Source: Thermoplasmata archaeon (GTDB lineage Archaea > Thermoplasmatota > Thermoplasmata > Methanomassiliicoccales > Methanomethylophilaceae). From it: a stretch of DNA of 43,745 nt. Within the stretch, counting starts at the first letter, position 1, and each line of letters begins with the position of its first letter. Under the pieces are notes generated by a model. That model was not told where the DNA came from, made no database searches, and worked only from the letters and a program-made list of their open reading frames with translations. Location: NCBI GenBank assembly GCA_015063235.1, contig SUSW01000037.1, forward strand, positions 1-43,745, given 5' to 3'. Positions 1 through 43,745 of the stretch are shown in pieces. Both the position numbers and the translations under genes were made by a program.

Positions 1-54
1 CATGCCTTCCGGAGGCGGATGATCCGTCCTAAAACCGATTAATAAAGGCTGCAT

Positions 55-98
55 GCCTCGTCCTGAAAAGGGCGGGGCACAGCCACACATTTTTTTTT
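55..98 (+). terminator. Terminator-like hairpin with T-tract
   Basis: Arms 55-63 and 70-78 pair over 9 bp, two of them G-T wobbles, around a 6-nt loop. A run of nine T follows at 90-98. It probably ends a plus-strand gene that lies mostly outside the window. Confidence 0.5.
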
Positions 99-226
99 GA
101 GATTACTGGAAAATGAAACGACCTATCATCAGACCGTGCGTGAATTGTCGGCAGGTCCAGAAGGTTGGGGTCCGATTCTTTTGAAGAAACTGTTGTTATG
201 TATGTTGTTGTTAAAAGAAGGTGACT

Positions 227-240
227 CGCCCTCACGGGCG
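227..240 (-). terminator. Short GC hairpin behind the 251-808 gene
   Basis: CGCCC at 227-231 pairs with GGGCG at 236-240 around a 4-nt loop. It sits 10 nt beyond the stop of the minus-strand gene. Read on the minus strand it is followed after about 10 nt by a T-rich stretch, so it is a plausible transcript end for the two-gene unit 251-1788. Confidence 0.4.
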
Positions 241-250
241 ATAATGGATT

Positions 251-808
251 TCAGATCCTGTTGAACGCTACCAGCACCGAAGCGTATCTGGAATCGTCAT
301 CGAGGCCGTAATGCTGTCTCATCATGCGGTCGCTTGTAGGTGCGGGGCTGCATGATATGACATCTTTGCATCCGTTGCTCTCGTTAAGCTCGGGGAATGA
401 TACTGGAGGCATGACGAACTGCTCCGATCCACCTGCGTCCACACCGAGGAAGCAAACGAACCCGTCGCCCATCCAGACGACATCGTTCCTTCCCTCATAT
501 TTGTGCATAGTGAACGGGAACACCTCCTCTCCAAGCAGGTTGCCGTTCGCACCCATGAGGACGACGGTGGGTTCCGGTGGGGGCCTGAACCTAGGATCCT
601 TGACTATGCATATCACAGCTTCCCTGTTGAGTGCCTGAAGGAAGCCCTGGTTGTCCACAGGGATGTTACCCATGGATCTAACAGTGGCCTCCTCTTCCTT
701 CAGCATTTCCAATGTTTCCTCATCGAGATAGAAAGCGTATTTCACGCCTCTGAGACCGCGGACGATCTGCAAAGGCAGATCCAGTCCTGCATCCAAATCC
801 TTAGCCAT
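251..808 (-). CDS. Conserved-looking hypothetical protein, 185 aa
   Basis: I do not recognise this protein. The start at 808 is chosen because GAGGTG lies 6 nt upstream of the ATG. An upstream in-frame GTG at 817 overlaps that ribosome binding site and is rejected. The product is acidic, with no signal peptide or membrane segment. A proline-rich turn (RFRPPPEP) lies near the middle, and Cys residues are scattered (near ICIV, FVCFL, GCKD, SCSP) without a clear metal motif. It follows the DUF2111-type regulator gene by 17 nt on the same strand and is probably co-transcribed with it. The pair diverges from the MCR activation operon, so a role connected to that regulator is possible but only inferred. 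It ends in TGA and codon use looks like that of its neighbours. Confidence 0.8.
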   Translation of the reverse strand: MAKDLDAGLDLPLQIVRGLRGVKYAFYLDEETLEMLKEEEATVRSMGNIPVDNQGFLQALNREAVICIVKDPRFRPPPEPTVVLMGANGNLLGEEVFPFTMHKYEGRNDVVWMGDGFVCFLGVDAGGSEQFVMPPVSFPELNESNGCKDVISCSPAPTSDRMMRQHYGLDDDSRYASVLVAFNRI

Positions 809-825
809 TTGTAACACCTCTTTCT

Positions 826-1788
826 TTAGTAGGACTCCTCGTCCTCGCGCAGCCTGATCAGATTATCGATACCTGCCATGGAACGGATGTCCACAACGCC
901 TATCACGGCTATGGTACGGTTATCGAGCTCGATCGGTGTGACGATCACCCTGATGCCCTTGTACGGGCCGGATGTAGCTATCCTCCTGATTGTCGTACCG
1001 CTGCGTATGACCTCTTCCAGAACCTCTCCGGTATATGCATTGTCTATCACAGCACCGTTCTCTATCCTAACGCCCAGATTGTCCCTGTTCTTCGCGCATA
1101 CCGGCAATCCTCCTACGAGGTCGTGGATGGCGAACGCAAGCGAGATGAGTTCGGAGTTATCGCTCCTGGTGGAGATGATGTCCTTGATGCCGCGGGAGAG
1201 TTTCAGTCCTCCCATGATCTTGATTCCGGCCACGACCGCACCCACTTCGGCGAGCTGTATGTTCTGGCCTGTTCCGATGACGATGACGTCCTCGTTCTTC
1301 AGGTTGAAGACAGACTTGATCTCGTTCTCTATGGTAGGGTCGACACGGTATTCGGATCCGGGGAAGATCAGGGCGCCGTTCACATAGATGAGCGTGGTGG
1401 CCCCTGTAGCACCGGCCTCTATCGCCGCATCTCTTTCCTCACAGCCGTATGAGACTTGGTGTGCCAGACGCGGGATGCGGACGGCAAAGTTGTGCTCTCC
1501 GATGGTGAGCTCTTTGATGGAAATCGGAGCAAGGTCCATACGGGTCTTTTTCTTGAGATCCATACCCGTCGAGGTCAGGATGATGCCGCTTTTGTTTATG
1601 CTGATTATACCATGGTTCTGGAGCAGGGAGATAATCGTCCTGGTGCTGCCCTCGCCTATGTCGAGCAGAGAAGACAGTTTCTTCCTTCCTATGGCTTCCT
1701 TGTCGTCAAGGTAGTATAAAGCCTTCCAGAGGTGGTAATCATTGAACTTCGGTATCGGTCCTCCGATCCTAGCGTTATTGGAGAGCAT
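826..1788 (-). CDS. HTH regulator with methanogen-type DUF2111-like C-terminal domain
   Basis: This is a likely transcription factor, 320 aa. The N-terminal 70 or so residues look like a winged helix-turn-helix (KKLSSLLDIGEGSTRTIISLL followed by a short wing). The middle carries an alanine/glycine-rich ligand-binding-like region. The C-terminal 100 residues match my memory of DUF2111, a domain largely confined to methanogens, ending in a VTPIELDNRTIAVIGVVDI-type strand pair. It is divergent from atwA with 126 bp between the start codons, a classic position for a local regulator. A TATA-like element centred near 1814 is 26 bp from the start codon, so the mRNA may be leaderless. One of only three genes here ending in TAA. 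The ligand is unknown. DNA binding and control of the MCR activation operon are inferences. Confidence 0.75.
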   Translation of the reverse strand: MLSNNARIGGPIPKFNDYHLWKALYYLDDKEAIGRKKLSSLLDIGEGSTRTIISLLQNHGIISINKSGIILTSTGMDLKKKTRMDLAPISIKELTIGEHNFAVRIPRLAHQVSYGCEERDAAIEAGATGATTLIYVNGALIFPGSEYRVDPTIENEIKSVFNLKNEDVIVIGTGQNIQLAEVGAVVAGIKIMGGLKLSRGIKDIISTRSDNSELISLAFAIHDLVGGLPVCAKNRDNLGVRIENGAVIDNAYTGEVLEEVIRSGTTIRRIATSGPYKGIRVIVTPIELDNRTIAVIGVVDIRSMAGIDNLIRLREDEESY

Positions 1789-1914
1789 AGTGGATATAAT
1801 TGGTATCCAATATATGAATATTTTTTAAGATACATCCATCCAACGTACGCACCGGCCTTTATAATAATAAGATATGGGGTAGGGTTTAAATCGACGGAGG
1901 ATGTAGCCCTGGAC
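1789..1914. promoter_or_regulatory. Divergent promoter region, regulator gene / atwA
   Basis: A TATA-like box for the minus-strand regulator lies at about 1809-1818, and one for atwA at about 1857-1870 (CCTTTATAATAATAA). Nested inverted repeats lie beside the regulator start: ATTGG-TAT-CCAAT (1799-1811) and GGATA-N7-TATCC (1792-1808). They could be an autoregulatory operator. A GGAGG motif at 1896-1900 precedes the atwA start. Confidence 0.5.
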
Positions 1915-3522
1915 ATGGCTCAAGATTCGGTAGAACTTCTGGTTATCGAGAATGTCACGAAAACCTTCGAGGGACGTGTCACTCTCAACAACGTCAGTGC
2001 GAAGTTGACTGCTGGACAGATTTTAGGTTTAATCGGTAAAAGCGCATCGGGAAAGAGTGTTCTCATACACATCCTCAGGGGAAGCGACGAGTACAAGCCC
2101 GATTCCGGACGTGTGATCTTCAATCTCAATCAGTGTACGAAGTGCGGAAACCTCGACCTGCCCTACAAAGGGAAGGAATGCACTTGCTGCGGCGGTGCAA
2201 CAGAGACCAAGGCCATCGACTTCTGGTCCCTCAAGCACGACGATCCGCTCAGACTCAATATCAAGGGGCGCATATCAATTATGCTCCAGAGGACGTTTGC
2301 ATTGTTCGGCGATATGACCGTCATCGAGAATGTCATGGAGGCAATCCCGGACAACGTCCAGGGAGACGACCGCATCAAGCGTGCGATCGAGATGCTGGAG
2401 CTAGTGGATATGACACACAGGACGACCCACATAGCAAGGGACCTCTCCGGAGGAGAGAAGCAGCGTGTCGTCATGGCTAGGCAGCTTGCGAAGAAGCCCC
2501 TGTTCTTCCTCGCGGACGAACCTACCGGAACCCTTGACCCCACAACGGCCGAGACTGTCCACAAGGGACTCATCGAGTATGTGAAGAACAACGGAATATG
2601 CATGGTGTTCGCTTCCCATTGGCCTGAGGCAATCGAGAGGATGGCCGACGAGGCCATGCTCCTGGACGCCGGAGATGTCTTGATGCAGGGCAACCCCAAG
2701 GATATCGCGAAGGAGTTCATGAAGGACTATCATTTCGAGAAGACATCCCACGGAAAGCTGGGTGAGCCGCTCATCGTCTGCAACGATGCCAAGAAGCACT
2801 ACTTCTCCGTCGTGAGAGGAGTTGTCAAGGCTGTGGACGGAATCACGTTCGATATCAAGGAGAAGGAGATCTTCGCCCTTGTCGGTTATTCCGGAGCCGG
2901 AAAGACCACGACATCCCGTATGATCGCAGGCATGTCCCCCGCCACAGGCGGAGAGGTCAAGGTAAGGATCGGTGAGGATTGGGTCAACATGTCCGAGGAA
3001 GGTTACATGGGGAAGGGAAGGGCCACACCGTACATCGGATTCCTTCACCAGGAATACACCCTGTATCCCTTCGACACGGTCCTTCAGAATCTGAGCACAT
3101 GCATCGGAATGAAGATGCCTGCAGAGCTCGCAAAGGTCAAGGCCATCCAGGTCCTCATAAGTGTAGGATTCCCCAAGAACGACATCGAGAAGATCCTGTA
3201 TTCGTACCCCGACTCGCTGTCCGTGGGAGAATGTCAGAGGATCGCATTCGCGCAGGTCCTGATCAAGGAGCCGCGTATTATCATACTTGATGAGCCTACC
3301 GGAACGATGGATCCGATCACAAAGACCATCATCGCCAAATCAGTGATCAGGGCAAGGGACACATTGGGAGAGACGTTCGTAGTCGTGAGCCATGACATGG
3401 ACTTCGTTCTCAACTGCTGTGACCGCGCTGCATTCATGAAGGGCGGTAAGGTCATTGCCATAGGGGATCCGAAGGAGATCCTGGAATCATTCGAGAAGGA
3501 GCCGGTACCAGAAGGTGAATGA
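1915..3522 (+). CDS. atwA: MCR activation component A2 (tandem ABC ATPase)
   Basis: Component A2 is the ATPase that powers reductive activation of the F430 nickel of methyl-coenzyme M reductase from Ni(II) to Ni(I). The 535-aa soluble protein has two ABC domains. The first has Walker A GKSASGKS at 41-48 and signature LSGGEKQR. The second has Walker [10 protein letters not shown] and a signature region reading LSVGECQR. Both carry Walker B with DEPTGT. There are no membrane segments. The first ABC domain holds a Cys-rich insertion (C74, C77, C89, C91, C92) that could bind zinc or an Fe-S cluster. Length fits the family. The frame is open upstream, but ATG at 1915 is the first sensible start, with GGAGG about 14 nt before it. 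First gene of the operon, overlapping the possible mcrC starts. Confidence 0.93.
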
Positions 3523-3524
3523 TC

Positions 3525-4145
3525 ATGAAGCAGAAGATGGGAAGGCATCTCAGCTTCGTAGAGTGCAGAGAATCGATGGGACTCGGTGCCGGAGGAGGTC
3601 TTGCCGCAAGGGCAACCCTCTCCGAATCAGGCAGGGACGTCATCGCAATCGCGATGGGGCCCAGCAGGAGGCATATCACCAAACCCGTCTGCGAAATCAC
3701 GTACGCCCTCCGTGAGGAAGGTATCGACACCAGCGTCATGGTTGTCAATGCCGGGTCAGGGGTCCCCGCTGACGCCCCCGATATGACCACGGGAAGCTAC
3801 TTCGGACTGGACCCGATCGAGGTGGAGAGGATCCAGCAGTTCAAAGTGGCCCTGATTCACCTGGGAAACGTGCGCATGCACATAGTCTACAAGGCGAGGC
3901 TGATTCTGAGGAACGTAGACATCCCGGCCATCATTGTGGCGCAGTGTCCTGTGGATTACGAGGACTTCGCCGCAGTCGGGGTCAAGACGAAGACGGTCAT
4001 GCCGCCTGACGATAAGATCGACACCAAAGGGACGATCATAGAGATTGTGAACGGGGTTGTCAGAGGAGTCACTTGCTCCCAGGACAAGCTCGATGAGATC
4101 GTATCCAAGGTCCAGTCCATGCTTCCGGAGCGTGAGCACCGATGA
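3525..4145 (+). CDS. mcrC: Methyl-coenzyme M reductase operon protein C
   Basis: McrC is a component of the ATP-driven MCR activation machinery, found together with A2. The 206-aa protein carries the family glycine-rich stretch [13 protein letters not shown] near residue 20, a PSRRHITKP motif, and later Cys residues (AQCP, VTCS). The start at 3525 is preferred over the ATG at 3519. AAGGTGA lies directly against the first ATG but about 7 nt before the second. In most class I methanogens mcrC sits inside the mcr structural operon. Here it is instead placed directly after atwA among marker genes, and no mcrA, mcrB or mcrG is in the window. It overlaps mmp3 by ATGA. Confidence 0.92.
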
Positions 4146-5659
4146 AGGTCATCGTGAACGGTAACGAAAAGACCCTGAAGAAGGGGGCTACCCTGAAGAC
4201 GGCCATCGCCGGAGAGCCTTACGGAAAGGATACGCTCATCGCGATACACCTCTCGGAAGAGAAGCTGGTGCAGGAGACCAGCGACTTCGAGATACTGACC
4301 AACCGCGGGACCCTGGTGATGCATCTCAACGATACGCCCGAGGCCAGGATGTGGCAGTCCCTCCTGACGGACAGGATGGACGGAATAACCTCCAGGTGGG
4401 TCACGCACGACCTCATCGCATTCGGATCGTTCCCAACGGAGCTAGTTGTGGACAGGTCCGAGAATCTTTACAAGGTCAACGACGTGTTCTTCTCCCTGGG
4501 AGGATTCGACAACAAGACCACCTACCTGATGATCGCCAAGGACAACCACAAAGGTTCATACGGTGCAGGCAAGGCGGTCATCGGCAGGATCACGGTCGGC
4601 AGGCATCTGCTCCCGCTCCTCAAGGAGAGCGATCAGATCCTGGATGTCCGTCCTATGATGTCGGAGATCAGCAACGAGAATGTGATCGTCACCAAGGATC
4701 TGGGATACAAGCTGGACGAAGGGTATCGGATAGAGACCATGGTCACCATAGATCTGGATGACAAATCCCCTATGTCTGCGGAGCACATCCTTGTGCTTTC
4801 ATCCAAAGGATACATGAAGGCCACCGATGTCACGGGAAGCTATCTCGCATGCTCCGAGGACATGGACGTGGAGATACCCTCCGAGGATACTGGTGTCAGG
4901 GACCAGGGGTGCGTCGCAGTCAGATGCGACGGGGTAGGAACAGGAAGGCTGTACATCCTGAAGGACAGGAGGCAGCAGTCGGTCTCCCACAACATCGCCG
5001 GACAGGTCACCAACGGTTCCGCTATCGTCAAGTATGCGAAGAAGGACGACATCTTCACGATCAAGACCAATCCCCCGCGCACGCTGGCAGTCGGAATGAC
5101 GCAGAAGGATGGGGCCGAGTTCCTGAAGACGGCCGGAATCGAGGCCGTCAGGACCGGGGACACTTCGGATGACGCGATCATAGTGGAGCAGACTCCGGAG
5201 CAGACTGTCACCGCCCTCAAGGAGGGGAAGGTGGAGGTATTCGGCGTATCGAAGGACAGGGTCTTTAAGATAAAGCTCAACGGAAAGGATCCGAGGACCG
5301 AGCATTACTTCCGCAAGGTCACCGGCCTCAGCCACAAACCCATCGGTTCCATGAAGGTGCAGTTCACCTTCGAAGGTCTCCCGATGGTGACCTTCTACGG
5401 GGATGAGATGAAAGGCAAGGACCTTGTCCCGCAGGACCCCTTCAAGAAGGTCAAGCGCGGAGACATCGGAGTCACCAACCAAGCCAGGCCGTACCACGGA
5501 CTGCTCGGTATCAGGCTGCAGGACAGCAAGGAGCACGGTCCGACCGGCGAGGAGCCGTACGGAACCAACATCATCGGAAGGTTCGAGGACGACCTTGACA
5601 GGCTGATGAAGGACCTCAACGATGACGATATCGTTTACATAAGGGAGGTAGACCTATGA
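4142..5659 (+). CDS. mmp3: Methanogenesis marker protein 3 (UPF0288)
   Basis: Mmp3, 505 aa, is a methanogen-specific protein reported in the MCR activation complex with A2, McrC, Mmp7 and Mmp17. The N-terminus (residues 1-60) looks like a ubiquitin-like or ThiS-like beta-grasp. The central part has strand-rich regions. The C-terminal third ([23 protein letters not shown]) resembles the cyclophilin-like fold annotated for UPF0288. No membrane segments or ATP motifs are visible. Length matches the family. Translation is coupled to mcrC through an ATGA overlap, and the gene overlaps mmp6 at its end. The biochemical role of this subunit is not evident from sequence. Confidence 0.9.
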
Positions 5660-6075
5660 GTGAAGAGAGGGAGACCAGATTGTTCATGATATCCCCCAGG
5701 TCGATGCTGACGCCGGACCAGCTGGTCCGCATGGTGCATTCCTTCGGGGACAAGGCGCTCGTGAAGGAGACATGCTACGGATGTCTGGTGGAGGCTCCCA
5801 GGTCGGAGGTCCTCCAGATACTGGCCAAGGTCAGGGAGAAGTACCCCAACGAGGTGTTCTCCAAGATCAGGGCGTACAGATGCAGCGATCCAAGGAGATG
5901 CCGTGCACAGCACGGTACCAGGCCCGGATATGCCCAGCTCGAGGAGGAGTGGGCGCTGCTCGCCAAAATACAGTACGGACTCGAGAAGGTAGAGGCCGGA
6001 GCTAAATACGATCCAAAGCCCGAGAAGAAGAGGCTTGATGTAAACACTTTTAAGAAGATATGCGAGGTGCAGTGA
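5656..6075 (+). CDS. mmp6: Methanogenesis marker protein 6
   Basis: A small methanogen-specific protein of 139 aa. It has a CYGCLVEAP motif near residue 40 and a second Cys-containing segment (YRCSDPRRCRAQHGTRPGY), giving four Cys plus a His that could form a metal or Fe-S site. GGGAGGT lies just upstream of the ATG at 5656, which overlaps the mmp3 stop. The biochemical function is unknown. Position among atwA, mcrC, mmp3, mmp17 and mmp7 suggests work on MCR assembly or activation, which is inference from context. Confidence 0.88.
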   Translation: MSEERETRLFMISPRSMLTPDQLVRMVHSFGDKALVKETCYGCLVEAPRSEVLQILAKVREKYPNEVFSKIRAYRCSDPRRCRAQHGTRPGYAQLEEEWALLAKIQYGLEKVEAGAKYDPKPEKKRLDVNTFKKICEVQ

Positions 6076-6509
6076 TGAAGATCTTCATAGACCCGCCAAA
6101 CAGCCTGGTCCTGTTCGACCTCGTCGAGAGGTTCGGACACGAACCGCTCAGTACCATGGCGGCAATCCAAGAAAGGGTGGACAACCTCGAGGTTGACATG
6201 CCCCCCATGAACGTCACATTGGACGATGTTGTTAAAGGACTGAAGTACGCAGGAATCGAGGTCCCCTCAGGTGTGAGGGGAAGGCTTGCCCTTTGGGGCC
6301 CCCTCATCGAGGAAGCGGACGCGGCAATCATCATGGATGACTGCCCTTACAGCTTCGGATGCGTAGGTTGCGAGCGTTCCAACCTGATGATTAAGTACCT
6401 GGTCCACAGGCGCGGCATCCCGGCACTTCATGTGAAATACCCCGAGACCGACGAGGATGCGGTCAACTTCGTCGCACAGGCGAAGGAATGGATGGAGGGA
6501 TTGAAATGA
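6075..6509 (+). CDS. mmp5: Methanogenesis marker protein 5
   Basis: 144 aa, beginning [16 protein letters not shown]. The ATG at 6075 shares a base with the mmp6 TGA (TGATG) and gives the usual family length. An upstream in-frame ATG at 6060 is unlikely. [17 protein letters not shown] segment near residues 90-105 provides three closely spaced Cys ([10 protein letters not shown]), suggesting a metal or cluster site. No enzyme motif is recognisable. It is always-in-methanogens by family definition, and in this operon it lies between mmp6 and mmp15. A link to MCR cofactor insertion or activation is inference. Confidence 0.88.
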
Positions 6510-7732
6510 CCATCAAGATCGCACAGCTTTCATGCGGAACAGAATACAGCAGCGTACAGTATGAGATCGAAAAGGCGGCAAGGTCCGTCGGAGCATCCAT
6601 CGTATATCCCGACGTATCGTCAGCGGACATCGACAGGGCGGTGGAGGAGTTCGGATTCAAACCCCGCTCCCCCCAGCTCAAACTGATGATCGCAAGGGCC
6701 GCGGAGCTCGCATCCGGAAGGTATGAGGCCGATGCAGTCTTCATCACCACATGCTTCAGGTGCGCCGAGGCGGCACTGGTCAGGAACGAGCTGAGGAGAT
6801 ACATACAGGAGAACACGAAGCTCCCTGTCGTCACCTATTCGTTCACCGAGAGGCTCAAGGCCTCACAGCTTCTGACAAGGATGGAAGCGCTCGTCACCAT
6901 CGTCACCAGGAAGGAGCTCCTGGCAAGGGAGAGGCAGACTGGGCTCACAGTCGGTCTGGACTCCGGATCGTCCACAACCAAGGCGGTCGTCATGGAGAAC
7001 AACAAGATCATCGGAAAGGACTGGACCCCATCGGGAGCGGTCGTTGTCGAATCCGCTACGCAGGTCCTCAACAACGCCTTGAAGGAGGCCGGCGTGACCC
7101 TCGACCAGATCGAGGCCATAGGTACCACAGGATACGGCCGTTTCACCCTCGGGGAGCACTTCAAGGCCAAACTGGTCCAGGAGGAGCTCACCGTCAACTC
7201 CAAGGGAGCCGTCTGGCTTGCCGACAGGCAGAAGGGAGAGGCCACAATCATCGATATCGGAGGTATGGATAACAAGGCCATCACCGTAAGGGACGGAATC
7301 CCGGATAACTTCACCATGGGAGGAATCTGCGCCGGAGCATCCGGAAGGTTCCTTCAGATGACCGCCAACAGGCTGAAGATCGAGATCACAGAGCTCGGAA
7401 AGCTTGCGGATAAGGGTGACTGGAGGAACGCCAAGATGAACTCGTACTGTTCTGTCTTCGGTATCCAGGACCTGGTCACCACCCTCGGAGAGGGAAAGAA
7501 GTTCGAGGACGTCGCCTGTGCGGCATGTCACTCGGTCGCAGAGCAGGTCTACGAGCAACAGCTCCAGGAGATCGATGTCAGGCACCCCATCATTCAGGTG
7601 GGCGGAACATCCCTGATCTCCGGACTTGTGACCCAGATCGGAGAGGTCCTGGGCGAGCAGCCCATAGTGCCTCCGGACTCCCAGTACATCGGGGCGGTCG
7701 GAGGAGCGCTGCTGAGTTCCGGATTCCTGTGA
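6506..7732 (+). CDS. mmp15: Methanogenesis marker protein 15 (BadF/BcrA-type ATPase)
   Basis: 408 aa. The C-terminal 270 residues belong to the acetate kinase/Hsp70-like ATPase fold of the 2-hydroxyacyl-CoA dehydratase activators. Visible motifs are the phosphate loop [12 protein letters not shown] near 150, [11 protein letters not shown], and [13 protein letters not shown] followed by a Cys-rich segment. Activators of this superfamily form dimers bridging a [4Fe-4S] cluster and use ATP to push electrons to low potential. The [11 protein letters not shown] loop with its Cys is what one expects for that. The N-terminal 140 residues are methanogen-specific and contain TTCFRCAEA. The start at 6506 overlaps the mmp5 stop (ATGA). 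In an operon for MCR activation, an ATP-driven electron injector is an attractive but unproven role. Confidence 0.9.
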
Positions 7733-7741
7733 GGTATGATC

Positions 7742-8308
7742 ATGGATGTAGAAGTGATCGGAGAGGATAAGTTCGGAGAGCCCGCATACAAGAAGCTCTT
7801 CGAGGACACGATGAGCGACCTCAACAAGGCCGTGCTCATCGACAGGGCGAAGCTGGTGCTGAAGCCCTCCGTCCCGCTGTTCATCTTCTCCATAGTTCTG
7901 AAGGGGGATCCCGGGAACAAGACGGTCACCGATGTGGCCAACGTCAGGGAGGAGGGCACGACCACGTACGTGACCATCACCCAGGAGCGTTATGCTCCGG
8001 ACATCCTGAGGGCACTCTGGACGCAGTACGGAAGGAACAGAGTGGTCCAGCAGACCCGTTTCGATATAGAGATCGCGAACGGTAAGCTGTCGGAACTCAA
8101 CGAGATGGTCATCGCATCCGGCGAGGACGATCTCAGAGAGATCATGGGTGCAATCTGGAGGTCCATGCCGGAAGGCATCAAGAACCGCCGTACGCTTATC
8201 GACGGAGGAGTCATCACAGTAGTAGCGACGGAGGAGCTCATGCAGCCATCGATGATGGAGGAAGGCTACGCCGTTCATGTCTCCATGGGAGGTAAGGCGA
8301 ATGTTTGA
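7742..8308 (+). CDS. mmp17: Methanogenesis marker protein 17
   Basis: 188 aa, a methanogen-specific protein reported as part of the ATP-driven MCR activation complex. It is a compact alpha/beta protein with no Cys-rich motif and no membrane segment. The start at 7742 is preferred over the ATG at 7736, because GAGGT ends right at the first ATG but is 6 nt before the second. The same ATGATCATG arrangement occurs at the mcrC start. It ends within the first codons of mmp7 (stop 8306-8308, mmp7 start 8301), so the two are translationally coupled. Confidence 0.9.
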   Translation: MDVEVIGEDKFGEPAYKKLFEDTMSDLNKAVLIDRAKLVLKPSVPLFIFSIVLKGDPGNKTVTDVANVREEGTTTYVTITQERYAPDILRALWTQYGRNRVVQQTRFDIEIANGKLSELNEMVIASGEDDLREIMGAIWRSMPEGIKNRRTLIDGGVITVVATEELMQPSMMEEGYAVHVSMGGKANV

Positions 8309-9230
8309 GGTCATGATGTACGACGGAGGTATCTACCGTTCAGACGAGCTCTTCGAGATGATCGAGGATGTCGGCGGAGTAGTGCTCCAGAAGAACAGGA
8401 GCTCCCAGATGCTCACAGTCATAATGTCCGTTCCGGGAGAGGATAGGGAGGAGATCTCCAAGCTCTGCACGGACATCGGAGGGATGGTCAAGGATGTACC
8501 TCTCGCAGGTACGGAGATAGCGGTCGTCGGACCTACGCTGGGAAGGCATCACATGCCCCATCCGATATGCGACATCGCCGAGATCCTGAGGAGAGCCGGA
8601 GCGATCACCGTCGTCATGGGATTGGCCAGGGGAAGAGGGAAGAACACATCTCAGATCTCAGCAATCGAGAAGGGCATCATAGACGAGTACGATGCATGCG
8701 TCTTCGTTCTGGGCAACTTCAAGACATGCGTGGAGCACAAGTCCGAGCTCATGAGGGACGTGCACGTCCCCGTGGTCCTGGTATCCGGTCCCGCGCCCGA
8801 GGGCGTTGAGGACACCTATGATGCGCTGGTCACCGGAGTCGGAAGGAAGGCATCGAGGATGAAAGGCCCCGAGGAGAGGGCCAAGCTCGATGAGATTGCT
8901 GATACGGTAGAGAAGGTCCTGAAGGACAGGAAGCTCACCATCGAGGAGGATCCGCTGTTCATCCACCCGGCCGAGGTCAAGCAGATCCTGCAGGAGTATG
9001 AGCCTATCGACATGTGTCTCAGGCCGGCACCCATGGTTCTTCACTTGGACGGTCTGAGGATAAAGATCCCCTACGATGAGCACCGCGAGTATCTGGAAAA
9101 CGTGATCGTCTACGGACGCAGGTTGGGAGAGGTCGCTTACATCGAGCCTTCGAAGATCGATTCCAGCAGCACCATTATCCGTATCAAGACCCGCTCGCAG
9201 GTCGATTACGAGGATTCCCTTAAGAAATGA
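8301..9230 (+). CDS. mmp7: Methanogenesis marker protein 7
   Basis: 309 aa, beginning MFEVMMYDGGIY. GGGAGGT at 8287-8293 lies 7 nt before this ATG, and an upstream in-frame ATG at 8277 is rejected. Mmp7 is a methanogen-specific partner of McrC, A2, Mmp3 and Mmp17 in the MCR activation complex, where complex iron-sulfur clusters have been reported. Here Cys residues occur at KLCTD, HPICD, ACVF, KTCVEH and MCLRP. A GRHHMPHPICDIAE segment and a glycine/arginine stretch (GLARGRGKN) recall McrC, consistent with the reported McrC/Mmp7 relationship. It overlaps the DUF123 gene by ATGA. Confidence 0.9.
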   Translation: MFEVMMYDGGIYRSDELFEMIEDVGGVVLQKNRSSQMLTVIMSVPGEDREEISKLCTDIGGMVKDVPLAGTEIAVVGPTLGRHHMPHPICDIAEILRRAGAITVVMGLARGRGKNTSQISAIEKGIIDEYDACVFVLGNFKTCVEHKSELMRDVHVPVVLVSGPAPEGVEDTYDALVTGVGRKASRMKGPEERAKLDEIADTVEKVLKDRKLTIEEDPLFIHPAEVKQILQEYEPIDMCLRPAPMVLHLDGLRIKIPYDEHREYLENVIVYGRRLGEVAYIEPSKIDSSSTIIRIKTRSQVDYEDSLKK

Positions 9231-9640
9231 GGCGTAAGGGCACTTACGTCATACTTATCTTCCTGGGCTCCGATACGGAGATCCGTGTCGGCGCCCTAGG
9301 CACTTTCCGTTTTTCTGAAGGAGTGTACTGTTATGTGGGCAGTGCCCTCGGCGGTCTGGACCCGCGCATCAGGAGGCATCTCAGGAAGGACAAGGTCCTG
9401 AAGTGGCACGCGGATTATCTCACGACCAGAGCCGATTCATGCAGAGCTTACATATCATATCCGGATTACATACCGGAATGCGATCTGGCCCGTATCGCCG
9501 TAGCATGCGGGATGGAACCTTCTGTCAAGGGGTTCGGATGTTCGGACTGCGGTTGCTACACGCATCTGTTCATGACAGACGATGATTCTCTGGAAACCTT
9601 TCTCAGAAGGACAGAAATGACGGAGTTCATAGACGGCTGA
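9227..9640 (+). CDS. DUF123 (GIY-YIG-like) domain protein
   Basis: 137 aa. The order GTYVILIFLG, then VGALGTFRFSEGVYCYVGSALGGLDPRIRRHLR, then KWHADYL is diagnostic of DUF123. This small domain occurs alone or fused to endonuclease III in archaea and bears resemblance to GIY-YIG nucleases. Near the C-terminus GCSDCGCYTHLF supplies three Cys and a His, a likely metal site. The start overlaps the mmp7 stop (ATGA), so it is the last gene of the MCR activation operon. Its tail overlaps the hypF 3' end by 14 bp in convergent orientation. The presumed role is nucleic-acid repair or binding, which is not obviously related to MCR. Confidence 0.85.
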   Translation: MRRKGTYVILIFLGSDTEIRVGALGTFRFSEGVYCYVGSALGGLDPRIRRHLRKDKVLKWHADYLTTRADSCRAYISYPDYIPECDLARIAVACGMEPSVKGFGCSDCGCYTHLFMTDDDSLETFLRRTEMTEFIDG

Positions 9641-11783
9641 CCGCGATCGCAGCCTGACCTACAGATACTCCGCCGTCGCCGTTGGGGACATCCTTGTGGA
9701 GAATCGGTTCCAACCCTTTGGCAGAAACCATCTCCGTGAACATCCTGGTTATTGTTCCGTTATAGGAGACCCCTCCGGTCAATCCTATCTGTTCAAGACC
9801 TTCAGATTCCGCACAGGATGCCGCCGAATCCACCAGTTCCTTCATGATGCTGTGGACCACAGAATAAGCGACATCCTCTTTTCTGCCTTTGAGAGAACGG
9901 AACAGATGTGCAGTTCTTATGCAGCCGTCCACTGTTTCGGTCTCGAATCCGTCGATGAGCTTCCCTCTTGCCAGAAGCGGTTCGAGCTTCATGGCGGGTT
10001 CGCCGTCATAGGTCCTCTGTGAGCATACCCCGAGACGGAACGAGAGTGCATCCAGGATTCTTCCGAAGGAGGATGTTTTTACACTCTTTTCCATGAGCTT
10101 CCTCAGCACCATGCTCTCTGAATCGGTGAAATCGTGGTTCTCTTCACCGTTGATGCAGTCTATGGCGAATCCGAGCCTTCTGAGGTCGTACAACGCGCGT
10201 TCGGAACCCAATAGCGGGATGGGCTCCAGATGGGCAATTCTTTTGTAGGAGCAGAAATCAGAGAGCAGGACCTCTCCGCCCCAGGCGGTTCCGTCATCTC
10301 CGAGACCGGTTCCGTCAAGGGTCAATGCAACGCATCTGTCCAGTCCGTTGTCCACCATTAGTGAGGCCGCATGAGCCCAATGGTGCTGTATCTGGATGAT
10401 CTCGGCATTGTATTCTTCTGCCAGACTCTTACTCAAAGGTCTGTTGGAATAGCCGGGATGGAGGTCCAGCGCAACTATACTAGGTACGCACCCCAGGAAT
10501 CCTATCTGCGTCCTCACAGCTTCCTCCAAATACTCCGGCACGCCTACCTTTTCCCCGTTGCCGATGTATTGGGTGGGCCAGATCCTTCCGTCGAAAGCAA
10601 CGGATGCCGTGAGGTTCTCCTGCGGACCAAGTGCAACAGCGCATCCTCTGCCTGAAATCGGCATGTGATAAGGTACGCTTCCTCTGGAGCGCCTGATGTA
10701 CTGTGTCCTGTCCCCGAACGCCCTCATAACGGTGTCATCCGCACGGTTGAGTATCTCCTGGTTATGGAGAAGATAGTAATCTGCTTTGAGCTCCTTGATC
10801 CTTCTGTCATCCACTATCATGGGTTCTCCGGGGATGTTCGCAGAGGTCATGACCAGAGCATCATGATCCAATTCGGAGAACAGCAGGTGATGCATCCCCG
10901 TATACGGAAGGAATACCCCTACGTTGTCCAATCCGGGCGAGGCAAGTTCGGTGGTTTCCGACGGGATCTTCTCCACGAGGACAATGGGTCTGTTGGGAGA
11001 TTGAAGAAGGTGTCTTTCGAATTCCGTGGGTCTGGCGTAGCGTTCGAGGGATTCCATGTCTTTGGCCATCAATGCGAAGGGCTTCTCCTTCCTGCCGTAC
11101 CACTCACGCAGATCGCTCAATTTATTCAGGTTGCAGCATATGTGCATTCCTCCCCATCCTTTCACCACTGCAATCTTTCCTGCATCGAGTTCTTTCGCCA
11201 GAGCGGATATAGGGTCATCCGTATCGATGATGCCGTCGTTGTCCTCGAGCCTGTATGAAGGTCCGCATAAGGGGCAGCAGACCGTTTGATGATGGAATCT
11301 GCGGTCAAACGGATCCCTGAATTCATGGTCGCATTCCTTGCATAGCGGGAATGAGTCCATGGATGTCAGAGGGCGATCGTAAGGCATGCCCTTCAGAAGT
11401 GTGAAGCGGGGGCCGCAGTTGGTGCATGTGGTGAACGGATATCCTCTCCTTCTGCCTGCGGACATCAACTCCTTCAGACATTCATTGCAGATGGCACTGT
11501 CGGCAGGTATGGATGCTCCCTGGCCGGAATCCATAGACGGCAATATCCTGAATCCCTTCTCCCCCGAGTATACGGTATCGATCTTTTCTACTGAATCTAT
11601 CTTGGCCAGCGGGGGCAGGGAGGATTCGATCTCTGCGATGAGTTCATCCCCCTTATCGGTTTCGATAACCACATCAGAACCGTCATTCCATACAGAACCT
11701 GAGGCGTCGATCCTCTCTGCTGCGCGGTAGACTGTGGGTCTGAAACCGACTCCCTGAACTGTTCCGCGGATGAGGATCCTCAT
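9627..11783 (-). CDS. hypF: Hydrogenase maturation carbamoyltransferase HypF
   Basis: HypF converts carbamoyl phosphate and ATP to a thiocarbamate on HypE, from which the cyanide ligands of the [NiFe] hydrogenase iron arise. The 718-aa protein shows the full domain order. An acylphosphatase domain comes first (RGTVQGVGFRPTVYR, 6-20). Two zinc-finger motifs follow (CNECLKEL with CTNCGPRF, then CKECDHEF with CCPLCGPSY). Next is a YrdC/Sua5-like domain (AVVKGWGGMHICCN, SANIPGEP) and a Kae1-like C-terminal domain (HHWAHAASLMVDNG, LTGGVSYNG). A TATA-like box centred near 11809 is 26 bp from the ATG, suggesting a leaderless mRNA. It stands alone here, while hypA and hypD are about 23 kb away and hypB, hypC and hypE are not in the window. 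Confidence 0.96.
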   Translation of the reverse strand: MRILIRGTVQGVGFRPTVYRAAERIDASGSVWNDGSDVVIETDKGDELIAEIESSLPPLAKIDSVEKIDTVYSGEKGFRILPSMDSGQGASIPADSAICNECLKELMSAGRRRGYPFTTCTNCGPRFTLLKGMPYDRPLTSMDSFPLCKECDHEFRDPFDRRFHHQTVCCPLCGPSYRLEDNDGIIDTDDPISALAKELDAGKIAVVKGWGGMHICCNLNKLSDLREWYGRKEKPFALMAKDMESLERYARPTEFERHLLQSPNRPIVLVEKIPSETTELASPGLDNVGVFLPYTGMHHLLFSELDHDALVMTSANIPGEPMIVDDRRIKELKADYYLLHNQEILNRADDTVMRAFGDRTQYIRRSRGSVPYHMPISGRGCAVALGPQENLTASVAFDGRIWPTQYIGNGEKVGVPEYLEEAVRTQIGFLGCVPSIVALDLHPGYSNRPLSKSLAEEYNAEIIQIQHHWAHAASLMVDNGLDRCVALTLDGTGLGDDGTAWGGEVLLSDFCSYKRIAHLEPIPLLGSERALYDLRRLGFAIDCINGEENHDFTDSESMVLRKLMEKSVKTSSFGRILDALSFRLGVCSQRTYDGEPAMKLEPLLARGKLIDGFETETVDGCIRTAHLFRSLKGRKEDVAYSVVHSIMKELVDSAASCAESEGLEQIGLTGGVSYNGTITRMFTEMVSAKGLEPILHKDVPNGDGGVSVGQAAIAVSRL

Positions 11784-11869
11784 GCTTCCGATAATTCGGT
11801 ACAGACATAAAGCATGAACGTACCTCCGTCCGAATGGATTTATTATGATGATAGAGGATAGCTTGAGCG
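11784..11869. promoter_or_regulatory. Divergent promoters, hypF / ybaK-like gene
   Basis: A TATA-like box at about 11805-11812 serves hypF on the minus strand (26 bp from its ATG). ATTTATTA at 11838-11845 serves the plus-strand deacylase gene (about 28 bp from its ATG). Both spacings suit leaderless transcripts. Confidence 0.5.
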
Positions 11870-12352
11870 ATGCAGAACGAGAAGACGAATCCGATGAGGC
11901 ACCTGGACAAGCTCAAGATACCTTACGAACCTATCCATACCGAAGGAGAGTTCGTCAGCGGATTGGATGTGGCCATGGCAAATGGACAGGATCCGTCCAG
12001 AGTTTTCAAGTCGCTTATGACGATGGGCAAGGAGAAGTGCTACTATTGCTTCATGGTGCCTGTGACCGGCGAGCTCGATCTGAAGAAGGCTGCGGCATCC
12101 GTAGGCGAGAAGTCCGTCACTATGCTGAAGTCGGACCAGCTACTGCCTCTGATGGGTTATGTCCATGGAGGCTGTTCTCCGCTTTGCACCAAGCGCCCTG
12201 TGAGGATAATTATAGATTCCAGCGCCACGGATGCTGATTACATGTATTTCAGCGCGGGAAAGGTCGGCTGGCAGATGAAGGTGAACGTTTCCGATCTCCC
12301 GAAGATGATGGAATTCCAGTACGCGGATATCAGGAAACAGATTTTCGATTGA
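11870..12352 (+). CDS. ybaK: YbaK-type Cys-tRNA(Pro) deacylase
   Basis: 160 aa. YbaK/EbsC proteins hydrolyse cysteine wrongly attached to tRNA(Pro). Family features seen are the opening NEKTNPMRHLDKLKIPYEP, the VFKSLM segment with the conserved Lys, the KSVTML turn, GYVHGGCSPLCTK (the glycine/serine/proline loop that shapes the active site) and an ISPGKRGLQ-like segment here reading FSAGKVGWQMKV. Length is typical. The ATG at 11870 is supported by a TATA box about 28 bp upstream. No good ribosome binding site is visible, so leaderless translation is likely. A strong bidirectional hairpin follows the stop. Confidence 0.92.
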   Translation: MQNEKTNPMRHLDKLKIPYEPIHTEGEFVSGLDVAMANGQDPSRVFKSLMTMGKEKCYYCFMVPVTGELDLKKAAASVGEKSVTMLKSDQLLPLMGYVHGGCSPLCTKRPVRIIIDSSATDADYMYFSAGKVGWQMKVNVSDLPKMMEFQYADIRKQIFD

Positions 12353-12361
12353 GAAAAGAAT

Positions 12362-12380
12362 CGGAGGGCAGAGCCCTCCG
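12362..12380. terminator. Bidirectional terminator hairpin
   Basis: CGGAGGGC (12362-12369) and GCCCTCCG (12373-12380) form a perfect 8-bp stem with a 3-nt loop between two convergent genes. T-rich sequence follows on both strands, more strongly on the minus strand (ATTCTTTTC). Confidence 0.7.
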
Positions 12381-12386
12381 GGTGTT

Positions 12387-13169
12387 TCAGCGCATCACGT
12401 TCAATTTCTCGAGTTCATCGAGGATCCTCTTCCTCAGAGCCGTGAATTCAGGCGCAGAACGGTCGCGGGGCCTGGGCCAATCCAGGTTGATGATCTCTTT
12501 GATCTTGGAGGGACGCGGCGAGAGCACGACCACACGGTCTGAAAGGAACAGGGCTTCGTCCACTGAGTGGGTGATGAATATGATCGTCGTTCCCGTCTTA
12601 TCCAGGATCTTGACCAGTTGAGCCTGCATGATGTTCCTAGTCTGGGCGTCAAGAGCTCCGAACGGTTCATCCATCAGGATTACATCGGGGTTGTTGATGA
12701 GCGCACGTGCGATTCCCACACGCTGCTTCATCCCTCCGGAAAGCTCGTGTATCCTTGCATTCTTGAACTCGCCAAGGCCTACAAGCTCGATGTACTCATC
12801 GGCCTTCTGGTGGCGTTCCTCCTTGGGGACCCCTGCGACCTCCAGTCCGAACTCCACGTTCCTCCTTACGGATCTCCATGGGAACAGGGCGAAATCCTGG
12901 AACACCATACCTCTGTCGGGTCCGGGCTCCTTGCATTCCTTGCCTGCTATGATGATGGATCCCTCGGTGGGTTCTAGCAGTCCTGCTATCATACGGAGGA
13001 TGGTGGTCTTACCGCAACCGGAGGGTCCGATTATGGAGACAAGCTCTCCTTTCTTGACAGTGAGGTCTATCCTGTCGATGGCGACGGTTTCGACCTCATC
13101 TTTCCTGTAGACCTTACGGATCCCATCGATGACGATGAAATCTTCTCCTTCCTTGACTTCGTTGCTCAT
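12387..13169 (-). CDS. ABC importer ATPase, SsuB/TauB/NrtD type
   Basis: This is the energising subunit of a nitrate/sulfonate/taurine-type importer, 260 aa. Walker A GPSGCGKTT lies near residue 43. A Q-loop (VFQDFALFPW), signature LSGGMKQRVGIARAL, Walker B VILMDEPFGALD and switch His (FITHSVDEA) are all intact, so it should be a competent ATPase. It is the last gene of the three-gene operon with the permease (ATGA overlap) and the unusual binding protein. The substrate cannot be assigned from this subunit. Family members move sulfonates, nitrate, bicarbonate or pyrimidine-like compounds. Confidence 0.92.
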   Translation of the reverse strand: MSNEVKEGEDFIVIDGIRKVYRKDEVETVAIDRIDLTVKKGELVSIIGPSGCGKTTILRMIAGLLEPTEGSIIIAGKECKEPGPDRGMVFQDFALFPWRSVRRNVEFGLEVAGVPKEERHQKADEYIELVGLGEFKNARIHELSGGMKQRVGIARALINNPDVILMDEPFGALDAQTRNIMQAQLVKILDKTGTTIIFITHSVDEALFLSDRVVVLSPRPSKIKEIINLDWPRPRDRSAPEFTALRKRILDELEKLNVMR

Positions 13170-13972
13170 TCGATCCCCATCCTCTTCGAGATTCTCTTCT
13201 GAATGTATTCAGAGAGACTGGTGGTCATTATACCCAGGAACGCGATGATCACAAGGATGGCGAATACGCTGGGCCACAGACTGTTCTGACACATGCTCTG
13301 CAGGCAGTAACCCACTCCGATGGATACGGGCGAGTACATCTCTGCGGCGACGATACACATCCATCCCACTCCCAGACCGACCTTGATACCGTTCATCAGG
13401 TACGGGACGGCGCTTGGGATCATGACCTTCAGGAAGACCTGTGTCTTATTGGCCCCGAGGGTCCTGGCGGCATCGACCAGGGTCTGGTCGATCTTCTTCA
13501 CTCCGAAGATGATGTTGGTCAGCAGAGGGAAGAATATACCTATGAACACGACTAGGATAGGTCCGACGCCGTAGCTGATTCCGTAGATGAACACAGGTGC
13601 CCATGCGATGGGTGCGATAGGCCTAAGCACCTCGATCATGGGGGTGACGAATGTGTTCAGCGTCTTGGAGTATCCAAGGAACAATCCCAGGGGGATAGCC
13701 ACGATGAGCGCCAGCAGGAATCCCTGGATGAACAGGCTCAGCGACGACCATATGATGCTTCCTGAAGACTGGTGCGAATAACCGTTTTCCAGGAAGTCTA
13801 TGAGTGCTTCGAAAGTCTCCGCGGGCGTGGGGAACACATTGGTGTTTGCCAATATGGAAAGGATCCACCACAGTTCCACGAACATTATCAGAGACAGAAT
13901 GACAATCAAGACCGTCCTGCCGAATCTGTGATACTTGTTGTTCTCATCGAAATTGAATGTCTCGAATGTCAT
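13166..13972 (-). CDS. ABC importer permease, SsuC/TauC type
   Basis: 268 aa with about six membrane segments. The first, near residues 18-38, precedes a periplasmic-side segment. The EAA loop for docking the ATPase is visible as LVDAARTLGANKTQVFLKVMIPSAVPYLMNGIK-like sequence around residues 165-195. The family segment RPIAPIAWAPVFI is present. The start overlaps the stop of the binding-protein gene (ATGA) and the stop overlaps the ATPase start, so all three are translated from one message. The protein probably forms a homodimer in the membrane. Confidence 0.92.
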   Translation of the reverse strand: MTFETFNFDENNKYHRFGRTVLIVILSLIMFVELWWILSILANTNVFPTPAETFEALIDFLENGYSHQSSGSIIWSSLSLFIQGFLLALIVAIPLGLFLGYSKTLNTFVTPMIEVLRPIAPIAWAPVFIYGISYGVGPILVVFIGIFFPLLTNIIFGVKKIDQTLVDAARTLGANKTQVFLKVMIPSAVPYLMNGIKVGLGVGWMCIVAAEMYSPVSIGVGYCLQSMCQNSLWPSVFAILVIIAFLGIMTTSLSEYIQKRISKRMGIE

Positions 13973-16227
13973 TCCTCTCCCTCCACAAGTTTGATCTTCT
14001 TAGCGTTGATCGTTGCGCTGGTGATAGGCGGAGCTCCCATGAATCCGAGATCGGACTGGCCGCCGAGGAGATCCTGAGCGACGCCTCCTCCGTTGGGGAG
14101 GGTCCTGATGGTGACCTCGAGTCCGTATTCCTCGAAGTATCCGAGGGTCTTCGCGACCTGGACTGCTATTTGGTGGATATCCCCGTCGATGGCAGCCAGG
14201 GTGATGCTGCTCTTGTCACCGGAGTATCCATTCGCCGTAAGTGCCTTCACGAGGTAGCTGTTATCGATGAATGCCGATGCCAGATCGTCATATGATGCAA
14301 AACCCAGATCAGCCAGTTTGACCTTGATTCCGCCAAGATCCGTAAGGTCCTGGGCAAGCGTTCCGATGTCATCGACCAGCTTGTCAAGTTGCGCTGTGCC
14401 GGCTGTGTCGCTGTATGCATATATGACGCCATAGAGCGCCTCTTTGATGATCTCATCGGTCAGACCGTGGATGTTCTCCTTACAGATAGCGACAAGATTA
14501 GCAAATTTCGTGCCACTCGGATCGTCCTTGGCTTCGTTGATGTAGTCTACTGCCTTGATGTATGCTGCGAGGAATCTCACCGTCTCATCCGAGTGGTTCT
14601 TGAGGTAATTTTCGTATCCTGCTATAAGACAGCATGTGTGACCGGGGAACAGTACGTTGGTGGTCGCCATTTCTTTGAAATAGTCGCTGGACAGGATGTA
14701 GTGGTATTGAGGTTCCCAAAGGATTCCACCGTCAAGGATCGAGCTGTTGTTGATGGCATCGGAATAGGTTTTGATGCTATCCACGAAGTAAACGGTGTCC
14801 GGCTCTGGATGTGATTCGCTGTATTTCTCGAACTTCATCCCGAACGTGTTCTGTACCAGTTCCATGAGCTGGACATGTTGTATGGTGCTGGATCCAGGGG
14901 TTCCGAAGACCTTTCCACCCCACATCTCCTTATGGTACTCGATATTGTCTCCGTTGATCGTCACGAAATCATCTGCGTTGTATTTCGATGCGATGTATAT
15001 CCCCGATCCGTCTGTGTTGACCCTTGAGATGAGGGATACAGCCTTCTCCACATGGGTGGCGACGTCATGCTTGACGATGGCTTTGGCGTTGATCGTTGCG
15101 CTGGTGATAGGTGGAGCTCCCATGAATCCGAGGTCGGACTGGCCTCCGAGGATATCCAGTGAAACAGCTCCTCCGTTGGGCAGGGCCCTGATGTTGATAC
15201 TGAGTCCGTATTCCTCGCAGTATCCGAGGGTCTTCGCGACCTGGACTGCTATTTGGTGGATGTCTCCGTCGATGGCTGCGACATTGATCGTGGATTTGGA
15301 GCCCGAGTTGGCTGTGTAGGAGAGAGCATTCCTAAGGTAGCTGTCGTCTATGAATGCCTTTGAGAACTCCTCATAAGAATCGAATCCGAGTTCAGAGATC
15401 TTGTACTTGATTCCTCCGAGATCGGTCAGATTCTCCGCCAGGGAGGCGATGTCTGATTCTAGATCCGAGAGTGAGGAGCTGTTGGGCTTGTCGCTGTATT
15501 TGTACACCACGCCATCTAGGGCCTCTTTGATGACTTCATCGCTCAGTCCCTTGATGTTGTCTTTACAGATCTGGACGAGTTTAGCATACTCTTCTCCTGA
15601 AGGATTGTCTTTGGCCTCGTTGATGTAGTCTACTGCCTTGATGTATGCTGCGAGGAATCTTATGGTCTCATCCGCATGACTGTCCAGATAATCCTGGTAT
15701 CCTGCGATCAGACAGCATGTGTGCCCGGGGAACAGTACGTTAGTGGTCACCATTCCATCGTAGTAACCGCTGGACAGAATGTAATGATACTGAGGCTCCC
15801 ACAGGATTCCGCCGTCGAGAATGTCCCTGTTGTTGATGGCCATCGTATAGTTGTTGACATTGTCGACAAAATAAACTGTGTTGGGATTGAGGGGTTTCGT
15901 ATTGCTGTATTTATCGAACTCCAATCCCATCTTGTTTGTCACAATATCCATGAGCTGGACATGCTGTATGGTGCTGGCTCCGGGGGTTCCGAAGACCTTT
16001 CCGCCCCACATCTCTTTGTTGAATGTTATGGATTTATCACTGTTGATGGTGATGAAATCGTCAGCGTCATATTCTGATGCCAAATAGATTCCGGATCCAT
16101 CCGTATTCACCCTTGCGATAAGAGAAAGCTCCTTTTCAACCTCTCCTGAGGCAGAACTGGTTTCCTTGTTTTCAAGGGCGAAGATAGCTCCGGCAGCTAT
16201 CAATTCTATCAGAACGATAATTATCAC
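13969..16227 (-). CDS. Tandem, circularly permuted substrate-binding protein of the SsuA/NMT1 type
   Basis: 752 aa. Residues 1-29 are a hydrophobic signal or anchor segment. Residues 30-390 and 391-751 are two copies of a 361-residue unit, in register with no gaps. In each unit the part that normally forms the second portion of such proteins (SRVNTDGSGIY, WGGKVFGTPG, LWEPQYHYIL, FPGHTCCLIAGY) comes first. The part that normally opens the protein (AAIDGDIHQIAVQVAKTLGY, LGGQSDLGFMGAPPITSA) comes last, at about 312-391 and 673-752. A complete normally ordered protein therefore sits in the middle, flanked by complementary halves. The only usual start codon is GTG at 16227, with no good ribosome binding site. 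An in-frame ATT at 16245 has GGAAGTG 5 nt before it and would add a basic n-region (IRTKT). Feeds the permease and ATPase encoded downstream. Substrate unknown. Confidence 0.88.
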   Translation of the reverse strand: MIIIVLIELIAAGAIFALENKETSSASGEVEKELSLIARVNTDGSGIYLASEYDADDFITINSDKSITFNKEMWGGKVFGTPGASTIQHVQLMDIVTNKMGLEFDKYSNTKPLNPNTVYFVDNVNNYTMAINNRDILDGGILWEPQYHYILSSGYYDGMVTTNVLFPGHTCCLIAGYQDYLDSHADETIRFLAAYIKAVDYINEAKDNPSGEEYAKLVQICKDNIKGLSDEVIKEALDGVVYKYSDKPNSSSLSDLESDIASLAENLTDLGGIKYKISELGFDSYEEFSKAFIDDSYLRNALSYTANSGSKSTINVAAIDGDIHQIAVQVAKTLGYCEEYGLSINIRALPNGGAVSLDILGGQSDLGFMGAPPITSATINAKAIVKHDVATHVEKAVSLISRVNTDGSGIYIASKYNADDFVTINGDNIEYHKEMWGGKVFGTPGSSTIQHVQLMELVQNTFGMKFEKYSESHPEPDTVYFVDSIKTYSDAINNSSILDGGILWEPQYHYILSSDYFKEMATTNVLFPGHTCCLIAGYENYLKNHSDETVRFLAAYIKAVDYINEAKDDPSGTKFANLVAICKENIHGLTDEIIKEALYGVIYAYSDTAGTAQLDKLVDDIGTLAQDLTDLGGIKVKLADLGFASYDDLASAFIDNSYLVKALTANGYSGDKSSITLAAIDGDIHQIAVQVAKTLGYFEEYGLEVTIRTLPNGGGVAQDLLGGQSDLGFMGAPPITSATINAKKIKLVEGEE
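13975..15057 (-). repeat. Second copy of the 1083-bp in-frame tandem repeat
   Basis: This copy encodes residues 391-751 of the binding protein. Matching points are exactly 1083 bp apart, for example 14003 and 15086, and 14535 and 15618. From 14535 and 15618 onward more than 40 consecutive bases are identical. Confidence 0.9.
15058..16140 (-). repeat. First copy of the 1083-bp in-frame tandem repeat
   Basis: This copy encodes residues 30-390 of the binding protein. Similarity to the neighbouring copy is clear at both DNA and protein level and has patches of near-identity, suggesting recent duplication or ongoing gene conversion. Confidence 0.9.
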
Positions 16228-16300
16228 TAGAGTTTTCGTTCTAATGTTCGCACTTCCTTGTAACGTACTTGTAGGGTTAGATTATAACCTTATTGGGGAA
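16228..16300 (-). promoter_or_regulatory. Promoter of the ABC importer operon
   Basis: On the minus strand GGTTATAATCT (about 16280-16290) is a good TATA box. A start site about 26 nt on, near 16258, would leave a leader of only 13 nt before the ATT at 16245 and 31 nt before the GTG at 16227. Confidence 0.5.
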
Positions 16301-16363
16301 AAAATTCCTAATTGTAGAAATTGACAGTTGAGTATCCGATTAAGGAAGATAGAGAAAAAATAG

Positions 16364-16382
16364 CCTGCCCATAAAGGGCAGG
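16364..16382 (-). terminator. Terminator of the GTPase/His-rich operon
   Basis: On the minus strand CCTGCCC-TTTAT-GGGCAGG forms a perfect 7-bp stem with a 5-nt loop. It is followed by CTATTTTTT, a classic intrinsic terminator layout 22 nt beyond the stop of the His-rich gene. Confidence 0.75.
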
Positions 16383-16404
16383 TGTTGGATTATAGCGTTT
16401 ATTT

Positions 16405-17019
16405 TCAGTCGTGGTGATGATGCTCGTGCTTGTGCTCTTTGTGGCAGCAGCAATCTTCATCATCGTCATCGTGGTGATGTTCATGATCATGTTCACCATG
16501 ATGATGGTGATGTTCATGATCGTGGTCATGCTCGCAGCAACATTCTCCATCGTGGTGGTGATGATGCTCGTGATCATGATCATGGTGACAGCTGCACTCC
16601 TCTCCATCATGATGATGGTGATCGTGGCAGTGGCATTCCACATGCTCGTCGATCTCATAGAACAGTCCGCTGTCGTCCACCGCATGATACATCCTGTGTT
16701 GGAGCTCGTGCTCATCCACGTCGAGCACTGCACTCATGAATGTGAAATTGACCCTCTCCTGGGGATCCAGATTCCCGTGCTTCTCGACGCCGTTCGACAT
16801 GTCGGTGAGATTGTAAGTGACTCCAGTGCCGTCATCGAGGGTCACAGCGGCCTTGATGTGTCCGAGCATCGCGCCGGCTTCCTTCTCGACCCATTTTCCG
16901 ACCTCCATCATAGCGTCTTTGAGCCTTGCTTCCGCGTCTGCGTTCCAGCAGCCGATTCTTCCGGAGACGCCTGCAGCGCACCCTCCGGCCTCTTCAAAAG
17001 ATGTCTTCTCTCCGCTCAT
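16405..17019 (-). CDS. Protein with 76-residue His/Cys-rich metal-binding tail
   Basis: 204 aa. The ATG at 17019 overlaps the stop of the GTPase gene (ATGA), so the two are coupled. Residues 1-128 form an ordered domain I do not recognise. It contains a GCAAGVSGRIGCW segment with two Cys, a KWVEKEAGAMLGHIKA helix and a strand pair typical of a small alpha/beta fold. Residues 129-204 hold 35 His and 10 Cys, arranged as repeats of a C-x-C or CCC group followed by HDHDHEHHHHH and DGE. Such tails bind nickel, cobalt, zinc or copper, as in the His-rich regions of HypB and similar metallochaperones. The tail was probably expanded by repeat slippage. Given its GTPase partner, a metallochaperone or metal store is the best guess. 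Which metal is not visible. Confidence 0.85.
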   Translation of the reverse strand: MSGEKTSFEEAGGCAAGVSGRIGCWNADAEARLKDAMMEVGKWVEKEAGAMLGHIKAAVTLDDGTGVTYNLTDMSNGVEKHGNLDPQERVNFTFMSAVLDVDEHELQHRMYHAVDDSGLFYEIDEHVECHCHDHHHHDGEECSCHHDHDHEHHHHHDGECCCEHDHDHEHHHHHGEHDHEHHHDDDDEDCCCHKEHKHEHHHHD

Positions 17020-17603
17020 TTCATCATCCCGTAAACTGATTCCAGATTTTCGCCGGTCTTTGCAGAAACGATCATTACGTCCTTGTCGGGGAATTCCTTC
17101 TTGAACCATCCCTCGATGAATTCTATCTGTCCCGGTTTGGCGATGTCCTTCTTGTTGATGAGGACGAAGTCCGCCGCCATCATCTGCCTTCTTATGAACT
17201 CTTCCTTCTTGGAAACAAGGAGCTCGAACCTCTCCACATCGGTTACTCCGATGATGTACGTTCCTTCGGTCTCGATTCCGGAGCTCTGGACGAGTTCCTT
17301 GACCTTGTGGGGGAGGGCCAATCCGGTCGGCTCGACGATGATTATATCGGGGTCGATATCTTCGGTGATGTTCACCAATGCTTTCTGCAGCGTTCCTGAT
17401 AGAGAGCAGCAGATGCATCCGTCCGGAAGTTCTATAGCATCGTAACCCTCGGCCTTGAGGGTGGCTCCGTCTACACCGATCTCTCCGGATTCGTTGACCA
17501 GAAGTGCGGTCTTGAGTCCGCGTTTGGTGTACATCGATGCGAGCTTCATCAAAAGGGTGGTCTTCCCACTTCCAAGGAATCCGCCCAATATGTATACGTA
17601 CAT
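17016..17603 (-). CDS. Short CobW/HypB-family (G3E) GTPase
   Basis: 195 aa. G3E GTPases use GTP to deliver metals (nickel, cobalt, zinc) to target enzymes. Visible motifs are Walker A GGFLGSGKTT (7-16), ESGE (38-41) for the switch, the metal-binding G-C-I-C-C motif (62-66), EPTG (91-94) and the guanine-specificity motif NKKD (150-153). It is only the G domain. The usual CobW C-terminal domain of 100 or more residues is absent. The start at ATG 17603 is chosen over TTG 17615, since a TATA-like GGTATTTGTAC centred at 17629 is 26 bp away, implying a leaderless mRNA. The next gene, coupled by ATGA, encodes a His/Cys-rich protein that may act with it as a split metallochaperone. Confidence 0.88.
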   Translation of the reverse strand: MYVYILGGFLGSGKTTLLMKLASMYTKRGLKTALLVNESGEIGVDGATLKAEGYDAIELPDGCICCSLSGTLQKALVNITEDIDPDIIIVEPTGLALPHKVKELVQSSGIETEGTYIIGVTDVERFELLVSKKEEFIRRQMMAADFVLINKKDIAKPGQIEFIEGWFKKEFPDKDVMIVSAKTGENLESVYGMMK

Positions 17604-17793
17604 AGATGATGCCAAAACATCGGTGGTATTTGTACTGTGCTATACATGCTTAGGGGAAGGTTGTCCAATCACGGAATCGGATATGGATGGGTTTTCGTAT
17701 TCCGAAAAACATCCTGTATTGCATTCAGAATATGCCAGCGGAGGCGTTTCCAGATGAAAGATTTATACTCTTTGGTCCCGATTTAGTCCTGCA
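17604..17793. promoter_or_regulatory. Divergent promoters, GTPase gene / uspA
   Basis: A TATA-like element at 17624-17634 serves the minus-strand GTPase gene, and ATTTATAC at 17761-17768 serves uspA on the plus strand. The 90 bp between these elements show no other feature I can support. Confidence 0.45.
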
Positions 17794-18228
17794 ATGACGA
17801 TACTTATCGCGTACGACGGCAAGCCCGACACAGAGGCTGCTCTCGGATACGCTACCAGGCTCGCAGTCTCTTTCGACGAACCTCTGTACATACTGACAGT
17901 TGTCACTAAGGATCAGATGGACCCTGATGATATGGACCCGAGGATCCGTGAGTACATGGAGGCAGCATCCATGAAAGCATCCTCGTCAGGTGCCGATGTT
18001 CATAGCCTTATAGAGGTAGGGAAACCGGAGGATGTCATATTGGAAGTCGCTGATAATTTCCAGTGCGATGCGATTGTAGTGGGCAGGCCGGATAGGTCCC
18101 GTTTCGACAGGATGGTCATGGGAAGTGTCTCTCAGAACCTGGTCGAGAAATCGTTCTGTCCCGTCGTGATAGTCCCGACTCCAGAGGAAGAGGTGCCTCA
18201 GCCACTCTCAGAGCAGGTATCGGAGTGA
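17794..18228 (+). CDS. Universal stress protein, UspA family
   Basis: 144 aa, one USP domain with the Rossmann-like fold. The opening MTILIAYDGKPDTEAALGYA carries the conserved Asp and the first nucleotide contact. The C-terminal VGRPDRSRFDRMVMGSVSQNLVEKSFCPVVIV matches the ATP-binding G-2x-G-9x-G-S/T motif only partly, since the first glycine pair is GRPD. ATP binding is therefore likely but not certain. An acidic, proline-containing tail follows the domain. It is transcribed alone from a TATA box about 29 bp upstream. The next gene converges on it, with an inverted repeat between. Confidence 0.9.
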   Translation: MTILIAYDGKPDTEAALGYATRLAVSFDEPLYILTVVTKDQMDPDDMDPRIREYMEAASMKASSSGADVHSLIEVGKPEDVILEVADNFQCDAIVVGRPDRSRFDRMVMGSVSQNLVEKSFCPVVIVPTPEEEVPQPLSEQVSE

Positions 18229-18233
18229 ATCAG

Positions 18234-18262
18234 AGTAACACGAATAGACATTAAGTGTTACT
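18234..18262. repeat. Inverted repeat AGTAACAC-N13-GTGTTACT
   Basis: Eight-bp perfect arms (18234-18241 and 18255-18262) lie between the convergent uspA and ABC exporter genes. It could fold as a transcript-end hairpin. The arms are the same words as in the repeat at 28783-28809, and the left arm word recurs upstream of nikR. Confidence 0.6.
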
Positions 18263-19936
18263 TCAGTCCACAACACAGCCCTTGTCCAGGCGTACAACTC
18301 TGTCAGCCTGATCCATCAGCGCTTGGTTATGGGTGATGATGATTACGGTACGTCCTTCGATTATCTTGAAGATGTCTTCTATGACTGAACTTCCTGATAT
18401 CGGGTCGAGTCCGGCCACGGCCTCGTCCAGGATGAGGATCTTGGGTTCCCCGATGAACGCACGGCACATGGCCAGCATCCTCCTTTGGGCAAGGGGCAGA
18501 CGTTTGATATCGTTACCGATAACGGTATCGTAACCGTTGGGCAGCCTGCTCACATAGTCGTCCAGGCCGGTTATCTTTGCTACCCATGCCAGTCTCTCCT
18601 CTGATATGTCCTTGCGGTTGTAGACTATGTTCTCCCTGATGGTACCGTCGAACACCCAAGGGTCCTGAAGGACAGCGGCGATGTTGGTACTGTATGATTT
18701 GCGCGGGATGTTCCTGATGTCCACCCCTCCGATGGTTATGCTCCCGGAATCCGGTCTGTAGAATCCCATTAGCAGGTTCGCAACCGTAGTCTTTCCCGAA
18801 CCGGTCCTGCCGACAAGGGCCGTGACCTCCCCCGGTCTGGCCTCGAACGTCACATCGTGCAGGATCTCCTTGCCCTCATGGTAGGAGAACGAGACGTTCT
18901 CGAAGCGGACGGATCCGCTCACAGGCACATCCTCCATCTCCTCATCGCTCTCCTCCTCGGGGGCGTTCAGGACCTCCAGGATCCTGTCGAGGGAGATGAA
19001 CTCCTCCTTCACTCCGTCGAACACGGTAGCGGTACCGATCAGCGGTTTGTTGAGGGCCCTGACGTAAACCATGAACGTCAGGAACATACCGACAGTGATC
19101 TCGCCGAACAGGAGCATGATGGCCCCTACGATGACAGTGATCAGATATCCTGCGTTGATGTTCATACCGACGATAGGCGCGATAAGACTGGATCTCTTGT
19201 GGGCCGCGATGAACGCGATGGTGAATTCCTTGTTCGTATCTTGGAACTTGTTCCTGATCCGATCCTCCAGGCCCTCCGCTTTTATAGTACGGTGGGATGA
19301 GATTATGTCGCTCAGCTGTTCGTTGAGCTCAGTCTCCTTCTCCCTCTGGATACGGAAGTCCGATTCCGATTTGATCGTCAGCCTCCTGGATATCAGGATG
19401 GTTATCGGGAGCAGGAGCAGATACAGCAGCCCCAGCTGGTACGAGGTCACCATCATCATGATGGCTATTGCCGCTACCATCGTCGTATGGACGATGAGCC
19501 CTATGAAGTCCGTGGAGATCAGTTTGTTGACATTGGGCAGATCGGTGGTGAAGCGTGCAGTCAGATCGCCGGCGGGGACGCTGTCCACATACCCGACGGG
19601 AACATTCATCATCTTACGGTTGAGGCCTTCCCTGATCTTCTTCCCGGCGGCCAGCGACATCAGTGACATCTTGCGACCGGAATGAGTAGTCCCGACATAC
19701 CAGAATATCACCATTATCGCAATGCCTGTGCACATGTCCAGGATGAAGTTCAGATCTACGACGTCGCCTTCTTGCAGGCCTACTATCTGGTTGAGGAACA
19801 GACCGCAGATGTAAGGGATGGTATAGATGAGGGCGGTGGCAACGAACGAGACGACGATGCACAGGCGCAGCTCCCTTCTGTTGTCCCTGCCGAGGAAATC
19901 CATCAGACGGTGCACTGAATCGAGGCTTCCGCTCAT
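18263..19936 (-). CDS. ABC exporter half-transporter with degenerate signature motif
   Basis: 557 aa, an ABC transmembrane domain (six segments within about residues 20-290) fused to a nucleotide-binding domain. Walker A GRTGSGKT (376-383), Q-loop Q424, Walker B LILDE (501-505) with its catalytic Glu and the switch His (H536) are intact. The signature that should read LSGGQ is LPLAQ (480-484). The subunit can therefore bind ATP and supply catalytic residues, but cannot close the opposite site. The start at ATG 19936 overlaps the stop of the upstream partner gene (ATGA). With that partner, whose defects are the mirror image, it should make an asymmetric heterodimer with one working ATP site. 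An open frame continues upstream but lies inside the partner gene. Substrate unknown. Confidence 0.9.
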   Translation of the reverse strand: MSGSLDSVHRLMDFLGRDNRRELRLCIVVSFVATALIYTIPYICGLFLNQIVGLQEGDVVDLNFILDMCTGIAIMVIFWYVGTTHSGRKMSLMSLAAGKKIREGLNRKMMNVPVGYVDSVPAGDLTARFTTDLPNVNKLISTDFIGLIVHTTMVAAIAIMMMVTSYQLGLLYLLLLPITILISRRLTIKSESDFRIQREKETELNEQLSDIISSHRTIKAEGLEDRIRNKFQDTNKEFTIAFIAAHKRSSLIAPIVGMNINAGYLITVIVGAIMLLFGEITVGMFLTFMVYVRALNKPLIGTATVFDGVKEEFISLDRILEVLNAPEEESDEEMEDVPVSGSVRFENVSFSYHEGKEILHDVTFEARPGEVTALVGRTGSGKTTVANLLMGFYRPDSGSITIGGVDIRNIPRKSYSTNIAAVLQDPWVFDGTIRENIVYNRKDISEERLAWVAKITGLDDYVSRLPNGYDTVIGNDIKRLPLAQRRMLAMCRAFIGEPKILILDEAVAGLDPISGSSVIEDIFKIIEGRTVIIITHNQALMDQADRVVRLDKGCVVD

Positions 19937-21660
19937 GCCCAGGTTCCCTCCTTCATCTGGCCGAATTTGCACATGTCCGCATAGAGCCTCGATCTGCCCA
20001 GCAGCTCTTCGTGGGTGCCTACGTCGGATACGCGTCCGCAGTCCATCAGGATGACCTTGGAAGAATCGTTGCAGGTCCATGTGTCGTTCATCACGAACAC
20101 CACGGTGCTGTCCTTTATCTCTTTGATCGTCCTGAACACCCTTTCCCTCGTCTTGACGTCCAGTGAATAGAAGCAGTTCTCGAAGATGTACAGCTCCGGA
20201 TGCTTCAGAAGTCCGCGGGCTATCAGCACGAGCTGCTTCTGACCTCCCGACAGAGAGGACTTGCTGTCCGATACGATGCTGTCCAGACCATTCGGGAGAT
20301 CGTCGATGAACGAGTCCAGCCCGACCTTCCTGCATATCTCCATGATCTCTTTATCCGTATTGAGGCCGTGCGGGTCCAGATTGAATCTCATCGTGCCTTC
20401 GAGGATGTTGATCGAGTTGCTGACATAGGAAATTCTGGAACGGATAAGTTCGGGGGACGACCTGAGGACGTCCAGCCCGCAGACGGATACCTCTCCGGAG
20501 ACAGGCTTGTTGAAACCCAGCATGGTCATGGCGACGTTGTATCCTCCGCATCCGTTGGGTCCGACCAACGATACGAATCCGCCTTTGGGGATGGTCAGGG
20601 CCACGCCGTCGAGCGATTTCTTTCCCAGGTTGTCCGTAAGGGTGAGGTCGCTGATTTCCACGGCGAGACCGCCCTGGTCCACATTTTTCTCTACCCCAGT
20701 ATCGGCATCTTTGGCATTCATGACCGCAGAGAGACGCGAATATGATGCCCTGGCCTTAGGGTATTCGATGACTATATAGGGGATCAGAGAGAGGGTGGTT
20801 ATGAAGCAGGTGGTGAACTGCATGAACAGTATGAGTTCCGTAGGGACTACGGCCTCCCTCAGGCTGCTGAGGGCCGTGACCGTGTAGATGAAGACAATGG
20901 ACAGCCATACCACGACCGACATGAGGTGGGGGATGTAATAGGAGTTCAACGCTACTTTCGTGTTGTACCCTCCAAGCCTCTTGCTGGCAACCAGGAACTT
21001 CTCCGTCTCGTACTCCTTCCCGTTGTAAGCGCGGATGGTACGTGCCCCGTAGATCTTCTGTCTAAGAAGGGAGTTGACCGAATCTATAGATTCCAACTGT
21101 TTGCTGTAGAACATGCTGATGCGTATGGCCAGGAATATGGTGATCGCGGTAACCAACGCGAACGTTATGGCCAGAAGCACTCCGACCAAGTAGTTGATGA
21201 TCAGTGTGCATATGATCAGGGACAGGATGAGGAACGGCATCGGGAGATACGTTCTTAGTCCTTCGTAGATGTATTTCTGTATGGTGTTGATGTCCGTTAT
21301 GAGGCAGGTCATGGTGTTGGTCGTGGAACCTTTGGAATCAAGCCTCTGTTTGTTCAGCAGGGAGCTGACGATGTCGTTCCTCATCTCCTTGGAGATCGCC
21401 GCGGCGATCTTTGATGCCATAAACGCGGAGTACGAGGTGACAACCGAGAATATGATGGTGACTAGGAGCAGAACGGCACCCATTATGATGATATCGTCGA
21501 AATCGTTCCCGTACACCCCCTCATCTAGGATGGGCTTGAGCAGCGCGATGGATGCTATCTGAGCGGCCACCCCTATGATCTGGAGAATCGCAATGTAGGT
21601 CACAGTGCGCGTATGAGGTCTCATGTACGGGCCGATGCCCCAGCTCAACTCCTTGGCCAT
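19933..21660 (-). CDS. ABC exporter half-transporter with degenerate Walker motifs
   Basis: 575 aa with the same architecture as its partner: six membrane segments in residues 20-300, then a nucleotide-binding domain. The signature LSGGQ (470-474) is perfect. Walker A reads GPNGCGGYN (367-375), so the Lys and Ser/Thr are replaced by Gly and Tyr. The Q-loop Gln is missing (YVSNSINIL). Walker B reads YIFEN, replacing the Asp-Glu pair by Glu-Asn. The switch His is Asn (N525). It cannot hydrolyse ATP by itself but can complete the site formed by the partner's Walker motifs. A TATA-like sequence about 25 bp from the start suggests a leaderless first gene of the two-gene operon. Confidence 0.9.
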   Translation of the reverse strand: MAKELSWGIGPYMRPHTRTVTYIAILQIIGVAAQIASIALLKPILDEGVYGNDFDDIIIMGAVLLLVTIIFSVVTSYSAFMASKIAAAISKEMRNDIVSSLLNKQRLDSKGSTTNTMTCLITDINTIQKYIYEGLRTYLPMPFLILSLIICTLIINYLVGVLLAITFALVTAITIFLAIRISMFYSKQLESIDSVNSLLRQKIYGARTIRAYNGKEYETEKFLVASKRLGGYNTKVALNSYYIPHLMSVVVWLSIVFIYTVTALSSLREAVVPTELILFMQFTTCFITTLSLIPYIVIEYPKARASYSRLSAVMNAKDADTGVEKNVDQGGLAVEISDLTLTDNLGKKSLDGVALTIPKGGFVSLVGPNGCGGYNVAMTMLGFNKPVSGEVSVCGLDVLRSSPELIRSRISYVSNSINILEGTMRFNLDPHGLNTDKEIMEICRKVGLDSFIDDLPNGLDSIVSDSKSSLSGGQKQLVLIARGLLKHPELYIFENCFYSLDVKTRERVFRTIKEIKDSTVVFVMNDTWTCNDSSKVILMDCGRVSDVGTHEELLGRSRLYADMCKFGQMKEGTWA

Positions 21661-21780
21661 CGTTTCTCTGAATAGATATAATATTAATAGGATTTCCCAA
21701 CGACGGACAATCGGCGAAGGTCCTCTGGGATACGGTTCTGAACATCATCGATAAATACGGCATCCAATCTGACAATTACC
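21661..21780. promoter_or_regulatory. Divergent promoters, ABC exporter / small membrane protein
   Basis: A/T-rich ATATAATATTAAT around 21676-21688 suits a TATA box for the minus-strand exporter. ATAAATA at 21751-21757 is about 27 bp before the plus-strand ATG at 21781. Confidence 0.45.
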
Positions 21781-22194
21781 ATGGAGGATAGGCCAATCGT
21801 CGCCAACTACGCCACCGGGTGCCTGGTGGCGATGAGCGTGCATATGTTCATCAGCAGTCTCTCAGCTCTGATATTCCCGGAGATGTATGAGAGTCCGATG
21901 ATGACGGGAACGGTCTATCTGGTCCTGCTTCTAATCGTCGCGGTATGGGAAGGGGTCCTTGCGGTGGGAGTCTATCTCGGTTCCGGTCTGGCCTACAAGC
22001 TCGCTTTCATCACCGTCCTGATCATGCTGATAAACGTGGTGGTCGGGATATGGGACGACAGGACGTTCGGATACGATTTTTGGATCCAGGGGATCCTGTC
22101 CGCAACATGCATCATTCTGATGCTTACTCCGCAGATGCGTGAGGCATACAAGGGATGGTCGCTGCCTAGCAGGCCTGCTTACAGCATAGAATAA
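21781..22194 (+). CDS. Four-helix membrane protein of unknown function
   Basis: 137 aa. I do not recognise the family. Four hydrophobic segments are visible at about residues 9-32, 40-65, 70-90 and 100-120, with short polar loops and a charged, cytoplasmic-looking C-terminal tail (REAYKGWSLPSRP). A WDDRTFGYDFW loop lies between helices 3 and 4. The TATA-like ATAAATA 27 bp upstream of the ATG suggests a leaderless transcript. It is divergent from the ABC exporter and could be co-regulated with it, but nothing in the sequence proves a link. Ends in TAA, which is rare in this window. Confidence 0.8.
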   Translation: MEDRPIVANYATGCLVAMSVHMFISSLSALIFPEMYESPMMTGTVYLVLLLIVAVWEGVLAVGVYLGSGLAYKLAFITVLIMLINVVVGIWDDRTFGYDFWIQGILSATCIILMLTPQMREAYKGWSLPSRPAYSIE

Positions 22195-22243
22195 GGCGGA
22201 AAACCCTCCGAGAAAGGGTAAACATATACCCCCCACCCGTATG

Positions 22244-22256
22244 TAATAAATATGTA
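22244..22256 (+). promoter_or_regulatory. TATA box of the tetrapyrrole operon
   Basis: TAATAAATATG centred near 22250 predicts transcription from about 22276, giving a leader of roughly 8 nt before the ATG at 22284. Confidence 0.5.
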
Positions 22257-22283
22257 GATTAGATACATGCCCTCAGTGAGTAC

Positions 22284-22946
22284 ATGGATGAGTTATCCCA
22301 CCCGCCGATGGAAGAGGAAAGAATCCTCATGTCGCCGATCTACCTTTCGCCGAGAGGCCGTAGGATCGTAGTGTTCGGCGGAGGCAAGGTAGCATTGAGG
22401 AAATGCATGCATTTCGAAGGATTCCATATCACGATCGTTTCAATCGAAGTCCTGCCCGAGCTCCGCGAGATCGCGGATGAGGTAATCGAAGCCAAGGTGG
22501 AGCCTGATACCGCAGCGGAATACATGGAAGGTGCGGACATCGTCATAGCAGCCACTTCGGTCCATGAGCTCAACGATTCCATAAGGGACATCTCACTGTC
22601 AAAAGGGATAATGACCAATTCCGCCCACGGCGGCGGAGACGTCCTCATCCCGTCCGTTCTCAAACGTCCAGGCTACTCGGTAACGGTCTCGTCAGAAGGC
22701 CGTGTCCCCGCATTTCCGCCGTATGTAGTCGACAAATTGGATGAATTCCTGGACCCCTCGTACGATGCCATGCTGGATCTGCTGGTCAAGCTTCGCCCTA
22801 TCGTTAAGGAGAGGATCCCGACACAGCCTGAGAGGGCGAAGTTCCTGGCAATGGTCCTGAACGACAGGGGCACATGGGACCTTCTCAGAGACGGGAACAG
22901 TACAAGGGCGTTCAACAGGGCATTGAAGAAAGGGGGCCTCCAATGA
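22284..22946 (+). CDS. Precorrin-2 dehydrogenase (Met8p/CysG N-terminal type)
   Basis: 220 aa. This enzyme oxidises precorrin-2 to sirohydrochlorin with NAD+, the branch compound for F430, corrinoids and siroheme. The Rossmann motif GGGKVALRK follows the family's opening strand (YLSPRGRRIVVFGGG). The C-terminal helical part (KLRPIVKERIPTQPERAKFL) fits the family. The stretch usually reading ATDD..LN is ATSVHELN here, so an acidic residue thought important for catalysis or chelation is not obvious. The start at 22284 is supported by the TATA box distance. The ATG at 22329, with GAGGAAAG upstream, is an alternative that trims the unusual N-terminal extension. First gene of the hem/cob operon, overlapping hemA by ATGA. 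Confidence 0.88.
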   Translation: MDELSHPPMEEERILMSPIYLSPRGRRIVVFGGGKVALRKCMHFEGFHITIVSIEVLPELREIADEVIEAKVEPDTAAEYMEGADIVIAATSVHELNDSIRDISLSKGIMTNSAHGGGDVLIPSVLKRPGYSVTVSSEGRVPAFPPYVVDKLDEFLDPSYDAMLDLLVKLRPIVKERIPTQPERAKFLAMVLNDRGTWDLLRDGNSTRAFNRALKKGGLQ

Positions 22947-24175
22947 TCGTCAGCATGCATATCACGCATTCCTCCGCAGGAGGCACTGAGGGGCTGAACA
23001 ACGTGGTCTCCCTTCTGGAGACCGAGGTTCCCGATTACATCTCACTGATGGGCACCGTGTCGGAATATGTGGTGGTCCGCACCTGCAACCGTTTTGAGGC
23101 ATATATCGCAACGCAGGACAACCGCACGACGGTCAGGCTTCTGGAGGAACTCATCCGCTCGCTGGTCCCGTCATCGAACATCTCATACATCCTGGAGGAC
23201 AAGGAGAGCATCAAGCACCTGTTCAGGGTGGTCTGCGGACTGGACTCCCTCATAGTCGGTGAGGATCAGATCCAGCATCAGGTCCGCGAATGTTATTTCA
23301 AGGCCAAGGAGGAGGGCCATGTCAACGGCATGCTGTCCCGTCTCTTCGAAAAGGCCATCATCGTGGGCAAGAGGGTGAGGTCCGAGACCGAGCTCAACAA
23401 GGGGGCGGTCTCGGTAGGTTCCGCATCGGTAGAGCTGGCGGAATCGAAGATAGGGGATCTCAGCGGGAAGGCCATAACGATCCTGGGAGCGGGAGACATG
23501 GCATCCGTCATAGCAAAGAACCTAATCGGCAAGAACATCAGCACAGTGTTCGTCTCCAACCGTACGTACAGTCGCGCAATGGAGCTGGCTGACGAGCTGG
23601 GAGGGGATGCGGTCAGCATGGACAGGATGGAGGAAGCGATCAGCTCCAGCGATCTCGTCCTTGTAGCTACCGGCGCACCGCATACCGTTCTCCATAAGCC
23701 GGCAATCATGAGGGCCATGAAGGTCCGCCCGGACAGGAAACTGCTCGTCATCGACGTCTCCATCCCGCACAACGTGGACCAGGACATAGTAGAGGTCGCG
23801 AACGTGGAACTGGACAACATGGATTCCCTCGAGACCATCGCCCAGCAGAACGTCAGACGCAGGATGAACGAGATAAACTCCGCCGAGAAGATCATCGCCC
23901 AGGAACTGGAGAAGATGGATTCGGAGAGGAGGGAGGAGGCGGCCAACGAGATCATCAGGCTCATAGGGATGAAGCTCGCATCTATAAGGGAGAAGGAGCT
24001 TGAGACAGCGGTATCCCGCAGCGGAACCGCGGATACTCAAACGCTCCTGGACGACATGTCCAGGGCTTTAGTGAATAAGATTACAGCCGATCTGTATGTC
24101 AATCTCAGGAAGGCTTCCCGCGAAGGGGACCTGGCGGCATGCAACACATTGGCGATTATGTTCGGATTGAGGTGA
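22943..24175 (+). CDS. hemA: Glutamyl-tRNA reductase
   Basis: 410 aa. HemA reduces the glutamate on tRNA(Glu) to glutamate-1-semialdehyde with NADPH, the first committed step of C5-route tetrapyrrole synthesis. Family features include the catalytic-Cys motif (VVRTCNRFEAY), VVCGLDSLIVGEDQIQHQV, the NADPH-binding ITILGAGDMASV and the dimerising C-terminal helices. The start at 22943 overlaps the dehydrogenase stop (ATGA) and has AGGGGGC upstream. The longer open frame reaching 22874 is inside the previous gene. Next in line is hemB, 5 nt downstream. Confidence 0.96.
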   Translation: MIVSMHITHSSAGGTEGLNNVVSLLETEVPDYISLMGTVSEYVVVRTCNRFEAYIATQDNRTTVRLLEELIRSLVPSSNISYILEDKESIKHLFRVVCGLDSLIVGEDQIQHQVRECYFKAKEEGHVNGMLSRLFEKAIIVGKRVRSETELNKGAVSVGSASVELAESKIGDLSGKAITILGAGDMASVIAKNLIGKNISTVFVSNRTYSRAMELADELGGDAVSMDRMEEAISSSDLVLVATGAPHTVLHKPAIMRAMKVRPDRKLLVIDVSIPHNVDQDIVEVANVELDNMDSLETIAQQNVRRRMNEINSAEKIIAQELEKMDSERREEAANEIIRLIGMKLASIREKELETAVSRSGTADTQTLLDDMSRALVNKITADLYVNLRKASREGDLAACNTLAIMFGLR

Positions 24176-24180
24176 ATCAC

Positions 24181-25149
24181 ATGATGTATCCAGAAGTGCG
24201 CCTTAGAAGGCTCAGACAGAACGAGAGGATGAGGAATCTGGTAGCGGAGACCAGGCTCGATGCGGACCAGTTCATACTGCCTATCTTCTTTGATGAAACG
24301 ATCTCGCAGGAGAAGACCACGGCATCCATGCCGGGGGTGAGGACGTTCCCGCTCAAAGGATACGATACCATCGCATCAGGTATTCAGGACAGCGGGGTCA
24401 ACAGCGTTCTGGTGTTCGGAGTGCCCGCCCACAAAGATGCGGTGGGGTCCGGAGCCTATGCAAGGGAGGGGGTGGTTCAGAAGGCTATCGAGGGACTCAA
24501 GGAGAACTCCGATATGCTGGTCATATCGGATCTGTGTCTGTGCGAGTACACGGATCACGGTCACTGCGGTGTCCTGGATGGTAATGGATATGTCATGAAT
24601 GATGAGACCATCGAGCTGTACGGCAGGACGGCCGTCTCCCAGGCGAATGCCGGAGCGGACATCATCGCCCCCAGCGGAATGATGGACGGACAGATAGCGG
24701 AGATACGCAGGGCTCTCGATGATGCCGGACATAAGAATGTCCCTATCATGGCATACAGCGCCAAGTTCTACAGCGCATACTACGGTCCGTTCAGGGATGT
24801 CGCCAACTCCGCCCCCGGAAAGGGAAACAGGGCAGGATACCAGATGCAGTGCGGTAACAGGAAGGAGGCCATGCGCGAGATTGAGTTAGACATAGCCGAA
24901 GGCGCGGATATGATCATGGTCAAACCCGCAGGTCCGTACCTGGATATCATCAGGGATGCGGCGAATACGTTCGACCTTCCTCTTGCAGCATATCAGGTGT
25001 CCGGAGAGTACGCGATGATCAAGGCGGCAGCGGCGAACGGATGGATAGACCACGACCGCGTGATGATGGAGTCCCTCCTGGGAATCAAGAGGGCAGGGGC
25101 GGATATGATCATCACATACTTCGCCGAGGAAGCGGCCAGGATGCTGTGA
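24181..25149 (+). CDS. hemB: Porphobilinogen synthase (ALA dehydratase)
   Basis: 322 aa. HemB condenses two 5-aminolevulinates to porphobilinogen. The active-site zinc ligands are present as CLCEYTDHGHCG, so this is a zinc-dependent form. The two catalytic Lys occur in YSAKFYSAYYGPF and MVKPAGPYLDI. The start at 24181 is chosen because GAGGTGA (24169-24175, including the hemA stop) lies 5 nt before it. An open frame reaching 24139 is inside hemA. Length is normal. Confidence 0.96.
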   Translation: MMYPEVRLRRLRQNERMRNLVAETRLDADQFILPIFFDETISQEKTTASMPGVRTFPLKGYDTIASGIQDSGVNSVLVFGVPAHKDAVGSGAYAREGVVQKAIEGLKENSDMLVISDLCLCEYTDHGHCGVLDGNGYVMNDETIELYGRTAVSQANAGADIIAPSGMMDGQIAEIRRALDDAGHKNVPIMAYSAKFYSAYYGPFRDVANSAPGKGNRAGYQMQCGNRKEAMREIELDIAEGADMIMVKPAGPYLDIIRDAANTFDLPLAAYQVSGEYAMIKAAAANGWIDHDRVMMESLLGIKRAGADMIITYFAEEAARML

Positions 25150-25153
25150 TAGC

Positions 25154-26419
25154 ATGGACAGGTCTTCAGAGCTCTATCAGAGGTCCAGCGGAGTCACTCC
25201 CGGAGGGGTCTCCAGTCCGGTCAGGGCGTTCAAGCCCAACCCATTGTTCATAGACAGGGCCAAGGGATCCAGGATCTGGGATGTCGACGGTAACGAGTAC
25301 ATCGACCTGTGCATGGCGTACGGGCCTCTGGTCGTCGGACACGCATGCCCGAAGGTCATGGATGCTGCCAAGGAGCAGATCTCCAAGGGCACGGTATACG
25401 GGGCCCCTTCCGAGCCTGAGCTCAATCTCATCGAGAGGATTGTTAAAGAGGTCCCGTCCGCCGACATGGTGAGGCTGGGATGCTCCGGGACCGAGGCCAC
25501 CATGCACGCGATACGCGTAGCGAGGGGTGTCACAGGCAGGGATGACATAATCAAGATCAACGGAGGGTTCCACGGCGCCCACGATGCGGCTCTCGTTGCA
25601 GCAGGTTCCGGAAGCGCAGGCGGAGTGCCCTCATCGAAAGGGGTGCTGTCCGATGTGGCGAAGCACACGTTCACGGCGGAGTACAACGACTCGCAGTCGA
25701 TGAACGACATCCTCGACAAGCATGACGTCGCATGCGTCATCATGGAGCCCGTGATGGGAAACGTCGGAGTCGTCACACCCGAGAAGGGATACCTGGAAGA
25801 GGTCAGGAAGATCACTTCCGAGCACGGAACGATACTGATCTTCGACGAGGTCATCACAGGTTTCCGTGCATCCTCCGGAGGCGCTCAGAAGAGATACGGT
25901 GTCACTCCCGACATGACGACGATGGGAAAGATCATCGGCGGAGGATTCGCAGCAGGCGCATTCATGGGAAGGAAGGACATTATGGAGAACGTCGCTCCCC
26001 AGGGAGGGGTATACGTCGCAGGTACCTTCGCAGGCAATCCAGTTTCTGCTACCGCGGGGCTGGCAACCATCGACCTGATGTGCTCCAACGATAATTACAA
26101 CAAACTCGAGAAGCGCACCGATTCCCTTGTCGCGACTATCAGGGATTCCATGATAGACAATAGGATTGTCGGATGCGTCAACAGCGTAGCATCCATGTTC
26201 TCGGTGTTCTTCGGTATAGAGCAGGCCACCAACGGTTCGGAAGCGATGAGGGCAGACCGCGAGATGTTCGACATGCTGTTCAGATACATGCTGTCCAACG
26301 GAGTATATCTTCCGCCTTCAGCCATGGAGGTAAACTTCATGTCGCTTGCCCACAGCGAGGGGGACATCGCCGTGCTGGAAGACAAGTTCAAGGGATTCTT
26401 CGAGAGCGTGAAAGGATGA
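25154..26419 (+). CDS. hemL: Glutamate-1-semialdehyde 2,1-aminomutase
   Basis: 421 aa, a PLP enzyme of the class III aminotransferases that turns glutamate-1-semialdehyde into 5-aminolevulinate. Key features are the start ELYQRSSGVTPGGVSSPVR, the catalytic Lys in TTMGKIIGGGF, LIFDEVITGFR with the PLP-contacting Asp, and YVAGTFAGNPVS. Only 4 nt separate it from hemB, and its stop overlaps the hemC start. Together with hemA it completes the C5 pathway to aminolevulinate. Confidence 0.96.
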   Translation: MDRSSELYQRSSGVTPGGVSSPVRAFKPNPLFIDRAKGSRIWDVDGNEYIDLCMAYGPLVVGHACPKVMDAAKEQISKGTVYGAPSEPELNLIERIVKEVPSADMVRLGCSGTEATMHAIRVARGVTGRDDIIKINGGFHGAHDAALVAAGSGSAGGVPSSKGVLSDVAKHTFTAEYNDSQSMNDILDKHDVACVIMEPVMGNVGVVTPEKGYLEEVRKITSEHGTILIFDEVITGFRASSGGAQKRYGVTPDMTTMGKIIGGGFAAGAFMGRKDIMENVAPQGGVYVAGTFAGNPVSATAGLATIDLMCSNDNYNKLEKRTDSLVATIRDSMIDNRIVGCVNSVASMFSVFFGIEQATNGSEAMRADREMFDMLFRYMLSNGVYLPPSAMEVNFMSLAHSEGDIAVLEDKFKGFFESVKG

Positions 26420-27291
26420 TCGTGGGCACCAGAGAGAGCAAGCTGGCCATGCGTCAGACCGAGATTTTCCAGCAGCTGATGGCAGAGGTGAATCCCGATG
26501 AGAAGGTCGAGATCGTCTCCATGAAGGCGCTGGGAGATATCGATCTCACATCACCTCTGAACGAGATGTCCGGGGTGGGGGCGTTCGTCCGCGAGCTGGA
26601 CGAGGCCATGCTGCATCACAAGATCGACGCATCCGTCAATTCACTCAAGGACATCCCGACCAAAATGGCCGAAGGGCTCACCGTCGTAGCCATATTCGAG
26701 AGGGACTCCCCCGAGGACATCATACTCCCCTGCCCGCTGGAGGACCTTCCGAAAGGGGCCAGGGTGGGAACGTCATCCGTCAGAAGGATGAGGCTGATAC
26801 AATCCATCCGCCCTGACTTGCAGATATTGCAGCTCAGAGGCAACATACACACCCGCCTGTCCAAGCTGGACAACGGCGAGTACGACGCCATCCTTCTGGC
26901 CAAGGCCGGTCTGGAGAGGATGGGCATAGAGCGTCCGATGCACACGTTGGACAAATCCGTCTTCATCCCTGCACCTGGTCAGGGGACCATCGCGGTGGAA
27001 TGCAGGTCGGATGACGAGAAGGCCATAGCCCTTCTGAAGAAACTTGACCATGCCGAGACACGTGCAGCGGTCGACGCAGAGAGGGGAATAATGAGGATCA
27101 TGGGTGCAGGATGTTCCGCACCCGTAGGAATAAATGCAGAGGCGGACGGAGACGAGCTGATCGTCAGAGCCATAGCCTTCGACTACACGCCCGAACCGAG
27201 GAGGGTCGAGAAGAGGATCCCGATCGATTACGACGAAGGCGTACTCAGGGACATCGCAGATTATCTCACAGGCAAGAGGGACACAATATGA
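26416..27291 (+). CDS. hemC: Hydroxymethylbilane synthase
   Basis: 291 aa. HemC polymerises four porphobilinogens to hydroxymethylbilane on a covalent dipyrromethane cofactor. The cofactor Cys is seen in IMGAGCSAPVG near residue 230. The opening GTRESKLAMRQT and the arginine-rich substrate region (GTSSVRRMRLI, LQLRGNIHTRL) are typical. The ATG at 26416 overlaps the hemL stop by ATGA, and the much longer frame upstream is within hemL. The stop overlaps the cobA start in the same way. Confidence 0.95.
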   Translation: MIVGTRESKLAMRQTEIFQQLMAEVNPDEKVEIVSMKALGDIDLTSPLNEMSGVGAFVRELDEAMLHHKIDASVNSLKDIPTKMAEGLTVVAIFERDSPEDIILPCPLEDLPKGARVGTSSVRRMRLIQSIRPDLQILQLRGNIHTRLSKLDNGEYDAILLAKAGLERMGIERPMHTLDKSVFIPAPGQGTIAVECRSDDEKAIALLKKLDHAETRAAVDAERGIMRIMGAGCSAPVGINAEADGDELIVRAIAFDYTPEPRRVEKRIPIDYDEGVLRDIADYLTGKRDTI

Positions 27292-28031
27292 CAGGAAAGG
27301 TATATCTCGTAGGCGCAGGACCAGGCGACCCCGGATTGATGACAGTGAAGGGATTGGATCTCCTCAGGAAGGCGGACGTCGTTATGTACGACGCATTGGC
27401 CAATCCGGACCTTCTCAAAGAATGCAAGGAAGGTGCCGAGCTCATAGACGCAGGCAAGCGCGGAGGGGACCACCACCTCAAGCAGTGGGAGACCAACGAG
27501 CTCCTCGTGAAATACGCTTCTGAGGGAAAGGCCGTCGTAAGGCTCAAAGGAGGGGACCCGTTCCTCTTCGGACGCGGCGCGGAGGAGGCAGAGGAGCTCA
27601 GGAACGCAGGCGCAGAGGTGCATGTGGTCCCGGGAGTGTCTTCATCGATCTCCGTACCGGAGCTTGCAGGGATACCAGTCACGCACAGGGACCACACATC
27701 CCTTGTCACATTCGTCACAGGACACGAGAAGGACGACAGGACGGAGGACCGTCTCGACTGGACCAAGCTGGTCGGAGGCCATGGGACCCTTGTGATCCTG
27801 ATGGGTCTGGGCAATGCAGGCAACATCTCCAAGGGACTGATCGAGGGCGGAATGGACCCTAAGATGCCTGCTGCCATCATCTGTAGCGGTTCGACGCCCA
27901 AGCAGAGGGTGGAGGTCACGACTGTGGCCGATCTCGAGAAGACCATCAGGGAGAAGGCACTGGAGCCTCCCGGGATAATGGTGGTCGGTTCCGTCGCCAC
28001 GCTCCGCGAAAAGCTCGGTGACCTGCAATGA
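27288..28031 (+). CDS. cobA: Uroporphyrinogen-III C-methyltransferase
   Basis: 247 aa. This SAM-dependent enzyme methylates uroporphyrinogen III at C2 and C7 to give precorrin-2. Motifs are VYLVGAGPGDPGLMTVKG at the N-terminus, LKGGDPFLFGRGAEEAE, VVPGVSSSI and PVTHRDHTS, all characteristic of SUMT. It is a single-domain form, not fused to HemD or CysG. Here the HemD function follows as a separate gene overlapping by ATGA, and the dehydrogenase opens the operon. Confidence 0.95.
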   Translation: MTGKVYLVGAGPGDPGLMTVKGLDLLRKADVVMYDALANPDLLKECKEGAELIDAGKRGGDHHLKQWETNELLVKYASEGKAVVRLKGGDPFLFGRGAEEAEELRNAGAEVHVVPGVSSSISVPELAGIPVTHRDHTSLVTFVTGHEKDDRTEDRLDWTKLVGGHGTLVILMGLGNAGNISKGLIEGGMDPKMPAAIICSGSTPKQRVEVTTVADLEKTIREKALEPPGIMVVGSVATLREKLGDLQ

Positions 28032-28786
28032 AGGTACTGGGCTTCACACGCCCGGCCTCGAAGCTGAAGGCGTCGGTGGAGGAGGCGGAGGCATTAGGTT
28101 TCAAGGTCTACGCCGCCCCTTCGCTCGATGTCATCCACGGAGACGCATCTGAATTCGAAAGGTTCAGGGAATCGATAGCGCCAGGGGTGCCCGTCATATT
28201 CGGTTCCACCACGGCGGCGGATCACTGCAGCCAGGAGTTCGGAGATGAATTCCCTGAGATGATGGTGCCCTGCGAGGTCATAGCGATAGGTCCGGGAACG
28301 GCCGGCCGCCTTACCGATCTGGGTGTGAGGGTAGATGTGATGCCCGAGGACTACTCCTCGTACGGGCTGCTCGAGGAGATCAGGAAGAGGTACGAACCCG
28401 GAAGGATCCTCGTTATCCGCTCTGACAGCGGTACGGAGATAATCAACCAAGGTCTGGAATCCACCGGATTCGAGCTGATAGACATCGCCTCGTACAAATT
28501 GAAGGCGGCCGAGTCCGGAGATGATATGAAGGCGCTGATGGGAGCGATAGCCGACGGTACCCTCGAATGGATGGCCTTCACGTCCCCGATGTCTGCAGCA
28601 AGTTTCTTCGACAACATGAAGGAAGCCTACGGCAAGGATTATCCGGCACTTATGAAGAAGGTCCGTGTGGCGGCCATCGGCAGACCCACCGCGGACAGGC
28701 TAGCTTCTCTTGGGAGGGCCCCCGATCTGATCCCGGAGAAGACCACTTTCCGCGATCTTCTGATGGCCATCAGGGATGCAGAGTAA
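28028..28786 (+). CDS. hemD: Uroporphyrinogen-III synthase
   Basis: 252 aa. HemD closes and inverts ring D of hydroxymethylbilane to give uroporphyrinogen III. This family diverges strongly in sequence. The call rests on the two-lobed alpha/beta layout, VLGFTRPASK at the N-terminus, VIAIGPGTAGRLTDLG, LVIRSDSG, the MAFTSPMSAASFF segment and VAAIGRPTADRLASLG near the C-terminus, plus its place after hemC and cobA. It ends in TAA, and the stop lies inside a strong inverted repeat. Last gene of the seven-gene operon. Confidence 0.92.
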   Translation: MKVLGFTRPASKLKASVEEAEALGFKVYAAPSLDVIHGDASEFERFRESIAPGVPVIFGSTTAADHCSQEFGDEFPEMMVPCEVIAIGPGTAGRLTDLGVRVDVMPEDYSSYGLLEEIRKRYEPGRILVIRSDSGTEIINQGLESTGFELIDIASYKLKAAESGDDMKALMGAIADGTLEWMAFTSPMSAASFFDNMKEAYGKDYPALMKKVRVAAIGRPTADRLASLGRAPDLIPEKTTFRDLLMAIRDAE

Positions 28787-28809
28787 CACTAATATATAAT
28801 TAGTGTTAC
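28783..28809. repeat. Perfect 11-bp inverted repeat GTAACACTAAT-N5-ATTAGTGTTAC
   Basis: Arms 28783-28793 and 28799-28809 with loop ATATA. It overlaps the hemD stop codon and lies 70 bp before thrB. It could be the transcript end of the hem/cob operon, or an operator, since the outer words GTAACAC and GTGTTAC match the repeat at 18234-18262. Confidence 0.7.
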
Positions 28810-28837
28810 CCAAATCTCAGCCCGACTCTTCGTCTCT

Positions 28838-28850
28838 TTTATTTAATATA
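28838..28850 (+). promoter_or_regulatory. TATA box of thrB-thrC
   Basis: TTTATTTAATATA at 28838-28850 lies about 35 bp before the thrB ATG, predicting a short leader. Confidence 0.5.
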
Positions 28851-28879
28851 ACGGGATACACGCGACTATACGTGATCGT

Positions 28880-29812
28880 ATGAGCGACGAATGGGTCAAG
28901 ATTGCCGCACCGGCCACATCGGCCAATATTGGAGCAGGATTCGATACCTTCGGAATCGCGTTCGAGGGCCCCTGCGATATCATCGAGGGGAGGAAGACCG
29001 AATCCGGTATCAGGATAGTAGAGGTCAACGGGCCTGGATGCACATCCATACCCCTCGATCCCGATAAGAACTCTGTCAGCATAGCCGCCAAGGAGGTGCT
29101 GAAGAGGTGCAACGCCGACTTCGGAATCGATATCAAGATCACAAAGGGCATCAGGCCCTGCAGCGGAATGGGCTCATCAGGTGCATCGGCATCCGGAGGA
29201 GCCTATCTGGCCCATATCCTCACAGGGGAGAAGCTCTCCAAGGAGGAGCTAATCATCTGTGCGGCGACCGCCGAAGGCGTGACATCAGGCGGGTTCCATG
29301 CCGACAACGTCGCTCCGTGTATCCTCGGAGGATTCACCATAATCAGGTCCAACGAGCCTCTGGATGTGATGTCAGTCACACCGCCGGAGAACCTCGGAGT
29401 CGTCGCCTCGCTCCCGGACGTCCTCGTTCCCACGAAGGATGCCAGGGCCGTGCTTCCCAAGGAGGTCGCTCTTAAGGACATGGTATTCCACATAGGTCAC
29501 GCATCATCGCTCGTGTACGCGATGATGAAAGGGGACATCGATCTCATCGGCAGGTCAATCGACGATGCGGTCATCGAGCCTGCCAGGACCAAACTCGTCC
29601 CTCATATTAAGGAGGCCGAGGCGGCGGCCAAGGCCAACGGTGCGATATCGTCATGCATAGGCGGTTCCGGACCGTGCATTCTTTCACTCTTCAACAAGGA
29701 CCAGAACGATGGATCGGCCATCGCCAAGGCCATCGAGAAGGTCTATTCCGACAACGGAATGAAATGCGATACCTGGATCACGAACTGCGGTTCCGGATGC
29801 AGGAGGATTTGA
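28880..29812 (+). CDS. thrB: Homoserine kinase
   Basis: 310 aa, GHMP kinase family. It phosphorylates homoserine for threonine synthesis. The family ATP-binding loop appears as PCSGMGSSGASASGGAYL near residue 95. The N-terminal PATSANIGAGFDTFG and the C-terminal IGGSGPCILSLF are typical for ThrB. It is followed 1 nt later by thrC, so the two last steps of threonine synthesis form one operon behind a TATA box at 28838-28850. Confidence 0.95.
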   Translation: MSDEWVKIAAPATSANIGAGFDTFGIAFEGPCDIIEGRKTESGIRIVEVNGPGCTSIPLDPDKNSVSIAAKEVLKRCNADFGIDIKITKGIRPCSGMGSSGASASGGAYLAHILTGEKLSKEELIICAATAEGVTSGGFHADNVAPCILGGFTIIRSNEPLDVMSVTPPENLGVVASLPDVLVPTKDARAVLPKEVALKDMVFHIGHASSLVYAMMKGDIDLIGRSIDDAVIEPARTKLVPHIKEAEAAAKANGAISSCIGGSGPCILSLFNKDQNDGSAIAKAIEKVYSDNGMKCDTWITNCGSGCRRI

Positions 29813-29813
29813 A

Positions 29814-31031
29814 ATGGCAGCACACAAAGTAATCTGTTGGGATTGCGGCGCAGAGGTCGAGGACCCCTTCGTCAACACCTGTCCCAAATGCGGCGGTCTT
29901 CTGACCGTCAAGATGGATCTCGAGAAAGTCAAGGAGATGAAGCCTACCGATCTTCACAAGACTCAGATCGGAGTATGGAGGTACGCACCCTTCATGCCCG
30001 TCGATCCCGAGCACAAGGTGTCGATCCAGGAAGGCGGAACCCCTCTGTACCCTACCAAGGCTCTCGGAGAGGCAATCGGATGCAAGAGCGCGTTCGTCAA
30101 GTTCGAGGGACTCAACCCCACAGGTTCCTTCAAGGACAGGGGAATGACCATCGGAGTCTCCCATGCCAAAGAGCTCGGTGCCAAGGTCGTAGGATGCGCT
30201 TCCACAGGTAATACATCTGCAGCCCTCGCAGCATACGCGGCCAAGGCAGGAATGAAGTGCGCAGTGTTCCTCCCCTCAGGGAAGGTCGCTATGGGAAAGC
30301 TCGCCCAGGCGCTGTTCTTCGGAGCGAAGGTGCTTTCCATCGACGGCAACTTCGATGATGCTCTGGCCCTTGCAAGGAAGATGGCCGACGAGAGGAAGCT
30401 GTACCTCCTTAACTCCATCAATCCCTACCGTCCCGAGGGTCAGAAGTCCGTTCTCTTCGAGATCATGGACCAGCTGGCATACGACGTTCCCGACAGGGTT
30501 ATCCTGCCCGTAGGAAACGCAGCGAACATCTGGGCCGTCTACAAGGCATGCATGGAGCTGAAGGAGGTCGGATGGATCGACAAGGTCCCGATGCTCACAG
30601 GAATCCAGGCAGCAGGCTCTGCACCCGTCGCAAGGGCATTCGCAGCAAAGAACAAGACATTCGAGCCCGAACCGAACCCCGAGACTGTGGCAACCGCCAT
30701 CAGGATCGGAAACCCCGTCAGCGGAAGGAAGGCACTCAGGGCCATGTATGATACCGGCGGTTACTGCACCACAGTCACCGACGATGAGATCATCGCAGCT
30801 CAGCAGCTCCTCGGAAGAAAGGAGGGTGTCTGTGTCGAGCCCGCATCGGCAGCGTCCGTCGCCGGACTCAAGAAGCTCATCGAACTCGGAGTGGCTGACA
30901 AGGATGAGCGTGTGGTCTGCATCTGTACCGGAAACGGTCTCAAGGATCCCGACACGATCATCAACAACTGTGCACCTCCGATCAAGTGCGGCAACTCGGT
31001 CGAGGATGTAGAGAGGATTCTATCACAGTGA
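29814..31031 (+). CDS. thrC: Threonine synthase
   Basis: 405 aa, a PLP enzyme converting O-phosphohomoserine to threonine. An N-terminal zinc-ribbon-like motif (C8, C11, C23, C26) is typical of archaeal ThrC. The PLP Lys is in NPTGSFKDRGMT, the phosphate-binding loop reads GNAANIWAVYKA, and STGNTSAALAAYAAKAG contacts the cofactor. The TGA stop at 29-31 of 31000 abuts the TGA of the convergent helicase gene with no base between, and no terminator is visible. Confidence 0.96.
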   Translation: MAAHKVICWDCGAEVEDPFVNTCPKCGGLLTVKMDLEKVKEMKPTDLHKTQIGVWRYAPFMPVDPEHKVSIQEGGTPLYPTKALGEAIGCKSAFVKFEGLNPTGSFKDRGMTIGVSHAKELGAKVVGCASTGNTSAALAAYAAKAGMKCAVFLPSGKVAMGKLAQALFFGAKVLSIDGNFDDALALARKMADERKLYLLNSINPYRPEGQKSVLFEIMDQLAYDVPDRVILPVGNAANIWAVYKACMELKEVGWIDKVPMLTGIQAAGSAPVARAFAAKNKTFEPEPNPETVATAIRIGNPVSGRKALRAMYDTGGYCTTVTDDEIIAAQQLLGRKEGVCVEPASAASVAGLKKLIELGVADKDERVVCICTGNGLKDPDTIINNCAPPIKCGNSVEDVERILSQ

Positions 31032-33332
31032 TCAGAAATCGAAGAGGTTGGTCTGCCTATGGCCATCCTCTTCCACTTTTTTCTTCTTTTTAGATACCTT
31101 TTTCGGCTCTTCTTCCGCGATCGGTTCCGGGATGGGTTCGCCGTATTCGGCCGCCATCTCCATGAGCATCGCCTCTTCTTCCGACGGGGATATGTTCTCC
31201 ACAGGTTGGGCCTTCCCGCGTACCTGCTCCTTCATCTTCGAGGCGAGTACATGGCCGATACCGGGTATGGCCGCCAGAACTTCTTCCGGTACGGCGGACA
31301 CATCCGCCTTGGTCTTGATGCCTTTGTTGAAAAGGATCCTTGCCCTGTTCCTTCCGACGCCCCTGAACGATACCAGCTCTATGAGCTCCTCCTTGACTCC
31401 GTATCTGATGCGCGTCATCAGAGGTCTGATCTTCTTCATGGCCGAGGGATTGAATATGTATGCGATCTCGCTCATCGCGTATACGATCCAATCCATCATA
31501 TCGACTTTGGAACGGATGTCCCCGGGTCCTATGCCCATTGTGCTGGTTATGGTATCCTCGTTCATCTCCTCGATCCAATCCTGGATCAGGAGCGCCACCT
31601 TGAGGTCGCTGTTGAGGAATTCAGGATCGTAATCCCTGAGCTCATACGGGTCCACCAGCCATTGGTCGTTATCGTCGAGTTCTTGTATCGTAGCGTCCAG
31701 TATCGTGAAATCCGATTTCTTCGGATACATTCCCAGAACATCAGGCGTCATCGCGGCTACCAGGAGTATCGCTATGTTGGAGGTGTTCTCATCGATTTTC
31801 TGCACGGCATGCTTCAGGATCGATGCCGATACAGGGTCGATATAGAGGTCCGATACACGCTTCCCGAAGGATGTCACCCTGACGCTGTCACCGTTGCTCT
31901 TGGCCATCTCCTCCTCGACGAGCGATGACACGATGCCGTCAACGACGCTCTCTATACCGAACAGCTGCGAGACTGTACCGAAGAACGTCTCCTTAAGGAA
32001 ATCTATGATGGATTCATGGGAGTCCGCATCCTCCGTGGCAAGAAGGCCCAGCACATGGCTCCTGAGGACCTTCTCGTTGAACAGTTTCGAGGTAAGACGT
32101 TCCGTGTCATGATTCACATAATCCTGCATGAGGTGGTCCGCATCCTCCTGGTTCTTGGCCACGAGTATGGCCTCCCCGTAAGGGTCGTAGCCGGGCCTTC
32201 CGGCACGTCCGCACATCTGCTTGACCTCCATCACCGGGATCGGCGAGTTGCCGTAGTTCGTTTCGAAGCGCATGGTGTCCCTTACGATCACCCTTCTCGC
32301 AGGCAGGTTGATCCCTGCAGCCAGCGTCGGTGTCGCGACGATGCATTTGATCTGTCCGTTCCTGAAGTTGTCCTCTACATACTTTCTCTGTCTGTAAGTG
32401 AGGCCGGCGTTGTGGAACGCGATCCCCGATTTCACACAGGCTGAGAGCTTCCTTCCGGTCTCTGTGGTCTCCCCGTCGCCCTCGAGCAGGTCCAGATCGG
32501 CACGTGACAGCTGTCTTCCTGCAATCTCTCCCATCCTCTTCGAGAACTTCACAGCGAGGGATTCCGTGGAACGGCGGGAGTTGACGAACACGAGGCTCTG
32601 TCCCCCGTCCCTGACTGCCTGCTCTATGAGGCTCCAGATGTCTTCCTTGTCCGGAGGCACATCCCTCTTCGTGCGGTCGGCGAACTCTATCTGATTGTCG
32701 CAGAATACCCCCTCCTTGAGCGGAATGGGACGCCAGTCGCTCTCAACCAGTCTGGCATGGAGCCATTCCGCGAGATCGAAGGCGTTGCTCATCGTCGCCG
32801 ACAGTGCGATGATCTGTATCTTCCTGTTCCTCCTCATGAGTTTGGTGAGGGTGACTTCCAAAGTGGGTCCTCTACCGGGATCGTGTATCATGTGGATCTC
32901 ATCGGCGATGACCAGCCCGACCTTGTCCATCCATTCGCTTCCGTGGCGGATCATCGAGTCCGCCTTTTCGGATGTGGCGACGACCACGTCCGCATCACCG
33001 AGGTTCCTGTCATCGGAATCGAGGTCGCCCGTGCTCATATGTGTCCTGATCCCCAAAGAGGTGTACTTATCGAAATCGTCCTTCTTCTCAGAAGCGAGCG
33101 CTTTGAGCGGAACTATGTAGAGGACCTTCTTCCTTTTCTCCACCATCATCTGGAGCGCAGGGATATAGCCTATGAGAGATTTACCGCTGGCCGTAGGTAT
33201 GGCGGCGACGAGATTGTGGCCCTGCAGCGCTATCGGGATGGCTTCGGCCTGGGGAGGGTGAAGATTGACGTAACCCGTCTCCATAAGGGCCTCGGCGACC
33301 CTGTCTGAGATCGGGAGCTCGTCTACCCTCAT
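31032..33332 (-). CDS. hel308: Hel308-type ATP-dependent DNA helicase
   Basis: 766 aa, Ski2-like superfamily 2 helicase, in archaea active on stalled replication forks. Visible are the Q-motif region (LHPPQAEA), Walker A PTASGKS (46-52), DEIH (144-147), SATMSN, the TLAAGINLPARRV motif and QMCGRAGRPGYDPYG. A ratchet/winged-helix region and helix-hairpin-helix repeats (FRGVGRNRARILF, IPGIGHVLASKM) follow. After a lysine-rich linker the protein ends QTNLFDF (760-766), which fits a PCNA-interacting peptide. It is the last gene of hypA-hypD-unknown-hel308, 6 nt behind the preceding gene. Confidence 0.93.
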   Translation of the reverse strand: MRVDELPISDRVAEALMETGYVNLHPPQAEAIPIALQGHNLVAAIPTASGKSLIGYIPALQMMVEKRKKVLYIVPLKALASEKKDDFDKYTSLGIRTHMSTGDLDSDDRNLGDADVVVATSEKADSMIRHGSEWMDKVGLVIADEIHMIHDPGRGPTLEVTLTKLMRRNRKIQIIALSATMSNAFDLAEWLHARLVESDWRPIPLKEGVFCDNQIEFADRTKRDVPPDKEDIWSLIEQAVRDGGQSLVFVNSRRSTESLAVKFSKRMGEIAGRQLSRADLDLLEGDGETTETGRKLSACVKSGIAFHNAGLTYRQRKYVEDNFRNGQIKCIVATPTLAAGINLPARRVIVRDTMRFETNYGNSPIPVMEVKQMCGRAGRPGYDPYGEAILVAKNQEDADHLMQDYVNHDTERLTSKLFNEKVLRSHVLGLLATEDADSHESIIDFLKETFFGTVSQLFGIESVVDGIVSSLVEEEMAKSNGDSVRVTSFGKRVSDLYIDPVSASILKHAVQKIDENTSNIAILLVAAMTPDVLGMYPKKSDFTILDATIQELDDNDQWLVDPYELRDYDPEFLNSDLKVALLIQDWIEEMNEDTITSTMGIGPGDIRSKVDMMDWIVYAMSEIAYIFNPSAMKKIRPLMTRIRYGVKEELIELVSFRGVGRNRARILFNKGIKTKADVSAVPEEVLAAIPGIGHVLASKMKEQVRGKAQPVENISPSEEEAMLMEMAAEYGEPIPEPIAEEEPKKVSKKKKKVEEDGHRQTNLFDF

Positions 33333-33338
33333 GGGATA

Positions 33339-33902
33339 TCACTGTTCGCACAGCTCTCTTATGATCTCTTCTATCCTGTCCGCGTTATCGCTGCCCACGC
33401 GTGCACCCTTCCTCTCCAGGTACACCCAATCCCTCTTCCTGCATTCCTCCTCGAATTCGGGATTGGTGACGGCGATAAGCTTCCCGTTGGCGATGTCGTC
33501 ATACTCAAGGAACAGTCTGAACATCTCTTTGGGTATGCAGAAGATGACCTTGTCGAAGGGACGGGTCAGATATGATACCTGTTCCACGTAGTTCCTCTTC
33601 TCGTTGACCTCTATGTAGTCCTCTTTGGTCTCCATGACCTTGTCGTATCCGGTGACCATATAGTTGCCGGGGACGAAACCGTATTGGGTTGTGATCACCC
33701 CGTAGGATACGTCGCAGAGTTTGCTGCCAGTCTTCGTTTTGGCCGTATCCAGTCTGGCGACCAGGTTCTTGACTTCAGTCGTGCGGCCTTCGAACATCTC
33801 GAATGCTGAAAGCAGCCTGTTCTTTGCCTTGAACACGGTGGAATCATTGGTGACTATGAGGATGCGCTTCAGCGATTTCATATCGGTGTAGAACTGGGCC
33901 AT
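33339..33902 (-). CDS. Unknown protein between hypD and hel308
   Basis: 187 aa, not recognised. No signal peptide or membrane helix is seen. It opens with a strand/loop (KRILIVTNDSTVFKAKNRLLSAFE) like a small Rossmann-type or nucleotide-binding fold. There are two similar-length halves, and the C-terminal part is rich in Arg/Glu helices (ADRIEEIIRELCEQ). A central CDVSYGVITTQYGFVPGNYMV segment looks like an active-site or core loop. GAGGTT stands before the ATG at 33902, 1 nt after the hypD stop, so it is co-translated with hypD. An alternative start is at 33881 (MKSLKRILI). Function may relate to hydrogenase maturation or to the downstream helicase. Neither is shown. Confidence 0.82.
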   Translation of the reverse strand: MAQFYTDMKSLKRILIVTNDSTVFKAKNRLLSAFEMFEGRTTEVKNLVARLDTAKTKTGSKLCDVSYGVITTQYGFVPGNYMVTGYDKVMETKEDYIEVNEKRNYVEQVSYLTRPFDKVIFCIPKEMFRLFLEYDDIANGKLIAVTNPEFEEECRKRDWVYLERKGARVGSDNADRIEEIIRELCEQ

Positions 33903-33903
33903 G

Positions 33904-34992
33904 TCATAACCTCTTGTTCCCGAGTCTGTAGGCGATGCTGCAGTTTCCTTCGGCCGAAACCATGCAGGGACCCATCGGGTTTGTGGGCTTGCATACCTTT
34001 CCGAACATGGGGCATTCCTCAGATCTTATCAGCCCTCTCAGGACGTCTCCGCATTTGCATCCTTTGGCCTCATCATCCACTTCAGGAGTGAGCTTCAGGA
34101 TGTCCTCGTGAACCTTCGTGGCATCGTGGTCCGCGAACTCTGGCTTGAGAGCAAGGGCGGATTTGGGAACGACAGGGAAGCCTCTCCAGTGGCGGTCCAC
34201 CGGTGTGAAGGTGTCCTCGATCAGTTTCATTGCCTTCGGATTGCCTTCCGGCCTTACCAGCCTGGTGTATTCATTCTCGACCTCAGCCCTTCCTTCTTTG
34301 ATCTGCTTGCAGAGCATGTACACCGACATAAGCAGGTCCAGAGGCTCGAATCCCGAAATGACCTGCGGTACTTTGTATATCTCGGAGAACGGTTTGAACA
34401 TCTCCGTACCTGTGACGACAGCGACATGTCCGGGCTCGATGAGCCCGTTGATCCTGGATTCTCCCAGATCGAATATCGTCTTGAGCACAGGGGGGCAGAT
34501 CCTGTGGCAGCTGTAGACGCTGAAGTTCTCGGGGCAGTCGTCCTTATGGAGGGGTACGCATGTAGACGGTGCAGTGGTCTCGAATCCGACACCCACGAAT
34601 ACCAGGGGCTTGTCCGGCTGAGCCTTCGCCATGGCGACGGCATCGTCGATGGAATAGACTATCCTCACATCCGCTCCGTCGGATTTGGCGGAGAAGAGCG
34701 AACCAGCGGTGGTGGGGACCCTCATCAGGTCTCCGAAGGCTGTTACGGTAACACCGTTCCTGGCCAATGTGATCGCGTCGGCCACTTCCTTGCTCGTAGT
34801 GACGCACACGGGGCATCCGGGACCCTGTGCTATCTCTATGCCCACGTCGTTGAGCATCTGTTCCAATCCGAAACGAACTATCGTATCCTGATGTGTTCCG
34901 CAGATGTGCATGAACTTGGCATGCACGCCCATCGCATCGATCCCTTCAAGGATCTTCTTAGCTGTTTGCTCGTCCCTGTACTTGAACATCAT
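33904..34992 (-). CDS. hypD: Hydrogenase maturation factor HypD
   Basis: 362 aa. HypD, with HypC, holds the Fe(CN)2CO precursor of the [NiFe] hydrogenase active site. It carries a [4Fe-4S] cluster. Diagnostic segments are MHICGTHQDTIVRFG (near residue 28), GPGCPVCVTTS, VGVGFETTAP and the C-terminal Cys cluster region (CKCGDVLRGL, CPMFGKVC, GPCMVSAEGNCS). The start at 34992 overlaps the hypA stop (ATGA) with GAGGAGG before it. A second ATG at 34989 is equally possible. A longer frame upstream lies inside hypA. Confidence 0.96.
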   Translation of the reverse strand: MMFKYRDEQTAKKILEGIDAMGVHAKFMHICGTHQDTIVRFGLEQMLNDVGIEIAQGPGCPVCVTTSKEVADAITLARNGVTVTAFGDLMRVPTTAGSLFSAKSDGADVRIVYSIDDAVAMAKAQPDKPLVFVGVGFETTAPSTCVPLHKDDCPENFSVYSCHRICPPVLKTIFDLGESRINGLIEPGHVAVVTGTEMFKPFSEIYKVPQVISGFEPLDLLMSVYMLCKQIKEGRAEVENEYTRLVRPEGNPKAMKLIEDTFTPVDRHWRGFPVVPKSALALKPEFADHDATKVHEDILKLTPEVDDEAKGCKCGDVLRGLIRSEECPMFGKVCKPTNPMGPCMVSAEGNCSIAYRLGNKRL

Positions 34993-35369
34993 TCTGCCTC
35001 CTCGATGTCCATGCTCCTGACCGTGCATGATTGGCCGCTGGTAACGGTAACCGGCCCCCCGCACTGGGGGCATGCAAGAATAGGTATGGAATGTGTATCG
35101 AAATCGGGATCCGAAATGACCTTTGCCGGTCCGTCGAATCCGCACGCATCGCAGTGGAGCTCTATGGGTTCGTGGATTACCTTCATCTCTGAACCCTCTA
35201 GGATCGTGCCGCGTGTGACTATCTCGTAAGCGAACTTCAGCTGCTCCTCTCCGAGATTGGTCAGGTCGCCTATGACGACCTCTATGCTGTTGACCTTGGT
35301 CACATTGTATTTGCCGAGCTCTTTGATAACGGCGTCGACAAGCGTGGTCACCACTGATACTTCGTGCAT
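34989..35369 (-). CDS. hypA: Nickel chaperone HypA
   Basis: 126 aa. HypA delivers nickel to [NiFe] hydrogenase precursors. The N-terminal Met-His-Glu places His2 where nickel is bound. The zinc site is formed by C73, C76, C100 and C103 (CDAC, CPQC), with the long loop between the pairs typical of archaeal HypA. The ATG at 35369 is chosen to give the MHE N-terminus. A CTAATATC TATA-like element about 27 bp upstream suggests a leaderless mRNA. First gene of hypA-hypD-unknown-hel308. Confidence 0.94.
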   Translation of the reverse strand: MHEVSVVTTLVDAVIKELGKYNVTKVNSIEVVIGDLTNLGEEQLKFAYEIVTRGTILEGSEMKVIHEPIELHCDACGFDGPAKVISDPDFDTHSIPILACPQCGGPVTVTSGQSCTVRSMDIEEAE

Positions 35370-35439
35370 CGGTTGGGTGATGGGTACTGGAGATATTAGT
35401 TTGACGGATAATCGCGCGCGACTAAAGCCGCATGAAGGC

Positions 35440-36108
35440 TCAGACCTTGCATTTCTTCTTCCCGAATCTGCAGTATCCTGAGATCCTGCACCTTTCGCAG
35501 TGTGGATGGTTGGGCAGGCATACCACCTGGCCATGCCTTACGAGATATCTGTTGATGTCCGACCAGCGTTCCTCTGGAGTGATCTCCATAAGCCGGAATT
35601 CGGTGTCCACCGGATCCTTCGTATCTACCAATCCCATCAGGTTCGATATCCTGTGGACGTGGGTATCGACGCATACCGATGGGATATCCATAGCATAGGA
35701 TCTCACGCATGCAGCCGTCTTCCTCCCGACCATCGGGAGCTTCATCATCTCATCCGTGTCCGAAGGGACCTTGCCGTCGTATTCGTCTCTGAGTATCCGG
35801 CAGCATTCCACTATCGCCTTTCCCTTCTGCTTGGGGAATCCGGCGGGACGTACGAGTTCGCATACGTCATCTACATCTGCTTCTGCGATGGCTTCTATCG
35901 TGGGATATTTGTGGAAAAGGTTGTCGGACGCTTTACGGGTATTGTCGTCGCGGGTGCGTTGGGAAAGTATCGTGGCGATGAGCACATGGAATGGGTCGCA
36001 GGGCCATTCCGGATTCAGTCCTTCGGAATTCCTTCCGGGGTAGGCCCCTCTGTTGTAGTCCTCGGACAGTATGTCGAGAATCTCGACCATCGCATTTTTC
36101 CTAGCCAT
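35440..36108 (-). CDS. nth: Endonuclease III-like DNA glycosylase
   Basis: 222 aa. Nth removes oxidised pyrimidines and nicks the abasic site. The helix-hairpin-helix ends in LPMVGRKTAACV with the catalytic Lys, followed by VCVDTHVHRISNLMG with the catalytic Asp. The [4Fe-4S] ligands C197, C204, C207 and C213 have the classic 6-2-5 spacing. The start at 36108 overlaps the folC 3' end by 94 bp. An in-frame ATG at 36090 would still overlap by 76 bp. Co-transcribed with folC. DUF123, often fused to Nth in other archaea, is encoded separately at 9227. Confidence 0.94.
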   Translation of the reverse strand: MARKNAMVEILDILSEDYNRGAYPGRNSEGLNPEWPCDPFHVLIATILSQRTRDDNTRKASDNLFHKYPTIEAIAEADVDDVCELVRPAGFPKQKGKAIVECCRILRDEYDGKVPSDTDEMMKLPMVGRKTAACVRSYAMDIPSVCVDTHVHRISNLMGLVDTKDPVDTEFRLMEITPEERWSDINRYLVRHGQVVCLPNHPHCERCRISGYCRFGKKKCKV

Positions 36109-37316
36109 CTAAGACAGTCCTCCGCGGTCCTGAAAGAACCAGTTACGAGTATGGTCCCATCGTTCTTCAATGCTTGCTTCATTGCCTCTCCCACCGTATT
36201 GCAGACCGTGACATCATCGTGATGCCTCCTGTAGCATTCCGCAAGCCTCTCTGCGGATGCGGCCCTCGGGGAATTTGGGGCGGATACGTAAACCTTCGAG
36301 GCTATCGGTGAGAGATTAGTGGCGACGCCTTCGAGATCCTTGTCATCGAGCATCGCCGTCACCAAGATGACCTTTCCGTAGATCTCCTGGATATCCTGTT
36401 TCAGACATTCGGAGCCGCGTTCCGTGTGAGTAACGTCCAGAACTATGGGGCAGCTGTCAAGCTTTTCCATCCTGTACGGCCAGCGGGCTTTCCTGAGCCC
36501 CTCGCGGATATGTGCTTCGACGTTGTCGGCATCCTTCAGCTTGCGGATAGCCTCGATAGCGACCGCCGCGTTCCTCCCCTGGTACCTTCCGGGCATGGAG
36601 ACGATGTAATCCTCGCCCTTGTAGCTGAACTCAAGGCCGTATGGAGAGCTGTTTATTATGCGGATGTCCTCAGGTCTTATCACCGTTATCGGACATCCCA
36701 GTTCCTCAGCATACCGTTCGATGACCTTCGAACCCTCATTCTCGATAGTGACACAAGGTACGCCGGGTCTCATGATCCCGGCTTTCTCCGTGGCAATCTT
36801 CTCTATTGTATCGCCGAGGAACGCGGTATGTTCTAGACTTATGTTGTTGATAACCGTGACTTCAGGTTCGATGACGTTGGTGGAATCGAGCCTTCCCCCC
36901 ATACCAGTTTCTATCACAGCGATGTCCACCTTTGCTTCGGAGAATGCAAGAAAAGCACAGGCGGTGAGCGCTTCGAAGCTGGTACAGGATATATCTCCCT
37001 CTTCAGAGACACCCATGACCTTTCCTAAAGCGTTATTGAGCAGATTATCGTCGATATCCTTTCCGTTAATCCTGATGCATTCGTTGATCTTCAGTATATG
37101 AGGAGAGTTGAACATACCGACCTTAAGCCCGGATTCTCTGAGGATGGATTCCATGATGCAGCATACGGAACCTTTTCCGTCGCTGCCGGCCACATGTATC
37201 GTCCTATAGTGGTCATGAGGCCGACCAAGGCCATCCAGCAGGCGTTTTATGTTATCGAGTCCTGGCTTTATGCCGCGGCTCTGAAGAGAATCCAGCCATT
37301 CAACGCCCCTCTGCAT
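36015..37316 (-). CDS. folC: Folylpolyglutamate/dihydrofolate synthase-type ligase
   Basis: 433 aa, Mur ligase superfamily. FolC adds glutamate to folates. In methanogens the acceptor could be another pterin or a folate. The P-loop reads VAGSDGKGSV near residue 40. ETGMGGRLDSTNV, ISLEHTAFLGDTIEKIATEKAGI and LDVTHTERG are typical. The normal end (ILVTGSFRTAEDCLRWLG) is followed by about 30 extra residues, and these overlap nth. The ATG at 37316 is preferred to GTG at 37334 because a TATA box centred at 37343.5 is about 27 bp away, implying a leaderless transcript. The same TATA box serves the divergent ATP-grasp gene. Confidence 0.92.
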   Translation of the reverse strand: MQRGVEWLDSLQSRGIKPGLDNIKRLLDGLGRPHDHYRTIHVAGSDGKGSVCCIMESILRESGLKVGMFNSPHILKINECIRINGKDIDDNLLNNALGKVMGVSEEGDISCTSFEALTACAFLAFSEAKVDIAVIETGMGGRLDSTNVIEPEVTVINNISLEHTAFLGDTIEKIATEKAGIMRPGVPCVTIENEGSKVIERYAEELGCPITVIRPEDIRIINSSPYGLEFSYKGEDYIVSMPGRYQGRNAAVAIEAIRKLKDADNVEAHIREGLRKARWPYRMEKLDSCPIVLDVTHTERGSECLKQDIQEIYGKVILVTAMLDDKDLEGVATNLSPIASKVYVSAPNSPRAASAERLAECYRRHHDDVTVCNTVGEAMKQALKNDGTILVTGSFRTAEDCLRWLGKMRWSRFSTYCPRTTTEGPTPEGIPKD

Positions 37317-37339
37317 GTATTTCCGCCAATGCACCTATC

Positions 37340-37347
37340 TTTATAAG
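37340..37347. promoter_or_regulatory. Shared, near-symmetric TATA box
   Basis: TTTATAAG reads CTTATAAA on the other strand. Its centre is about 26 bp from the ATP-grasp ATG (37369) and about 27 bp from the folC ATG (37316). No second TATA element fits in the 52 bp between the two start codons. Confidence 0.65.
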
Positions 37348-37368
37348 AATTCATTTTCATTCGCAAGC

Positions 37369-38229
37369 ATGGATGGAGCGATTGTCATCAACGGCTATCT
37401 GAACGGTTCTAGTTTCACAGAACCGGCGGAAATGCTCATAGCATCCGCTGCTAAGGCGGGTGTGGGTATGAGGACGTTCCTAAACAACGATCTGACCGTA
37501 CCGATAGGTGATGCAGAGGCCTTCAGCAGAATCCTGGGCGATACGGATTTCGTGATATTCTGGGATAAGGATGTGCCCCTCGCCAAGAATCTCGAGGTCT
37601 GTGACATTCCTGTATTCAACTGTTCGGAGTGCATCAGATTATGCGATGACAAGGTCCTTACCCATTTGACACTGGCCGATTGGAACATTCCCTCCATCAG
37701 GACTGTGGCCAGTCCGATGTCGTTCGGCATGAACTACGAAGACCAGGCAGACAGGATTCTAAATCAATTCGGTTTTCCGTTCGTCTCCAAGGACCGTGTC
37801 GGTTCTTTCGGACAGCAGGTCAGGCTGGTCAGAGATATGGGCGATCTTCGGAAGGAGCTCAGCAGCAGCGTCCCTAAGATATTCCAGGAGTATATCGAGT
37901 GCGGAGGTGAAGACATCAGGGTCGAGGTTGTCGGAGGGAGGGTCGTAGCAGCGGTGAAGCGCAAAGCGCCCGAAGGCGATTTCAGATCGAATGCGAGCAA
38001 CGGGGGTGTAATGAAGGCTTACAGTCCTACCGAGGAGGAGAAATCGCTGGCGATAGAGGCGGCCAATGCCGTCGAAGCGGATTTCTGCGGTGTGGACATC
38101 ATATCCTCGGAGGGAGGTCCGAAAGTTTGTGAGATCAACTCTAATGCACACATCACGAATCTCCGCAATGCGACCGGGATAGACGTGTCAGAGAGGATCC
38201 TCCAGCATGTAATCAACTACCTGAGCTGA
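37369..38229 (+). CDS. RimK-like ATP-grasp ligase 1
   Basis: 286 aa. ATP-grasp enzymes join a carboxylate to an amine or thiol through an acyl phosphate. The N-terminal 100 residues form a preATP-grasp domain (IVINGYLNG, FVIFWDKDVPLAKNLE, VFNCSECIRLCDDKVLTH). The grasp domain follows with FPFVSKDRVGSFGQQV, IFQEYIECGGEDIRVEVVGG, VKRKAPEGDFRSN and the metal-binding CEINSNAHI. It resembles uncharacterised ATP-grasp proteins I recall from Clostridia more than LysX, CofF or MptN. The start at 37369 is fixed by the TATA box 26 bp upstream. A second ATP-grasp gene follows 4 nt later. The substrate is unknown. Confidence 0.88.
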   Translation: MDGAIVINGYLNGSSFTEPAEMLIASAAKAGVGMRTFLNNDLTVPIGDAEAFSRILGDTDFVIFWDKDVPLAKNLEVCDIPVFNCSECIRLCDDKVLTHLTLADWNIPSIRTVASPMSFGMNYEDQADRILNQFGFPFVSKDRVGSFGQQVRLVRDMGDLRKELSSSVPKIFQEYIECGGEDIRVEVVGGRVVAAVKRKAPEGDFRSNASNGGVMKAYSPTEEEKSLAIEAANAVEADFCGVDIISSEGGPKVCEINSNAHITNLRNATGIDVSERILQHVINYLS

Positions 38230-38233
38230 TAGA

Positions 38234-39028
38234 ATGAGATGCTGGATACTATACGAGGCCGCGGACCTTGAAGAGAACCGTTTCTTCGCTGACAGGCTTA
38301 AGATGTATGCGGATAGGGCTGGATTCGAGACCGATATCGTCACCACAGGAAACTTCGATATCTATGACCCCGCGGATGTGGTAATCTCCCGTGTCAGACA
38401 ATGCGAATTCACATACAGACTGGAGGATAACGGTGCCACGGTCTTCAACAGGTCCTCTGTCAGCAGGGTCTGCAACGACAAAGCCTACACATATTCATTC
38501 GTGCGCAGTCTAGGTATACCCATTCTGCCCTTCTCCTTCCCCGGAGACGGCATGCCTCCCGGTCCTCCATGGGTGATCAAATCACGCAACGGTCACGGTG
38601 GAAGCGAGGTGTTCAAGGTCGATTCCGAGCTGGAAGCCAACGAGATGATCATCCGCATAGGCAACAAGAAGCCGATAATCCAACAGTTCTGCAGGGACCC
38701 GGGTAAGGATCTGCGCGTCTATGTCCTCGGCGGAAAGATAATCGCGGCCGTCATGCGCTCATCCGACAGTGATTTCAGGGCTAATTTCAAGCTCGGAGGA
38801 AAGGCGGAGATCGTGGACGTGCCGGCGGATATAGAGAAGATGGTGAAGACCATCGTCCCTGAGCTGATGCCGGACTTCGTCGGCATCGATTTCATCTTCA
38901 GTGACGGGAAGCCGTATCTCAACGAGATCGAGGATGTCGTCGGCACGAGGATGCTTTACAAGCTGACCGATCTGGATCCGGCGAAGATGTACATAGAATA
39001 TATAGCCGACCGCGTCGGCCAATACTGA
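38234..39028 (+). CDS. RimK-like ATP-grasp ligase 2
   Basis: 264 aa, a diverged paralogue of the preceding gene. The preATP-grasp domain (MRCWILYEAADLEENRFF, VVISRVRQCEF, VFNRSSVSRVCNDKAYTY) is followed by the grasp domain with PWVIKSRNGHGGSEVFKV, IIQQFCRDPGKDLRVYVLGG, VMRSSDSDFRANF and the metal-site segment LNEIEDVVGTRML. The usual Asn of the magnesium site (as in CEINSNAH of gene 1) is not at the same position. This one reads NEIEDVVG, so the metal site may differ. The pair is tightly linked and could act in sequence on one substrate or as a heteromer. A terminator hairpin follows the stop. Confidence 0.86.
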   Translation: MRCWILYEAADLEENRFFADRLKMYADRAGFETDIVTTGNFDIYDPADVVISRVRQCEFTYRLEDNGATVFNRSSVSRVCNDKAYTYSFVRSLGIPILPFSFPGDGMPPGPPWVIKSRNGHGGSEVFKVDSELEANEMIIRIGNKKPIIQQFCRDPGKDLRVYVLGGKIIAAVMRSSDSDFRANFKLGGKAEIVDVPADIEKMVKTIVPELMPDFVGIDFIFSDGKPYLNEIEDVVGTRMLYKLTDLDPAKMYIEYIADRVGQY

Positions 39029-39036
39029 GATAAGAG

Positions 39037-39060
39037 ATCGGGCGCTGGGCCCGATGTTTT
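39037..39060. terminator. Terminator hairpin between convergent genes
   Basis: ATCGGGC (39037-39043) and GCCCGAT (39049-39055) make a perfect 7-bp stem with a 5-nt loop. TTTT follows on the plus strand. It separates the ATP-grasp pair from the convergent asparagine-synthase-like gene. Confidence 0.65.
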
Positions 39061-39854
39061 CACTCGAATATTTCCTTATAGATCTGCTCCACGAGCTGAG
39101 AGTAGGTCATGCCCTTATCGGCAGCGACCTCTCTTACGAGATCCATGGTTCCTGAACCGTACTGGGCTGCTTTCTTCTTCTTATCTGCGATGAACGGATA
39201 CCCGAGGTTCCTGGCGATCTGTCTCAGAAGCATCTTCCTGTGGTCCTGGTCCACTGGTTTGAGCTCCTTTAGATCCATAGCGTTGACCTGCATTGCGACG
39301 AGGGGGTCGAGGTATGGGTACAGTATCTTTTTCCCGAAGTGGTCTGCGATCTTTGTCTCGTGAGGGATTGTAGAGGAGATCAGTTTGCCCAGATCCGCTT
39401 TCCTCATCCTGTCGAGCTCCTCATCCGTAAGTCCGATGTACTTGGAGTATCCTGCGAACAGCTCGTCTGATCCCTGTCCGCCGAGCACATACTTCTCACG
39501 GACGGTCCTGCAGACGAAGAAAAGAGGGAGCTCGAACGAGAGCGTAAGAGGGCTCGATGTAGCGGTGATGGAGATCATCTCCCTGAGTCTGGGCTCTATA
39601 TTTTCTTTCGTGAGAGGGATGTGGAGCCACGGCAGTCCGAGCTGTTCTGACATTTCCTGAGCCATGACCACGTCGTACGATTTGTCTTTTCCGGATGTAT
39701 AAAGCGTCACGGATCTGGCGTAGTCTTTTGCAATCGCCGCTACCAGACCGGAATCCAATCCGCCGGAGAATGCGACGGCTATGTCCTGATCCTGGACCTG
39801 GCTCTTGATGGCTGAAATCAGCGCGTTCTGAAGGTTCTCCAACTCAATCGACAT
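39060..39854 (-). CDS. Stand-alone asparagine-synthase-like PP-loop protein
   Basis: 264 aa. It matches the C-terminal ATP-pyrophosphatase domain of AsnB-type asparagine synthetases, with the PP-loop AFSGGLDSGLVA near residue 30 and GGQGSDELFAGY. The N-terminal glutamine amidotransferase domain is absent, so ammonia must be free or delivered by another protein. Such proteins are common in archaea but their substrate (aspartate or another carboxylate) is not settled. The C-terminal basic stretch KKKKAAQYG resembles the substrate-adenylate region of the family. A TATA box (GTTTATAATC, centred at 39880.5) is about 26 bp from the ATG, so the transcript should be leaderless. Confidence 0.88.
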   Translation of the reverse strand: MSIELENLQNALISAIKSQVQDQDIAVAFSGGLDSGLVAAIAKDYARSVTLYTSGKDKSYDVVMAQEMSEQLGLPWLHIPLTKENIEPRLREMISITATSSPLTLSFELPLFFVCRTVREKYVLGGQGSDELFAGYSKYIGLTDEELDRMRKADLGKLISSTIPHETKIADHFGKKILYPYLDPLVAMQVNAMDLKELKPVDQDHRKMLLRQIARNLGYPFIADKKKKAAQYGSGTMDLVREVAADKGMTYSQLVEQIYKEIFE

Positions 39855-39875
39855 GTGCTGGGAATCGTTCAGATT

Positions 39876-39885
39876 GATTATAAAC
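39876..39885 (-). promoter_or_regulatory. TATA box of the asparagine-synthase-like gene
   Basis: GTTTATAATC on the minus strand, about 26 bp from the ATG at 39854. Confidence 0.55.
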
Positions 39886-39999
39886 TGTATGATAGTCCTG
39901 TTTAGATAATCGTCTTAGGTCTCTCGTAACCCTTGTATTTATCATGGTTCAGTTGTTATTATGATATTATATCGTATACGCATCATGCATACTATTGCC

Positions 40000-40035
40000 G
40001 TATTAAGTACGTCAGACGTAACACGATTTATATTC
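40000..40035 (+). promoter_or_regulatory. nikR promoter with candidate autoregulatory site
   Basis: ATTTATATTC at 40026-40035 is about 27 bp before the nikR ATG. GTAACAC (40018-40024) abuts it on the upstream side, where the BRE lies. An imperfect partner half-site GTATTAA lies at 40000-40006. NikR bound here would block TFB/TBP. The operator call is inference. Confidence 0.4.
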
Positions 40036-40056
40036 AACAATAACATTTGGAGTCGC

Positions 40057-40497
40057 ATGATAGGAGTTACACGTATCGGTGTCTCACTAGAACCCAATCT
40101 TCTCGAGGCATTTGATAAGGATATCGCCAAGAAAGGATACAGCAGCAGATCCGAGGCCCTCCGCGACCTGGTCCGCGATTCTCTTGCTGAGAATGAGTGG
40201 AAGAATGAGAGCGAGTGGATGGTAGGAACCATCGTCATGGTGTACGACCACACATTTTCTGCAGTCGGCGACAAGCTCACCGATGTGCAGCACCGCCATC
40301 ACGGTCTCGTAAAGACGTCGGTTCACGTCCATCTCGACGATGATCTCTGCATGGAAATCCTCATCTGCGAGGACAAACTTTCCAACCTCAAGGAGTTCGC
40401 CGATGAGATCACCAGCATCAAAGGTGTCCTCAGAGGACGTCTGACGATGGTCGCGCCCTCATCGGGCAACATGCATCACATCGGCCACAGGTCCTGA
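40057..40497 (+). CDS. nikR: Nickel-responsive regulator NikR
   Basis: 146 aa. NikR is a ribbon-helix-helix DNA-binding tetramer that represses nickel uptake when nickel is bound. The N-terminal RHH (TRIGVSLEPNLLEAFDKDI, SSRSEALRDLVRD) is typical. The four planar nickel ligands align with E. coli NikR H76, H87, H89 and C95 as H79, H90, H92 and C98 with identical spacing, so the high-affinity site should be intact. The start at 40057 gives the family length, and the TATA box 27 bp upstream supports it. An open frame reaching 39961 is rejected. No nickel transporter gene is adjacent, but nickel-dependent functions (hyp genes, F430 precursor synthesis, MCR activation) fill the window. Confidence 0.95.
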   Translation: MIGVTRIGVSLEPNLLEAFDKDIAKKGYSSRSEALRDLVRDSLAENEWKNESEWMVGTIVMVYDHTFSAVGDKLTDVQHRHHGLVKTSVHVHLDDDLCMEILICEDKLSNLKEFADEITSIKGVLRGRLTMVAPSSGNMHHIGHRS

Positions 40498-40522
40498 TAC
40501 AGTTTATACAAAATGCCCAGCG

Positions 40523-40542
40523 GTCCCCGGAATTACGGGGAC
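40523..40542 (+). terminator. Hairpin behind nikR
   Basis: GTCCCCG (40523-40529) and CGGGGAC (40536-40542) form a perfect 7-bp stem with a 6-nt loop, 25 nt after the nikR stop. TGCCGGTTTT follows. Confidence 0.6.
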
Positions 40543-40631
40543 TGCCGGTTTTCCTACTCATCAGAAAAGAATGGATTGTACTTTATTCGTCGTCAATGCT
40601 TTCAAGCCGGAAGATTGCCCCATCGGGACGA

Positions 40632-40988
40632 TCAGTCGTCGGTGAACAGCTCATACAGTCCCCAAGTTACCAGACCTGCCAAGAGGACTGATCCCCCGAC
40701 CATTGTCACAGCTCCGAGTGCTGTGAACTCACTCTGTATTGGGGTGGTGCCGTACGTTTTTTTTTGGCTCATCGGTCTTTGATTGGCATTTCCTGCGAAT
40801 TGTGTTTCAGGAAGCATTCTGTAATCTCTGATAAACCATCCTTCGTGTTCGACGTGCTTTACGTATGTCTGCTTGAAGACCTTGTATCCGCCGTTGAGCT
40901 TCTCGATATTTGGTCCACTTCCTGAGAATTGCACCTCTGCGGAATCCATGGCCACATAATCTTCCGGCATTTTTATTTTCGATTTCAT
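40632..40988 (-). CDS. Small protein with one C-terminal membrane helix
   Basis: 118 aa, not recognised. The ATG at 40988 has GGTGATT before it, and a TATA box (about 41035-41045) lies some 50 bp upstream, so this gene has a real leader, unlike several neighbours. An in-frame ATG at 41000 is rejected. The polar N-terminal 85 residues have no Cys. The C-terminus has one glycine-rich hydrophobic helix (ALGAVTMVGGSVLLAGLVTWGLYELF) and ends in acidic residues, so it should be tail-anchored. A lysine/arginine stretch precedes the helix. It stands alone between nikR and topA. Confidence 0.72.
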   Translation of the reverse strand: MKSKIKMPEDYVAMDSAEVQFSGSGPNIEKLNGGYKVFKQTYVKHVEHEGWFIRDYRMLPETQFAGNANQRPMSQKKTYGTTPIQSEFTALGAVTMVGGSVLLAGLVTWGLYELFTDD

Positions 40989-41034
40989 GTAAATCACCAT
41001 TCTTCAGAGTTTACTGCCAATCCATTCTCTTCTT

Positions 41035-41045
41035 ACTATATAATG
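41035..41045 (-). promoter_or_regulatory. TATA box of the small membrane protein gene
   Basis: CATTATATAG on the minus strand predicts a start near 41014 and a leader of about 26 nt containing GGTGATT. Confidence 0.45.
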
Positions 41046-41202
41046 AACTCATGGAGAAAAATAATCATGTGATTCAAGGGTGCTTTCTGAGTTATCGGCC
41101 ACCCCTGCTGTTCCGTCATATGATCCTTCGGACTCTATTGGTATGTCCAGCGAAAAACCGTGGGCAAGTTTTATGTACGTTCTTCTCGGTTTCCAGGGAG
41201 TT

Positions 41203-43497
41203 ATGAAGAAGCTTATCATCACCGAGAAAGCCAATGCGGCCAGAAGGATCTCCACCATTCTCTCGGACGGTAAATCGCAGTCCAGCACATCAGGCGGAGT
41301 AACTACGATATCCTTCGCTTCCGGCGGCGATGATTACAGCGTTATCAGTCTAAGAGGGCACATCATAGAGCTTGATTATCCCAAGGAGTACAATGATTGG
41401 GGTGCAGTGAAGCCGGTGGAGCTTGTATATGCTCCGCAGGTCAAGACCGTACGTGTCAAATCCATCCTCAATTCAATAAAGGATCTCGCTTCTCAGAGTG
41501 ATGAGATCATCATAGCAACCGACTATGATAGGGAAGGGGAGCTCATCGGTATGGAGACCGTCAAGGCTGTCGATGCCGATATGTCGAAGGTTAAGAGGGC
41601 AAAATTCAGTGCATTGACCAAAGGAGAGGTGGAGAATGCTTTCAGGAACCTCACGGACCCTGATGAGAAGCTCGCGGATGCCGCAGAAGCGAGGCAGATA
41701 GTCGACCTCTCATGGGGTGCGGTCCTCACAAGGCTCATCTCCCTGTCATCGGGACAGGTGGGTAACAACTTCATGTCAGTGGGCAGGGTGCAGAGCCCTA
41801 CTCTCAAACTCTTGGTAGACAGGCATGAGGAGATCGAGAACTTCGTTCCGGTTCCGTATTGGAACATCGTCGGGAAGTTCGGCATGCTCGCATTCAAGGG
41901 CGACCATGAGAAGAATCCGTTCTGGAATAAGGATGAGGCCGAGGTTATTCTGTCTAAGCTCAAATCGAGTAAGTCGGGTACCGTCGAATCTTATAAGTCC
42001 GAGATGAAGGAGGAGTACAGACCGGCACCGTTCGATACCACGATGATGCAGGTGGAGGCCAACAAGATCGGCATACCTCCTACCACAGCAATGAAGCTCG
42101 CGGAGGACTTATACACCGGAGGTTACATCTCATATCCCCGTACCGAGAACACTGAATATCCTAAGAGTCTCAACTTGAGATCGGTCCTGGAGAAGCTTAA
42201 GGAATCGGATTTCAAGGCAGAAGCGGTCGAGATCCTCTCTCAGGAGAAGATATACCCGTCCAAGGGTAAGAGGAGTACCACGGACCATCCGCCTATCTAC
42301 CCGACTGCAGGGGCTACATCGGATAAGATGAAGGGTGACAAATGGAAGCTTTACGAGCTGATCGTCAGAAGGTTCATGGCTACCGTCGCGCCGAATTCCA
42401 AGGCAGAGGTCACCAAATGTATAATCGACGTTGACGGAGAGAAGTTCGAGTCCGACGGATACGTTCTGAAGGAGCCGGGCTGGAAGAAGTACTACAAGAA
42501 GTATCTTCCGTCTAACGAAAGCAAGCTCCCCTTCATGAAGGAAGGGGATGAGGTCGATATAAGGTCCATCTCGGTAGTAGAGCTGGAGACCAAGCCGCCG
42601 TACAGATACAATCAGGGTTCGCTGATCCAGGAGATGGACAGGCTCCAGCTGGGTACCAAGAGTACAAGGCACGATATCATCGGCAAGCTGTTTTCTAGAA
42701 ATTATGTTCAGGGCAACTATATGATCCCGACACCCAGCGGTATCGCGCTTACGAAATCTCTGGAGAAGCATGGCGGAGGAATTACCGAGCCTGACATGAC
42801 CGCGAAGTTGGAGTCGGATATGCTCAGCATCTCCGAGGGAGAGCGCACTCTGGATTCCGTCGTGAAGGAATCGCAGGATATGCTCTACGAAGTGGCTCAG
42901 AAGATCACAGAGGGTTCAGAGGACATTGGGAAGGAGATCAAGGATGCCCTTCATTCGCAGCAGCACATAGGGATCTGCCCAACATGCGGTAACAACATGT
43001 CGGTGAAGAGGTCCAAGAACGGCAATTTCATCGGATGCGACGGTTATCCGGAATGCAAGCGCGCATACCCTCTGCCTAGGGGCGCCCTCATACAGACGGT
43101 AGAGACCACATGTCCTGTTTGCGGCCTTCCGCAGCTCAAGATCATCAGAAGGGGCAACCCGCCGTCCGTACAGTGCATCGATCCCAAGTGCACGAGTAAC
43201 ATCGCGATGAACGATCTCGGTCTGTGCCCTACTTGCAATAATGGTCACATCAGGATAATGTTCTCCAAGGCAGGCAGAAGGTTCGCAGGATGTTCTTCAT
43301 GGCCGAACTGTACACAGACCTATCCACTTAGGCCCAGGGGCACCATACAACCTTTGGGTAAATCCTGTGCAATCTGTAGCGCGCCGATGATAAAGGTAGG
43401 CAGCATCGAGGAGTGTATCAACCCGGACTGTCCTGGAAAGAAGAAAGCTGTCCGTGCGACAAAAGCCACTCCTAAGAAGAAAGATACGTCCGAATGA
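41203..43497 (+). CDS. topA: DNA topoisomerase I (type IA)
   Basis: 764 aa. TopA relaxes negative supercoils by passing DNA through a single-strand break held on a Tyr. The TOPRIM domain begins MKKLIITEKANAARRI and contains DYDREGELIGMETV. The active-site Tyr is in GYISYPRTENTEY. Four C-terminal Cys4 zinc fingers follow (CPTCGN, CPVCGL, CPTCNN and CAICSA, each with its partner pair), then a lysine-rich tail. ATG 41203 is chosen because AGGGAG lies just upstream and the protein then starts exactly at the TOPRIM strand. The open frame back to 41080 is rejected. A TATA-like GTTTTATG lies about 31 bp upstream. Confidence 0.95.
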   Translation: MKKLIITEKANAARRISTILSDGKSQSSTSGGVTTISFASGGDDYSVISLRGHIIELDYPKEYNDWGAVKPVELVYAPQVKTVRVKSILNSIKDLASQSDEIIIATDYDREGELIGMETVKAVDADMSKVKRAKFSALTKGEVENAFRNLTDPDEKLADAAEARQIVDLSWGAVLTRLISLSSGQVGNNFMSVGRVQSPTLKLLVDRHEEIENFVPVPYWNIVGKFGMLAFKGDHEKNPFWNKDEAEVILSKLKSSKSGTVESYKSEMKEEYRPAPFDTTMMQVEANKIGIPPTTAMKLAEDLYTGGYISYPRTENTEYPKSLNLRSVLEKLKESDFKAEAVEILSQEKIYPSKGKRSTTDHPPIYPTAGATSDKMKGDKWKLYELIVRRFMATVAPNSKAEVTKCIIDVDGEKFESDGYVLKEPGWKKYYKKYLPSNESKLPFMKEGDEVDIRSISVVELETKPPYRYNQGSLIQEMDRLQLGTKSTRHDIIGKLFSRNYVQGNYMIPTPSGIALTKSLEKHGGGITEPDMTAKLESDMLSISEGERTLDSVVKESQDMLYEVAQKITEGSEDIGKEIKDALHSQQHIGICPTCGNNMSVKRSKNGNFIGCDGYPECKRAYPLPRGALIQTVETTCPVCGLPQLKIIRRGNPPSVQCIDPKCTSNIAMNDLGLCPTCNNGHIRIMFSKAGRRFAGCSSWPNCTQTYPLRPRGTIQPLGKSCAICSAPMIKVGSIEECINPDCPGKKKAVRATKATPKKKDTSE

Positions 43498-43507
43498 TTC
43501 GGTTGGA

Positions 43508-43527
43508 AATCAAAACCGATTTTGATT
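43508..43527 (+). terminator. A/T-rich hairpin behind topA
   Basis: AATCAAAA (43508-43515) and TTTTGATT (43520-43527) pair around a 4-nt loop 11 nt after the topA stop. The stem can be extended with one bulge. No long T-tract follows. Confidence 0.45.
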
Positions 43528-43623
43528 CCGAGTGCTTCGATATATGAATCTATCTTGGCAGATGTATCCATTATTTAATCGGTCGATGCAAGGTTAAAAT
43601 ACAGGTTATTATTCAGGACCACA

Positions 43624-43745
43624 TCACAGCACTGCGTCCGCGTTCCCCTCGAACGCGGCCATGAGAGCGTCGTACGCCCTCACTTTGTGCTTTGCCGCCG
43701 TACCTATGTACGACATCACGTCCAGGTAGCCCTGCGCCCCGTCCG
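43624..43745 (-). CDS. C-terminal fragment, possible IS66-type transposase
   Basis: Only the last 40 codons are inside the window, ending with TGA at 43624-43626. The visible tail (LDVMSYIGTAAKHKVRAYDA, then FEGNADAVL) resembles the end of IS66-type transposases, which often finish with a YIxTAxKHGxN-like helix. This is pattern memory, not a search result. The intergenic DNA between topA and this fragment (43498-43623) shows no terminal inverted repeat I can recognise, so whether a complete element starts here cannot be judged. Confidence 0.4.
   Translation of the reverse strand, partial: DGAQGYLDVMSYIGTAAKHKVRAYDALMAAFEGNADAVL

Follow-up and report, generated by a model that had tools for sequence, protein, structure and literature searches.

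The binding-protein gene in the window (the whole stretch of 43,745 nucleotides analysed) is a long-lived tandem of the kind that 'permutation by duplication' predicts. In the explanation that we consider highly probable, an NMT1-type domain was serially re-cut, its F-K-A unit was duplicated, and the product forms two consecutive permuted domains on one helix, each with its own cleft and both serving one permease-ATPase pair, such tandems being intermediates. Here A is the canonical N-terminal part, F the canonical second part and K the canonical C-terminal part; B stands for F-K. Layout, relatives, minimum order changes, motif conservation, purifying selection and identical tracts were taken from sequence, and the fold and the beads arrangement are predicted only.

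The open reading frame (13969-16227, minus strand) has a GTG start and encodes 752 aa. Direct repeats with a start-to-start spacing of 1083 span much of the gene:

14000-14225 and 15083-15308: repeat pair, 85% identical, spacing 1083
14519-14798 and 15602-15881: repeat pair, 80% identical, spacing 1083
14406-14503 and 15489-15586: repeat pair, 78% identical, spacing 1083
14818-14931 and 15904-16017: repeat pair, 83% identical, offset 1086

The protein comprises two units of ~361 aa with 69% protein identity to each other, as the initial annotation had recognised. Its unit length and 1083 bp spacing were borne out, but the units are not strictly gapless, because the last block is offset by 1086. 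In each unit the canonical N-terminal ~75 residues come last, and the layout is as follows:

16162..16227, minus strand: hydrophobic anchor/signal segment, residues 1-22, from sequence; predicted helix 2-22 with low pLDDT; same place in three orthologues
15763..16128, minus strand: F1, canonical second part of unit 1, residues 34-155 (segment blast and doubled-profile mapping)
15310..15762, minus strand: K1, canonical C-terminal part of unit 1, residues 156-306 (segment blast and doubled-profile mapping)
15712..15723, minus strand: unit 1 motif H169-x-C171-C172, invariant in a 46-row alignment
15079..15303, minus strand: A1, canonical N-terminal part at the end of unit 1, residues 309-383 (Pfam matches and relatives)
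15253..15264, minus strand: unit 1 motif D322-x-H324-Q325, at least 90% conserved in the 46-row alignment
15043..15078, minus strand: A1-F2 linker, residues 384-395, running from the C-tail of unit 1 into the N-linker of unit 2
14680..15042, minus strand: F2, unit 2, residues 396-516 (segment blast and doubled-profile mapping)
14227..14679, minus strand: K2, unit 2, residues 517-667 (segment blast and doubled-profile mapping)
14629..14640, minus strand: unit 2 motif H530-x-C532-C533, equivalent columns kept
13996..14220, minus strand: A2, unit 2, residues 670-744 (Pfam matches and mapping)
14170..14181, minus strand: unit 2 motif D683-x-H685-Q686, equivalent columns kept

The permuted order proposed for both units was confirmed with Pfam. 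Positions 22-69 of the NMT1_2 profile matched residues 690-738 and positions 7-64 of the NMT1 profile matched residues 689-746, so that the N-terminal part of the profiles lies at the C-terminal end and the canonical colinear NMT1/SsuA-type order is not followed. The protein exceeded both gathering cut-offs (NMT1_2, 59.5 versus 24.7 bits; NMT1, 46.5 versus 20.5 bits) and did not reach that of NCBIfam TIGR01728 SsuA_fam (44.6 versus 163.5 bits). When the sequences of solved structures were searched with the middle part in canonical order (residues 305-673), nothing matched up to E 10. The alternation of half-B and half-A was right as an order, B-A-B-A, but 'half' overstates A, which takes up about 75/361 residues.

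Two importer genes adjoin the gene:

13166..13972, minus strand: ABC permease (BPD_transp_1) that shares an overlap with the binding-protein gene's end; best NCBIfam SaoP/TauC/NtrB, below cut-off
12387..13169, minus strand: ABC ATPase; best NCBIfam SaoA/NtrCD/TauB, below cut-off

Both are of the group found in SsuABC/TauABC-like importers. As part of the preferred explanation, the window protein is the predicted anchored substrate-binding protein of a putative importer of that type. The permease was found downstream in 4/4 two-unit F-K-A loci and in 187/199 loci overall.

Relatives were collected from genome scans (102 and 147 genomes at E <= 0.001; 400 at E <= 1e-6); one sample was limited to the best 80 of 301 relatives that two patterns based on cut III members had retrieved. 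Cut III is the order F''-K-A-F'. Dropped rows were duplicates (L002-L005 and L111), partial matches (L106-L108), those with <250 aligned columns (e.g. L109) and cores identical to or inside another. L211, a broken match over two frames, was left out of the order classes. The 199 chains left after removal of duplicates comprised 90 F-K-A, 81 cut III, 14 canonical, 7 K-A-F and 2 cut IV forms, four F-K-A tandems and one cut III tandem; these are loci fetched, not all matches or frequencies, and L099 (F-K-A ended by a contig edge) and L170 (cut III with a diverged end) were labelled by eye. Five terminus positions, the canonical one and cuts I, II, III and IV, occur in one ABC-operon protein of archaea and a few bacteria. 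The order of Pfam matches was permuted in the F-K-A and cut III forms. For example, in the single-unit relative L007 residues 350-408 matched NMT1 profile positions 6-64 and residues 48-230 matched NMT1_2 positions 72-240, whereas the match of the canonical L039 was colinear (profile 22-238 of 252).

The search for orthologues recovered mostly single-unit B-A relatives (90/102 classified loci), and the same two-unit layout in G059, G055 and G064, at 71, 68 and 64% identity to the window protein. The single N-terminal membrane anchor that had been proposed occupies the same place in these three proteins. Their hydrophobic N-terminus runs directly into the B part, and no A part is missing upstream.

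Both units of the window gene keep the conserved motifs and, judged from sequence, differ under purifying selection. At 29 conserved columns each window unit deviates twice, while 95 single-unit rows have a median of 2 deviations and a maximum of 12. The dN/dS between units was 0.24, 0.15 and 0.17 in the 3/4 genes where it was computable (dS 0.8-1.9). Between the units of the window gene, runs of 44 and 43 nt are identical, and in G055 such runs reach 83 nt. It is possible, but rather unlikely, that the tandem is a neutral leftover in which a single unit suffices and its partner is heading for trimming, a state compatible with the beads fold. The independent cut III tandem L124 resembles it, since its contiguous unit 1 has lost 13/29 conserved positions (one a gap) and is seemingly being trimmed, with unit 2 differing at 3/29; unit 2 of G064 has also changed Q to G in the D-x-H-Q motif. 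However, both units keep their motifs in the window gene and two other orthologues, dN/dS is 0.15-0.24, and the tandem has been kept in four species at 64-71% identity.

The window protein is most likely a two-site, beads-on-a-string receptor. Single B-A units are the common form of the family; B-A must therefore fold alone, and each unit would be a complete permuted domain. The AlphaFold2 (AF2) model (pLDDT 92.3) does not pack A1 on F2-K2 and lacks the closed ring that, in a structure prediction, was to count as support for the initial proposal. Its best structural matches (VIA) were NMT1-type proteins. The rigid VIA alignments fell mainly on residues 393-667 and few on 29-306, and began on the targets past the targets' own N-terminal part. 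Five rows (9uai, 9u9z_C, 9uak, 8wm7_C and 2x26_B) extended from F2 into A2, the ranges giving first and last residue only. Among the Foldseek rows with E <= 0.001, 12/14 had an rmsd of 28-32 A over 319-532 columns and the remaining two 4.9 and 9.7 A; the high values may arise where a sequential alignment crosses two separate domains, Foldseek printing no ranges.

It was also proposed that the two ends pair into a second site, giving a ring or domain-swapped receptor around a normally ordered middle protein (about residues 312-672). Such a bracelet, with a canonical middle domain A1-F2-K2 and a second domain from F1-K1 with A2, as has been suggested for Pot II inhibitors (PMC2259423, in the part available), appears improbable. 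Cyclic order permits it, the frame spanning about residues 309-667 is indeed in normal order, and A1 and F2 are contiguous as in canonical relatives. A folded middle domain was nevertheless unsupported. Single F-K-A relatives exist, the K-A linkers of tandems are no longer than those of single units, and L124 decays unit by unit, which speaks against a ring because a ring would mix units. The Foldseek and VIA alignments of the model likewise speak against one domain formed by the N- and C-terminal segments, with the caveat that in the alignment behind the AF2 model every one of the 20 single F-K-A rows fell on unit 1 and 18 rows (7 K-A-F and 11 cut III) spanned A1-F2. A neutral four-row alignment of the two-unit orthologues alone gave a poor model (pLDDT 56.7). 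Two binding sites are probable, in the beads rather than the ring arrangement; two-site function is putative, as would be any gain in capture rate.

Junctions that once were termini tend to be longer, with exceptions, as compared in the sequences. The A-F junction measured 11-12 residues in 9/9 outgroup canonical chains and a median of 11 (range 11-22) in cut III, against 23-24 in 4/4 F-K-A tandems (the A1-F2 linker, between anchors), 20-22 in five K-A-F chains, 17 in the other two and 22 in L039. The first K-A-F pair, at 17 residues, falls within the cut III range. The F'-F'' junction was 41-46 in the nine outgroup chains, 51 in L116, L119 and L144, and 51-69 in F-K-A. Orders without such a junction were left out (A-F, 32 single F-K-A rows; F'-F'', 5 cut III rows). 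The inter-unit junction of L124 is 45 residues, within the outgroup range, and scars are therefore not obligatory. K-A linkers measured 33-34 in tandems (n=8) and a median of 35 in single F-K-A units (33-45, n=89).

Trees were constructed for the binding protein (82/204 units, chosen to cover all orders; L099 and L170 absent) and for the permease, a gene that is not permuted (75/77 loci of the same units). Root and direction of change were our choice. In the binding-protein tree F-K-A is nested within cut III, K-A-F arises twice, and the F-K-A tandems form one clade (100/99). Its 11 label changes include about 8 of order, the rest being tandem labels (L124's units do not group as sisters). The permease tree has the same nesting and 10 label changes (8 and two tandems), and a FastTree tree has 14, with L099 counted as canonical and L170 as cut IV. 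AU tests gave p 1.5e-60 for K-A-F forced into one clade (groups set by order), 6e-9 for the canonical chains without L039 as a group and 1.5e-5 for those without L039 and L167. For L167, a separate origin depends on a long branch. Both trees agree on about eight order changes and two tandem duplications; among these changes, one order arose twice and the canonical order was apparently regained more than once. In the permease tree the canonical L039, with its A-F scar, groups as sister with the K-A-F protein L035 (95/90); in the binding-protein tree it stands beside L033, branching without resolution, and its F-K junction (24) bears no scar. To account for its placement, either a tandem that persisted and was trimmed in parallel or recombination has to be assumed.

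There is little likelihood that the orders are old paralogues and the repeated re-cutting only differential loss. Paralogues do exist, since G057 and G067 each combine a K-A-F member with a diverged F-K-A one (L034/L041 and L035/L042), and several genomes have two family members. Against this, the nesting recurs in the permease tree, and at nearly all loci, as given above, the permease lies downstream of the binding-protein gene, whereas neither L041 nor L042 has a permease of this type on its own strand within 2.5 kb, and both belong to a different F-K-A branch. Order changes may also have come about by other mechanisms such as fission-fusion. One-end-trimmed chains (about 1.2-1.8 units), which duplication and trimming predict, were not recognised in the profile scans. 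An assembly artefact or a fusion of neighbouring genes is close to inconceivable despite the draft state of the window genome (54 contigs, 87% complete): the units are 69% identical rather than copies, and mis-assembly is countered by the layout shared among four species, the window included, with G055 assembled as one contig.

Under the preferred explanation, serial re-cutting of an ancestral canonical domain (A-F-K) would have yielded cut III first and, by a second re-cut within that lineage, F-K-A. The F-K-A unit, from juxtamembrane linker to C-tail, would then have been tandemly duplicated inside the ORF in an ancestor of the four species. The product would fold as (F1-K1-A1)(F2-K2-A2) on one membrane helix with a ligand cleft in each domain, this two-domain receptor would feed one permease-ATPase pair, and gene conversion may keep the units alike. 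Such tandems would be intermediates, and relatives with new termini (K-A-F, A-F-K) probably came from them by trimming; trimming and the direction of change are what we infer. The family contains two elements of permutation by duplication, namely tandem duplicates (the window clade and L124) and permuted descendants with new matching ends (cuts I, II, III and IV). More tentatively, termini might 'walk' around the fold by in-frame tandem duplication and trimming through at least five tether positions, with stable tandems as working two-site receptors and the anchor move itself selected, e.g. via reach or docking on the permease.

The NMT1-type binding proteins SsuA, TauA, NrtA and CmpA have the canonical order and one unit, unlike the window protein with A last, two units and a score below the SsuA_fam cut-off. 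One Foldseek row was 6h30, the GlnPQ SBD1-SBD2 tandem. GlnPQ likewise has two binding domains in one chain for one importer, but these are fused to the permease in canonical order, while the window domains are permuted on a separate single-helix anchor and the permease is a separate ORF (13166-13972). To our knowledge, the literature treats natural circular permutants mostly as isolated pairs. TpMglB-2 (Tp0684; 'Type Ic / Cluster Bc') is, like the window protein, naturally permuted and membrane-tethered, with the first three strands of its N lobe at the C-terminus; as far as the available part of PMC4990184 describes it, it has a Type I (Cluster B) glucose-binding fold, no tandem, and one permuted topology that also occurs in Gram-positive bacteria and other treponemes. 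In the tandem repeats of potato type II inhibitors, either the repeat unit or a cyclically shifted version of it can make up the domain, and the ends may form a bracelet (PMC2259423, same part); these inhibitors are cysteine-rich, of about 50 residues, and differ from the window protein, where a bracelet is unsupported. Tandem intermediates and permuted descendants are also described for DNA methyltransferases and swaposin (available part of PMC3320104), whereas in the window family a single orthologous operon protein shows four cuts beside the canonical order, along with two surviving tandems and scars at junctions. The accessible portion of the open-licence literature yielded no account of a permuted NMT1-type binding protein, most subscription papers lying outside that scope.

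Because one orthologous operon protein combines canonical and several permuted orders, apparent returns, two independent tandems and scars, permutation by duplication becomes testable step by step. These natural permutants also make it possible to study whether transport depends on where a binding protein is tethered. Annotation by profiles leaves such proteins truncated or in the wrong order. The available parts of two papers on Methanomassiliicoccales (PMC10804542 and PMC4153887) name no ligand for this system. Corrinoid-methyltransferase genes adjoin cut III members in a few loci, a hint at a methylated compound as ligand.

The features to which the analysis refers are as follows.
13969-16227, minus strand: two-unit binding protein, 752-aa ORF, with an N-terminal hydrophobic segment followed by two repeat units of about 361 aa
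16405-17615, minus strand: CobW-type GTPase, then an overlapping ORF, upstream of the tandem gene
L124:2131-4323 (= L180:2825-5017), genome G144: separate tandem of 731 aa in cut III form, which arose independently

Direct repeats within the binding-protein ORF recur at a distance of 1083 bp, except for a single block whose spacing is 1086 bp. The two units in permuted order described in the initial annotation were borne out, as was the 1083-bp spacing, but not strict gaplessness. With A, F and K denoting the N-terminal (about 75 residues), second and C-terminal segments of the canonical NMT1-type domain, the protein reads anchor-F1-K1-A1-F2-K2-A2. This order was independently confirmed by Pfam, because the N-terminal profile positions of NMT1_2 and NMT1 matched the C-terminal end of the protein. 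The binding-protein and permease genes overlap by 4 bases, as do the permease and ATPase genes. The best NCBIfam matches of the permease (SaoP/TauC/NtrB) and the ATPase (SaoA/NtrCD/TauB) were all below cut-off. The CobW-type GTPase and its overlapping ORF were also present upstream of the tandem at L052:1258-2897 and L053:1373-2904. In both the window and L052 the pair ends in a tail very rich in His, Asp and Cys.

At E ≤ 0.001, 93 of the 102 family genomes examined and 134 of the 147 from the order contained relatives; at E ≤ 1e-6, so did 115 of 400 genomes drawn from the class. The proposed search for one- and two-unit orthologues recovered the two-unit form in four genomes, one of them on a single contig; the nearest single-unit relatives (L006, L007, L008 and L045) were all F-K-A, that is, one permuted domain. 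A different contig of the window genome carries a second copy, a single F-K-A unit that has diverged (L040:3073-4365); neither a permease nor an ATPase of this type lies on the same strand within 2.5 kb of it. L041, L042 and L043 are likewise diverged F-K-A binding proteins, and for all four the 2.5 kb to each side showed no same-strand permease of this type.

A canonical middle domain (A1-F2-K2) with the chain ends paired into a ring had been suggested. Structure prediction, proposed as a check, gave an AF2 model (pLDDT 92.3, pTM 0.66) that spoke against the ring, although it rests on a 46-row alignment in which unit 1 took the 20 single F-K-A rows and 18 other rows spanned A1-F2, and a neutral alignment gave no usable model. 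Rigid structural alignments of the model fell mainly on F2-K2 (393-667), with a few on F1-K1, and did not cover the canonical-order middle with A1. Among 14 Foldseek rows with E ≤ 0.001, 12 had an rmsd of 28-32 Å and the others 4.9 and 9.7 Å; Foldseek prints no ranges, and the high-rmsd rows presumably span A1-F2-K2. Sequence agrees with two consecutive permuted domains: K-A linkers in tandems (33-34 residues) match those of single units (median 35), and decay in L124 falls mostly in contiguous unit 1. That unit lost 13 of 29 conserved positions, distributed over F'', K, A and F', including most binding-site residues (HPGS for HPCC, DINQ for DLHQ); unit 2 retains these and differs at 3 of 29. 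Model and sequence would both agree with two beads rather than a ring. The observation of permuted units stands and reaches beyond its first reading; the ring is not supported.

The point of the cycle at which each chain starts was read from a doubled profile, two copies joined end to end. Once two labels had been corrected, the 199 chains comprised 90 F-K-A (cut I), 81 F''-K-A-F' (cut III), 14 canonical, 7 K-A-F (cut II), 2 cut IV and 5 tandems, 4 of them F-K-A and 1 cut III; these are loci fetched, not frequencies. The window's family (102 loci) held 90 F-K-A, 7 K-A-F, 4 tandems and 1 canonical chain. Cut III occurred in other Methanomassiliicoccales and Thermoplasmata, Archaeoglobus, Geoglobus, Methanoperedens, Thermincola and others, and the rare cut IV in two Theionarchaea records. 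Canonical order was found in records named Borrarchaeum, Hermodarchaeota, Sigynarchaeum, Thorarchaeota and Lokiarchaeota, which are Asgard archaea, in Bathyarchaeota and Actinomycetota, and in scattered chains (L039, L116, L119, L144, L167). The split Pfam match extends from F-K-A to cut III, where L212, L220 and L226 match NMT1_2 positions 149-249 near the N-terminus and NMT1 positions 5-119 at the C-terminus. Judged by sequence, this is one orthologous operon protein with five terminus positions, canonical and four cuts.

Trees were rooted with canonical outgroups. Canonical order, being that of the NMT1 profile, was assumed to be ancestral; since the root is a choice, the direction of change is only inferred. 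In the binding-protein tree (82 rows), F-K-A was nested within cut III and K-A-F lay twice within F-K-A; canonical L116, L119 and L144 fell within cut III, and canonical L039 beside K-A-F. About 8 of 11 label changes were changes of order. The adjacent permease is not permuted, and its tree reproduced this nesting; of its 10 label changes, 8 concerned order and 2 were tandems. AU tests rejected single origins of K-A-F and of the canonical form.

Junctions that were formerly termini tend to be longer. The A-F junction spans 11-12 residues in all 9 canonical chains of the outgroup, and its median in cut III is 11 (range 11-22); it has 23-24 in the four F-K-A tandems, 22 in L039, and 20-22 in five K-A-F chains (17 in the other two). 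The F'-F'' junction has 41-46 in the outgroup, 47 in L167, 51 in L116, L119 and L144, and 51-69 in F-K-A. However, the inter-unit junction of L124 has 45 residues without extension, and the L039 F-K junction bears no scar. By eye, the extra stretches of K-A-F and L039 are alike and resemble an F-K-A C-tail plus N-linker, as if both had been trimmed from one tandem; contrary to such trimming, no one-end-trimmed chain was recognised in the profile scans.

Circular permutation is known in kind, and a permuted type I binding protein has been described (PMC4990184). No description of re-cutting on this scale within a single orthologous operon protein that also has extant tandems was found in the open-licence literature searched, which most subscription papers lie outside.

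Each window unit keeps 27 of 29 conserved columns, including H-x-C-C and D-x-H-Q. H-x-C-C (model columns 138-141), which belongs to the canonical C-terminal part, hardly varies across the family (96-100% over aligned units) and may serve as a metal site, disulfide or ligand contact. The units diverge under purifying selection, with dN/dS of 0.24, 0.15 and 0.17 in the three of four two-unit genes that allowed the calculation, and identical tracts between units, strongest in G055, suggest gene conversion. Because motifs are kept in both units, together with this selection and these tracts, we propose a putative two-site receptor on one tether, which would be comparable in effect to GlnPQ-type importers, which have tandem binding domains.

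Matches to URO-D (5 of 199 loci) and MtrH (6 of 199) were found by BLAST in a few bacterial and archaeal loci, beside cut III members, and no more than hint at methylated substrates. In Thermincola (L215:1-8230), a cut III binding protein lies near corrinoid-methyltransferase-like genes, named by Pfam; matches to these neighbours (URO-D, MtrH, RACo-like, CMD) occurred, not all in each, at L217, L220, L222, L224, L226 and L231. An HTH_3 regulator flanks 68 of 199 loci (e.g. L213:3438-3920, L230:3216-3740). Of the 81 cut III loci at least 54 have it, whereas the matches listed (60 of 68) include one F-K-A locus (L071).
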